In this document: piece by piece, positions 1 through 64,000 of the stretch
Numbering within the stretch: position 1 is the first letter of the stretch
How the letters are laid out: each line of letters begins with the position of its first letter
Assembly (NCBI GenBank): GCA_963575745.1
Contig: CAUYUJ010014260.1
Location: 578,976-642,975, forward strand
DNA: 64,000 bases
Source of the DNA: Prorocentrum cordatum
Lineage: Eukaryota > Sar > Dinophyceae > Prorocentrales > Prorocentraceae
Direction: 5' to 3'
Notes under the pieces: model-generated
Databases searched by the model: none
The model's input: only the letters and a program-made list of their open reading frames with translations
What the model was told of the DNA's origin: nothing
Position numbers and translations under genes: made by a program

Positions 1-1590
1 ATCGCGCCTGAATTTGGCGCTCGCATATGGGAGAACTATGGTTACGTGCTTTGATCATGAAGCGTACGTCGATCGGTGTTTTTTGGTGATCATTGCCTGC
101 AGCATCACTCGTTTTTGGAGGTATGCAGAGTCTGCATGCGCCGCGGCTGACATGCAGGCGGGCACCGAAGAAACAATAATTTCGGGCCCACTGCAACGCG
201 CAACGTCCTATCAAGGGACCTCGGCAACCTGGTTGCCAATTTGAGAAAATAAATATACACACATATTTGACTACACGAGCACCACTCGCCAGCGCTATGG
301 AACAACAGAGACACATATCAACGCACGCACACGTACACGCACACCGGGCCGCAACTTGGGCCTCGGACGACATCTGTAATGGAAGGCGCGAACGCGCTTC
401 AGAGCTCATGAAGCACCAGCTGGCCAAGCCCACTTGGTGAGCGTATTCTTATTTGGCGTTTCGACATTGGGCGGAAGGGGGGGGAAGGGGGGGGTCTGGC
501 TCCAGACCTCTGCTTAGTGCGACTGTTTGCGACAGTGCGCCCTCTGGGGGAGGGAGTTCACCTGCTCGAAACGGGCGCCCAAAATAGCCAAGATCCACTC
601 CACGGGGGGGGAGAGGGGGGGGTGGCGAGGGCCCGCGTCGATCGGCGAAACAATGAATAAAAAACAATCACTTGTCAAAACACCCGAGACTTTTACTGCT
701 TCGAGCAATCTCCACCCCAAATCACGAGGCGGGACAAGGCGGGACACCTTGGGGAGCACAGGCACACGTCTTCGGGCCTTGCGGCCGCGGCATGCAGCGG
801 CCAGCTACGTCAAAGAGGCACGCTGCGGCATACCATTGGAGAGCTCTGGGACACTTTGGGCCTGGTGGCCGCGGTGTGCAAGGTGCGCGAGGCGGGTCGG
901 GAACTCCACGTGCTGTTCATTCCAACTGATGAGACACTTTTCCACCACCGCTACCAGAGGCAGGACGGGGGAAAAGGGAGGATGGGGAGGACCTTCTTCT
1001 CCTCCTACTTCTCTCCCCCTCCTCCTCCTCCGTCTCCCCCTCCCTCCTCTCCTACGAGTGGTAGTGATGGTGGGAAATCGGCCTATCATCCAACAACCCC
1101 AACCTGTCCCCATGGGTAACAACAACACACGTCCATGACCTGATTGACTAGGACACCCACAGCAGCTGGCCACCGGATCCGTGGAGAGGTCCAGGCCCAA
1201 CTTCTCGTAGACGCGGTTCCTCCGCAGCCCCTGCAGGGTGGCGTCCGTGCCTGCTGGCGCTGACGCGCGGAATCTGTCAGGCAATATGGGCGCTGCCGGT
1301 CCCGAGGCTTGAAGGTTCCAGTCTTCCTCCCCCCATGCCCGTACCTCACCCTCCGTCCTCACAGTCCTGAACTGCTACTCATCTTCTTCGATGGCAGTGA
1401 GAGGAGCTAGACAAAGTATGATCGCTCTGTTTTGTGTTTCGTGCTGCTTCCTGAGGAGCAACGTGCATCCTCAATACCGGCGCTTCTGAGGCAGCCAGTA
1501 CGGCATGTCCCTTGAGCCAAAACATGGCAGTGCACGCGGACAGTGTTGAGGGCGCCAGCCTTATGACGGCGGCAGCAGTAATGAGATACA
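1..1590. other. Unassigned region
   Basis: I see no supported gene. The stretch has several G runs (around 476-498 and 604-622) and a pyrimidine-rich patch at 1000-1055. Short open frames overlap on both strands and none resembles a known family. A spliced-leader relic at 1511 is listed separately. Confidence 0.4.
1511..1528 (-). other. Spliced-leader relic
   Basis: The minus strand reads GCCATGTTTTGGCTCAAG. This equals the leader 3' part GCCATTTTGGCTCAAG with two extra bases (GT) after CAT. No gene is recognisable directly downstream on the minus strand. Confidence 0.5.
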
Positions 1591-2000
1591 GCTGTCTTCG
1601 ACTCCCTCCGTCGTCCTCCTCCGTCCTCCTCCCTTCTTTAACCTCCCCCTCTCCTCCCTTCTCCATCATCTCTCCCTCCCTCACCCCTTCCGTCCGCCTA
1701 TCCCCTCACTCCTCCTCCCCCTCACCTCCATCCCAACCCCCCTTGGCATATACAGCAACATGAGAGAATCAAGCCGAAGTCCGCCCCTATGTTTCTGTCC
1801 TTCCCCTAATCCTCCTCCCCCCTCCTCCCCCACCTATCCCTCCCCTTTCTAATGCTTTCTTCTCCGTCCTCCTCCAGTCTCCTTCATCCTCCTGTCCTTT
1901 CTTACGCCCCTTCCCCTCCTCCTCCCCCGATGACTTCTCCACCTCCTCCTCCTCCTCCTCCGCCTGTCTCTCTCTCTCTCTCTCTTTCTCTCTCCCCACC
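1590..2000. repeat. Pyrimidine-rich tract with (CT)n
   Basis: The plus strand is almost entirely C and T for about 400 bp, with TCC runs and a (TC)n run at 1967-1993. It yields poly-Pro/Ser frames on one strand and Glu/Arg frames on the other, which are not genes. Confidence 0.8.
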
Positions 2001-2292
2001 CTCCTCAGCAGTGAGAGGAAGAGAAAGAGAAAGAGATAAGGGAAGGTGGTGGGGGGGTGGATCCAGAGGAGGATACGGGAGGACGATGGGGGCCAGGAGC
2101 CCAACACGACCAAGTCCCACAAACACAGGGGGCCAAGACCTGGAAGGACATGGCCTCCAGGCCTTTCTGATGTCGACGCCCACCGAGATCGCCCCGAAGG
2201 GTCACACGGAAATCACAAGCAAAACAGTGAAGAGGCAAGGAGGAGTCACAGCACCTGCTGGGCGAACAGGCGCTGGCCGCGCCCCTGCGACG

Positions 2293-2352
2293 AGGAGGAG
2301 GAGAAGGAGGAGGAGGAGGAGGAGGAGGAGGAGGAGGAGGAGGAGGAGGACG
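2293..2352. repeat. (GGA)n microsatellite
   Basis: A nearly perfect GGA run inside otherwise unassigned DNA. Confidence 0.9.
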
Positions 2353-2544
2353 GCGACGACAAGCAAAATGCCCTCGCCACAACAACTGCCGCCCGCCTGC
2401 CTGCGAAAGACCCAAGAAAAAAAGGAGGGGCAAAAAGCCGTGGCCCAGGCGGCGCGGCCCACCGCGAGCTGCGAGCTGCATAGGCCGCGCGGGTGCGACG
2501 CCGTGGTGGCGGGGACGACCCGCGTGTGGGTCACATGGCAACCG

Positions 2545-2730
2545 GAGCGGCCACTGTATAACCAGATGAGGCGCTTTACAAACAGCATTGGCTTTCCCAG
2601 AAGGGCACTTTGCAACCAGGAAGGCCACTTTACAACCAGGCGAGAAAACGCACATAAGCGACACACGCTTCCGAAATCCCCGTGGGTCGGGGGGCACTTC
2701 GCTCTCTGAAGCGTCTTAGTTGTAAAGTGA
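2545..2730. repeat. Short minisatellite with TTTACAACCAG units
   Basis: Repeated words such as CTTTACAACCAGG and CTGTATAACCAG occur here. They are the reverse complement of the GGTTGTAAAG minisatellite inside the duplicated block at 4.7 and 8.0 kb. Confidence 0.55.
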
Positions 2731-2771
2731 CCTGTCTGAAGCGAGAATATACGAAATGGCGGATCCATAAT

Positions 2772-3095
2772 GGCATCCAACAATAATCCTATTGGAATCC
2801 TAGTGGCACCCTTCCCGCTGGGATCCTGTTGGCATCATGTGACCCCCACTGGTATCCAACAAGATTCCTCGATATGGGACTTACGGGTGTCCTACTGGAT
2901 TCCGACGGGGCGTTTCCTATTGAAACCCGTCGGGGCCCTTCCCAATGGAAAACGATTGGAAACTCCAGTGGGTTACAATCGAAAAACCTCCTATTGGAAT
3001 GCTGCGGGGAACGCACTGGGGGTGGAATATGTAAACCCAGTGGGCATGCTTGTGGGATCCAAGAGGAGCTATTGGAACCCACTTGAGATCCAATA
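2772..3095. repeat. Degenerate minisatellite with TTGGAATCC/GGGATCC units
   Basis: Units of about 20-30 bp built on TTGGAATCC, TGGGATCC and CTGGTATCC recur across about 320 bp. Their spacing is irregular and no conserved reading frame emerges. Confidence 0.6.
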
Positions 3096-3199
3096 GATAT
3101 CATCCCGCTACAGGCTGGTGACAGGCCTGGGCGGTTTAAGATCGTTTGACGCCCATGCCCTAAATCTACATCTTTGCTGGAGCTGCATGACCTCTGCTG

Positions 3200-4118
3200 G
3201 AAGATCAGGATATAGAGAAACGTTCGCCGAAAAATGCGCAGAAGAACGCGCACGCCCCCAGGAGAGCGGACATGTGGCCAAGAAGTCGCTTGTATAATTC
3301 TAGCCAACGCATGCGGATCATATTTGGTTGCATCATAGGCATGTGTTGCCATCGCGCCTCATCATATTGCAACGACAAAACCGTATGTTTTCGCATGTGC
3401 GGAAGCATGCGCGCCCAGAAATGCGGCAATGTGGCCAGGACATCGTTGGTCAATGTCTAGCCAATACATGTGGATTTCAAATGGTTGTCTGCTAGCATGC
3501 GAAGACATGTTTGTCATTGGTAAACTAGCCGAAACGTGTGGATTTCAATATGCGTGTGTGTGTGTGTTTGACCGCAAGGTCAAGCTTCGTTCTCGCGCCT
3601 CATCGTTTGGCCAGAACAAAACCAGATGGTTTCGCAGTCGCGGTCGCATGCATACCCAGGAGGACGGACATGTGGATACAAAATCAATGATAACACCCTG
3701 GCCAGTACTTGTGGATTTCAAATCGCGGGCTTTCGAATCATAAACCATGTTTGTCCTCGCGCCTCATCGCCCGACCATCTCGAAAACCGTCTGTTTTCGC
3801 AATTGCAAAAATGCGTGACCAGACGGGCAACAGTGTGGCCAATAAATCGAAGATAACATTCGGACCACTAAGTGTGGATACCAATGCGTTTTTTGTTCAC
3901 CGACAGCTTTTGTCCTCGCGCTAAATCTTCTGACAATAACAAAACCACCTGTTTTCGCATTCGCGGAAACATGCGCGCCCAGGTGGGCAAAAATATGGCC
4001 AAGGAGTCGTTTGTGAAACTCGAACCAACGCATGTGGATTTCAAACTGTTGCGTTTTGCATCATAGGCCATGTTTGTCCTCGCGCCCCATCGTCTGTCAA
4101 TCGCAAAAGCGCATGTTT
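3200..4118. repeat. Tandem array, about 165-bp unit
   Basis: Diverged copies share, in order, GTGGCCAA..TCG, AACGCATGTGGATTTCAAA, CATAGGCCATGTTTGTCCTCG, CGCCTCATCG and GTTTTCGCA..GCGGAA. Copies begin near 3300, 3460, 3700, 3865 and 4022. The last copy runs into the start of the 3.27-kb duplication, whose first bases (GCGCAATTGCGGAAGC) are part of this repeat. Confidence 0.7.
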
Positions 4119-4249
4119 GCGCAATTGCGGAAGCACGCGTACCAAGGAGGGCGGAAAGAGCCCGAGAAATCGTTGGTTAAATTCGACCCAATGTATTCGA
4201 ATTTCAATGTGTATAGTTCTTGCCACGCAGGCACTTTGTGTACTCGTTT

Positions 4250-4665
4250 GGCAGAGGCTTTAGAGCGCTCAGGCGCTCGGAGGCCTCTGTTGAGCGCTCA
4301 GGCGCTCAGACGCCTCTGCAAAACGCCCAGACGCTCAGAAGCCTCTGCAGAGCGCTCAGGAACTCAGAAGCCTCTGCAGGCGCTCAGGCGCTCAAAAACC
4401 TTTGCAGAACGCTTAGGCGCCCAGCAGACTCTGCAGAGCGCCCCGGCGCCCAGAAGCCTCAGCAAAGTGCTCAGGCGCCCAAAGGCCTCTGCAAAGCGCT
4501 CCTGCGCTCAGATGCCCCTGCAGAGAGCTCAGGCGCCCAGATGTCTCTCTGCAAAGTGCTCAGGCGCTCAGAAGCCTCTGCAAAGCGCTCAGGCGCTCTG
4601 ATGCCTCTGCAGAGCGCCCAAGCGCTCAGAAGCTCCAGAAGCCCCTGCAGAACGCGCGCGCGCTT
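4250..4665. repeat. 29-bp minisatellite, copy 1
   Basis: About 14 units of a 28-29-bp repeat built on GCGCTCAGAAGCCTCTGCAG. Measured spacings of CCTCTG are 29, 29, 29, then 28. Overlapping frames of 150-190 codons over it are repeat artefacts. Confidence 0.9.
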
Positions 4666-4669
4666 CTGA

Positions 4670-4875
4670 ATGCTGGTTGTAAAGTGGCCGTTCTGGTTGC
4701 AAAGAGCCCCGTCTGGGTTGTAAAGGGGTCCGTTCTGGTTGTGAAGTGGGCTGTTCTGGTTGTAAAATGGTCGTTTTCAAAGGAATACCGGAATACCAAG
4801 GAATTCGATCCTTCGTTGGTTGTATAGTGACCTCTTTCGGTTGTAATGTGTCGTTCGGGTTGTAAAGAGACTGAT
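4670..4875. repeat. 20-21-bp GGTTGTAAAG minisatellite, copy 1
   Basis: Units such as GGTTGTAAAGTGGCCGTTCT repeat with small changes, then become irregular after about 4770. Confidence 0.85.
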
Positions 4876-4904
4876 TCTCGGGGCGACTCCCCCAGAGGAA
4901 GAAC

Positions 4905-5048
4905 AGGTGCCCATACCGCTGCGCGTCCCCCGTCTTCTTGGCCTTTCTGGGCCTCCTGGGAAGCCCTTGTCGCCACGGTTGGATTCGCCCCGAGATTCTG
5001 GCCAGAATGCACCCGGGGAAAAGTCCGTGGAGTAGCGGTATCGGTCTA
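4905..5048 (+). mobile_element. Small TIR element (ATACCGCTAC family), copy 1
   Basis: The left end has GCCCATACCGCTGC and the right end has GTAGCGGTATCGG, which are inverted copies of one another. The interior (GGATTCGCCCCGAGATTCTG, then GCACCCGGGGAAAAG) matches the reverse complement of 14878-15021. It is non-coding and MITE-like. Confidence 0.6.
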
Positions 5049-6580
5049 CTTTTTCTCGTGGTTTCTCTGGGCAACTCTAGAGGGCCCAAGACGGTTCCGT
5101 GCAGGGCGGTCGTGCCTTAACACGGGCAGCTGAGCCCCGTGCAAGAGATAAGGGGCCTCTCAACAGGTGCGGCTCGGCAACTCGCCCGCCCGAGTGACAG
5201 TGGAGAACGGGCACACATGACTGGTGGCAGCCACGCGCCACCCCCGCGATGCCCAATAATCCAAGGCCGCTGTCAACAGAAAAGCAGCGAACCAGCGCGC
5301 AGCAGGACCGACCTGAGCATCGCTTAACTGATCCCCATCTCCACCAGCGTGGGCTGGGACCCACTGGCCAATTTACCCCCCTGATGGGGATATAGGCCGC
5401 TCGCTTCGGGTTTCGAGGGGCATATCCCCAACTGAGGTGGTGAGACAGTGGGGCTCGAGATTTGGATGGGGATGGGGATAGGGATCGGTTCAACGATACT
5501 GACGATCATCCTGTAGGCTGAAAGAGGAGACGAACTCTCGGCTGAAGCTCTGCGGCGGCGGACCGCGGCCTGAAGCCCGGAGCGAATCCTTCTCCACTGG
5601 GCCTTCGCACATCCTGCGCTGCCGCCGGTTGAGAGCGGAACAGAAAGCATCAGGGAGAGCAGCCGGCATCAAAAGCACCGTGCGAGGGCGATCCACGATC
5701 GGAAGCAAGGGAAACCAAAACTTGGTGGAGTTCTAGAGAAAGGGGGCATCAGCTCCCCCAAACACTGTGGGCATATCCAGTATAAGCGAAAGCGCCGTGT
5801 AGAAGGAATGAGATTATCAAAGCCCGGCGCAGAAGAATCGACGATGTCATGCTGACATCCAAACAAACAGCCGTGATATTGCACGTGAAAGCGCGCCGAA
5901 ACGCCCATGCCCCTAACACAGATATGGGGGACAAAAACCAGTCCCAAGAAAGGCCCAATCTTTTGAATTACCTATCCCACACTTCTCTCAATGTGCAGGC
6001 TCACATCATCTCGGACCTCCCCCATCCACCTTACAATGTGGGCCCTTAGATCAGTTCCAGCATCCAAATTGAATCAGGAGAGACCGCCAGAACACGGCGC
6101 GCCGCTGTTGGGAAACTCCGATGGTCGGGATCAACAAGGCATGACAATCTACAGAGCAGGCTCTGCGATCGGCGGTAGCTCTCCAGAAGAGCAGGAGCGA
6201 AACTGTCCTGCGACCCTCCTGCGATTGTGCTGTAGATGCCAATCTCATCATCATCACCAACATCCCAGAACGTCGCCTCCATGATCCCCAGAATGGCCAG
6301 GACCTCCCCGGAACGACTATCTAACCGGTGTTTCGTGGCCAGGGGCGCAACTTCCAGGTTTGGCAAGATTCAAGAAGGCCGGTCGCCTTCATTTTTCTCT
6401 GCACGATATCGTTGTAAGGGTACCGAGGCCCGACCACGAGCAACTGGGGCGCCGACTCATGCGCCCTCGATAAGTATTTTGAGATTTGCGCAAAAATGCA
6501 GCACGAAGGAGAGGATGCCGAGGCAGAGGGCATGGGAGACACAGGCGTTCCGAGAGGAGGTGGGGCCAGCCTGACGCACA

Positions 6581-7327
6581 TCATGCGCGCGAGGGGAAAA
6601 ACTTAGCGATGGGCTTCTTCCATTGCTCCGACGCTGCAGCGAGACCGATCACCAGCCCAAGATACTTATATCGGGTCACAACTTGGACGCTCGTCAAAGA
6701 CGGGCAGGCGCGAACAAGCTGTAAACATTGATATTGAGCTGCCTTGGAGTGCAGCAGAACAACGCACTTGCACAGGTCAAGGGCCTGACCGGCAACAGCC
6801 TCAAAACGTTGATCAACTGCAGAGATAACTCGAACGCGCGCGAGAGCCTCGCGAATGCTGCACAAACAATCAGCAGCATTTTCAACACGCAAGTGTTGAC
6901 ATGAATAGCATTGTGCGCAGCTGCACGCGCGCAACGGAGCAGCACCCAAACCAAACCGAACCATGGACAATGGATCGCCCTGGCGAACTCTCCGAGCAAT
7001 CCCCATCTCCCGAAGAGCCTCGCCCGCAAGAAATACTAGCAGAGCTTTTGTCCCAAAGATGCGGACCAACCGAACAATGCATCCAGACATCCCCACCCAC
7101 CCACCCCTATGTATTCCAAGACCTCCAAGACCTCCAAGAACCATGGGATCGACGGGGAGGGGGGGGGGGGCATAATTTTCAGTCATTACAAGAGAGCGGC
7201 CCCCACTACCTCGGGCGCACCTCGTCAGCGCCTGCGCGCAGCCGTGCTGCATCAAGCAGTGCAAACCTGAGTGGTTGGGGCGAGCGCCTTGGCAACCTCC
7301 TTCAGCGGCCAAGACGCGCGCGCACAT
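6581..7327 (-). pseudogene. LINE reverse-transcriptase fragment, copy 1
   Basis: A 249-codon minus-strand frame carries RT blocks of a LINE. The QG box appears as RRVRQGDPLS, followed by SIREALARV, AVAGQALDLCKCVVL (similar to the LNLxKCxxxP block after the active site) and YKYLGLVIG. The expected YADD catalytic box is degraded to NAAD, so the enzyme cannot be active. Poly-G runs interrupt the 5' part. Nothing recognisable follows at 5.3-6.5 kb except short broken frames. The 9.7-10.5 kb copy is even more broken. Confidence 0.75.
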
Positions 7328-7524
7328 GATATAATGGCACCCGCGCTCGCCATCGACAGGAGCGGGAGTTCAGGATGGCGCGGTAGACTTGCGCAATTGC
7401 GGAAGCACGCGTACCAAGGAGGGCGGAAAGAGCCCGAGAAATCGCGGGTTAAATTCGACCCAGTGTATTCGAATTTCAATGTGTATAGTTTTGCCACGCA
7501 GGCACTTTGTGTACTCGTTTGGCA

Positions 7525-7935
7525 AAGGCTTTAGAGCGCTCAGGCGCTCGGAGGCCTCTGTTGAGCGCTCAGGCGCTCAGACGCCTCTGCAAAACGCCCA
7601 GACGCTCAGAAGCCTCTGCAGAGCGCCCAGGCGCTCAGAAGCCTCTGCAGGCGCTCAGGCGCTCAAAAACCCTTGCAGAACGCTTAGGCGCCCAGCAGAC
7701 TCTGCAGAGCGCTCCGGCGCCCAGAAGCCTCAGCGTAGTGCTCAGGCGCTCAAAAGCATCTGCAGAGCGCCCCTGCGCTCAGATGCCCCTGCAGAGAGCT
7801 CAGGCGCTCAGATGTCTCTGCAAAGTGCTCAGGCGCTCAGAAGCCTCTGCAAAGCGCTCAGGCGCTCTGATGCCTTTGCAGAGCGCCCAAGCGCTCAGAA
7901 GCTCCAGAAACCCCTGCAGAACGCGCGCGCTTCTG
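7525..7935. repeat. 29-bp minisatellite, copy 2
   Basis: Same array as at 4250-4665, in the second copy of the duplication, with similar unit order. Confidence 0.9.
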
Positions 7936-7937
7936 AA

Positions 7938-8140
7938 TGCTGGTTGTAACGTGGCCGTTCTGGTTGCAAGGGGCCCCGTCTGGGTTGTAAAGGGGTCCGT
8001 TCTGGTTGTGAAGTGGGCTGTTCTGGTTGTAAAATGGTCGTTTTCAAAGGAATACCGGAATGCCAGGGAATTCGATCCTTCGTTGGTTGTAAAGTGACCT
8101 CTCTCGGTTGTAAAATGTCGTTCGGGTTGTAAAGAGACTG
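7938..8140. repeat. 20-21-bp GGTTGTAAAG minisatellite, copy 2
   Basis: Counterpart of 4670-4875 in the second duplication copy. Confidence 0.85.
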
Positions 8141-8155
8141 ACCCCCGGAGGAAGA

Positions 8156-8301
8156 GCGGGTGCCCATGCCGCTGCGCGCCCCCCGTCATCTTGGCCTTTC
8201 TGGGCCTCCTGGGAAGCCCTTGTCGCCGCGGTTGGATTCGCCCCGAGATTCTGGCCAGAATGCACCCGGGGAAAAGTCCGTGGAATAACGGTATCGGTCT
8301 A
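8156..8301 (+). mobile_element. Small TIR element (ATACCGCTAC family), copy 2
   Basis: This copy was carried along by the 3.27-kb duplication. Its ends are slightly degraded (CATGCCGCTGC and ATAACGGTATCGG). Confidence 0.55.
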
Positions 8302-9727
8302 CTTTTTCTCATTGTTTCTCCGGGCAACTCTGGAGGGCCCAAGACGGTTCCGCGCAGGGCGGTCGTGCCTTAACACGGGCAGCTCAGCCCCGCGCAAGAA
8401 ATAAGGGGCCTCTCAACAGGTGCGGCTCGGCAACTCGCCCGCCCGAGTGACAGTGGAGAACGGGCCGACATGACTGGTGGCAGCCACGCGCCACCCCCGC
8501 GATACCCAATAATCCAGGGCCGCTGTCAACAGAAAAGCAGCGAACCAGCGCGCAGCAGGACCGACCTGAGCATCGCTTAACTGACCCCCATCCCCACCAG
8601 CGTGGGCTGGGACCCACTGGCCAATTTACCCCCCTGATGGGGACATAGGCTGCTCGCTTCGGGTTTCGAGGGGCATATCCCCAACTGAGGTGGTGAGACA
8701 GTGGGGCTCGAGATTTGGATGGGGATGGGGATGGGGATCGGTTCAACGATACTGACGATCATCCTGTAGGCTGAAAGAGGAGACGAACTCTCCTTTTATC
8801 TGCCAGCCTTCGGCTGAAGCTCTGCGGCGGCGGACCGCGGCCTGAAGCCCGGAGCGAATCCTTCTCCACTGGGCCTTCGCACATCCTGCGCTGCCGCCGG
8901 TTGAGAGCGGAACAGAAAGCATCAGGGAGAGCAGCCGGCATCAGAAGCACCGTGCGAGGGCGATCCACGATCGGAAGCAAGGGAAACCAAAACTTGGTGG
9001 AGTTCTAGAGAAAGGGGGCATCAGCTCCCCCAAACACTGTGGGCATATCCAGTATAAGCGAGAGCGCCGTGTAGAAGGAATGAGATTATCAAAGCCCGGC
9101 GCAGAAGAATCGACGATGTCATGCTGACATCCAAACAAACAGCCGTGATATTGCACGTGAAAGCGCGCCGAAACGCCCATGCCCCTAACACGCATATGGG
9201 GGACAAAAACCAGTCCCAAGAAAGGCCCAATCTTTTGAATTACCTATCCCACACAAGTCTCAATGTGCAGGCTCACATCATCTCGGACCTCCCCCATCCA
9301 CCGTACAATGTGGGCCCTTAGATCAGTTCCAGCATCCAAATTGAATCAGGAGAGACCGCCAGAACACGGCGCGCCGCTGCTGGGAAACTCCGTTGGTCTG
9401 GATCAACAAGGCATGACAATCTACAGAGCAGGCTCTGCGATCGGCGGTAGCTCTCCAGAAGAGCAAGAGCGAAACTGTCCTGCGACCCTCCTGCAATTGT
9501 GCGGTAGATGCCAATCTCATCATCATCGCCAACACCCCATAACGTCGCCTCCATGACCTCCAGAATGGCCGGGACTTCCCCGGAACGGCTATCTAACCGG
9601 TGTTTCGTGGCCAGGGGCGCAACTTCCAGGTTTGGCGAGATTCAGGAAGGCCGGTCGCTTTCATTTTTTCTGCGCGACATCGTTGTAAGGGTACCGAGAC
9701 CCGACCGCGAGCAACTGGGGCGCCGAC

Positions 9728-10540
9728 TCATACGCCCTCGATAGGTATTTTGAAATTTGCGCAAACTGCAGCTCGAAGGAGAGGATGCTGAGGCAGAGGG
9801 CATGGGAGACACAAGCGTTCTGAAAGGAGGTGGGGCCAGCCTGACGCACATCGCGCGCGCGAGGGGAAAAACTTAGCGATGGGCTTCGTCCATTGTTCCG
9901 ACGCTGCAGCGAGATCGATCACCACCCCAAGATACTTACATCGGGTCACAACTTGGACGCTCGTCAAAGACGGGCAGGCGCGAACAAGCTGCAAACATTG
10001 ATATTGAGCTGCCTTGGAGTGCAGCAGAACAGCGCACTTGCACAGGTCAAGGGCCTAACCGGCAACAGCCTCGAAACGTTGAGCAACTGCAGAGATAACT
10101 CGAACGCGCGTGAGTGCCTCGCGAATGCTGCGCAAACAGTCAGCAACATATTCAACACGCAAGTGTTGACATGAATAGCATTGCGCGCTACTGCACGCAC
10201 GCAACGGAGCAGCACCCAGACCAAACCGAACCATCGACGATGGATCGCCCTGGCGAACTCTCCGAGCAATCCCCATCCCCCGAAGAGCCTCACCCGCGAG
10301 AGAAATACTAGCAGAGCTTCTGTCCCAAAGCACGCGGACCAACCGAACAATGCATCCAGAAATCCCCACCCACCCACCCCTATGTATTCCAAGACCTCCA
10401 AGACCTCCAAGAACCATGGGATCGACGGGGAGGGGGGGGGGGGGGGCATAATTTTCAATCATTACAAGAGAGCGGTCCCCACTACCTCGGGCGCGCCTCG
10501 TCAGCGCCTGCGCGCAGCCGTGCTGCGTCAAGAAGTGCAA
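9728..10540 (-). pseudogene. LINE reverse-transcriptase fragment, copy 2
   Basis: This is the duplicate of 6581-7327. It reads RRVRQGDPSS, YVAD at the catalytic box, SIREALTRV, then after a frameshift CKYLGVVIDLAAASEQW and IAKFFPSRA. It lies downstream, on the same strand, of the endonuclease fragment at 11.4-12.0 kb. The pair may therefore be the remains of one LINE whose RT end was later duplicated. Confidence 0.75.
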
Positions 10541-10669
10541 ACCTGAGTGGTTGGGGCGAGCGCCTTGACAACCTCATTCAGCGGCCAAGACGCGCGCGCA
10601 CATGATATAATGGCACCCGCGCTCACCATCGGCAGGGGCGGGAGTTCAGGATGGCGCGGTAGACTTTGG

Positions 10670-11085
10670 GGCCCGCATCGTCGACCGAATCGCCTTGGTG
10701 GAAAAAAAAGCCACGATCGCGCGGGGCACATATTCGGGGGGGCCCGAAACGCCCCCAGGAAAGTGCCCGATGGGCGTCGAACGAGGCCCGAGAGGCATCT
10801 CCAAGGCGCTAGCCCAGATGGACTCCCAACAGGCCCATATGGAATCCCAGATGACATCCCTCAAGGGCACAAGCAGGCCGACGCTGCATGCACACCGAAT
10901 CACGGGAGGCATCAGAGCGCACGCCAGATTTAGTTCGCCCCAAACAGGCGCCAACAGGCTCGCCAGCAGGAAGCGCGGCCAGGAGCTTGTCCCACTCTCC
11001 AGAAAAAATCGTTCGACTTGGCTTACCACAGCGGGGTACGCATGCTCTCCGCTTCTCAAGCTACTGTAAACAGTGTTGACCGCCA
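10670..11085. other. Unassigned stretch
   Basis: Unique-looking sequence between the duplicated block and a TG-rich microsatellite. Overlapping frames are open on both strands, and none is recognisable. Confidence 0.3.
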
Positions 11086-11300
11086 AACAATATGTGTATA
11101 TATATGTGAGTGTGTACAGATATGTGTGTTTGCGTGTATGTATGTATGTAAGTATGCATGTGCATAGTTATATGTATATGTGGCATGTGCATTTAACAGT
11201 GCATGTATATGTATATGTATATGCATTGTATATGTGTATGTAAATGCGTATGAGTGTGTATCTGCACGTGTATATGTATACACATATATACATCCGTTCT
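11085..11300. repeat. TATG/TG-rich microsatellite
   Basis: About 210 bp of ATGTATATG and GTGTATGT words, locally AT-rich. A run of about 19 C lies just beyond it at 11337-11355. Both interrupt what may be one LINE. Confidence 0.85.
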
Positions 11301-11354
11301 AAGCGGGCAGCGTGGTCCGGGACCCCGCTCACCGCGCCCCCCCCCCCCCCCCCC

Positions 11355-11965
11355 TCAGCGTCGTGCTCGTGGAAGGATTCCATCCAGTTGAACGCAGTCA
11401 TGAACATCAGCGCATGTCAGAAACCCCGATGCAACTTGTGACGGCCAGACCATGCAGGCTGGAATTCCAATCGCCTGAAAGGATCGAGAAACCGCTGGCT
11501 CCATGCGGGCCTCGCGGCGGATCGCGCGAAGCACGTTCAGGCACGCGTGAAAGGAATCCGCCACGCGAGGCGGATGCACGTTGACAATATTGAAGCGCCC
11601 CATGGGGGTTCCTCACAGGGGAGGAAATGAATGCATCTGACGACTGCCCACAACCGCAATAACTCCACCTGCGTTGTCACGACCATGAAAACCAAGTAGC
11701 CATATTAGTGAGAAGGGATCTGGAAAGACAGATAATCAATATCATTCGGCTGTCCATGGACTTCTTGGGTAGCAAGGATGCCGTGCAAATTGCACGAGGA
11801 TTCGAAACATCTCACATTCCTGGCAGCACGGTCCTGACGAAGCAAGCACACAGACACAAGCAACCATTCAGCATTCCACGTCAATAGAAACATGGGAGTG
11901 GGAGGGGAGAAGTATAACGAAATACCATCACTCGCCCGACACGGTGCATCTACATAATCACGCAC
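11355..11965 (-). pseudogene. LINE APE-type endonuclease fragment
   Basis: The minus-strand frame 11965-11705 has LLTWNAEWLL and then LATQEVHG, the first two signature blocks of endonuclease/exonuclease/phosphatase folds (catalytic Asn and Glu). The next frame (11603-11355) continues with FNIVNVHPPR, resembling the following block. A frame change and stop separate the two. The later catalytic Asp/His blocks are not visible before the microsatellite at 11.1-11.3 kb. Confidence 0.6.
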
Positions 11966-12357
11966 ATGGTGGGCAACACCCGCAACACAGGCAGCGAAGG
12001 CGCGCCACTCGCACGCACAGCATCCGAGAGCATGACATGCTCAGGCGTGTCACAGCACAACGGGTCGCACACATCCGAAGAGATGAGGCACCCAACCCCC
12101 TGGCTGTATCCCAGGCGCCTGGCAATTCCTGGGTTTCCGTCAGACTCAATTATGCAGGTGCGGTTTGCTCTGGTTTGCAATGTCAACAACGGAATCAATG
12201 TGCACATCCGAAAACTTCCACTGATGCAACCCCGCACGGTTGGGAACAATCACGAACTGGACATCTTCAACTTTGAGCATGCACAACGTCCAGGAGACAT
12301 CGGCCGTCGAGATTTGGAAACGACCCCACCATTACCAGAACAGTACATATGAAACAT

Positions 12358-12779
12358 CTATGCCCATATATCCTTGTTCACCAACTTCGCCTTCCTCAGC
12401 CTCGCAGGCAGCGGACTGTCACCACGAACCCGAATCGGGAACTGGATCGGCTTTCCAAGGTAGTCGCGCCAAAGTGAAGGGGACGTGAAGGCCCACGAAA
12501 CGCATAGGATGATCAGAACAGCTGAGGGCAATGGAGTAGGACCGACTGGTGCGTTGAAAGTTTGGTGTGGCATCAGCAAAAAGAGTCTATGGACTGAGCC
12601 CTGTACCATTCCAAATGCTCCTTAGGATACTTCGAGAAAGCCTCACGAGGCCAAACTCCAATCCAGATGCGGAAAGGGTTCTGCAGGAAGAGGTTGCGCA
12701 GCAGGTCGATTACGACGATCATCGTCGATCGATATCGGAGCTGTCGGTGACGGACGTGAAATCGAAGCGAGTTGCTCAT
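12358..12779 (-). pseudogene. Probable upstream part of the same LINE ORF
   Basis: Two minus-strand frames (12779-12573 and 12609-12358) overlap slightly and read as plausible protein, for example FRIWIGVWPREAFSKYPKEH and RLRKAKLVNKDIW. Their place just before the endonuclease fragment, on the same strand, suggests the N-terminal part of the element. I cannot name a domain. Confidence 0.35.
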
Positions 12780-13264
12780 CTACCAATGAAATTGCCCATT
12801 CGTGCAAGCCTCAACCGCAGCTCGCATAGTACCACCAAGACCACAACAACTGTTGAAATTCATCGGGATCGCGGTGGATAATTGGCCCGCGCGATGGACC
12901 GGAAGCGGCTGTCCCACGGGGCGGACATGGAGTTCACGAGGTTCTGCATTTTTATGATGGAATTGATTTGCTGCTACTGCTGCTGCTGCTGCAAGCCTTG
13001 CACCTGGACCTCTGACTGGCCAATCCTCGCACTGGCCTAAGCAATAACACCAAACAGCTCACCTTTCATCGATGCCAATTTTTCCAAAATCGTAGATGCA
13101 TCAGAGGACGCATCGGCATGAGCGATCCTGCAAAGGGAGATAGACAAAATCGAAGCCCTGACCACTAGGGAGTGGCCGAAAAAGGCAGCACCTGGGCAGC
13201 CTTCAGGAAGGGGCTGCCGCCAAGGAGGACCATGGGTTCCTGAACCATCTCGAAGGATGTATCA

Positions 13265-13281
13265 CTTGAGCCACAATGGCT
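13265..13281 (-). other. Spliced-leader relic
   Basis: The minus strand reads AGCCATTGTGGCTCAAG, which matches the leader's AGCCATTTTGGCTCAAG at 16 of 17 positions. A lone copy of the TIR word GTAGCGGTATCGG lies at 13286-13298 on the plus strand. Confidence 0.55.
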
Positions 13282-13455
13282 GAGGCGTAGCGGTATCGGT
13301 AAATTTGGGCCACCTCTGACCCGGGGCGGTAAAAGAGGGCAGCAGGCCGTGGGGCAGCCAACACAAACAAACGCTTCCTATGGCCCGCGGCGCGCACCAG
13401 AACCACCTGCACCACCCGCCGGGGAGAAGGTTCGTCGTTTTGGCGGCGCGCACGA

Positions 13456-13539
13456 GGGGGGTAGGGGGAGGGGTGACGGCCTCTTAGAAGCAGAAGCAGG
13501 GGTGCTTCTAAGAAGCCTTCCCCCCTCCCCCTACCCCCA
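13456..13539. repeat. Inverted repeat, 37-bp arms, 10-bp loop
   Basis: The arms are 13456-13492 and 13503-13539. Inner ends CTTAGAAGCA and TGCTTCTAAG pair perfectly, and the outer G-rich arm (GGGGGTAGGGGGAGG) pairs with a C-rich arm. Four or so mismatches or indels occur. Confidence 0.85.
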
Positions 13540-13559
13540 TCTGCGCGTGGCCGATCGCT

Positions 13560-14255
13560 GCTGATCCCCGGAGCCCACTTCAGGGCGGTCGCCGTGGGCA
13601 AGTTCGCACGTGCGGTAATCTGGGTCATGGCGCCGCGGACATTGGCAGCGGCGCCCCGTCCGACGAGAGACACCGAGGGATCCGGGAGCGGGTGCCGGGC
13701 GCCCCAAGCCAGAATCCCGTCTGACAACAAGCTGGCCAACGCCGACAGGACTGTCGGCCCTGCCGCCCCGTGCGCGGGCAATCCGGCCCCATGGCGACGA
13801 ACGGCAAGCAAGAGGCGGTGCCAGAGGGGGATGTGAGGAGCGGGAAGAGATTCCTGAATGTTGGCCGCGCGACATTGGCCGCTTGAACTAACGCCCAGAT
13901 TGACCACACCCAAAAAACCCAAATTGATTCCTGGGGCTCGCTTGTGAGCATCGTAAACCGTCCGCGAGCATCCCAGCAAACCAGCAAACGCATGAGACAT
14001 CAACGCGCAAAAATCGCGCGTCCAGTTCTTGAGTCTACTCTGGCATCCTTGGCTAAGACGAATACTGGTGAACAAGGGGCCCGAATATCCGCCACCGCGC
14101 CGCGAGGCACGAAATGGAGGGTCTTCAAGTCCCTTGAACTCTCCGTCCTCAGTCCCGGGGTTTTAATATCTTTCACGGGGCCGGACAACAAATTGCCAGA
14201 TTTCTTGGGGTGCGTCGCGTGTCCCCGAGTATTCTCGCTAGCTTCTCACAGAGGC
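13560..14255. other. Unassigned stretch
   Basis: No recognisable gene. A 291-codon minus-strand frame (14075-13203) covers it but runs through the inverted repeat and spliced-leader relic, so I do not call it. Confidence 0.3.
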
Positions 14256-14259
14256 GAAG

Positions 14260-14745
14260 AGATCCTCAAGACGGACCAGGAGGGCCTCAAGAGGCCTCCA
14301 AGATGGTCCCAAAGGCATCCAAGATGGCCTAAAAACAACTCCCGACGCCCAAGATGATCTCAAGACAGCCCATGGTCCCCCTATGACGCCCCACAAGAGC
14401 TCCGAGAGGCCCGCCAAGACGGCCCCAAGAGGCAACAAACACAGACATGCTTCTTGGATGTTCGAAGGAACTTGTTGTTCTCGCAGTTTCTGGGCTTCCG
14501 ACACTCCAAAACCGCCCAACCAAGACGGCCCTAGAGGACCCAAGAGTCCCAAAGGGGAGCACGAACCAACATGTCGAACCCTTGGCCTTAGGATTAACAC
14601 GAAACCGCAAGCAAGCCACAGGAGTCCCCTCAGAAGCGCCCTGAAGAAGCCCAAATCAGGCCCCAAGAGGCCGCGACGGCACCCCAAGACCGCCTTCAAG
14701 AGGCTTCAGACACGGCCTCCAAGGAGATCCTCACACGCACCCAAC
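14260..14745 (+). repeat. CAAGA-type degenerate array with TTAGG spacer
   Basis: Words such as CAAGACGGCCC, CCCAAGAGG and CCTCAAGAGGC recur at roughly 10-30-bp spacing. A less regular spacer at about 14580-14620 contains CCTTAGGATTAACACG. The same design recurs at 28.5, 33.4, 36.4, 37.7 and 41.4 kb. Confidence 0.7.
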
Positions 14746-14877
14746 AGGCCCCTGACCTGCCCAGGCGCGGTGGCGGGGTGGTCCGAAGGCCACTTGAGAT
14801 CCATATCCACCGCCTCCCTAGGCGGTGGATACGTCCAGCTCCGGACACCCTGGGTCCCCCAAGAATGGGGAAACCAC

Positions 14878-15021
14878 AAGGTTCCGATACCGCTACTCCC
14901 CGGACCTCTCCCGGGGTGCGTTCTGACCAAGATTTCGAGCCACATCCACCGGTGACAACGAGAGCCTCCGAGGAGGCCGAAAAATGGGAAAACGGGCGAA
15001 GGGTAGCGGTATCGGTACCTT
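14878..15021 (-). mobile_element. Small TIR element (ATACCGCTAC family), best-preserved copy
   Basis: The left end reads AAGGTTCCGATACCGCTAC and the right end, reverse complemented, reads AAGGTACCGATACCGCTAC, so 18 of 19 terminal bases match. The interior is the reverse complement of the 4.9-kb copy. No transposase is present. Confidence 0.65.
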
Positions 15022-15024
15022 TTC

Positions 15025-16510
15025 CTCCTCTGAAAGAGCGTGGCACCGTAACTTCCGCCGCCGAGCTTCCGCTGGCGGGGGCCCGCCGCTGTTTCCTTTC
15101 CCTCCGCCGAGCCCACCGCCGCCTCCCGCTGGAGGCGAGGCCCTCTCTGGAGCGCGCCTCGCGTATTGAGCAGAGGCCGACCGTCTAGGCAGCCCTGCAG
15201 TCCTACAGCTGCCCTGATAACAAAAGAGCACACCAACAACGAGCACAATGCTGTCATAGTGTGATACCGATGGGTGAAAACGCGACTGTCTCAGCCAAAA
15301 ATGTTCGAAACATGTTTCGCACAGACAACATCCGAACGAGGTAGCCCCACGGCCATTCATTGTCCCTGAACGCGTGGCCGAAATGTGATTCCGCTTCGCG
15401 CATTCTTACTGGTGCTGCGTTGCGTTATTTTGTTGCTCTCGTCGTTGTCCCCCCTCCCCCGCCGCAGCCCACCCGCGACCCACCCGCGACCTACCCTGCG
15501 ACCCGCTCCGCGACCCATCCCGTGAACAACCCTCCCGCCCCCTCAATCTTACCCGCAAGAGCGGGGCGGCGCGTCTTGAAACATGATTTGGTGGGCAAAG
15601 CCAGGTCATGACGCTTCGCCACCGATTGCATGAATACGCTCCAGCCTCGGACACCCCTCCGCCGCCCTTCTCCCAGGCGCGGCGCGCCGCAGAGCAGCGC
15701 GAGCTCCCTCAGGGCGAGCGGCGCGTTCGTCCCGGCCTCTGCACACTCGTCAGCGCTGCGTCTGCGTTGCCAGATGATGTTGGTCTCCCTCCTCGTCGTC
15801 GTCGACCCTGCAGCTGGGACATCGGCATGAAAAGAGCGGGTCCTGAGGGAAACGGGCCTTCGTTGGGGGGCTGCTCCACTGCGAGTGAATATTCGTCCTG
15901 AGCACTGTTTGTTTGGCAGTCCGTGGGCCCGTGGAGGGGCCAGGAAGGGCAGGCAGGGTAAAACCTCAAGACCAGTTCCCCGCCGCATCCCTGCTCATGG
16001 ATCTCGTCGTCGCCGACAGTCGTCGGGCGACCTCGTCGTCGCGGGCAATTGCACCGTCGCCGTAGTCGTCGTCATCGCCACCATCGTCGATGTAGTCATT
16101 CAGCCGCGCGCCGCGCCTCTCGTTTGGATGATGCAAGTGATGGTGACAACGGCGATGCGGGCGCCAGGATGCATGACGATCATGACAACATAAGGGAGTG
16201 CTCGATGGCATGGTCAGCAACGGCGGTGGCGATGACACGCGGGAAGAGATGCTTGCAGTCTGTCTGCGGCGTTTGTGTCCTGGGACCGTAGATGCCACGA
16301 GGCATGGCGCCAAGAAAAAAAAACCCGAGCTATGTGTTTTAATGGTGACACGCAGAGGCCAAATAATACGACGATGCGATGTGAAAACGACAACGCCAGT
16401 CTTTAGGAAGATAACTTCCCTGACTCATGTTTCAGACGAGGAGAACGCGCAGTCAGAAGGCATGCGCGACTCGTCCATCGGCCCCAGGAGACAAGTCCTG
16501 ATAATGCAGC
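15025..16510. other. Unassigned region
   Basis: No supported gene. A run of CGACCC/GCGACC words lies at 15470-15520 and GTCGTC words at 16005-16110. Frames are open on both strands because of high GC. Confidence 0.35.
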
Positions 16511-16516
16511 CGTGTG

Positions 16517-19448
16517 TCAGGAGCTCGACGCCGCGTCGCCCGCCGCGACCTCGAACTCGAGCGCATGAGCGTCCTCGTCAAAGCAGCCCATGCTTTGTGA
16601 GGCGAACAGAGGGCCAATCTCAACTTTTTGCCTGGACATCGATAGCCGCTGCAATAAGTTCCGATCGTGTCTCATGATCAGGGGCTCCGCCGAAGCCATG
16701 GCAAGGAAGGGCGGTTCCGTTAAACTGACTGTAGAATAACCATGAAGGGAGGAGGCCGGCCCGCCGGCCTCATCCCTTTCGTCAAAATCCGATTCCGTTG
16801 GTTCGAACGATGGTACACCCATGACCGCGGAGAAATTGCTAGCCTGCTGTTCCAATCCAGCGTCTTGTTGTACTGTAGTTTCCTTTGTCTTCCGCAACAT
16901 GTTTTGGTCTGCTCTGGCAGCGTCGATATCTAGTTCAATGGCTGCCAGTCATGCCTTGTGTTCTTCTAGCCTTTCAAATGCATCTGGCGCCTTGAAATGA
17001 CGTCTCGGCGCCGTCTCACTTGCATGGCTTCTATTGCGGTGAATGTCTGCAGATATGCTTAGCTGCTCTTCCTCTATCACGGGGTCGTCATGTTCCCTGA
17101 ACTCTGTGCTCCCGGCGCACTCTGCGCACCTCCTTGTACCTCCGCCCAGGCGTTCCCTGCATGTGGGTTTCGCGCGCCCCACGCAGATCCCGATGACATG
17201 CTGTGAACAAATGCGACGCGGATCATCTGGCGCATCCATGCGCGTTCGAATCGGCCCGGTCGTCTTCACACGAACCGGGCGACAACATTCTGACTCGGAG
17301 GAGGCTCAACATACGTCGGCTGAGCCGGCGTTAAGTTAGCCCTCTCCTGCGATCCAACACCTCCCGGCAGAGCCGCAGGTGTAAACTTGATCTCTGGCGC
17401 AACTACTGCGCCAGGTTGCCTGGCTCTCCGAATCTCCTCTAGGGGCTCCCTCGCAGTCCTGCGGTGCCCCAGGTCAGATTTCAGCCTTCAGTTTTCTTCG
17501 CTCGCGGCACGAATAGTGAAGGCAGCCTCCTTGAATTGCTCATCTGCGCACCCCTTAGCGCGGTTCCAGGCTTCGGCCACCCTTGCTTGATCATCGTGTC
17601 TTAGTGCCTGAGTCTCCTGCCCCTGCTCCTGGAGCGTTCGCGCCGCTTCTAATTTCACCCTTTCGGCCTTGAGCCTGGCCGCGTCGCGTTGATTGCGGAG
17701 CTCCTGGCTCTCTCGTGCTGCCTGTTCTCGTGCCTCTATCTATCCTTCCCGTCTGGCGGCGCCACCTATCATGTGACATTAAACTCGCTCTTTCTCGGTC
17801 TGCTGTTGAGACGATGACAGCATTTGTTCGGCCGCACTCTGAGTATTTCGGTGTTCTTCCTCGTCTTGGGCGAGGCGCCGCTGACTCGCGTCCGCAATCT
17901 CGGCCACTTCCGCCTCCGCTTGCGGCGTCCGTTCCTGCGCGCCGTCTGCAATGGCGGCCTTTTCCTTTTCAGCTCTATCTGCCATTGCCCTCGCTGTTCT
18001 GCCTCGGATTCTGCGAGCCCGCGGCTGGCTTCATCGGCGGCCAACTTATCCGCATATGCCTTCAGAAAAATCGATTGCATCTGTGCACATGCTGCTCTCA
18101 TATGCTCCCTCTCCTGTCTCTGTTTCTTCTCACCACTCCTGAATGACGATGCGACGGCGCATATGTTCCTCCAGCGTTATGAATTCTTCCCAGAGCCAAG
18201 CTAAGCCGCACGTCGGGCGCACCCTCGAACATTGTGCGCATGCAGGTCGGCGACGCGAACCCCCCGGTTTGCGCGCTTCCCCCGGGCACCGCTTCTCCGC
18301 CTGAGGCGAGCATCTGGAGCCTGCGTTCCGGCAGCTGTCCCAGATCGAAAAACTGCCGGCGGTCCTATTTGACAGTGGGCGAGGTGACTCGAAGGCGCCA
18401 AATCCCCTTGAGCTGGGGCGTCCGGCTCTTCGAGCCGTTTCATGACACCTGCTGGATGTGGGTGTATGTTGCTCCCTCGTCATTGACCCCGCGTTCCTAA
18501 GGGCATCGCGTTGTCTCTGCGTTTGCTCGCCCCTTTCGTCTTGCATAATGAGCTCGCCAAGCTCTGATACGCAGCCATGGTCAGCCCTTGGCAGCATGAA
18601 ATCTGGTCGATAGAAACCCTGCGATAACGGTGGAGGATTAAAATCTTCAGTATCGCTGTTTGTTCCATTTGTCTTCGGGAGCGGGGTCGCACCGGTCGGT
18701 TCTCTCGCATGCCGGGCTGGGCGCGTGGCATCGGGCGAATTCACCATCGGCTGAGCCGACAAACTCTCCCTTCCACGACCAGCTGTCTTTCTGTCGGGGC
18801 GTGTTTCATCCCCACGCTCGTCATCCGACTCAAGGGGGGTCTTCTAAAGGTCCTCAGCCGGCGCGTAATCAATCGTCTCCGTATCTGACAGGTCTACGCC
18901 TGATGCAGGCCCGTCAGAGTCGCCCCGGAGAGGACTGAGATGAGGTGATGGGCCAGGGGACATATGAAAGTGTGCGTACACTTCGCTCTTTTTCAATCGA
19001 ATGTGAGCTCTCTTCCTCTGACTGTCCGTCGCGCTCGTCTTCGCCCTGTCCGTTCATCACAAGATGTGTTACTAGTTCCTCGTTCCGATTTTCTTCGCCC
19101 GCCATTCCTATGGGAACATTTCTTGGCGAAATCTCTTCTCCGTGGATCGAGTTGCCCGACGTCCTTTGGCTTGAGTGCGCTGATTTTGATTTCAGATTGC
19201 CTTCTGACGGAAGCGCTGGCTGAGCCATGCCCTCCGCCCGGCGTGTGAGCTCTTATCTTCGTCTGGTTAACAATCGGGGCATCTCCCTGTGTCAAATCAA
19301 ACACGGACTCCAATGCTTGCCCTCTGGAAAGATTGAGAGAACTAGGCCGCCTCTTGGAGGCGCTCTTCTCGCTACTATTATCGGGGCGGTGTTGATGTTC
19401 TAAGTGTCCGACCGTTCCTTCCTGTGCTACCATGCTCAGCGAAGCCAA
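16517..19448 (-). pseudogene. Frameshifted coiled-coil protein remnant, possible retroelement gag-like region
   Basis: Successive minus-strand frames (19448-18993, 19228-18914, 18762-18130, 18101-17769, 17985-17779, 17269-16949, 16900-16517) read as charged, Glu/Arg/Gln-rich protein with shifts between them. The stretch around 18100-17780 (KLAADEASRGLAESEAEQRG, then EKEKAAIADGAQERTPQAEA) has coiled-coil heptad character. Around 17200 a Cys/His cluster reads CSQHVIGICVGRAKPTC, with RRCAEC following. I do not recognise the family. The repeated frame breaks argue for a decayed gene, although several real exons cannot be excluded. Confidence 0.4.
16625..16772. repeat. Direct repeat, left copy, flanking the coiled-coil region
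   Basis: About 150 bp shared with 19478-19632 in the same orientation. Shared words include ACATCGATA, GTCTCATGAT, GGGGCTCCGCCGAAGCC, TGTAGAATAACC and GAGGCCGGCCCGCCGGCC. Confidence 0.8.
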
Positions 19449-19477
19449 CGGCGGAGCCGTCGTTTCGGCTGATAACC

Positions 19478-19632
19478 TGATTCTTGCCGAGACATCGATA
19501 ATCCCTGCAATCTGCCCCGATAGCGTCTCATGATGAATGGGGCTCCGCCGAAGCCCTGGCGAGGACGGAGTGTTCCGTTGAGCTGGCTGTAGAATAACCC
19601 TGAAGGGAAGAGGCCGGCCCGCCGGCCGGCGC
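19478..19632. repeat. Direct repeat, right copy
   Basis: Partner of 16625-16772, about 2.85 kb away. The outer flanks on both sides are unrelated. Confidence 0.8.
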
Positions 19633-20053
19633 GCGCGAGGGCGGGCACGCTCCTTTTCTGCTATTCATAAGCCGATATAGCTGCAGCTCTCGGATAAAGC
19701 ACGCGGCAGTGCAAAGGAGAGAAGGCAAGAGCAGCGGGATAGTGGTGCGGAGAGGAGCGCATTGACTATATCCCCCCGTAGCGCGTCAATTGTCCCTGCC
19801 CACAGGGCAGGGTCCTGACAGCGCAATGAGGTCGCCCCACTGCCAGCTTGACGACTCGACATCCGTCGCGGGCGCAAGCTGGGTTTCAGGCACGCAGAAC
19901 GCTTCACTGGAAGAACGGACGATCTGCTAGAAAGGATCATGCATGCTTACATTAGACGGGGCGGCGTGAAAAACGCGCACTCCTCCCCTTCCTCGAGCTT
20001 CGCAGGCCACTGCTCGAGCCCCAGCTGCGCAGCCTTCGGCCGGCTAGTCTTGA

Positions 20054-20293
20054 AAAGACGCCTGCACGCTTGTCTGGAATGTGCTTCTGCACGCCCGCAA
20101 ATGGGCCTCGCCGGAGGATGTAGACCTTCTTCGCGCGTGCGGGTATATGGCACGGCTGTGCGGCACACGCGATGGATTGCATGGTGTTTGGGTGCAACCA
20201 CTTGTCGTAGCCAAATTGCCATTGTCCAGCGTGGTGTTAACCACAACCCAGAATAATCCCTACGCGTTGCGAGCTGCAAGATGCAGCCCGTGA
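20054..20293 (+). other. Coding-like open frame, unrecognised
   Basis: An 80-codon frame without an upstream ATG begins after a stop and reads as plausible protein (TLVWNVLLHARKWASPEDVD, then LLRACGYMARLC and GVWVQPLVVAKLP). It could be an exon or retroelement fragment. No family was identified. Confidence 0.3.
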
Positions 20294-20494
20294 GAGGGCT
20301 GGAGCCCTGAACCTGAGACCCCACTTGTGTACGCAAGTGGCTCGCCAAACGGGAAACCATCTTATCGTTCGCGCGTTTACACACTCCTTTGAGCACGCTT
20401 GGAACACAACACACGTCGTGTCAATCAGTGATTGCACAGAAAAGGGTCCTAACGGACCTTGAATGATTTAGCGAAAATGCACAACCGATTTCGG

Positions 20495-20640
20495 TAGGCC
20501 GCCGGGTTCCCGGGTTCCTGGCTCCGGGTTCCCGGTATTCCGGGTTCCCGATTCCGGGCTCTTGGTTCCCGGGTTCCCCGTTCCGCGCTCCCGATCGCGG
20601 GGTTCCCGGGTTCCTGGCTCCAGCTTCGATCGATCGATCG
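20495..20640. repeat. CCGGGTTCCCG minisatellite
   Basis: Repeating words GGGTTCCCGGGTTCC, GGCTCCGGGTTCCCG and CCGATTCCGGG fill about 140 bp, followed by a short CGAT run. Confidence 0.85.
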
Positions 20641-21059
20641 GGTGAGATCGATCTGATTTTCGATATCACGTTCGATCGTGCTACCAGGTCGTACTATGGA
20701 ATGCACAGTCGATCGCAAGGTCTTTCGCACACTCACGCCAAGGTTTCAAACCATGCGCTGAGTGGGGTTTTCCTAGTGTTGTATGGGCCCTCTCGACATC
20801 CAGGACATGATGCCGGCCGAACATCTCAGCCGCCGTGGCATGCACCTGGGCTCCCGGTGCCTGCACGGAAACAGTCGCGACCGAACTCTGAGCCGTCGGG
20901 GCGTCCGCCTGGACGCCAGGGAACGACTCGAGGGGGGGGGGGCAGGGAACGCAATCGAGCATACCGCACCTCAGCTCCGCGCGAGCTGCGGCGGTCCAGC
21001 GGCCGGATCTAGGTACACGACTGCTGACCCATAGTGGGCTTAAACGAAAACCCAGTCAA

Positions 21060-21090
21060 CCAAATGGCTTGAGCCAAAACGCTGCTACGG
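21060..21090 (-). other. Nested spliced-leader relic
   Basis: The minus strand starts CCGTAGC, then AGCG, then TTTTGGCTCAAG (21090-21068). These are the 5' and 3' parts of the dinoflagellate leader with an altered middle. It is followed immediately by CCATTTGG, the start of another leader 3' part. No gene is recognised downstream. Confidence 0.6.
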
Positions 21091-21560
21091 AAGAGAAGGG
21101 ATGAGACGGGAGAAGAGAAAGGCGAAGGCGAAAGGAGGAGGCGGAGAAGGAGAGAGGACAATTAATATAATGAATGAACAGACGATGGGCCAGGAGGGAG
21201 AGAAAAACAAGGGGACGAGAAGGATGAGCAAGGGGATAGGGATGACGCGGGGTGGGAGGATGACAATGAGAAGCAATACGATGAAGGCCAGCAGGGAGAG
21301 GAAGATGAGGGAAGGGGGAGGGACCAGGACGAGAAGGATGTGGATGATGAGGGGAGGAGGAGGAGGAGGAGGAGGAGGAGGAGGAGGAGGAGGAGGAGGA
21401 GGAGGAGGAGGAAGATGAAGAGGGGGCCAGAGGAGGAAAAGGGTGGGAGGAGGACGAAAAGGATGAGTAGCAGAAGGCCGAGGAGGGGGTAGGAGGAGGA
21501 ACGTGAAGGATAGGAGGGGTAACAAGAGGAAGGATCAGAGGATGAGGAACAACGGTGACC
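21091..21560. repeat. Purine-rich tract with (GGA)n core
   Basis: The plus strand is overwhelmingly A and G, with an uninterrupted GGA run at about 21353-21412. Frames over it are Arg/Glu/Gly artefacts. Confidence 0.9.
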
Positions 21561-21599
21561 ACATAATAAGAATCATCCGAAGTCAGATTGAAGTGGTCA

Positions 21600-22830
21600 G
21601 ATCCTCCTCTGTCTTCCCCTCTTCCCCCGTGCCCTCCAACACCCCCTCTCCCCTCCCCCCCATGCCCACCCCACGCTCACCCCTCCCCGCCTCCCTCCCA
21701 CGCCCTGCCCACGCGCCCCCATTGCCCCCCTCTCCGTCCCTCCGTCCTCCCGCTGCCCCCCGAGCCCCACAGGTGGCGCAGACAGGGGGGAGGGACGGAA
21801 CGACGACTTGCCGCGTGCCCGACGTGGCCACCTCCTCCTCCTCCTCCTCCTCCTCCTCCTTCTCCTCCTCCTCCCTCCTCCTCCTCCTCCTCCTCCTCCT
21901 CCTCCTCCTCCCTCCTCCTCCTCCTCCCTCCTCCTCCTCCTCCTCCTCCTCCTCCTCCTCCTCCTCGACCGCCACCGCCGTCGCCGCCGCCACGGAGCCT
22001 TGGCCTCGGGCGGGCCCAGGCCGAGGGCCTCCCGGATGGCGTCCGCGCTGGGGAGGGGGCGCTCTCTGCCGTCGGGCGGCGGGCCCTCGGCCTGGCACCT
22101 CCCTCCGGCAGTTCCTCGTCCTCCTCCTCCTCCTCCTCCTCTCCCTCCTCGTCCTCCTCCTCCTCGGCCCGCGTCCCCTCCCCCATTCTCCTCTTCCTCC
22201 GCCCCCGCGCCCCCCAACCTCTCCTCTTCCCTCACGCTTCCCTCCCAGTCCATCCTCTCCCTCCAGTCCTCCTCCATCCTCCATCTTCATCCTTCCCCTC
22301 TTTGATCATTATTCCGCCCGCCACGCGGGTAACCCCCGGGGGGCCGTACGAGACAACGAAGTCTGGGACGCAGTCTTGATTTCCCCTATCCCTCCTCTCC
22401 GGCCCATCGACCCGCTTCTTTGAACGATCCCCCCTCGTCGCTGGTCAACCCTCCACCCTCCTGTTTCCCTCCTTCCTTCCCCCCCCCTCTATCCTCCCTC
22501 CTCTTTCCCTGCCTCCTCCAGGCTCATGGGCGCCGATCCAGCGAACCCGGCGTCCGCTCGCTGCAGAACCGATACGCCCGCCGGCGGATGCAGAAGTCTG
22601 GGAGGGCCAACATCTACGATATACCTAGCGTAACTCCTCCCATCTCCACCGTCTGACCATCCATCGCTCTTCCTCTCCTCCCTCCTCTCCTGAACTTCCC
22701 CCAATGTTTCCCACTCAGGCTCACAAAACATGCACACATCCTCCATCCGGCTTCCTCCTTCTATCTTCTTCATTTCCACCTCCTCGTATCCCTTCTCCTT
22801 CCTCCGCGTTCCGTCGTCCCTCATCCCTTG
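21600..22830. repeat. Pyrimidine-rich tract with (TCC)n cores
   Basis: Immediately after the purine tract the plus strand becomes C/T-rich for about 1.2 kb, with TCC runs at 21830-21966 and 22112-22165. A less biased island lies at 21967-22110 and another at 22325-22390. Confidence 0.85.
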
Positions 22831-22849
22831 TCTGACCCTCCCTGCTCAA

Positions 22850-24290
22850 TGCCCCCCCGCATGCTCAAGCTATGTGGCATCATCGCCCTTGCTCCTGCTC
22901 CTCGTCCTCCCGTTCCTTCTCCGCAGCCCTCCTCCTCCTTCTCCTTCTTCTTCTCCTCCTTGTCCTCCTCCTTGTCCTCCTCTTTGTCCCATGCCTTCTG
23001 CCCTTGCTCCTGGGTTATATTGGCAATGCTCTGGCTCCGCCCTGTTCTGTGCCTTGAAGCAGGTGGATTGCACGGATGGTGTGGTGAAGGAACGGGGAGT
23101 GGAGTAGGACCACGATGACAACAAGGACACTGCGTTAGCAGGCGCAGCAGAGGACTATGAGGGGAAGGAGCAAAGGTAACGCCTAAATCATAAACAGAAC
23201 CAGCCAGTCCCCACATAAATAAGGCGTGACAAAAAAAGCTAGTCCGCCACCGTCTCCATTACCATCAATAAACTCAGACAAAACACCTGGGCATGAGTTT
23301 GGGGGGATATCAACGTAAACGCTGAGCCAGCTCTCGACAGGATGAGTGAGCGCCTGCCCATGGACACGAATGCCACCTGCGATAGAGAAAGCGGGCGAGA
23401 ACTGAGGTTCCCTGATCCTACGTGATAACGTGTGCCTTCTTCTACCCACGCATAGTCGAACTCGGACTCTCGCCCATCATGAATGCAATCCTGACACTTT
23501 GCCCGACCCGAATTCAGCCGTGGCGTCGATGGGGCCGAACGGTAGCCAGAGAACGTAGAACAGCTACGTGCGGAGAGCGCGCAGATTGTATGGCCTGCCA
23601 CAAACGCGTGTCCTGGTGTATTCCAGCATGCAGCGCGATGCTGATGCGGTAGTGCTGGCCTCGTCACTGAGCAAGTCGCCCTGCGCGTCGAAGCGGCTGA
23701 GCGGCGCCACGCGCCAGTTTCCTTCTACCAGACACCACCTCGGAATCCAGAGGGCGGCAACACCCAAGATTGAGAGCTGCAGCCCCCGCAGCACGCTGGA
23801 TTGCAAACTGCGCGCCCTGTCTGAAGCCTCACACGGGGCATTCCGCTCACGACGTGGGCCGTGGGGCTCTGGACCCCACGCCAAGGACTGCCCCTTCGTC
23901 GCCTCGGATCGCCGCTGGGACTCCCCCCCCCCTCCCACGGCGCCGCTGGGACTCCCTCCTCCCCCCTCCTGGGCGCGACGGGGCCGACCGAGGCCAGCGC
24001 TCCAGGCTGTCGGTCACGAGCACGGCCGCCTCGGGGGAGGCAGGCGCACGGGGGCTCCTCCCGACTCGCTGGAAGGCGTGTCGGCTGCGCGCCCCCTGGC
24101 CCGCGGGGGCGGATGGGCTCCGAGACGGGGGGGAGGAGGCATCGGCGGGACATCCTCCCGCCCCTCCTCCACCTCCCGATCCCCCCGATCCTCCCTTCGA
24201 GCACCTCCTCATCCTGTCTTCCTCGTCCTCCTCCGCCTGGAAAATGGACAGGAGTGAAGGGATGGGTGTGGAGGGAAGGGGACGAGCAAG
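22850..24290. other. Unassigned region
   Basis: Pyrimidine-rich to 23000, then mixed sequence. Minus-strand frames at 23667-23183 contain plausible stretches such as HDGRESEFDYAWVEEGTRYH, but no family is recognised. Confidence 0.3.
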
Positions 24291-24296
24291 GAGCAC

Positions 24297-24352
24297 GGAG
24301 GAGGAGGAGGAGGAGGAGGAGGAGGAGGAGGAGGAGGAGGGGGAAGAGAAGG
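24297..24352. repeat. (GGA)n microsatellite
   Basis: Short perfect GGA run. Confidence 0.9.
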
Positions 24353-24639
24353 AGGGCGGGGGGGGGCGGTGAGGGCTGTGGCCCCGCAGAGCCGCCTCGC
24401 GGCAAAAAGGCGCCTCGCCCCCGTCCGCCTCTATATCAGCCCAGCCCAGCTCGGTCAGCTCAGATGGGGGCTGCGGCATGGAGACTGAACATCCGTTGGC
24501 GAGCGTGCTCGGTCTCGCAAGCACCACCCTCAGGCTAAGCAGGTGCACGCCAGGGGGCCGCGTAACAAAACAGACCGTCCAGGCGAAGGGCCCAGCCATG
24601 TACAGGCTTGAGTATTGCCGATGTGGGTCTCGCCTTCGG

Positions 24640-25895
24640 TGAATCTCATTGTGGGGCCACACTGCGTGTAAAGTGTGGGCCGATATCTGGCGGGGACGCA
24701 TGCGGGCGCAGTCATTGGGGCCTTCGGTGGAGCTCCATATTGGGCCACGAAGCGTTTGAGGGGTGCGCCGAAATCGAACGGGGTAGCCATGCGAAACATG
24801 CCACTGGGGCCTTCGGTGGAGCCCCAGATGAGGGCCACGCAGCGCTGTACTGGGTGGGGGAAGGCATGCGGACACTGTCACTGGGCCTTCGGTGGGGCTC
24901 CCTGTGCGGCCACGAAGCGCTGTACTGGGTTGAGGCACGGATGCGAACACCGCCACTGAGGCCTTCGGTGAAGCTGTACTGGGCGGGGGGGGCGAGTGCG
25001 GACACCGACACTGGGGCCTTCGGTAGAGCCCCCTGGATGTGGCCACGAAACGTTATACTGTGTGGGAGAAAAGCATGCGGACACTCCCCCTGGGTTCTTC
25101 GGTTAAGCTCCCTGTGGGGCCACGAAACGCTGTACTGGCTGGGTGGGGGAATGGCCAGTGGACACCGCCACTGGGGCAGTTGGTGGAGCTCCCTGTGCGG
25201 CCACGAAGCGCTGCACCGGGTGGGGGAAAGGCATGCGGACACCGCCACTGGGGCCTTCGGTGAAGCTCCCTGTGGGGCCACGAAGCGCGTATACTGGGTG
25301 GGGGAAGCGCATGCGGACACCGCCACGAGCTACCTATGGGGTCACGAAGCGCCGTACTGAATGGGGAAACGCATGCGGGCACCGCCACTGGGGTCTTCGG
25401 TGGAGCGGAGCTCATCATGGGTAACGAAATGCTGTACTGGGTGGGGAAACACATGCGGACACCGCCACTGGGCCTTCGGTGGAGCTCCCTATGGGGCCAC
25501 GGAAAGCTGCACTGGGTAGGGCAGAGGCATGCGGACACCGCCACTGGGTCCTTCGGTGGCGCTCTCTGTGGGGCCACAAAATGCTATAAAGGGGGGGGGG
25601 GGGAACGCACGCGGACACCGCCACTGAGGCCTTCGGTGGATCTCCCTATGGAGCCACGAACCGTTGCTCTGGGTGGGGGAACAGCATGCGGACACAGCCA
25701 TTGGGGCCTCCGGTGGAGCTCAGTATGGACACCGGAACGCTGCGCATGTCAATACGGTGCGGCAGCCTCCCCAACCCAGTAGCGGAGACGATGCGCTCGG
25801 GCGCCTCGGTGTGGACATCGGTCACTGGGTGGGGGTGACGCATGCGGGCGGTGCCATTGGCACCTTCGGTGGAGCTCCCTATAGGGCCACGAAGC
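24640..25895 (+). repeat. Satellite A, 76-89-bp unit
   Basis: About 16 units carry ACTGGGGCCTTCGGTGGAGC, then TCCCTGTGGGGCCACGAAGC, then CTGTACTGGGTGGGGGAA and GCATGCGGACACCGCC. Unit lengths measured between CCTTCGG words include 89, 76, 76 and 55. The core is shared with satellites B and C. Overlapping frames of 70-250 codons are artefacts. Confidence 0.9.
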
Positions 25896-25929
25896 ATGAG
25901 TGGGATACCATGCGGAGAGCAGACGGCCG

Positions 25930-26052
25930 GGTGCTGATGATGATCATGATGATGACGATGACGATGACGATGCCGAAACCAGTGATGATGATGCTGCTGA
26001 TGATGATGGTGATGGTGCTTATGATTATGATTATGATGATGACGATGATGAC

Positions 26053-26104
<52 letters not shown>

Positions 26105-26127
26105 GTGACGATGGTGATGATGATGAC

Positions 26128-26158
<31 letters not shown>

Positions 26159-26645
26159 CAGCTGATGATGCTGCTGATGATGGTGCTCATGGGAGTAATG
26201 ATGATACTGATTATGATGATGATGCTGATGATTATGAGAAGGAGGTTGGTGATAACGGGAGGAGAAAGGAGGGAGAGGAGAAGGAGAGGATCGGCAATGC
26301 TGATGAGGAAGCTGATGATGTTGATGGTGATGCTGTTGATGATGATGATGGTGGTGGTGGTGAAGATAGTGCTCATGATGATGCCGACAATGATGATGAT
26401 GCTGATGATGATAATGAGTATGATGATGATGATGATGATGATGGTGGTGATGATGACGATGATGCTGATAATGATTATGATGATGCTGCTGATGATGATG
26501 TCAATGACGGTGGTGACCATGAGGATGAAGATGCTGATGCTGATGATGATGGTGATTACGATGATGAAGAGGATGATTATGCTGATGCTGATAATGATGC
26601 TGATGCTGGCGCTGATGATGATTTTGATGATGATGGAGGAGGGAG
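25930..26645. repeat. (GAT)n trinucleotide tract
   Basis: About 700 bp of GAT repeats with variants (GCT, GGT, GAC). They translate as poly-Asp, poly-Met or poly-Ile depending on frame. The longest pure run lies around 26050-26105. Confidence 0.95.
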
Positions 26646-26689
26646 GCGGAAGGGGAGGAGGAAGCATGGACGGCGTGAGTGACGCGGGG

Positions 26690-26745
26690 CGATGTCTCTT
26701 CAACACGAGGGCCCAACACCACAACATGGCTGGGACCTAATATGT
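26690..26745 (+). repeat. Conserved end module next to satellite A
   Basis: GATGTCTCTTCAACACGAGG followed by GCCCAACACCACAACATGG matches the reverse complement of 52195-52250 beside satellite C at most positions. Confidence 0.7.
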
Positions 26746-26934
26746 CACACTCTTCTGTCGGCTTTCGGAGCAAGGCGAATTGCGACAACGGCCACTCCAA
26801 ATCGGTCCCCGAACCCTCCAAGGGTCCTGGGGTCCAACCGCACCTTTTCCGGTTGGGTCTGGCCGTGGCGGCGAGGGGGCCCCCAGAAGTCCAAACACCG
26901 TTGTCTCAACTCGCCCTCCTCTGATTCTTCCTCA

Positions 26935-27350
26935 CCTGGCGGTCGACGGCGACGGTCGCCGTCGCCCCCCAGATGACTCGTCGCTCGTCGTCGTCGGCGC
27001 TGTGGCGCGTGGTCGTCGCTCGTCCTCGTGGGGTCGTCGCTCGTCGTCGCGTCGTCGCTCGTCGTCGTCGGCGCGACGGTGGTCCCCCCCCCTTCGCATG
27101 GAGGGCGGGACGTCGCTCGTCGTGGTCGGTGTGGTGGTCGCCGGGCGACCGCCGCGCCAACGACGACGAGTGACGGGAACGGCAGGCGGCTGCCGCCTTC
27201 GAGGGCGGCTTCCACAGGGGCACCTGCTCGGCGGGTCCAAGCGCCATCGACGCGGCGCCGAGGCGCTGCAGCGTAGCCACCGCCTGCTGGCAAGCCGCTC
27301 GCTCTCATCGTCGTGGTCGCCTGTGTCGTCGTCGTGGAAGTCGTAGTCGG
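26935..27350. repeat. CGTCGT-rich region
   Basis: Several GTC/CGT trinucleotide runs (26980-27080 and 27300-27345) lie in GC-rich sequence. Frames open on both strands reflect the repeat. Confidence 0.7.
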
Positions 27351-28040
27351 CGTCGCTTAACAGGCAACTCCTGGGAGGTCTTCGCAAGAACGATAAGGTG
27401 CTACTGAACCAAGTTAAAAACCAATTGAACTGGATCGGGCTGAACTTCGAACTCAAGCCGGATTGAACGGGGGGGTCAAATGGGATGAAGCGGGACTGGG
27501 CAGGACTATGGCGGATTAGGGTGGCTTCCGACCACGCATATGCCAGCGCCGATACTGAATTTAACCTCCCAGGAGTTGCATCCTAACAGTGCTGTCCTTC
27601 CAAGATGGCCTCAGGAACCCCAAAGAGGGCACAATGACGGCCAAGGATGCTCGTCCTGGTCGTCGTCGAAGACCAGACCCCCTCGAGTAGATTTGTCTTT
27701 CTTCTGCGCAAAATTAAGAATCGGCAACTCAGCCTGTCAGCCTCACACGCCCAGGCGCGAGTGGCAAACACTGAGTGCCCCTGGCGGGGCAGGGCAAACA
27801 CGCAACGCCCAGCCTTCCTGGCGGGGCAGGAAGGTGATAAGATGCTGTATCCGTTGTCAACCTGAAAGGGGCGCCCTGCGGACATGTATGTTAGCTGAAA
27901 AGCATAACAATCATAATCAACAACTCGTTATGTTTCACACAAGCTGACTGACGCACTGAAGAATCTCAGCTGCTGAGAATCAGTGGAAGAGGCAAGGGAC
28001 ATTACGAGACCCAAGCCAGCAAAAGGTGCCACCACATTAA

Positions 28041-28376
28041 ATATTCATCAACAAATCAAATACCGTCATCCTAGGCATCGGCACCCACTCGGCGTCTCTT
28101 GTCAAGGACCCGCTGCCCAAGCCCTTCGGCCTGAGCGCGGGAGGAGAACCGGAAAAGCGCAAGGCCTCAGATGAAGTCGACCCCGATCCGCTCAACAGCG
28201 GGGTCGGGTCCAAGCTCAGGCACCCCTCCGAGAGGATTAGCAGCGACTTGCTCCGGAAAACATGGGGAGAAGGGAACATTCCTCGAGTAGTTTCTGAAAA
28301 CACGACGGGCAATGTTTTGCAATTTTCTGCGTCTGGAGACTTTTGCCCGGCCTCAGGACCAACAAAAATATTATAA
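28041..28376 (+). other. Coding-like open frame, 111 codons, unrecognised
   Basis: The frame has no ATG near its start but reads like a real protein end: GLSAGGEPEKRKASDEVDPD, then HPSERISSDLLRKTWGEG, NIPRVVSENTTGNVLQF and a stop at 28374. A possible acceptor (CATCCTAG|GC) sits at about 28074. It could be a terminal exon or a retroelement fragment. Confidence 0.4.
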
Positions 28377-28484
28377 TACAATGGGACACTGGTCCCTGGG
28401 AATGAGTCTTGACCTCTAGAAGTCCACGAGGGAAATAATCACCACGCCAGGGGTCTGGGTAGCCGTCGTAGTCGGCGTCGCTGT

Positions 28485-28770
28485 CCTTCTAAGATGCTCC
28501 CAAAAGCCACCAAGAGGGCACCACGAGGTCCCACGATGGTTCCACCGAGTCTCTTCGAGAGGACTGAGGTAGAACGACCGCGCCCAAGACGGCCCCCCAA
28601 GACTCCCAAAGAGCCTCCGAGAGGCCCTCCAGGAGGCCCCAGGAGGCCCCGAGAGCACCCCCGAGACGCCTCACAAGAGTCCCCGAGATGCCTCCACGGA
28701 ACCTCCACGAGGCAACGCTGCACCCATGCAGCGCTGCGGCCACGCCACGCTCCCAGACGTCCCACGGCGA
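28485..28770 (+). repeat. CAAGA-type degenerate array
   Basis: CCAAGACGGCC, CCTCCGAGAGG, CCCCAGGAGG and CCCCGAGAC words recur. Related to the arrays at 14.3 and 41.4 kb. Confidence 0.65.
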
Positions 28771-29734
28771 TGTCACCGAGCCTGCGCGGGAGGGCTGGAG
28801 AAGACCATCCTAAATGACATTCTATGCGGGGATGGCACAACTATTATAGAATGACAAAAAAATGAAAGTAAGCTTTCGGGGCGGTGCTGGGGGCGACGCC
28901 AGGGGTGCCAGCGCCGATTCAAGAACCCCGCGCGGGGTTCCACAAGATTATGTTTGTGCAAGTGTCCCTCTTCGAAATACATCGTTTGCCGCAACCAGCT
29001 GGATAATGCAGCCGTGGGCTTGTGTGTAGCATGCGCATGTTTAGCAGGGCATTGGTCCGTGCGCAAGATTCAAAACCTGCAGACTCATCATAACAAACAA
29101 CATGATAATAACTAAAATAACAAGCATGAAAATATAGATACGTATAGATGTACAAATCAATATGAATATATGTGTATACGTGTATACACATGTTTATGCA
29201 CAGATGTGTATCCCGGATCGAAACGCATCATCCCAACATAATGGCCTCGAACTTTCTTCTGAGGCCAGCGCACGCCAGAAGAAAAACATGATGCCGGGGC
29301 TGACAAGGGCGGAACGAATCGAAACAGCGCAGTCCAAACACCGACACAGAACCGATTTGACAATGCCTTCCGGATTCTGCGCACCTACTATCAGGAAGAC
29401 GCAAGACCTGGGTACAGGGGACTCGGAAATCCCCGACGAGGTCGTCAACAAAAACGACGAGGCCGAGCCTGCACTTTGACGAGGCCTCCCGCTGCAGACA
29501 TCCCACAAGACTCCTCCTCGTCAAAATCCGAGGCGCGGTCGTCAACAAACGATGGCGAACCCGAGTCCTGGCAAACCCGGGTCTTACGCTCCCCCGATAC
29601 TGCACCCAATGGGCTCCTGCGACGCGACCCCGCACGTTGCTTGTGCGCTGCCCGGATGAGGCCGCGGAGCGCGCGGCGCACCGCAGTCCGCCCGCCCACC
29701 TCTCCAGCGACGGGCGAGCATGGGACGAGGTCAC

Positions 29735-29862
29735 GTGGGGGAGGGGGAGGGGGAGGGGGAGGGGGAGGAGGAGGAGGAGGAGGAGGAGGAGGAGGAGGAG
29801 AGAGGAGGAGAGAGGAGGAGGAAAGAGGAGGAGGAGGAGGAGGAGGAGGAGAGAGTCGTTTG
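29735..29862. repeat. GGGGGA and (GGA)n tract
   Basis: GGGGGA repeats pass into GGA repeats. The tract lies just upstream of RT element 2 and probably interrupts its 5' part. Confidence 0.9.
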
Positions 29863-29944
29863 GGTCGAGACCGTGTGCTGTCGCCCCTCCTCACGAGACT
29901 ACGCGCACTCCGCCGACCTATCCAGGCAAGGTGCACCCCAACCC

Positions 29945-32164
29945 CCCTAGCGCCGCCCACCAGCACTCCATCCTGCGGTGCAGGGCATTCGGGCCCGTCT
30001 ACCACCAGGATTCGAAATTATAGCGCGCCTGGACGATATGTTCATCTTCTGCCAACCGCAAGATGCTGTTCATATTTACGACCATGTGCGCACGACGTTA
30101 GCGGAAGTATGCCACAGCAGCGTCAACGTTGAAAACCTCGCAGTATGGAATAAAACACACGACAACTGCCCCTCTGATTGCACAACAGGGCACCGAACGC
30201 CTGGCTATACGAAAGACCAGGACACGAAGAAAAAAACACGCACTCATGGCGCGCCAGTCGGCACGGACGCTTATATTTCTACATTCGGTCATGCGCAAGC
30301 GGAGGAAAAGGCGAAGCTGCTGAAGACTCTACTTGAGCTCCCTTTTCTTCAATCTGCGTGGTTATTGCTCTACTTTTTGGCGTGCCGAAGCTGAACCATC
30401 TGTTACGGACTGCGACGCCGGCTCAATCTCGACATGCGGCCGACGCCCATGATAATCATATCCTGCTCATGTTCAGGACTATGTGCGCCATCCCCGGGCA
30501 TGCAGAGTGGGACACAGCACTCCATGGAGTTTCGTGCGGCGCCTGGGTGGAGCAGGTGAAACTACCTCTACGGTTGGGCGGCTTGGGGCTCAGGGATTCC
30601 CGACGACCAGCGCCCGCTGCTTACTGGGCAGTCTGGGCAGACCCTTTGCAAGGGCTGGTCCGTGGATTCTCAGATGCAGGGCGCGACGTCCTGCGTCACC
30701 TCCAAGCGCTAAGCACGGAGGAGCCGGAAACAGCACAACTGACCAGCCTGGAGCATGTCCCTATCCCTATGCTGGGCATCGCCCCACCACGATGGCGATC
30801 TTGAAGGACTCCCTCAGTTTGGGAGGGCGCACCCCTGAGACTGTCATCGCCTCTTGGCGTGTCAATCTCAGGGATAGGGATACGTTCGAGGCTGGTGACT
30901 CCAAGCGCTCAGCACGGATGGGGCCGGAAGCAGCGCAGCGTCGTCCACCTCGCCTTGCGGCGGCGGAGGCAGCAGCATGGCACGGTGCGGCGACGCGGGG
31001 ATGGGCGAGCCGCCCAGCCCGCGCCGCGAGTGGTGGCCGGCGGCCGGCCACCAGGCCCACCGGCACAGCGCCAGGACTTGGGAAGCTCGGGGGCATGGAC
31101 TTGCCAGCCTGGAACATACCCCTGTCCCTAAGCTGGGCATCGCCTCATCACAATGCCAACCTTAGGGGTTCCCTCAGTTTTTTCAGGGCGCAGCCCTGAG
31201 ATTGTCATCGCCTTTTGGCGTGTCGATCTTAGCGACAGGGATAAGTTCGAGGCTGGTGATGGATGGCAATGTCATGCATTATCCCACCGTGAACGTCGTG
31301 CGTGCCGCTCCTTGCTGCAAGCATGTGGGGGCTGGGCCAACAGCCCGACGACACGCAGCTACAACCGGGAAAGCAAGGCTACGACCTTGTACGGAAGCGT
31401 ATGCGGCGACGTGGCTCACGGCTTGCCCTACTACCGATCTCTCGGTGTTACAAAATCCACACATGCTGTGCGGTATCAGACGGCTACTGGGAATTGGGGT
31501 GGTATGTGATGGGAGAGACCCTCATGGCCATGCCAAAATGATGACAAACGACACTTCACGCTTGAACACACGGCATACCTGGATGGTGTCAGCATGGCGC
31601 CAAATTTTCACGGAGGCGGGGGTCCTCAACCTCGACAATAACTCGGAGCGCCTGCAACGGCGAACACATACCAGTGCCAACCGGAGACGCATGACGTCTT
31701 GACCTCGTCGTCCCATACCTCAATGTTGCGAGGGGACTACTGCTCTTCTGCGATATCACGGTGGTTTCCCCCCATTACACGGATGGGGTGCCCACGACCC
31801 AGCCCTAGCAATCAGGCGGGGAGATTGTTAGAACAGGCAGGAGAAGACAAGTCAACAATGATACATATCATGAGGTGCATGCCGCTGGTTTGGGATCGCT
31901 TCAATGCTTGGGCTGGGAGGTGTTTGGGAGGTGGGGCCCACGACCGATTACCCTTGTACCAGCGCGGCGCGAGAAAGATGCCTGCACCTCCCAGGACGAA
32001 TACGACGGGGCTCAACAACGGGATTGGTGCACAGGTGGTGGGGCATCTTAGGGACAACTCTACAGCGGTCAATGGCGCAATCCGTGCTCCACGAGCATGT
32101 CCACCTACCAACTACACAAGGCGAGCCGGCATGCCCCCTAGACGAACTGCCTGTGGTCGCCTAA
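29945..32164 (+). pseudogene. Reverse-transcriptase element of a second type, decayed
   Basis: In order are AHQHSILRCRA, GIRARLPPGFEIIARLDDMF (LDD catalytic box, 30029-30037), a second block VPKLNHLLRTATPAQSRHA, then KLPLRLGGLGLRDSRRPAPA and AYWAVWADPL, which I recall from many predicted dinoflagellate RT proteins. The end has RLDLVVPYL (31699), LLFCDITVVSPHYTDG and SAARERCLHLPG up to the stop at 32162. The spaced Asp pair (RLD and CDIT) resembles a PD-(D/E)xK restriction-like nuclease, which is an inference. Frame changes near 30360, 30800 and 31700 and a stop near 31807 break it. A roughly 200-bp internal repeat at 30.7-31.26 kb adds disorder. Confidence 0.7.
30703..31265 (+). repeat. Internal duplication in RT element 2
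   Basis: CCAAGCGCTAAGCACGG at 30703 recurs as CCAAGCGCTCAGCACGG about 198 bp later. TGCTGGGCATCGCCCCACCA (30770) recurs as AGCTGGGCATCGCCTCATCA (31131). The stretch GTTCGAGGCTGGTGA ends both units. Confidence 0.75.
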
Positions 32165-32189
32165 GGGCTGGTCGTTCCTCCCCCCTCTA

Positions 32190-32242
32190 CTGCTCCTCTT
32201 CCTCCTCCTCCTCCTCCTCCTCCTCCTCCTCCTCCTCCTTTG
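32190..32242. repeat. (TCC)n microsatellite
   Basis: Short TCC run directly after the end of RT element 2. Confidence 0.9.
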
Positions 32243-32943
32243 ACGCTGCTCATCCAGCGCCGCCGCGTCTGTTTCACCCGGCCTGCTGCCGTTTGTGCGG
32301 GCGCACCTCCGTTGTTCCGATGCTGCTGCTGCTGCTGAGGAAATGGACATACTCCAAAGAAATAGTAAACAAATGTATCGGGCTGCGACACGGTTGCAAA
32401 CAGAAGCCGAATCCCGAAGGAAGTGAAGCGTCAAGGGGGAAAAGACTCAGAGTGAGGCGATCTTCGAGGGAGGCAGACTCCAGAGGGAACGAATTCGGTG
32501 GGAACGGAACCCCAAAGGGAATGAAACCCAAAAGAAACCTGCGAAACGTTCGGCCGCAAATTTGGCTGTCCGTATGCAGGGCGGCAAGCGCTCCGACCAA
32601 GTGCCAACACACTGCATTTGCTGTCGGCCGCCTCGTCTTCGTCCTCTTCGTCTTCCTGCTCAGGTGTATTCGGAATCTTTTTCGCTCGCCGGAATCGGCT
32701 TCGCTCAGAGAAATCGACTTCGCTCAACGGAATCGTTTTCGAGGACACAGGAAGCAGTCTCGAAGACACAAGAAACGGTTTCACGGCGTGTGTTTTCGCA
32801 TGCCATGTCTTTGTATTACAATTCAAATGCTAGAAGTGTCCTCAATTTGGGTTGTTCTGTGGTTCCTTATTTTTGGGTTGTTTTGTTGTTCCTCGGTCAC
32901 GGGGAAGTTCCTGAGAGCCTGCACTCAAAATACATTTAGAGTC

Positions 32944-34115
32944 ATTAGAGACTTCCCCGGATTTTACGTGTTCGCATTGTCCCCTCAATCCTAATCGTCC
33001 TCCTTCTCTTCTTCCTCCTCCTCCTCCTCCTCCTCCTCCTCCTCCTCCAGGAACGCACTGGGCTACGATTCGAGCGGGGTTGCAGGAGGAATGCGCTGCA
33101 TAGCGTGCATGAGCTCGTTAGTTCCTCGCTTCGTGCCGCTCCAGTGCTCGTACCGCGGGTTTCGCGCGCATTTAGGTTCTAGCCCGCCCCGGGCCGTGGC
33201 CAGCCCACACAGCTGCACTCACCACGGTTGCCTTGAACATTCGCCATAGAACATGCAGGGCCGCGGATCCAACAACGACGAGTGAATCGACGACACGGGT
33301 ACACCCGACACACTCACAACGAAAATATATGCAAAAAACGAGTGTCCTTTCGGGGCACCGTTCGCGGACGTCACGAACGCCTCTTGAGCTACCCAAGCTA
33401 TTTCTCGGGCCGTGTTGGGACTCCCCTGGGCCGTCTTGAAGTCTCTTCTGAGCCACTGGAAAGCTCTGGGGACTTCCTCAAGAGCATGGTGGGTCGTCTT
33501 CGTGGTGCTCCTGTGGGGCATCTCTGGATCTTCTGGGGGAGCTCTCCTGTGCATATTGAACGCCTATTTGGTGTCTACTGGTGGTCCCTTCGGGGCGCTT
33601 CTGGGGCCTCTCGAGTTCTCCTGGGGGCCTTCTTGGCTGTCTCAGAGCGTTCGCAGCCCGACAGACGCCTTCGGATGCCGTTTTGGATGCCTCCGTGGGC
33701 AATCTGGGGGCTTTCTGGGGGCGTCTTCGGACTGTCATCGGAGCTTCTTGGGCTCGTCTTGGGGGCCTCTTAGGCCTTCTTGGGGTGGGTCTGCGACGTC
33801 TTGGGGCCCTCTTGAGGGCTCCCTGGGTCGCCTGAAAAGCGAAATTGGGGGCCACGTTAGCCATCTTTGACGCTGTTAAGAGCAACTGGGCAAGAATGTT
33901 AAAATTGTACGAAAACATATCTTTCTTCAACAGTTTAGGTCTCTCGGAGGCTTCCTGGAAGGCCTCTCGGAGCTCCATTCGGGTGTTCTTTGGCCGCCTT
34001 GGGAGCCTCTTTGGCCCTTTTACGATCATATTGGACCGTCTTGGGAGCGTCGTTGCGGCCTCTGAGCGTCCTGTGGGGTCGCCGAAAAAGGGTTTCGAGG
34101 TCCAGAGCAACCCCT
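32944..34115 (+). repeat. Composite dispersed repeat, copy 1
   Basis: A core of about 400 bp (CCCCGGATTTTACGTGTTCG, TCCAGGAACGCA, CTACGATTCGAGCGG, GTTGCAGGAGGAAT, TTGCCTTGAACAT, CGCGGATCCAAC, GCGGACGTC, CCTCTTGAGCTA) is followed by a TCTTGGG-type array, an AT-richer spacer (33880-33940, containing AGTTTAGG) and more array. The order is the same at 35735-36890. Confidence 0.75.
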
Positions 34116-34264
34116 GGGCCACTCAAAAAAGGCCGCCGGCTCCCAGGACTAAACTTTTGACGCCAGGGGGGGGGGGGAAGTTGGCCGCCCCCGGCCACGG
34201 GGCCACGGGACCCGATGGCCGGCTAGAACCACGCGCGCACGCTTCGCACGCTCTTAGGTTCTAG

Positions 34265-35105
34265 CCGCGCCTGAGGAACGCGTACCGCAAATTGCGCCTT
34301 CCGAGAAGCTCCCTATGGGGTCTCGATCTTCGTCGTGAGGGATGTGCCGACACGGGCGCCGTCACGCGTGCGAACCCTGCCAATGCCGCCTTCGGTGGAG
34401 CTCCTCTAGGCCCACGATCCTCGTTGAGGGTGTGCCGAAATGGACGTCGCCACGCATGCGAACTCTGCCACTGAGGCCTGTGTGGAGCTCGCATTGGGAG
34501 CTACGATCCTTGTGAGTGGTGTGCCTAAGCGGGCGCCGTCACGCGTGCGAACCCTGCCAATGCGACCTTCGGTGGAGATCACTAGGGGGCCACGTTCCTC
34601 GTGAGCGGTGTGCCGAACTGGACGCCGTCACACATGCGACCCCTAACGCTGGGGCCTGCAATGGAGCTCCCTATGAAGCCACGATCCTCGTGAAGGATGT
34701 GCCGACACGGGCGCCGTCACGCATGCGAACCCTTCCACTGTTGCCTGCGGTGGGGCTCCCAATGGAAGCTACGATCCTTGCGGGCTAGCGCCGTCACACG
34801 TGCGCACCCATTCCACTGGGGCCTTCTGTGGATCCAGCTATCGAGCCACGATTCTCGTGGGGTGTGTGCCGAAGTGGGCGCCGTCACGCATGCGAGCCCT
34901 GTCACTGGGGCCTACTTTGGAGCTCTCTACCTGTGGGGCCATGATGCTCGTGAGGGTGTGCCGAAATGGGCGCCGTCACGCATGCAAGCCTTGCCGCTGC
35001 GGCCATTGGTGGAGCTACCTCTGGGGGCTACGATCCTCGTGAAAGGTGTGCCGAAATCGGCGCCGTCACAAATGTGAATCCAGCCACTGGGGCTTAGGTA
35101 GCTGC
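34265..35105 (+). repeat. Satellite B, 88-89-bp unit
   Basis: About nine units carry GCCTTCGGTGGAGCTCC, CCACGATCCTCGTGA, GTGTGCCGAA and GCGCCGTCACGCATGCGAAC. Measured spacings are 88 and 89. It is more diverged than satellites A and C but plainly the same family. Confidence 0.85.
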
Positions 35106-35109
35106 GCGA

Positions 35110-35735
35110 GCAGATCCAAGGTTCGCCTGCCCAATGGTCTATGATGCAACGGCAGCGCTTTTCTTAGCCGGAAGGGCCGGCGGGAAATTGACCACCAAAA
35201 GGGAGAGGAGTTCCCCTGGCCGCGGCACGTTCAAGCTCTGTCGGCCAGCTGCGGCAGGCTGGTGAGGACCCGAAGCCCAGGTGATTCTGTTGCGAAGGGC
35301 GGCGTTCTGTACGGTGCCGTTGGTTCGCTCGGGCAGGAGACGAGGATAATCAGAAGAGGGGGAGAGGCCTCCTCCTGCTCCTCCTCTTCCTTCCTCACCT
35401 CCTTCGCCTGCTCCTGCGGCCCAAGAACAAAACACGGCTCTGGAACTCATCGCCTCCGAGCGCCAGTCCCTCGGAACACGCACGCGCTTCGCGCGCTCAG
35501 CCACCCTCGACTTGTTCGCTGCTGCGTGCATGCACGCATGTATTTCACAGCTGTTCGCAGTTCCTTGACAAAGTCATCACTGGAGTGGATTCTCTTATTT
35601 GGTGCGAGCCACTAAATGCGCTCTCGCCGCCATCGTTGTCACTGCAACGGCCGCCGTCGCCGCCGTCGCCGCCGTAGCCGTAGACGTCGTCGTCGTCGTC
35701 GTCGTCATCGTCGACGGCATCGCCGTTCAACGACT
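35110..35735. other. Unassigned stretch with GTCGTC/GCCGCC runs
   Basis: Mixed sequence with CTCCTC words at 35370-35400 and a CCGCCGTCGCC/GTCGTC region at 35635-35720. No gene is supported. Confidence 0.4.
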
Positions 35736-36890
35736 TAGGAAGCTCCCCCAGATTTTACGTGTTTGCATCGTCCCCTCCTCCCTCCTCTTCCTCCAGGAAC
35801 GCATCGAACTACGATTCGAGCGGAGTTGCAGGAGGAATACATCGAACAGCTGGAATAAAATCGTTAGCTCGCGTCGTTTCACTCCGATGCTCGTAACGCG
35901 CGTTTCGCGCGCGCGCTTAGGTTCCAGGACGCCCCAGCCCGTGGCCAGCTCACAACTGCTTTCAAATAGACACGCACAATTGCCTTGAACATGAATTGAA
36001 CACATAATGAGACCGCGGATCCAACTCAGACGAATCGATACGGGCACCCCCCCAAAAAAACAGTGAAACAATGCAACGGCGGGTGCCCTTTTGGGCCACC
36101 TCTCGCGGACGTCGCGAAAGCCTCTTGAGCTAACCGCGGTAAGCAATTAAGAACCCCCCTGGGGTTATCGTTAGCACCGCACCGGAATTTAATAATTCCT
36201 GGGGGCGGTTTTCGCGGAACGAGATCTTTAGCACCGCGCAGAAGAAAAGAACATAGAAAATTCCCGCGCCTTGGCTCGGGCGGCATTCCAATGGAACCTG
36301 TAGGATTCCTAAATATTCCTATTCCCCTCCTGACTCGTGCTACTGCCGCTGCGGCGGTAACGCTGATGACGACGATGCCGTGTATGATTCGAAGCGGCCT
36401 GCGCGGGCGACTGGAACTCCAGTCTGAAACGCTGAGCGAGTCCTCAGCTAAACCTGCTCCCGCTCTTGGGCTCATCTTGGGCCTGTTCTGGGGTGGTCTG
36501 GAGCTGTCCTGGGCGCCTCTTCGGCAATCTTGGGGCCTTCTTGGCCCGTCTTGGAGCCGTCTTGGGAGCCTCTTGGGCGGTCTGGGGGCGGTCTTGGGGG
36601 CCTCTTCGGCCGTGTTGGAGCGTTGGAAGCCTGAGATGGTGAGAAGGCCAACAACCATGAAACAACATGGAAAATTAACGATTTTAGGTTATCCGTGCGC
36701 TCTCGGGAGGTCTCTCGGAGCTCTCTTGAGGTCTCTTGGAGGCCTCCTGGGAGCCTGGAGAGCCGCCCGAAAGCTATCCTGGGTTGCTTGGGCGCGTCTT
36801 GGGCCGATCCTCTTCGTTCTGGAAGCTTCCTGGGGTCGTCTTGGGCTGTCCTTCGGCGTTTGGGGGGCTCCCTGGGAAGTCGGGAAACGC
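35735..36890 (+). repeat. Composite dispersed repeat, copy 2
   Basis: This copy has the same core words in the same order and orientation as copy 1, then an array (36440-36620), an AT-richer spacer (36640-36695, containing GATTTTAGG) and more array. A stretch at 36140-36430 is absent from copy 1. Confidence 0.75.
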
Positions 36891-36975
36891 GCTACAGGGA
36901 GCGTAATCCACATGCAATCGAGGTGCAGGACGCCCCAGGAGGGGGCCCGGCGTATTGGGCTATAGTATATGCAGA

Positions 36976-37013
36976 GGGAGCGAAAGAGAGAGAGAGAGAG
37001 AGAGAGAGCGGGC

Positions 37014-37052
<39 letters not shown>
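36976..37052. repeat. (GA)n microsatellite just past the GT8 stop codon
   Basis: About 75 bp of GA repeats with small interruptions begin 11 bp beyond the stop codon. A transcript of the gene would carry a CU-rich tract at the start of its 3' UTR. Confidence 0.9.
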
Positions 37053-37063
37053 CCCACCATTCA

Positions 37064-39110
37064 TTACCGGGAGCACTGTCTGTCCCATGCGCAGTCGTCG
37101 TATAAGTCTGAGAAGTTAAGCTGCGCAACTTCCCACAAAGATGTAGCAAGCCGCTGATCATCTGCCCATGCATACACCATTGTATTTGCTTGACGCATCA
37201 ACATATGGTGCGCGTGTTTCCACCGTCCACGAAACATGTGCCGGCTCCCATGAAGAACTACTGGCGTGCCCCAGTCAGACCCATCCTTGCAATCAGCGTC
37301 ATAACGCACATTGAACTCACAAGGGAAATCTTGAAGAGTTAAAATGCCCCTTTTAGCTAGCAAGTTCAGAACATCTTGATCGCCCATACGGAGCTGAAAC
37401 TTGCCCTCTTTGGCTTCTTCTAGAATCCAAAATATATGATCTCTGGTTCCTGCATTGATCCAAACATCACTGTTGATACCAAGGACACCGGAATTATCCG
37501 CCACCGTGCTCCCTGGCACGTCGAGGCGTGGTAGAATGCCACGTGCTGCCTGGAAGGGTCTCTGTGGTCTGCTGAAGGGCCCCCCAGCCTCTACCAGAGG
37601 ACAGTCGCGTGCATGTCCCCCTCGAGACGACGACGACGACGACGACGACCCTGGCGACGACGACGACGACGAGGACGACGACGACGACGACGCCGTCCCT
37701 GGGCGCTCCCGCGCCTCTGGCGCTCCCCAACGCGACCAAGATGCCCAATACTGCTTCGAAGACTGCCCAAGCAAGCCACCAAAGCCGCCAACGGTCCAAT
37801 ATGCCTCCACGACAGCCTAAGGTGGCCCCAAGACGGCCCAAGATGGCGTCAAGACTGCCCAAGAAGCTCTCAAGACGGCCAAGAGGGCTCCAAGAGAACC
37901 TCCAGCTGGGCCCGAAGAGGCCAGAGTAACTGCCTTTCCTTAGGATGTTGATGGATTTTCGCAGGATCGCCTTTTGAGGCTGCCGTCAGCTCAAGACGGC
38001 CCAGGAAGCCTCCAAATTGGCCTCAAGACTCAAGACGGCTCGCGAGGGCATGAAGAGGGCCCCAAGACGGCCCAGGGGTTCGCGAAGATGGCCCAAGAGC
38101 GGTCCAAAACGACCCCAAGTCTGCCCAAGGGAGCCCTCAAACTCATCGTCCCTAAGAGGGCCCCAAGACAACCCAGAGAGCCCCCCACGATTGACTCCAA
38201 AACCGCCCAGACGGTCCAAGAGCGCCCTTCGACAGCCGAAGGTGCCCCCAAGAGCGTCTGTCGCGCCCTCAAGGCGCTGCGAAGAGGCTCCCAAGAGTTC
38301 CCCCCCCAGCACCCAACACCCGAGGTATCACATGTGACGGCCTCCAGTGCCCCTTCGAACTGTTGCCACTCAGAATACTGCGCTGGCACAGTGGCGGGAC
38401 TTGCCGCAGGCAGTCGGATACCCATTCACACCAGCCCTGACTGCTTGCCGAGACGCGTATTCACCACAGCCTGGGCATGTAGCACTAACAACTTCTTCTG
38501 CCATAAAAATCCCAACGTCTGTGTGTTCTTCCATTTGCCGCAGCGCAGGTTCGATTGAATTCGTTGCGATAGCGTCGGAGTCCATGTAAAGTAAATGCTT
38601 GTATTGAGTCAAAACCTGAGGCACCCAAAGGCGGGCCGAAGCACAGTGCGCGAACAAATCAACAGTGTAAACCAAGTCCCGTATATTTAACTTGCTGCAC
38701 GAATATTTGATATGAAGTTGGTCTCGGTCTAAAATATCGCTGCACACGTCGTCCACAACACACCAAAGGTCCCACTCCCCATCTTTATATTGAACGGCCA
38801 ATGACGTCATAGAGTCAATCATCTCCGTACAGTACTGCACACCGCATCCTACCTGAAACACTGCGAACTTACTTCTGTTGTCACTCTTGCCACGCCACTG
38901 TTTGCTGTGCATCACGTCATGCGATCCATTCAGCATACCTTCGAGCGCAAACAGATAGGATTGATACTGCTCATGTCGCGAGGCATTGTTCTGTATATTG
39001 AACCATGGCTCAACAGGACTAACCCCATAGGTGGCACCCTCTGCCTGCACACGCAAAGCGTAAGATTTTACAGTAAAGCAGCAAGCACAGAACACGAATA
39101 ATGACTGCAT
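37064..39110 (-). CDS. GT8-family glycosyltransferase, GXYLT-like, two exons
   Basis: Probably a Golgi or secretory glycosyltransferase that moves a sugar, perhaps xylose, from a nucleotide sugar. Exon 1 runs 39110-38430 and exon 2 runs 37549-37064, giving 388 residues. Residues 1-24 look like a signal peptide or anchor, and N-x-S sites follow at about 42, 61 and 78. The region CASARLWVPQVL then LLYMDSDA (DxD metal site at 177-179) matches the GXYLT pattern of CASQRL then LLYVDTD. Exon 2 supplies DNSGVLGIN, GDQDVLN (about 283), FPCEFN and VLHGSR, in the GT8 order. The frame is open upstream of the ATG, and a pyrimidine-rich CCAG acceptor ends at 39171, so 39110 is the first ATG after a likely trans-splice site. 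An alternative splice pair (38432/37512) gives 375 residues. Donor sugar and acceptor are inferred from family resemblance only. Confidence 0.85.
37550..38429 (-). other. Intron of the GT8 gene
   Basis: The preferred pair is donor GGT|GTGAAT and acceptor CCCTTCCAG|GCAGC, which joins the frames in phase 0. A second pair, GCTG|GTGTGA with GTGCCAG|GGAGC, joins in phase 1 and drops 13 residues. Most of the intron is CAAGA-type degenerate array (about 37740-38320 on the plus strand), with an AT-richer spacer near 37930-37980 and a (GAC)n run at 37628-37692. Exon reading frames close shortly inside both edges. Confidence 0.75.
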
Positions 39111-39170
39111 GTTCTCAGAGGCCACGAGAACAGTAATGAAACAAGAAATGGTGACCACAAGTGTTCGGTT

Positions 39171-39186
39171 CTGGTGAAAGGAATGA
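39171..39186 (-). other. Probable trans-splice acceptor of the GT8 gene
   Basis: On the minus strand the bases CTCATTCCTTTCACCAG end in AG at 39172-39171 after a pyrimidine-rich tract, about 60 nt before the ATG. In dinoflagellates nuclear mRNAs receive a spliced leader at such a site. It could also be an ordinary acceptor following an unseen 5' exon. Confidence 0.5.
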
Positions 39187-39190
39187 GTTG

Positions 39191-39211
39191 CTTGAGCCAG
39201 GGTGGCTTGAA
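39191..39211 (-). other. Spliced-leader relic upstream of the GT8 gene
   Basis: The minus strand reads TTCAAG followed directly by CCACCCTGGCTCAAG. The 15-nt part matches the spliced-leader 3' part CCATTTTGGCTCAAG at 12 positions, and all three differences are T to C in the T run. The preceding TTCAAG resembles the CTCAAG end of another leader, the nested form expected after successive rounds of trans-splicing and reintegration. Confidence 0.6.
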
Positions 39212-40146
39212 TTCAGCTGTCGTGGCCCCAATTGCCCTACTGCGTTTAAGGATGCTCCCGTTAGTTTGACGAGACATGTCGAAAATACAGTTTGCCAACA
39301 AGCTAAATCAGCATTCCCAAACCACAATGGCCCAGATTCCAATCCAGATCAGATGCCCGACCAGGCCTGACCCCAGACCAGACCAGAGCCCAGACCAGAG
39401 TCCAGACCAGACCAAATCCCAGACCAAACCAAACCACAATTCAACGGCAAATCGCTTCCAAATCCGCTGGCCCCCTTGGGGGCCAGCAGGCTGCGTAGGC
39501 TTGGCGTTCCTGCCTTTCTGCACCAATGCCGGCTTCCAATTCCCGATGTTGCAGCTCTTAGCTTCTGCTTCCGGGTGAAAATTGATCGGACGCGCGACCC
39601 CCCCACAACCCCCCCAACCGAAAGGGACCCCCTCGTGGATCACGCTAGAATCGCGCCTCCGGAGTCACGACCCTTCGTAAATTGCAACGCGCTCGCGCAC
39701 CCTTGGCCCGCCCCTCGCGAATTACAAAAAAAAGCTCGCGCCCCCCCGAGGCCGCAGTGCAACGAGCTCGCGGTCCCGAGGCCACGGCCCCCTCGTAAAA
39801 TACATCACGCTCGCGCCCCCGAGGCCACAATCCTCCGTAACTTTCGTCGCTCTCGCCCCCCCCCCCGAGGCCACAACTCCTCCCGCACATTCAGGCGATC
39901 TCGAGGCCACGCCCCATCGGAACTTACAACGCAGTCGCGCCCCCGAGGCCATAGTCTCTCGTAGATTACCACGGACTCGCGCTCCCAGGGCCACAATCCC
40001 CTGCAAACTCCTGAGAGGGGGGCTCGCGCACACGAGGCCCCCCCCCCCCCCCCGTGCAATCGATGCCGCGCTCGCGCGACCGAGGCCCCAACCCCACGTC
40101 GATGTGGTCGGCCTCGCGCCCCCGAGGCCACGAGCCTACCCAAAAC

Positions 40147-40253
40147 CTCCTCCTCCTCCTCCTCCTCCTCCTCCTCCTCCTCCTCCTCCTGCTCCTCCTC
40201 CCTCCTTCTTTTTCTCCTCCTCCTCCTCCTCCTCCTCCTCCTCCTCCTCCTGC
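40147..40253. repeat. Two (CTC)n runs
   Basis: Runs at about 40147-40202 and 40214-40253, separated by a short T-rich piece, inside the minisatellite. Confidence 0.9.
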
Positions 40254-40292
40254 ACAGAGACTCGGGCCCCCGAGGCCACAACCCCTCATAAT

Positions 40293-40492
40293 TAGGGGAA
40301 CAAGAAGTGGCATAGACATAAAAGCTCGGAGGTCCGCGCGGACTTCTCGGATCGGCGCTGGACCCCCTCCCTGGCGCAAAGGAGCGCGCCGAAGGGCGGC
40401 GCCGGAGGCGCCGCCGGGGGGCCCCGGCGCCGATCCGAGAAATCCGCGCGGACCTCCGAGTTTTTATGTCTTTGCCACTTCTTCTTCCCCTG
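40293..40492. mobile_element. 200-bp foldback/MITE-like element with target-site duplication
   Basis: The left end TAGGGGAACAAGAAGTGGCA pairs with the reverse complement of the right end, CAGGGGAAGAAGAAGTGGCA. Pairing continues through GACATAAAA, CTCGGAGGTCCGCGCGGA and TCGGATCGGCGC, giving arms of about 70 bp. Five bases, ATAAT, occur on both outer sides (40288-40292 and 40493-40497). The element splits a minisatellite. It has no coding capacity. Related copies lie near 49.7 and 58.1 kb. Confidence 0.85.
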
Positions 40493-40579
40493 ATAATGCA
40501 CGGCGGGCCCGCACTCCCGAGGCCACAACCCCTTTGTGACTTGCAACGAACTCGCGCTCCCGAGGATACGACCCCGACC

Positions 40580-41345
40580 CTACGGAGGCTGCCCCAGAGT
40601 GCCTCCTTCTCCAGAGCAGGAGAGCTGTAATCCTCTGTATTGGGACATGTGCTCGGGGGCGATTGTCGCTTCCCCGTCGCCTCCTGAAGATTTCGCGCTG
40701 GACCCGCAGCCGCGAATCCCTGAAAATAGCGAAGGACGCAAGGAACCCAAAGACAGTGCCGACCGCGCGATTTTGCCCGAGATGGCCTCAAACAACCCCG
40801 TCGTTCCAAGACGGCTTCTGCACAACATGAGGGAAACGCTCGAAACATGCAACAAGGCGTTCAGCAATAACTCCAACACCTCAATCGGTTTGCTGATTGC
40901 CAGCCGTCCTCGCGTGCTCCCAGATGTCTTCAATACGGCGCCCCTGCATCCAAACACAACCCTGATATGTCCAGCTCTGATGGGGACGGGGCACGCGGCA
41001 GAGTGTGAAACCCTTACGGCTGACAAAAGAAACGTAATCCTGGCTGGAACGATTTCCGAGCCCAGGCCAGGAAATGGCTCTGGGCGGCTTCCAGAGATAG
41101 AGCGATTCCCAATGACCATACATCTGCCGACTCCCGCTTGCTGGGGGGCGAATAAGCGTGCGAGACATTTGGCTGTCCCGCTCTCCCTTTCCCCCTCCCC
41201 GTGGGTCCAAACTCGCGTTAGCGGGGGAGCCTGGAGTGTGGAGGGGGGTGGGGGGACGAGCTCAACAACGCATCTCTGTGGCCCTCGAAACCTCCAAATC
41301 CACCCTCTTCGGCTTCCAAGATGCCCAATATGCTAACTGAGATGG
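40580..41345. other. Unassigned unique-looking stretch
   Basis: A 266-codon plus frame (40536-41336) and a 179-codon minus frame (41119-40580) overlap. Both are plausible in composition (plus: NPVVPRRLLHNMRETLETCN; minus: GLGSEIVPARITFLLSAVRV), but neither matches a family I know and I cannot choose between them. Confidence 0.3.
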
Positions 41346-41379
41346 GTGAAAACAAACTCCAGCGCACCAGAGAAGCTTC

Positions 41380-41905
41380 AAGATAGCCTCACGACGGCCC
41401 AAGAACCCCCCACGACGCCCCAAGAGGGCTCCAAGAGGACCCCGACAAGGGCTTCAAGACGCGCAAATCACTGGTCGTTCTTCGGTGCTTTTGAAATAGT
41501 CTCGCGTTTTTGCCTCTTCGGACTTAAGGGAAACTCGAGACGGCCCGAGAGGCCCCGTAGACCGGCACGAGACAGCCCTAGAGGTTCCCAAGAGGGCCCA
41601 GAGACTGCCCCAAACGGCCCCAAGACGGCCCCAGAGGCGCCCAAGACAACCAAGAAGGCCCTCAAGACGGCGTCAAGAGAGCCCCACAAAGGGCCCGAAG
41701 GGGAACTCGAAAAAGCCCCTCAACCAGAAAATGGCCCCCAGAATCCCCAACGTGCCCCAAGAGGCCCCCAAGAAGCCCCCCCCAGAGGGCGCCAAGAAGC
41801 TCCCGGGAGCCTTGAAAGGGCTCCCAAGATGTCGCCCCAGATATCTCCAAGATGCCTCCAAGAAGCCTCGCAGCAGACCCCAAGTGAGTTCCAAACTGCC
41901 TCGTC
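41380..41905 (+). repeat. CAAGA-type degenerate array with AT-richer spacer
   Basis: CCAAGAGGGCTCCAAGAGG, CAAGACGGCCCC and similar words recur. A spacer at 41460-41530 contains GACTTAAGGGAAACTCGAGA. This has the same layout as the arrays at 14.3, 33.4, 36.4 and 37.7 kb. Confidence 0.7.
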
Positions 41906-42029
41906 GTCGTCGTCCTCCTCCTCCTCTCCGGGGGGCCGGCGGAATTGCGTAAGCCCTTTGGCATTTTTGTTTCAGGAACCTTCCAAAAACCAAACTGTGC
42001 CAACACATGGATTCATGAGCTCCTGGAAT

Positions 42030-42710
42030 GCCACTTGGAACAACTGCTGGACCTAGTGCAATAGATAATTCCAGCAAGTTCCTCGCACAAATCCCGGCGC
42101 TCGCGTCCGCCTCGCTCGACCCCCTGGGGGGGAGGAGGAAGCCTCCCCCACAACGGAGGGCGCGGACCCTACACCAGCTGCTCCGCTACGCAGCCTCGCA
42201 GATGCCAAGCAGGCAGAAGCCTGTCGGGCCCGCGGGAGGCAACACCCCCGCTCACCAGGGCGGGTCGGGTGGGCAAGCAGTAGCCCAAGTCACTGTGGAC
42301 ACTACCCATAGCCACTATGGACTGCCAAGATCCTCAGCGGAAAAGACAGGCCATAAATCACTATGGCCCCCGCCACTGGCTTCTGTGGGCCGTCTGGAAT
42401 CCCCAGCTGGTATCGGCCCCAGGACGGCGCCCCCAAGAATATGGCGGCTCCCTCTTGGGGGCGCTGTGAGCCGTCTTGGGACATTCCTTGGTCTCCCAGC
42501 TGGCCGTTTGGGGCCCTTTCATCCCCGCGTTCGGTCCGCCCGTCTTCAAGCCTACTTCTCCTTGCCGACCTCGGCTATTACGGGGACATTGTGGGCGGGT
42601 GCTTCACGCCAGGCGCCTCAATGCTATCAGCCTCAATGCTATCACGCTAGACACTCAGTGAAGTGTTCACAGGTCCCATCAATTGGAGGCTGAGCGCATT
42701 CCACAATTGT
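42030..42710. other. Unassigned stretch
   Basis: A 221-codon plus frame (42028-42693) covers it without recognisable motifs. The tail holds a short repeat AATGCTATCA. Confidence 0.3.
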
Positions 42711-42714
42711 TGGA

Positions 42715-43065
42715 ACACGCGATCGGAATGCAGAACAAACTGCATGTCGAACAAGTCAAGTCGACACGCACATCAAAGTACACATCGACATCCACAGCGA
42801 TGCAACGATCCAAATGCACATTGAACGTCTAATCGAAATGGAAGTTACAGTGCACATCGAACTGTACATCGAACACGCACGTCAACATGCAATCATAATG
42901 CACCTCGCCATGTGGTTTGAAATGCCATTCGAAATTCAAATCTCCATGCAATCGAAATATAAACGAACGGCAAGTTTCAACCGACATGTGAGTCGACATG
43001 CGCATCCAAGTGCAATCACCATGCGCATCGACATAATAATCCAAATGCGAATTCCACCTCCTCAA
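42715..43065. repeat. Degenerate ACATCGAA-type minisatellite, AT-richer
   Basis: Words such as CACATCGAA, GTACATCGAACACG, ATGCAATCGAAAT and CGACATGCGCATC recur irregularly over 350 bp. This is one of the lower-GC parts of the window. Confidence 0.6.
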
Positions 43066-43139
43066 AACGTCAATGTCACCCAAAGGGTGTTCCATGGGGT
43101 GTGACTACTGTGATGAACATGTGAGACCCGCTGGGGTCT

Positions 43140-43480
43140 CTTGAACTGTCATGAAGGCCCTGGGGGGGCCAGCCAAAGATATCAAAATCATTAAAGCAAG
43201 TGTGTGGTCTCAACATGCTCGCGTGTACTGCCGTAAATGCGTCCAAGACGGCCCAAGAAGCTCCATATATTGCCACAAAACGGCTTCCAAGACCACTGCT
43301 TCCGAGACCCCAAGGGGGGCTCGAGAGGGGGAACTCGAAGCGACACTCGGAGTTCTCAACTCTCAATCCTCGGATGGCCCAGGAAGTCGCCAGCACACCC
43401 TAAGGGGCCCCAAAGAGGATCCCAGACCAGAGGCCTGGAGACCAAAGAGGCTCCACAGGGGTCTCCAGGGCACTCTACAG
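43140..43480 (+). repeat. Weak CAAGA-type array
   Basis: CCAAGACGGCCCAAGAAGC, CTTCCAAGACC and GGCCCCAAAGAGG words are more scattered than in the other arrays. Confidence 0.45.
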
Positions 43481-43489
43481 TCCACACGT

Positions 43490-44290
43490 GGACAAAAAAA
43501 GCATGCTGCAAGATTGCTGAATTAGACTTGCTGGGTTGCTAGCAGGCCCCTTCGTACCCAGGATGGTACATGGATATTTTACATTCTCAAAGGACTTCCC
43601 CAACGAGCAATCTGCACTGCAGCTGGGCCAAGGAACTTCGAGAAACGATGCTGCCTGATCCTGGATCCTCGATGCCCCCGCCACGGACATGATGCCTCCT
43701 AGAACGGCTCAAGGCCGAACGGGATCACCATCCTCCTGCTTCTCCACTTCGCCACCCCTCTCCCATCCCTCCCCCTCCGACGTCACGAGTTTTGAGTAAC
43801 GTGGGCCACTAAAGCTCTCACCCCCTCCCCTGGGCCAGCTTTTCATCCGGACGTGTCTTTTGACAGCCCACGGGCCCAGCAGCAGCTTTCAGAGACCGAG
43901 CGCCAGTAACTTGCGCCATTCTCAAATCATCAAGAGATGTGCCGGGAACGGGCTGGTGCACGCTGGGGCGGTGCACACTGCGGACGTGGCTTTGGCGGTT
44001 GAGTGGCGCACAGACGTATCGCACCCCGCCAGCGATGCACACTGGAGAACATGCTCCAGATCCACACGGTGTACAGCGGGATCTCGTACATGACAGAAAC
44101 ACACTACACACGCCCACTGTGCACAACTGTGGGCGTCCCCAGTGCTCATTATTTGGAGCCTCGAAGGCAAGAGGATTTGACGCATCACTGTGATGCCTGG
44201 ATCTGGGGGCCAATCACTGTGCACCACGAGGCCGGTCACCGCACCGCGGCCCTGTGGCGGCCAAGCGAGGGGCCAGGACGAAGGAGGACA
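43490..44290. other. Unassigned stretch
   Basis: Mixed unique sequence without a recognisable gene. Short frames are open on both strands. Confidence 0.3.
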
Positions 44291-44294
44291 GGAG

Positions 44295-44535
44295 ACGAGC
44301 CTGCGAGGGGGACGGACGCACCGAGACGCGGGAGGGGGGGAAAGAGGGAGGAGAGGGAAGGGAGGGGGAGGGAGGGGGGACCGGAACGAGAGGCAGGGCG
44401 TGGACGGGATGGGGAGGGGAGGGGAGGGGCGACGCGACGGAGAAAGAAGGGCAAGGAAGGAGGAGGAGGAGAAGGAGGAGGAGGAGGAGGAGGAGGAGGA
44501 GGAGGAGGAGGAGGAGCAAGGAGGGGAAAGGCCGG
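44295..44535. repeat. Purine-rich tract with (GGA)n
   Basis: G/A-rich plus strand with a GGA run at 44458-44515. Confidence 0.85.
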
Positions 44536-45159
44536 GGCGGGCCAGAAGGGAGGGGCGAGCAGGAGAGAGCACGGAGGCGAAGGATATCCTGGGAGGAAGC
44601 GGGGCCGGGGCTGGGCAAGAACAGGGCGTTGGCCACCAGGGGCCCCGCCGAGCAGGCACTGAGCCACGCTCTCGGCCTCCTCCCCCCTCCGCCTCCTCGT
44701 CCTCCGCCTCCTCCTCCTCCTCCTCCTGGCTCTTCCCCCGGAGGTCTATGGGCCCTGCCCCAGGAGAGAAGGGAGCAAGATGTCCAGAAGCGTCGTTACG
44801 TACTTCAGGGGGCGCGGCCTTGCACTGCGACTTCTGGCCAGGGGTGCCTGTCCAGAGGATCGTTCCGCTGGTCGTCCCGCGGTTGTCGTGGTGGATTGTC
44901 CCGTGGTTGTTCCGCATGGCTCTCGTTCGGCCACGACCCAGACTAACGCCCGCGCGTCGTGCAGACACAAACAAGCGCGCGTGGTCAGCACAACCGCCGA
45001 CATTCTGGGAAGTGAGAAAATTACCCTGGCGACGTACCCAACCCCTGCGCAATGCGGGGCATGAGTCGCTTTGGAGACGTTATATGGAGGTAATGACGTG
45101 ACATGGACGCAAATACTTCTGCGAGCGACATTCGTGAGGCTCAAAGCCCCCCAAGGATT

Positions 45160-48100
45160 GCGAGGTCCCGCTCAGATCTGCCTGGTGCCTCACTCCGCTG
45201 GACCCACCAGCAGCCCTCGAAAGTGGCGACAGTTTCGCAGATCGCAGCCCCCCAGGGACGGCGAGGTCTTGCTCAGATCCGCGCGGTGGCTCACTCCGCT
45301 GGACCCACCAGCAGCCCTCGAAAGTGGCCGACAGTTTCGCAGATCGCAGCACCCGCGGGACGGCGAGGTCCCGCTCAGATCTGCGCGGTGCCTCACTCCG
45401 CAGGACCCACCAGCAGCCCTCGAAAGCGGCGAAAATTTCGCAGATCGCAGCCCCCCAGGGACGGCGAGGTCCCGCTCAGATCCGCGCGGTGCCACACTCC
45501 GCTGGACCCACCAGCAGCCCTCGAAAGTGGCCGACATGTTCGCAGATCGCAGCCCCCCAGGGACGGCGAGGTCCCGCTCAGATCTGCGCGGTGCCCCACT
45601 CCGCAGGATCCACCAGCAGCCCTCGAAAGTGGCGACAGTTTCGCAGATCGCAGCCCCCCAGGGACGGCGAGGTCTCGCTCAGATCCGCGCGGTGCCTCAC
45701 TCCGCAGGACCCACCAGCAGCCCTCGAAAGCGGCGACAGATTCGCAGATCGCAGCCCCCCCAAAAGCGAGGTCCCGCTCAGATCCGCGCGGTGCCTCTCT
45801 CCGCAGGACCCACCAGCAGCCCTCGAAAGTGGCCGACATGTTCGCAGATCTCAGCCCCTCAGGGACGGCAAGGTCCCGCTCAGATCTGCGCGGTGCCTCG
45901 CTCCGCTGGACCCACCAGCAGCCCAACGAAAGTGGCGACAACTTCGCAGATCGCACCCCCCCAGGGACGGCGAGGTCCCGCTCAGGTCCGCGCGGTGCCT
46001 CACTCCGCAGGACCCACCAGCAGCCCGCGAAACTGGCGACGGTTTCGCAGATCGCAGCCCCTCAAGGACGGCGAGGTCCCGCTCAGATCCGCGCGGTGTC
46101 TCACTCCGCAGGACCCACCAGCAGCCCTCGAAAGTGGCCGACAGTTTCGCAGATCGCAGCCCCCAAAGCACGGCGGGGTCTCGCTCAGATCTGCGCGGTG
46201 CCTCACTCCGCTGGACTCACCAGCAGCCCTCGAAAGTGACGACAGTTTCGCAGATCGCAGCCCCCCAGGGACGGCGAGGTCCCGCTCAGATCCGCGCGGT
46301 GCCCCACTCCGCTGGACCCACCAGCAGCCCTCGAAAGTGGCCAACATGTTCGCAGATCGCAGCCCTCCAGGGACGGCGAGGTCTCGCTCATGTCCGTGCA
46401 GTTTTCACTCCGCAGGACCCACCAACAGCCCTCGAAAGTGGCCGACAGTTTCGCAGATCGCAGCCCCCCAGGGACGACGAAGTCCCGCTCAGATCTGCGC
46501 GGTGCCCCACTCCGCAGGACCCACCAGCAGCCCAACGAAAGTGGCGACAGTTTCGCAGATTGCAGCCCCCCAGGGACGGCGAGGTCTCGCTCAGATCCGC
46601 GCGGTGCTTCACTCCGCCGGACCCACCAGCAGCCCTCGAAAGTGGGCGACAGTTTCGCAGATCGCAGCCCCCCAGGGACGGCGAGGTCTCGCTCAGGTCC
46701 GCGCGGTGCCTCACTCCGCAGGACCCACCAGCAGCCCTCGAAAGTGGCGACAGCTTCGCAAATCGCAGCCCCCCCAGGGACGGCGAGGTCTCGCTCAGGT
46801 CCGCGCGGTGCCTCACTCCGCAGGACACACCTGCAGCACTGGCAATAGTTTCGCAGATCGCAGCCCCCCAGGGACGGCGAGGTCTCGCTCAGACCCGCGC
46901 GGTGCCTCACCCCGCCGGACCCACCAGCAGCCCTCGAAAGCGGCGACAGTTTCGCAGATCGCAGCCCCCCAGGGACGGCAAGGTCTCGCTCAGATCCGCG
47001 CGGTGCCTCACTCCGTCGGACCCACCAGCAGCCCTCGAAAGTGGCCGACAGTTTCGCAGATCGCAGCCCCCCAGGGACGACGAAGTCCCGCTCAGATCTG
47101 CGCTGTGCCCCACTCCGCAGGACCCACCAGCAGCCCTCGAAAGTGGCGACAGTTTCGCAGATTGCAGCCCCCCAGGGACGGCGAGGTCTCGCTCAGATCC
47201 GCGCGGTGCCTCACTCCGCCGGGCCCACCAGCAGCCCTCGAAAGTGGCCGACAGTTTCGCAGATCGCAGCCCCCCAGGGACGGCGAGGTCTCGCTCAGAT
47301 CCGCGTGGTGCCTCACTCCGCAGGACCCACTAGCCGCCCTCGAAAGCAGCGACAGTTTCGCAGATCGCAGCCCCCCCAGGGACGGCGAGGTCTCGCTCAG
47401 GTCCGCGCGGTGCCTCACTCCGCAGGACCCACCAGCAGCCCTCGAAAGTGGCGACAGTTTCGCAGATCGCAGCCCCCCAGGGACGGCAAGGTCCGCTCAG
47501 ATCCGCGCGGTGCCTCACTCCGCAGGACCCACCAGCAGCCCTCGAAAGTGGCGACTCGCAGATCGCAGCCCCCAGGGACGGCCGCTCAGAAAGGACCCAC
47601 CAGCAGCCCTCGAAAGTGGCGACAGATTCGCAGATCGCAGCCCCCCAGGGACGGCGAGGTCTCGCTCAGATCCGCGCGGTGCCTCACCCCGCAGGACCCA
47701 CCAGCAGCCCTCGAAAGCGGCGACAGATTCGCAGATCGCAGCCCCCCAGGGACGGCGAGGTCTCGCTCAGATCCGCGCGGTGCCTTACCCCGCCGGACCC
47801 ACCAGCAGCCCTCGAAAGCGGCGACAGTTTCGCAGATCGCAGCCCCCCAAGGACGGCGAGGTCTCGCTCAGATCCGCGCGGTGCTTCACTCCGCAGGACC
47901 CACTAGCCGCCCTCGAAAGCAGCGACAGTTTCGCAGATCGCAGCCCCCCCAGGGACGGCGAAGTCTCGCTCAGGTCCGCGCGGTGCCTCTCTCCGCAGGA
48001 CCCACCAGCAGCCCCCGAAAGTCTCGCAGGCAGCAGCCCCCAGTGTTCGGCGAAAATTTCGCAGATCGCAGCCCCCCAGGGACGGCTAGGTCCCGCTCAG

Positions 48101-48490
48101 ATCCGCGCGGTGCCTCACTCCGCATGACCCACCAGCAGCCCTCGAAAGTGGCCGACAGTCTCGCAGATCGCAGCCCCCCAGGGACGGCAAGGTCCACCTC
48201 AGATCCGCGCGGCGCCTCACCCCGCAGGACCCACCAGCAGCCCTCGAAAGTGGCCGACAGTTTCGCAGATCGCAGCCCCCCAGGGACGGCGAGGTCTCGC
48301 TCAGATCCGCGCGGTGCCTCACCCGGCAGGACCCACCAGCAGCCCTCGAAAGTGGCGACAGTTTCGCAGATCGCAGCCCCCCAGGGACGGCGAGGTCTTG
48401 CTCAGATCCGCGCGGCGCCTCACTCCGCCGGACCCACCAGCAGCCCTCGAAAGCGGCTGACAGCTTCGCAGATCGCAGCCCCCATCGTCG
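45160..48490 (+). repeat. 101/102-bp satellite, about 33 copies, open in all forward frames
   Basis: The unit contains GCAGATCGCAGCCCCCCAGG, GACGGCGAGGTCTCGCTCAG, ATCCGCGCGGTGCCTCACTC, CGCAGGACCCACCAGCAGCC and CTCGAAAGTGGCGACAGTTTC. Units with GGCCGAC are 102 bp and those with GGCGAC are 101 bp. All three forward frames lack stops, so frames up to 1018 codons (45071-48127) run through it, cycling between three peptide versions (FADRSPPGTARSRSD, SQIAAPQGRRG, RRSQPPRDGEV) whenever a 101-bp unit is crossed. A shortened unit lies at about 47555-47600. No start context, signal or domain supports translation, so I call it a repeat. Confidence 0.9.
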
Positions 48491-48694
48491 GCGAAGAGAG
48501 GGCAGGAGGAGGCGGGATGCGGGAGGAGGAGGAGGAGGAGGAGGGGGAGGGACGCGACCACGCCCCTCTATTCAAAACGAATACCCAACCAAGGAGGGCT
48601 GGGAAATAAAAAAGAGTTCCCAGAGAAACTCCCGGCGCCTCCGCAGCGAATCTGTCTTCTGCAATATCTCATCCTGACCGTGGTCACACAGTCC

Positions 48695-49430
48695 CCCACA
48701 CACATACATACATACATACATACATACATACATACATACATACATGCATGCATGCATGCATACATACAAACATACATACATACATACATACAAACATACA
48801 TACATTCATTCATACATACATACATATGTACGTACGTACGTACATACATACATACATATATGCATACACACGCATACATACATACATACATACATACATA
48901 CCTACATACATACATACATACATACATACATACATACATACATACATACATACATACATACATACACACACATACATACATACATACATACATATATACG
49001 TACATACATACATACATACATACATACATACATACATGCATACATACATACGTACATACATACACACATACAAACATACACACATACACACATACACGCA
49101 TACACACCTACACACATACACACACCTACACACATACATACATACATACATACATACATACATACATACATACATGCATGCATACATACATACATACATG
49201 CATACATACATACATACATATATGCATCGATACATACATACATACATACATACATGCATACATACATACATACATACATGCATACATGCATACATGCATA
49301 CATGCATACATGCATACATGCATACATGTATACATGCATACATGCATACATGCATACATGCATGCATGCATGCATGCATGCATGTATATATACATACATA
49401 CATACATACATATATATATACACACTAGAT
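48695..49430. repeat. (CATA)n microsatellite with CATG variants
   Basis: More than 700 bp of ACAT/CATA repeats with interspersed CATG, CACA and ACGT variants. Tyr/Ile/His/Thr frames on one strand and Tyr/Val/Cys/Met frames on the other are artefacts. Confidence 0.97.
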
Positions 49431-49639
49431 GTAACACAACTTTGCATACATATACTCGGCCAAAACCATAAGTCCAGAACCCGGGAGCCTCACCGTGCCA
49501 AGATCCCCAGACCTGGAACCGAGAACCCGGGAGCACAACCGCCCACCGACCTCGGCCGGGAACCAAGACACGGGCACGCGTGAGCCCAGCCTCCCACCGA
49601 AATCGGCCCGCAACTTCCGCCTCTTCGGTGCACAGGAAG

Positions 49640-49800
49640 GAACGCAAACTGCTCGCGGCCCGCGCGAATCTCTCGTGCTGGCGCGCGGAGCGCGCCGCGC
49701 CCAGGGAGGCGCCAGAGGTGCCGCCAGCTGGGCCCCGCGCCGGCCTGACGACCCGAAGACATCCGCACGGACCTCTGCGAGCTCATTGCTCCATTCTCAT
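49640..49800. mobile_element. Diverged relative of the 200-bp foldback element
   Basis: CTGGCGCGCGGAGCGCGCCG, GCGCCAGAGGTGCCGCC, GGGCCCCGCGCCG and CATCCGCACGGACCTCTGCG correspond in order to the middle and right arm of 40293-40492. The left arm is hard to see. Confidence 0.5.
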
Positions 49801-50670
49801 GCGCCTTGCTCCTCGAGACCTGCCCGAGCCCCCCTCCCTCCCCCAATCGAGAGCGCGCTCGAGCGGACGCCCCGCAGCGGCGGCAGCCAGCGGCACCCAC
49901 GGCCACCTGCTCCGCCCACAGCGTGGGCAAGGCCCCGCGCGGTGGCACCCCCCCGGCGCCGGTGCGGCACCAGCCGTCCACATCGCTGGCCGCCTCAGCG
50001 GCGCGAGCGAGGTGGACGCGGAGGGCCGCCAGCCTCGCCGAGGGACGGGGAGGGGGAGGGACGGGCGACGGCAGCTGGCCACCTCGCCGATCCTGGCCGG
50101 GCCCATCCTGGGCGTGGGCCCCCCCGGGCCTGGCCAGGGAGGCGCAGGCGTGGCCTCTGGCTGCGGGGTGGCGAGGAGAGGACCACCCCCAGCCTCGCAT
50201 GCCCTCGGACGCGGCTGGAGCTGAGGCGAGAGCCCCAGGTCTTCTCGTGCGACTCTGCACGCGCCTGTGTCACCAGAGCGGTCCCGATGCCGAGGCGAGA
50301 GCACACCAAAAGCCAGCGCCCCTGGAGGCCTCCCAAACGCACGTCCCCACTGCCTGCCCGCAGTCACGCTCTGATGGCAAAGGGAGGATGCGCGCGGATG
50401 ACGTTGTGGGAACAGGACAATGCACGCTGTAGGAATGCACGAGGAGGCACTGGGAGGATGCACGCTGTGGGAATAGGAGGGCGCACGAGGAGCAGGCGCT
50501 GCTGGGTGCCACGTGTGTGCCGCTGTCCAACAGAGGCCTCGTCAGAGGCCCCCCATGGGCGACCGAAGCGTTCGACCAGGTGGGCCAACATGTGCTTGTC
50601 GTGTGCGCGGCCGTGCCCCCTGGGGGCCCTGCAGCAGCTGGGATTACCCAGGGGCGTTGGAGGAGAAGAG
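49800..50670. other. Unassigned GC-rich stretch
   Basis: Very GC-rich sequence with frames open on several phases on both strands. A short repeat of GGAATGCACG/GGGAGGATGCACGCTG lies at 50380-50470. No gene is supported. Confidence 0.3.
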
Positions 50671-50675
50671 AAGCG

Positions 50676-50852
50676 GCATGATTAGAGGAGAAAGAACCAT
50701 GCACATGAACCGATTTTGGCCAGGCCCATCCTGAGCCCAGGATCGGTGCATACGCCCGCTATCTTGGCCAGGAAGGCATATGCACCGATCCTGGGTCAAA
50801 GATGGGCCTTGCCAGGATCGGTGCATGTCTATAGTTCTTTTCGCCCGAATGA
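50676..50852. mobile_element. Inverted-repeat (foldback) element, about 85-bp arms
   Basis: The left arm (GAAAGAACCATGCAC, GGCCAGGCCCATCCTGAGCC, CAGGATCGGTGCATACGCC) pairs with the right arm, which reverse complemented reads GAAAAGAACTATAGACATGC, GGCAAGGCCCATCTTTGACC, CAGGATCGGTGCATATGCC. The loop is about 15 bp. I see no target-site duplication. Confidence 0.75.
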
Positions 50853-50879
50853 TCGGGTCTGCGACAGGATGGGGAGGCG

Positions 50880-51385
50880 GGGGGACGAGAGGAGGAGAAG
50901 ACCTGCGGGTGGCGCGGCGCCGTTGCCGTAACAAGGGCCGACAAAGAGCGAAGAGCCACCCCCGCTCGGACGCTGGCTGACCGACACCTTCCGTGACGAT
51001 CCACTCGCCCTCGGGCCCCCCCTTTTTGGCAGCTTGCCCACGCCTTGGAGCGAGGCAAGGGGGTCGTCTCGGGAGGGGGCGGGCGCCCCCTGACCTGCGG
51101 TCGCGGCTGGTAAAGCTTCGGGCTGCGCGCAGACAGACCCCATGGCAGTCCCGGCTGGCCTCAAGATCCTCCGAGTGGTTCCAGCTGGCCTCAAGAGGTT
51201 CCCCGAGTCAGGGGCACCGACGGAGGCGGCGCCAAGGTGTTGAGACAACCCCCGACTACTCAGGGGGCCTGCTGAGGCCAGCCAGGATCTCGGTGGGGGC
51301 TGTCCGTGCGCAGCCCGAAGCCTTACCAGCTCCTCAGCTCCTCTCTGGCAGCCTGCCCCAGACTTGGAGCCAGGCAAGGGGGGCG
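50880..51385. other. Unassigned stretch
   Basis: It contains a loose internal similarity: GGCAGCTTGCCCACGCCTTGGAGCG at 51029 resembles GGCAGCCTGCCCCAGACTTGGAGCC at 51347, each followed by AGGCAAGGGGG. No gene is supported. Confidence 0.35.
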
Positions 51386-51389
51386 TCAC

Positions 51390-51745
51390 GGAAACGGAGG
51401 AGGAGAAGGAGGAGGAGGAGGAGGAGGAGGAGGAGGAGGAGGAGGAGGAATGCACGCACTCATCGAGGAAGAGACGAGGGCAAGCGGGCAAGACGCAAGG
51501 AGTAGGATGAGGAGGGAGGAGGAGAGGAGGAGGAGGAGGAGGAGGAGGAGGAGGAGAGGAGAGAGGAGGAGGCGGAACGTAACCAAGGGGGAGGAGGGAG
51601 AGGAGGAGGAGGAGGAGGAGGAGGAGGAGGAGGAGGAGGAGGAGGAGCAGGAGGAGGAGGAGGAGGAGGAGGAGGAGGAGGAGGAGGAGGAGGAGGAGGA
51701 GGAAGGGAGGAGGAGGAGGAGGAGGCGGAGGAGGAGGAGGAGTCG
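51390..51745. repeat. Long (GGA)n tract
   Basis: Several GGA runs with short interruptions, the longest around 51600-51700. Confidence 0.95.
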
Positions 51746-52194
51746 CCGCTGTACCGCGGCCGCAGCCGACCCGAGAGACCGCTGCCCACGGCGGCCTCTC
51801 TGGGCAGCACTTGTCGAGGAGCCCGGCACCCGCTGGCACGTCCGCGAAAAACACGGGCGTAACGCCAGCCTCCCTGAGCCGCGTCACCTCGGCTCGTCGC
51901 ACCCCAAGGCTCTCTCCTGCATCTCGCCCTCCCCACCTGTAAGGCGAAAACAAGATGAACATCAGTTCGAATGGAGATAGATTGGGAGGATGTCTCAGGC
52001 GCTGCGGCCATTTCAGAGCGCTACTGCTCTGGAGCGGTATATCTTCATCTCAGGCGCGCCTAGCTCTGCACACCCTTCCCCCATCCCTAGACTAGGTCGG
52101 GCATGTCCCCCTACAAGCGGCTTTTGGAGGAAAAACGAAAAATAGTCGAACACTGTTCAAACATGATCAAAAATTATAGAAACATCGTCCCCAG

Positions 52195-52250
52195 ACTACT
52201 GTTCCCAACCATCCTGTGGTGTTGGGTCCTCGTTTTGAAGAGACGGTGGC
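52195..52250 (-). repeat. Conserved end module next to satellite C
   Basis: Reverse complemented it reads CGTCTCTTCAAAACGAGGAC, then CCAACACCACAGGATGGTTG. This matches 26690-26745 beside satellite A. Confidence 0.7.
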
Positions 52251-52324
52251 CCACGTCTCCTCTCCTCCTCCTCTTCCCCCTCTCCTCCCCCTCCTCCCCC
52301 CTCCTCCTTGCGTTTCACCCACCC

Positions 52325-53430
52325 GGTCCAGCGCTTCGTGGCCCCATAGGGAGCTCCACTGAAGGCTCCAGTGGCTGCGTTCGCATGGCGGCCCCGGGAC
52401 ATTTCGGCACACCCCTCACGAGGATCGTGGCCTCATAGGGAACTCCACCGAAGGCCCCAGTGGCTGCGTTCGCATGGCGGCCCCGCCCCATTTTGGCGCA
52501 CCCCTCACGAGGATCGTGGCCCCATAGGGAGCTCCACCGAAGGCTCCAGTGGCAGCGTTCGCATGTGGGCCCCGCCCCATTTCGGCACACCCCCCACGAG
52601 GATCGTGGCCCCACAGGGAGCTCCACCAAAGGCCCCAGTGGCTGCGTTCGCATGTGGGACCCGCCCCATTTTGGCGCACCCCTCACAAAGATCGTGGCCC
52701 CATAGGGAGATCCACCGAAGGCTCCAGTGGCTGCGTTCGCATGTGGGCCCCGCCCAATTTCGGCACACCCCTCACGAGGATCGTGGCCCCATAGGGAGCT
52801 CCACCGAAGGCCCCAATGGTTGCGTTCGCATGTGGGCACCGCCCCATTTCGGCACAACCCTCACGAGGATCGTGGCCCCATAGGGAGCCCCACCGAAGGC
52901 CCCCAGTGGCAGGGTTCGCATGGCGGCCTCGGGCCATTTCGGCACACCCCTCACGAGGATCGTGGCCCCGTAGGGAGCTCCACCGAAGGCTCCAGTGGCT
53001 GCGTTCACATGGCGGCCCCGGGACATTTCGGCACACCCCTCACGAGGATCGTGGCCCCATAGGAAGCTCCACCGAAGGCCCCAGTGGCAGGCCCCCGGCC
53101 ATTCCGGCACACCCCTCACTGGGATAGTGGCCCCATAGGAAGCTCCACCGAAGGCCCCAGTGGCAGCGTTCGCATGGCGGCCCTGGACCATTTCGGCACA
53201 CCCTTTACGAGGATCGTGGCCCCATAGGGAGCTCCACCGAAGGCCCCAGTGGCAGCGTTCGCATGGCGGCCCCGGGCCATTTCGGCACACCCCTCACGAG
53301 GATCGTGGCCCCATAGGGAGCTCCACCGAAGGCCCCCAGTGGCAGGGTTCGCATGGCGGCCTCGGGCCATTTCGGCACACCCCTCATGAGGATCGTGGCC
53401 CCATAGGAGCTCCACCGAAGGCGCCAATGG
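52325..53430 (-). repeat. Satellite C, 89-bp unit
   Basis: About 12 units carry CTCCACCGAAGGCCCCAGTGG, then GCGTTCGCATG, CCATTTCGGCACACCCCTCA and CGAGGATCGTGGCCCCATAG. The spacing is exactly 89 for four successive units (52443, 52532, 52621, 52710). It is the reverse complement of satellites A and B and the most homogeneous of the three. Confidence 0.95.
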
Positions 53431-53434
53431 CAGT

Positions 53435-55845
53435 CTCCTTCATGGCTCTCAGAACCCTTTCCTGCTTTTGCTCTTCGGTCAGGGGTCGCCGTCCTCGTGG
53501 TCGTCGGCGCCCGCGAAGACGGCCACAAATGTGTCCCTGGGCATGTCGGGCTTTGGCGGGAAGCCGTGGCCACATAGGGAGCGCGGGCGAAGATGGTATT
53601 CACAATTGCTGTATCCACAATTGCGTATGGTTGGGTCCTTCACCAGGCTAATTTTAAATCTATGTTTGGATACTCCTCATTGCTCATGTGGAGGGGCACG
53701 CCAGACAAAACCCTAGACATCCGACGTCCTGCCTGATGTTCAACTCTGCTGGCAGCGCTGGCGGTCGCAAGCGCGTTTGCAAGGACAGGGCGCTAGGCAC
53801 GTAAGGAGGGCGGCCGCGGAGGCGACGGTTACTCGGACGCCGGGCAAAGGCTGCTAAATCCGCGGCTGTAAAAAATCGATCTCCGGGAAGTTGTCTTCTT
53901 CCTGCCGGGAAGAAATCCGTTGACTGTTTCGCGTGCCGCGCCTCATTCCGGGCAGTTGTTGTTTCCTTCTCGGAGGGCCGTTTTCGCAGCCACGGTTTTA
54001 GCAGCCCTCGCCCAGCTTTCGAGCTACGTTGCTCCCATCGCACTCAAGGACCACGTCCCGGAAATTAGATACCAATGTCGAACGAGTACCGCCTCCCAGG
54101 GCCCGGCACGTGAGGGCCCCTCAGTTTCGGTACTCTCTTGGTGCTCGGACTTCTTCCTGGCGGTGAAGGCTAGAGGGAGCACCTTCTCTGGGTGGAGGGC
54201 AGAGGGTGAGATCTGAGATGCCGCTTCGATGGATTTTTCCAGGCTTGAATCTGCAAGCGGCGAATCACATGACGACTTGGTTTTCCAGGTGCAGAAGCCC
54301 ATATGGATTTCACCCTGAGCCCTCCGCCCGAAGAACATGCTCAGCGAGAGCAGGCTGGAACATCACAGGTCAAGGGGCCCCAGGACACACAAAAAATACA
54401 CACAAATAAAAAGATCCCCCATATTTTCCCATATTTTCTGGGTGTTTGTCTTCCCCCCCACTTCCCATATTTCCCCATACTTTCCATGGGATCGTCGATT
54501 AATTGTGGCTGTGTTTTTTCTCTCCTGAACACGGCGAGGGAGGCCGCCGAGGCCCGGAGCGCCGAAAAGTCGGCATAGGACGGGAGCGCGCGGGCGGCCT
54601 TGGGCACCGGAAGCCGGTGCACTGCCAGGCGGGCGCGGCGTCCCACTTGGGCAGCCATCTGCGCGCGTCGCGCTCCTCGGAGCGCGGAGCGCGACGTGAT
54701 TTTCGCGCTTTCGCGCCGCCGGCCCCCCCGCCGGAGCAGGACGAGGGACTCGCGCCTCGCTCGGACATCGCCCAGGCCGCGGAGCGCGCCGAACTTCGCA
54801 CCCTCGCGGTGGACCCAGGGTGCGGCAGACTCGTGTCGTGCCGACCCCGGCGTTGGCTCCGGACACCGCGGGGGGGATGATCGTCCGTCCAACCTTGAAC
54901 GATCGGCCGTTTCCGAAACGTCAGATCGTTCAACACCGACGGATTCTTAGTCGCAAGCGTTCAACGTTGAACGTCGGCGGCGGGGTCGCCGCCGGTCGAC
55001 ACGACGCTAACCAATCGTAACTGCTGTTCCATGCGTTTTCCAATGCTGTGAGTGCACATCCGAATTCCGGGGCGGGCCAAACGCCTCACGCCAGCATTGA
55101 TGCAGCGCCGGCCGCGCAAGCGCGCGGAAACAAAACCGTCAAGTTCTCATTGACGAGTCTTGTTGGGTATCTGCTGCTGGTCCGCACGCGTGTCTCCGAA
55201 GCTCTCGGCCCCAGCACTCGCACGCGCCTTACGCCGCCAGGCCGCCCCCGGCGGGCCCCGAGGCGGGCCTCCGGAGGCACACGCTGGGAGGGGGCGGGCG
55301 TCGTCATGATCCGTCGCCGCGCCGCGTGTTCCCGACGCGCACAAGTGCAGTCGGCCCTGGGCCAAAAGAACATCCCTCAAGAACACGAGCACGAGGCCCT
55401 CCGCCGGCCACAGCGCACAGAGCATCCCAGGGTGCCCTCCCCGGGGTGCACGACAACATCCGATGAGCACGATGACCACGAGGGTACCATCCCCACCTCA
55501 TCTCGATGAGTCGACCTCGATCTCATACCTCGGTCCAACTGTAGGCGAAGCCGGCACAGCGGCACACCCACGGCACACCCGGGGTCCGAGGCGGAGCTTG
55601 CCCTGGTGTCCGAGGCGCCCTCTCCAAGACGTGAGGCCGCGCGTCGGCACCAGCGGCGCGGCGACATCTGCTCGCGGGGCGCAGAAAAAAGGACGCACTG
55701 CGGCTACGCGCCCCCCCCGCAGGCGCCCGCCCAGACCGAACGGATGCCGCAGGCATCTCTTATAACTGGCGTGGGCGGTATGCGCGGAAAGCGGCCGCCA
55801 CCGAGGAGCGGGCACTGTGAGATTTCTCGGCGCGGGCGTCGCCCG
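53435..55845. other. Unassigned region
   Basis: No supported gene. The minus strand just past satellite C ends a short plausible frame with PRDTFVAVFAGADDHEDGDP and a stop near 53485, which may be a coding remnant. Open frames elsewhere overlap on both strands. Confidence 0.3.
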
Positions 55846-55854
55846 TGGGGGGGG

Positions 55855-55868
55855 GGAGACGCACACAA

Positions 55869-55899
<31 letters not shown>

Positions 55900-55992
55900 C
55901 ACACACACGCACACACACACAAACACAAACACAAACACACACACAAACACACAAACACACACACACACACACCAAAAAAAACACACACACAA
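55855..55992. repeat. (CA)n microsatellite
   Basis: CA repeats with AAACAC and ACGCAC variants, ending in a short A run. Confidence 0.97.
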
Positions 55993-56409
55993 TAGAAGCG
56001 TATTTGGGTGATGCCGCTGTTAAAGACGCCAGAGCTCCGGGCTCTCTGGCTGCAAGTCGGACCAGAGGGGGCCGCTGAGCGCCATCTCTGGCGTCCCAGG
56101 AGTGCTCCACGGCTGCTGGAAAACGCCCCTGGCCACGAGAGCCTCCAGGGAATCCTTTCCGGGAGCGGTGGCACGCAGTTGGTATGCAAGAGACACGCGC
56201 CCTGAGGGAACCAGGTCCTGAACCTAGGGGGCTTGTCCCTGGACGAGCTTCTTTCTCATCACGAGCCACTTTCTGACGGTCCCAGGGCCGGTGGAGGGCT
56301 ACGGGAGCCCGAACACTGCAAAAAGCCTTGGGTAGTAGAAGCACAACAGCGTGCGCAAATCCGCCGATCCGGCGTGTGAGTTTCTGAAAACGTGGGCTTG
56401 AACTCGCTC

Positions 56410-56715
56410 AAGCTTCGCTCTGGAGGGGGGGTGGGGGGGGGACGCAAACGATGAAAACCGACGAAAAATTCACACGCGAGAGGGGGGGGGGGAAGGAGAG
56501 AAGGGGGGGGCTCGCTCAAGCTTCGCTCTGCAAAGGGGGGGAAGGACGCCAACGACGAAAGAATTGACACGCGACGGATGGGGGGGGGGGAAAAGAGAGA
56601 AGGGGGTTGGGCAGGAGAGAGGGGGGGGGAAAGCATAGGAGAGAGGGGGGGGCGGGGAGAGGGGAGGGGTGGACACGAGAGAGGAGGGGGGGGGCAAGGA
56701 GAGAGGGGGCGGGGG
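56410..56715. repeat. G-run-rich repeat
   Basis: Runs of 6-10 G alternate with GAGAGA and AAGGAG words. Two copies of CTCGCTCAAGCTTCGCTCTG occur about 105 bp apart (56405 and 56511). Confidence 0.85.
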
Positions 56716-56789
56716 CAAGCTAGGTGCGCTCGCTACCCCTCCCTCCCATCCCTTACCATGGCGTAGGTCCCCTCTCTACTCGCACAGTC

Positions 56790-57115
56790 GGATATGCTCC
56801 CGAAAGGGTACGCGATGCTTTGCAGAGCACGGCATGGCATGGCGTAGAGGAGCACCGCAAAGCGTAGTATGTCACAGCATGCTGTGGCGTGGCGTAGTGA
56901 AAAATTGCATGACAAAATTTTGCAACGCAAAGCATGGCATCGCACAGCGGCCCCGAACATAACATTGCATAGCATGGCGTGGAAGATGACAGCGTAGCAT
57001 GGCATAGCATGACGTGGCACTTACGCACTGGATATGACAGCTGCAGCTGAAGGCATGGCATCGCGCAGCGGAACGCAACCTAGCATTGCACTGCATGCCG
57101 TGGCATGGCACGGGA
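56790..57115. repeat. Degenerate GCATGGC/GCATAGC repeat
   Basis: GCATGGCATGGCGTAG, AAAGCATGGCATCGCA, ATTGCATAGCATGGCGTGG and TAGCATGGCATAGCATG recur without a fixed period. Confidence 0.7.
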
Positions 57116-57119
57116 AATG

Positions 57120-57305
57120 ACGCCAGCGCTGCAGCGTGAGCACGGTTCGGAACGAGCGGAAGCGCGGAAATGAGGCCAGCGCTGCAGCGGGAGCACGATT
57201 CGGAACGAGCGGAAGCACGGGAATGAGGCCAGCGCTGCAGCGGGAGCACGATTCGGAACGCGCGGAAGCCCGAAAATGAAGCCCGCGCCCCAGCGAGAGC
57301 ATCAT
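57120..57305. repeat. 53-bp tandem repeat, about 3.5 copies
   Basis: CCAGCGCTGCAGCGGGAGCA followed by CGATTCGGAACGAGCGGAAG recurs at 57123, 57176 and 57229, with a decayed fourth copy. Confidence 0.9.
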
Positions 57306-57439
57306 TTTGAAAAAACCAAGCGAAAACCCAACTCCGGGAAACCCTGTGTTTTAAAGAAACAATGCGCGGAGGGTGCCCGCTATCTTCTGCACGCCATCAG
57401 GGGATGGAGGAGAGTCGTATTCCTATTGCGTAATTGTGA

Positions 57440-57730
57440 GAGGATAGGAGGAGGAGGGGGGGACGAGGGGGGGGAGAGGACAGAGAGAGTGGGGGGGGGA
57501 GGGGGAGAGAGAGGACAGGGGGGGGGACAGGAGAGAGGGGGGGGGAACAGGAGAGAGGGGAAGGGGGGGGGACAGGACAGGAGAGAGGGGGGGGAGAGGG
57601 GGGGGGGACAGGAGAGGGGGGGGGGGTAACAGGAGAGAGAGGGGGGGGAGGGAAAAGAGAGAGGGGGGGGGGACAGGAGATAGAGGAAGGGGGACAGGAG
57701 ACAGGAGGGGAGGTGGGGAAGGGGGGCCGG
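57440..57730. repeat. Dense poly-G repeat (GGGGGGACAGGAGAGA)
   Basis: More than a dozen G runs of 6-10 bases separated by ACAGGAGAGA-type words over 290 bp. It has strong G-quadruplex potential. Confidence 0.9.
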
Positions 57731-57732
57731 GA

Positions 57733-58045
57733 TCATCACCATCACCATCACCATCACCATCGTCACATCATCATCATCATGATCATCAGGATCATCATGA
57801 TCATCATGATAATCAGACCATCATCAACATCATCATCATCATCTGCAGCATCATCATCAGCAGCGCCGGTATCATCATCATCGTCATCATCAGCAGCATC
57901 ATCATCAGCAGCATCATCATCAGCATCATCCTCATCATCACCATCATCATCATCTTCATCATGATCATCAGCAACATCATCAGAATCAACAGCAACAACA
58001 GAATCAGCATCATCATCAGCATCATCATCATCATCAGGAGCGTCC
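57733..58045. repeat. (ATC)n trinucleotide tract
   Basis: CATCAC, ATCATC and CAGCAT units over about 310 bp. It is the same class as the (GAT)n tract at 26 kb, in the opposite orientation. Confidence 0.95.
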
Positions 58046-58049
58046 CGGA

Positions 58050-58225
58050 TCGGCGGCACTGGCAGGAAGCCACTACAATATAATATGTCGGATGGCCGCG
58101 CGGATTTCTTGGATCGGTGCTGGGATATCCTGGCGCGCGGAGGGCCAGCGCCGCCATGAAGGCCTAGCGCCGATCCGGAAAATCCACGCGGACCTACGAA
58201 CTCGCATGCTTCTGCAAGCCTTCCT
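58050..58225. mobile_element. Relative of the 200-bp foldback element
   Basis: Arms around GGCCGCGCGGATTTCTTGGATC and GATCCGGAAAATCCACGCGG pair with one another and match the arms of 40293-40492. The centre GGCGCGCGGAGGGCCAGCGC also corresponds. The outer ends are more diverged. Confidence 0.65.
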
Positions 58226-58229
58226 TCGA

Positions 58230-58800
58230 CCTCATGACCCCTGCCCTCGACGGAGACACCGTGGCCTGAAAGGCGCTCCGAGCCCCCGAGCAACACCGAA
58301 GGTCTGCTAGGCGCCACGCCAGGGCGGTGAGGTCCTCGTCCAACCTGGCGTAGTGGCCGAAGCAACGGTTGTGGGCGCCAGCGCCGTCGGCACGGCCTCC
58401 AGATCTTAAGCATGGACCGACCGATCTGGCATTCCTATAGGCCTACCACGAAATTCCCTTAGAACCGAAGAAATTCGAATAACAAAACCAGCGCTCTGAG
58501 AACATGGCGACGATCTATTAGAACAATACGGTCTCAGGCAGAGATGTTCAAAGAACACTTCGCGCAAACCACAAAAGGGTTCTTAGAACGTTCTCTGGTG
58601 GGCCTATAGGCAAGCCAGGACGTCTCGTCTCTGTTTGAAGACCAGGGCGCGCGGAGTGCGGTGGCGCGGATCTATCCCGTGAGACACGAAATGCGGATAG
58701 TGTCGTGCAAAATTCCGATGCCCTCGAAGGGGCTCTCCTCCCTGGCAGAGCCGGGGGAGAGAGGCGGAACCGGGGCCTCCTCCTCCCCCTCCTCCACCTA
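58230..58800. other. Unassigned stretch
   Basis: Mixed sequence, partly AT-richer at 58430-58600. No gene is recognised. Confidence 0.3.
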
Positions 58801-58814
58801 ACTCCACCTCCAGA

Positions 58815-58862
58815 CTCCTCCTCCTCCTCCTCCTCCTCCTCCTCCTTCTCCTCCTCCTCCGC
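58815..58862. repeat. (TCC)n microsatellite
   Basis: Short TCC run. Confidence 0.9.
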
Positions 58863-58919
58863 GCTCGCGCCTCCGCAGCTGTCCTGGTCTCCCCGCGTGG
58901 GAGCAGCCGTGGATGGACC

Positions 58920-59140
58920 TCATGTGGGCCCATCAGGCCAGGCTTTGAGGCCTGGCGGTGGCTTACCTTGGGTAAGCTTCTGGAGAGCTTTGGTGCCCCC
59001 TTCTGTGGGTGGTGCACAGGGCTCTCTGAATTTCTTGGCCGCACGGATGGTCCAGGCTCCGCATCGGGAGCACCAAATGACACCATTCAATTTCTTGATG
59101 AACGGCCCGTGGGACGGGTGAAAACGGTTTTGCGGTCCTG
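58920..59140 (-). pseudogene. Zinc-ribbon-like protein fragment, probably from a LINE ORF
   Basis: A minus-strand frame without an ATG reads FHPSHGPFIKKLNGVIWCSR, then CGAWTIRAAKKFREPC, GGTKALQKLTQGKPPPGL and a stop at 58920. A CxxC pair after a short hydrophobic strand, a later PC, and a GTxAL..L..GxxP tail are features I recall from a zinc-binding segment common in predicted dinoflagellate retrotransposon proteins. A possible acceptor (CTCCCCAG) precedes it at about 59138. The naming is from memory. Confidence 0.5.
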
Positions 59141-59344
59141 GGGAGACGCAGGGGGTCTTAAGCCACCTGGGAGTTCCCTTGATTTCCTCCTCCTCCTCCT
59201 CCTCCTCTTCCTCCTCCTTCTCCTCTATTCCTTCTCCTCAGGAGTAACCCCTCCCTGTCGCACACTGAAGCCGGTCGAAAGGGCAGGCCAGGCGTTTCGC
59301 CTGAGAGTTCATCATAACGTATGCTCCTGAAGCTTGACATTTGT

Positions 59345-59775
59345 CACAGTTTCATGGATGGAGGGGGGGCTGTTCTCAAATGTGGCTCTCGCCCTAGCTC
59401 CGCCAACATTCATCTTCAACATTGACAAGAGCTGCACAGATGAAGGGCGGTCCGTTTCCAAGTTGTGCTCTCGCCCAAGCGCAGCGCACATGTGTTCTAA
59501 ACATTTGCAAGAGCGGATGGAGGGCGGTTTCTTTTCAAACTGTGGCTCTCAACTTAGCGCCGCGCAGATTCGTCTGAGCAGTTCGCACGAATGTCACGGA
59601 TGGAGGGCGGTTCCTTTTCAATATGTGGCTCTCGCCTGAGCGCCGCGAACACTCGTCGCAAACGATTGCAAGAGCTTCGCGGATGGAAGGGCAATTCTTT
59701 TTCAAAATGTTGATATCACCGTAGCGCCGTGCACATTCGTCGTAAAAGTTTGCACCATATTCACGAATTCGCACG
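59345..59775 (+). repeat. Tandem repeat, about 80-85-bp unit, five copies
   Basis: Units share CGGATGGAGGGCGGTT, CCTTTTCAA, TGTGGCTCTCGCC, AGCGCCGCGCACATTCGTC and GCAAGAGC. Copies start near 59355, 59438, 59516, 59598 and 59682. Confidence 0.85.
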
Positions 59776-59779
59776 GTCA

Positions 59780-60090
59780 ACGTCCCAATAATAATGTTTT
59801 GGCGCTACGTATGTCGGAAGGTCAGAGCGCAACAGTCACGTGGACTCGCGGCGCTGAACTCCCAGGGAATGTTGTTCTGGCACGGATCAGGATCGTCAAG
59901 AAATAACAATAACGGTGACTCGCGGCGTTGACGACCCACAAATGGCGTTCTGGCACACTTCTGGAGTTTCAATCGGTTTTCTTCCAACGGGGAATTTCAC
60001 TCAGGTCAGTGAAAATGAGCCCGTGCAGGAGCCTATGGAAAGGGAACTTGGAGGGAGGCTTCATTGAAACCTCAATGATGGATCTTGGGT
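59780..60090. other. Unassigned stretch
   Basis: It contains two similar words, GTGACTCGCGGCG (59912) and GTGGACTCGCGGCGCTGA (59839), and TTCTGGCAC twice. No gene is recognised. Confidence 0.3.
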
Positions 60091-60094
60091 TTAC

Positions 60095-60280
60095 ACTGGT
60101 CCTCCTCCTCCTCCTGCTCCTCCTCCTTCTCCTCCTCCTCCTCCTGCTCCTCCTCCGGACTCTTCCTCTAGACTCTTCCTCCTTCTCCCCCGCCCCCTCC
60201 TCCTGACTCCACCTCCATACTCCTACTCCTCCATCTCCTCCTCCTCCTCCTCCTCCTCCTCCTCCTCCTCCTGTCCCTTT
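60095..60280. repeat. (TCC)n-rich tract
   Basis: TCC runs with CTG and GAC interruptions, in two main blocks (60098-60155 and 60230-60270). Confidence 0.9.
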
Positions 60281-60299
60281 TTCTGGCGTCCTTTTGTCT

Positions 60300-62300
60300 T
60301 GTCCTCCGCCCGCCTCTGACGCTGCTCCTCCATTCCTGGCCCCAGGGCGTCCACCACCACCATCTCCATCTTCCACCGTCGGGGCTCCGGAGACCCCGGC
60401 CCCATCCCTGCCCTGGATGCTGGGACTGGGGCTTCCGTCGCTGGCATGCCTGAGAGCGGGGCGGTGGCGAGGCCTGGGGGGGGGGGGGGAACTTGGAGGA
60501 CGGGGGCGGAGAGGCGGGAGAGAGGGTGGACAAGGCGGGAGACCATGGAGAACAGGACGTGGGCAGAGCTGGGGAGCTGGAGGGGGCGTGGTGGAGCCCC
60601 TGCGTCCTGCAGCCGCCTCCGCGCCCCGGGACACCAGCCACGCGCAGGTGTCGCCTCGGCCCCGCTCGGGGAGGGCGGGCGGGCACGATCGCACCGCGCA
60701 GTCTGCGCACCGGGCCCCTCTGGCCTCTCCGGGAGGCTTCAGAGGATGCCCCAGGGGCCCCCCCGGGAGGCCCCTGGAAGTGCTGGCAAGCCGCAGGCGG
60801 ACCCAGGAGGCCCAAGAAGAGCCCCGGGGGGGGGCCCACCCAGACGAACACAGGACGCTGCGGGAGGGCCGCCCAGGAAGCCACAGGAGGCCACAGGAGA
60901 CGCCAGGAGGGCCCACCTGGCTCCCTGAGTCGATCTGGCGCGCGGATCTTCAGGCGTCTCCCTTGCATGGGTATCAGCTCGCCGACGTTGCCACAAGAGC
61001 GACGCCGAGGATCAATCGGGGATCAGCGATGCCGAGGATCAGCGGCTCTCAGACGCTTCCAGTTCCTGCTCTGCTTCCGAAGCAAGGGCTGCTGCGATCG
61101 CGGCGGTCTCTCGTGCACCTAGTGCCAGGAAGTAGGTGGCTACTGTTCGATTGCGCTCGCCGAAGGAGACGAAGATAAGCAGGATGGGGAGGTAGAAGAA
61201 GAGTAGCAGAGGATTCCGGAACAGTTGCAACAGCAGCATCAGCAGAGGCGAAATCAGGTGGAGGGGGGAGAAGAAGTCTCGCGAGGAGGAAGAGGATGAA
61301 GAAGATGAGGAACAATAGCAACACACTTTCAACAATAACAATCAACAGACTATGACTCATCATAAGAAGACTAGTCATAATAATACAATAGAAATCCACC
61401 GGCCCCCTCCGGGGGCGCAAGGCTGCGAAGGTGTGTGCGGTCTGCTGTCATGTGTATGTGATGTCATTTGTTGTTGGCCTTTTGTCTCTCGAGAGACCCC
61501 AGGAAGCGTCAATGAGGACTCCGACCCAAAACCCAAGCACGGTGGCGGGATGAACCGACGGATATTTGATAGCTGGCATGCGCGCTGCGTCACGACTTTC
61601 GATGCTGCCCACCACTTCGTCAAATTCCCAGGGAGCGGCCGGTGATGCGCCGCCGGCGTCCTCGATAACATGAATAGCAACAGTAAGAAACAACACTAGT
61701 AATAACACTAGCACTTATGATACACAGAACAATATTCACGATACTCTAAATTTAAGGATCGTAGTCGTACTAATACTTCTAATGATAACAACTATACTAA
61801 ATCACTACTGTAAGAGAAACAGAAAATACTACTAGCAGTTCGACGAGTAAACGACAAGAGGGGGGCGGAGGAGGGGGAGGAGGAAGAGGAGGCGGGGGGG
61901 GAGGAGGAAGACGAGCAGGAGAAGCCGAGCGTAGCAGAACAGAGAGGTGTCCAACGGACTGAGCAAGCGACAACGACAAGCACATACGACCAGAGCGCCG
62001 TGTCGCCACGACTGCAGAACGGATATCATTACGATAGGTGAAGCTGGGCATCATGCGGAGCGCGTGGTAGGTTTGAACTGCGATGGCGACCTCTTCGACG
62101 ACGGTAATCGTCGGTGCAAGGACACCCCAGCGCTGAGAGTACACAGAGGCGCGAGGTCACGACCGAGGACAGAAGAGGGGGCCCAACTCAGCTGCGGGCA
62201 GTTGGCATAACAGCACTGGCGATCGAGCTAATCATACAGCCCAAAACTGCAAGCCATGCGACCGCCTTTTCATGAAGATCTGCAGGATTATCCCCATCAG
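60300..62300. other. Unassigned region
   Basis: No supported gene. A minus frame ending at 61039 reads SFGERNRTVATYFLALGARE, then TAAIAAALASEAEQELEASE, after a hydrophobic stretch. It could be an exon end but has no recognised family. The 61320-61840 part is AT-richer. Confidence 0.3.
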
Positions 62301-62314
62301 CAGGGTCAGGGGTG

Positions 62315-62412
62315 TGAGGAGGAGGAGGAGGAGGAGGAGGAGGAGGAGGAGGAGGAGGAGGAGGAGGAGAAGAAGGAGGAGAAGAAGGAGGAGGAGGAGG
62401 AGGAGCACGGGG
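62315..62412. repeat. (GGA)n microsatellite
   Basis: GGA run with GAAGAA interruptions. Confidence 0.95.
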
Positions 62413-62777
62413 ACGAGGAGGAGGAAGAGGGAGAAGGAGGGAGGGGGGAGACCGAAGAAGGAGAACTGGGAGGAATGTGCGAGAGGGGAGAGACAGGAGG
62501 AGGAATGGGGAGAAGGACGAGGACGGTGGGGTGTGGGGCAAAGAGGGGGGGGGGCATGGCGGAGGTGTGACAAGGGTGGGGAGGCGGGGAACGTGGCGGG
62601 AAGACGGGGGGCATCGTCGGTCGAACCCGTGGCGTGGCCACGTCCTGCCGACGGGCGCCGCTGGCTGGGGGCCGCGCGCAGGTCGAAGCAGACGGGGAAC
62701 GGCCGTCCCGAAGAGCGCGCCTCGGGAGCTTCCGCACGCGCCCCTCATCCCTTTGCCGTCGGGTCAACCAGTAGTAT

Positions 62778-62990
62778 ATCGACGGCGAGCGATGAGGGGG
62801 AGTTACAGGGAGAAGGCCTTCTCAGAAGGTGGCGGGAATTCACAGAAACCCTGGCGCCTTCCGAGAGCTTGCCTGCGTCTTCGGGGGAGGAGCAGAACAC
62901 TTCTTGAAAGGCTGGCAGACTTCCGAGCCTTCTGAGAAGGCCTTCTCCGTCTCACTTTCCCCCCCGCTCGCCGTCGGGTATAACACATAG
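62778..62990. mobile_element. Foldback element with possible 9-bp flanking repeat
   Basis: The arms contain CGACGGCGAGC and GGGAGAAGGCCTTCTCAGAAGG on the left, and CCTTCTGAGAAGGCCTTCTCC and GCTCGCCGTCG on the right, around a loop of about 95 bp. CAGTAGTAT occurs at both outer sides (62769-62777 and 62991-62999). The flanking similarity also extends to CCGTCGGGT, so the target-site duplication reading is uncertain. Confidence 0.65.
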
Positions 62991-63004
62991 CAGTAGTATT
63001 ACTC

Positions 63005-63860
63005 ACTTCACTTTTTCTTATCGCCGCCCCTTATCGCCGAGAAGCATTATGTGACCTGGGCGCCCTGCAGTTTCAGAACTATGGGCGCAGACTCGTCAGA
63101 ATTTGCTGGTATGTCGATTGCTGGAGAAAAGTAATGGCCGTCGGGGGTTAATGATGTGTTCGCATCTCTCCTCGCCTTCCAAAATATTCCGGACATGTGA
63201 TGCGCCGTTCGCACATTATCAAAAGCGCTCGGACAGTTTCAGAGGCCATCATAAACCCACCACATTACTCCATCGATTGGGATCGATGGGATCGATTGTA
63301 TCGCTTACACCATGGAACCGGACCCCATCCGCAGAGAAGAAGAGTCGCCCTCGGCGGTGCGTGATCGAATCGACATCGGCACGAATAATCGACATCGACA
63401 TCGTAGGAGGCACCACTCCTTGCACCCGCTGGGCCAGTCCAATGTACCGCTCTCCTTGCTCTCCCCACCTCTCTCGTCCCCTTCGGGGGGAAGGGGAACG
63501 TCGGGGTGGAATATGAGATTGGTGGGCGGAGTCAGATTGCCCGTGCAAGTCCTGTACAAGACGAGGACGGACAACCAAAGAGGAAAGGGAGCGCGGCTTC
63601 GAACAGCATGGGCAGGAGGTGAGGAGGAGGGGGGTGAGGGCGAGGATTTCGAGAAAGAGAAGATGGAAAGATGGACGAACCTCCTTCGCCAAGTCCAGCT
63701 GTGTCCACACGTTCGGCTGCAGCTCCAAGAACTGCAGGAGGCCTCGTACGCCCATCGGTCCCTGCCCGCCGGATGGGGGGATGGGGGATAGGGAGAAACG
63801 ATGGGGAGGGACGGCAGGGTCTGAGTAGGGAGAGGGGGAGAGGTGTTGTAGGAACGAGAT
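63005..63860. other. Unassigned stretch
   Basis: Mixed sequence with ATCGAT words at 63270-63300 and CGACATCG words at 63370-63405. No gene is recognised. Confidence 0.3.
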
Positions 63861-63864
63861 GGAA

Positions 63865-64000
63865 GGGGGGAGAAGAGGAAGAGGAGGAGGCGGAGGCGGA
63901 GGAGGAGGAGGCGGAGAAGGAGGCGGAGTAGGAGGAGGAGGAGGAGGAGGAGGAGGAGGAGGAGGAGAGGGAGGAGGAGGAGGAGGAGAGGGAGGAGGAG
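63865..64000. repeat. (GGA)n tract running off the window end
   Basis: GGA repeats with GGC variants continue to the last base, so the right boundary is outside the window. Confidence 0.95.

Follow-up and report, generated by a model that had tools for sequence, protein, structure and literature searches.

A glycosyltransferase family 8 gene of Prorocentrum cordatum with a worn spliced-leader relic upstream and an introner-like insert in its coding sequence

The window analysed here is the whole 64,000-nt stretch of Prorocentrum cordatum DNA, and all positions refer to it. Its G+C content, taken from base counts, is 59.3%, near the 59.7% reported for the species. On the minus strand, the window carries a gene whose coding sequence lies in two parts, 39110–38418 (exon 1, 231 codons from the ATG to codon TAT, delimited by alignment to the relative P0001) and 37495–37064 (exon 2, including the stop codon TAA at 37066–37064). 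Joined, they encode 374 amino acids without an internal stop. A long CT microsatellite (minus strand, 36984–37052) starts 14 nt past the first base of the stop codon.

The 374-residue product matched the glycosyltransferase family 8 (GT8) domain PF01501 at 31.0 bits against a Pfam cut-off of 24.3, while exon 1 alone scored 14.3 bits and exon 2 alone gave no match. The same domain was matched by all seven relatives with which the product was aligned, and both aspartates of the DSD motif are invariant across the eight aligned sequences. A second protein search with a profile returned 12 proteins, namely these seven, P0008 (36% identity over 47%) and four distant ones. Against solved sequences the family profile gave eight matches, among them the bacterial GT8 protein 5gvv (the best, 2.3e-10), WbbM (1.5e-5), LARGE1 (3.9e-5), LgtC (1.7e-4) and XXYLT1 (0.083), with no GXYLT entry among the eight. 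The original prediction had called the gene GXYLT-like. Its assignment to GT8 stands, but since the profile matches are to bacterial GT8, WbbM, LARGE1 and LgtC, and to XXYLT1 only at an E-value of 0.083, the GXYLT label is a guess. A match to the Pfam family EBA-175_VI was discarded as below cut-off (15.7 versus 27 bits), and a structure model built from the seven rows had a mean pLDDT of 35.8. Searching genome contigs with P0001 gave four bacterial loci at 24–30% identity, which were left out of the analysis.

Between the two coding parts lie 922 nt (37496–38417, minus strand, one of two copies of AT included), which bears out the single intron-like interruption of about 0.9 kb predicted for the gene. 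Because all seven aligned relatives show an ungapped GYN(S/A/T)G, the insertion point can be fixed exactly: it separates codon TAT from codon AAT, and in each of these relatives the two are contiguous; P0008, outside the alignment, also reads GYNSGVLGIN. The placement is likewise based on the gap-free match over 409 residues that is obtained once the 922 nt are omitted (see below). These relatives look like transcripts, and a genomic intron at that codon would not be visible from them. The only bases common to both ends of the insert are AT, and therefore its exact ends are AT..GG, TC..GA or CC..AT, all of them non-standard; no GT/GC/GA-AG pairing was found at the exact ends. Near both ends lies an inverted repeat matching at 11 of 12 positions, a value reached in 17 of 2000 shuffles. 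Its left arm (CCGCCACTGTGC, 38386–38397) is not terminal, lying 20 nt inside the insert, and its right arm (37498–37509) is at the 3' end; both are given on the minus strand. The interior of the insert is similar to repeats elsewhere in the window, and its first 164 and last 121 nt had no further match there; a search of the window for another copy of the ends gave none.

Just inside the insert are candidate splice sites of the commonest dinoflagellate kinds, GC donors and AGG acceptors being reported at 51.4% and 79.7% of P. cordatum sites, respectively. Specifically, GCAAGT lies 13 nt from the left end and CAG/GG (slash, cut site) 17 nt from the right end, and together they delimit a putative GC-AGG intron (GCAAGT...GTGCCAG/GG, 37513–38404, minus strand). 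The chance of finding GCAAGT in a given 30 nt is 0.6%, and that of the looser GYRAGT is 1.7%. Splicing at this pair would leave 30 nt in frame and give 384 instead of 374 amino acids, the ten extra residues (PTACGSTVAD) being absent from all seven aligned relatives. The frame would likewise survive splicing at many other pairs, for example GT-AG at 38421/37508 (377 aa) and GT-AGG at 38431/37512 (375 aa) in a listing that comprised GT donors plus four GC hexamers only, so that a kept frame does not prove splicing. The exact junction fits the ancestral state, since omitting the insert exactly gives a GT8 score of 31.0 bits versus 25.1 with the ten extra residues. For these reasons the 384-residue GC-AG model, which came first, was rejected as the exact ancestral junction and kept as a possible scar only. 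GTGCCAG, a 7-nt repeat near both ends of the insert, was rejected as a target duplication, as splicing at 38389/37512 leaves 15 extra residues (389 versus 374 aa).

Upstream of the gene and in its orientation, the genomic minus strand reads TTCAAG (39211–39206), CCACCCTGGCTCAAG (39205–39191), a further 80 nt (39190–39111) and the ATG at 39110. The second element is a worn relic of the spliced leader (SL), identical to the DinoRL sequence CCATTTTGGCTCAAG at 12 of 15 positions, with TTT changed to CCC, and it lies where the original prediction had put it. The 80 nt that follow form the remaining 5' UTR, which in frame 2 translation is open and in phase with the coding sequence. Taken alone, the match of the relic is not significant because seven window sites reach at least 12 of 15 (all positions, both strands), three of them inside a single plus-strand tandem repeat; among the 8128 positions directly preceded by an AG, two reach this value, the relic and 13279. 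Since the position of the relic is set independently by P0001, the chance that applies is that of a 12/15 match at one fixed position, 1.2e-5 with equal base frequencies. TTCAAG had also been counted as part of the relic; read as a second relic, it would imply two passages through mRNA. It is identical to CTCAAG at five of six bases, and by eye one of the five bases further upstream matches the SL. As any acceptor requires an AG, TTCAAG says little about a relic; it offers nothing beyond what an acceptor needs, and we rejected it as a sign of a second retroposition. It is best read as the trans-splice acceptor side, with the AG at 39207–39206, a placement based on the start of P0001 when the SL is joined.

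P0001 is a public relative of 409 amino acids (JGI source) that covers the whole gene, represents a different copy or species from the window gene, and has the N-terminus LAQATLAQATHSF / LAQATLAQATHSFHQNRTLVV. For comparison with it, the SL (...TTGGCTCAAG; ...TTTTGGCTCAAG) was fused to the window at 39205, the 922 nt were omitted and the product was translated by script. This junction model has 409 residues and aligned to P0001 from end to end without gaps, with 11 of the 409 residues different, one of them within the first 35. The unjoined genomic reading has a stop and IQATLAQ in place of the P0001 start. The 150 nt that precede the ATG contain eight AG sites, and because AAG/CCACCC (39206/39205) is the only one that yields this start, the relic would stand at +1 of the mRNA. 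At the second codon of the relic, P0001 has T and not the I expected from an unworn relic, and therefore at least one worn base is common to P0001 and the relic. P0001 is best read as an mRNA that would begin inside the SL. At the protein level, direct joining of the SL to the relic is thus found in this close relative, and the window copy would presumably be processed in the same way.

Two further sites in the window are stronger, full-length matches to the SL than the relic of the gene, and neither was part of the original prediction. When indels were allowed, the full SL was found with three edits at 21090 and at 13285, both on the minus strand, whereas none of 30 shuffles had a site with three edits or fewer (mean of 0.2 at four edits). 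The 9-mer TGGCTCAAG occurs four times, always on the minus strand, and two of 200 shuffles reached four occurrences. Together with the relic of the gene, the window thus holds three probable SL relics in one orientation. The near full-length site at 21090–21068 (CCGTAGCAGCGTTTTGGCTCAAG) comes after a pyrimidine-rich stretch and is followed by CCATTTGG, which resembles the beginning of an older relic. The site at 13285–13265 (CCTCAGCCATTGTGGCTCAAG) matches at 18 of 21 positions. About 1.4 kb beyond it lies a broken open reading frame (ORF), TWNAEWLLV...RNVRCFESSCNLHGILATQEVHGQ, which has no Pfam match and is reminiscent of a LINE endonuclease; the 13285 site may be a copy of an SL-capped retroelement. 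Pfam gave no match at E 0.01 for eight ORF pieces that lie beyond the other SL-like sites, 21090 among them. An SL-like site at 1532 was dismissed as weak (five edits, with shuffles averaging 1.9 such sites). No match to Rfam was found at gathering scores across the whole window. Two closely similar multi-kb stretches lie in tandem at about 10600–4000 (minus strand), where ORF pieces recur ~3.27 kb apart (for example, 9641–9321 and 6369–6049).

Outside the window, one scan of a viral contig collection found a full SL in a single contig, IMGVR_UViG_3300045993_001077. Within this contig of ~9–25% G+C, an island of ~48–50% G+C extends from 2766 to ~1785 on the minus strand, with an intact dinoflagellate SL at its start, an ORF of 254 amino acids (2700–1936) and an A-rich end (AAAAAATAAA); a second exact SL lies at 2913–2893. 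The only match of the 254-residue protein among public proteins was to itself. The island looks like either the copy, in a large virus, of a trans-spliced dinoflagellate mRNA or part of a chimeric contig. No relatives of P0001 were confirmed in viral contigs.

Our reading of the gene draws on portions of published work (PMC12014239, PMC6050394, PMC11453091, PMC10666404, PMC9860276, PMC7789003 and PMC3229502). According to excerpts of two of these papers, dinoflagellate retrogenes carry the SL followed by a relic that lacks its first seven bases, a loss explained by splicing of a new SL onto the AG within the old one (PMC12014239, PMC3229502). Because the layout seen here, an SL and then a truncated relic, is that of the published definition, the gene fits the reading as a retrogene. 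Its passage through mRNA, as originally predicted, is supported by a relic that starts where the SL is joined in the transcript-like P0001; two rounds, with TTCAAG as a second relic, are not supported. As a whole, the gene is best explained, and with good probability, as a DinoSL-relic retrogene of a dinoflagellate into which an introner-like piece was later inserted. An ancestral SL-capped GT8 mRNA would have been reverse transcribed and reinserted into the genome, as the relic suggests, after which the inner AG of the old SL, or its descendant TTCAAG, would have been taken over as the trans-splice acceptor. Every new mRNA would then carry the SL directly followed by the worn relic, and the protein would have remained intact. 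Afterwards, an introner-like piece of ~920 nt, rich in repeats, would have entered between codons TAT and AAT, probably to be cis-spliced out, either at the GC-AGG pair inside its ends, adding ten codons, or at its exact non-canonical ends.

A poly(A) remnant is a general mark of retrocopies and lies outside the definition of dinoflagellate retrogenes. No run of six or more A was present in the 1500 nt 3' of the stop codon, and the original 3' end of the gene may have given way to the CT microsatellite. A 3' side with no poly(A) remnant also speaks for an alternative in which the whole gene was never retroposed and a cDNA instead recombined with the gene where it stood, bringing the SL into the 5' end only, a course that would account for the relic plus a kept intron. 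Nothing here separates such recombination from retroposition, but the accepted reading of relics in the literature, as far as the excerpted sources go, is reintegration of mRNA, and we judge recombination in place to be improbable. Least credible of all is that the match to the SL arose by chance or through a local 15-bp duplication in an ordinary 5' UTR. The seven window sites of at least 12/15 speak for chance, and, had this stretch been duplicated in the P0001 genome, the same residues (LAQATLAQAT) would result; against both, the match begins at the exact base where the start of P0001 puts the SL junction, and the fixed-position figure given above weighs further against chance.

In dinoflagellates, genes are thought to shed introns through mRNA recycling and to acquire them from introners. 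For the origin of the insert, the best fit is an introner-like insertion that followed retroposition and, though unproven, this is the reading towards which we lean: the insert breaks an exon that is contiguous in the seven aligned relatives, and introners that carry an inverted repeat at each end are reported as enriched among P. cordatum introns. That the introner brought its own GC-AGG sites into the SL-relic gene, leaving a 30-nt coding scar when spliced, is a more doubtful proposal. If true, one gene would have been acted on in turn by mRNA recycling, which removes introns, and by introners, which supply them, and it would be a retrogene regaining an intron. It is unlikely that the intron is old and was retained when an SL-capped pre-mRNA still holding it was retroposed. 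Intron retention in dinoflagellate retrogenes is reported (PMC6050394), and relatives known as transcript-like proteins only would not reveal a gene intron at this codon, but the insert has no GT/GC/GA-AG pairing at its exact ends, and splicing at the best standard pair inside them would leave ten residues that the seven aligned relatives lack, where an old intron should splice cleanly. We consider equally unlikely a recent, disruptive and unspliced insertion, which would make the copy a fresh pseudogene of an SL-relic gene family. The insertion exactly between two codons, the non-canonical ends and an interior similar to window repeats agree with it, whereas the GCAAGT donor and CAG/GG acceptor just inside both ends, the kept frame and the two stop-free exons argue against it. 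The gene bears both a relic, the mark of mRNA recycling, whose wear is shared with a relative, and an introner-like insert, and the order of events thereby becomes testable at a single locus.

Like the introners described in the portions of PMC9860276, PMC7789003 and PMC10666404 considered here, the insert sits in an exon and has an inverted repeat near its ends, and those reported with both splice sites also add codons (12 bp in Aureococcus). It differs in having been seen as a single copy, in the 2 nt (AT) common to its ends, and in the 30 nt that would be added by a splicing that is putative. As a member of GT8, the product scores above the PF01501 cut-off, has the DSD motif and can be aligned with seven matching relatives, but it has no specific GXYLT match, and the profile places bacterial GT8, WbbM and LARGE1 closest to it among solved sequences. 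DinoSL-relic retrogenes reportedly go back to Slamovits and Keeling in 2008. A later survey (Haro 2025) counts 6544 such retrogenes across 37 of 43 species, with P. minimum contributing 477 (PMC12014239). With these the window gene shares an SL joined directly to a relic cut short at the inner AG, and its relic, 80 nt before the start codon, is inside the range of −50 to −100 given in the part of a review that treats them (PMC6050394). Intron-containing and intron-retaining cases are noted there as well. The relic of the window gene differs in being worn (12/15, TTT to CCC) and is known here from one locus. SL-relic retrogenes, some of them bearing introns, are thus already published, and the window gene adds one more.
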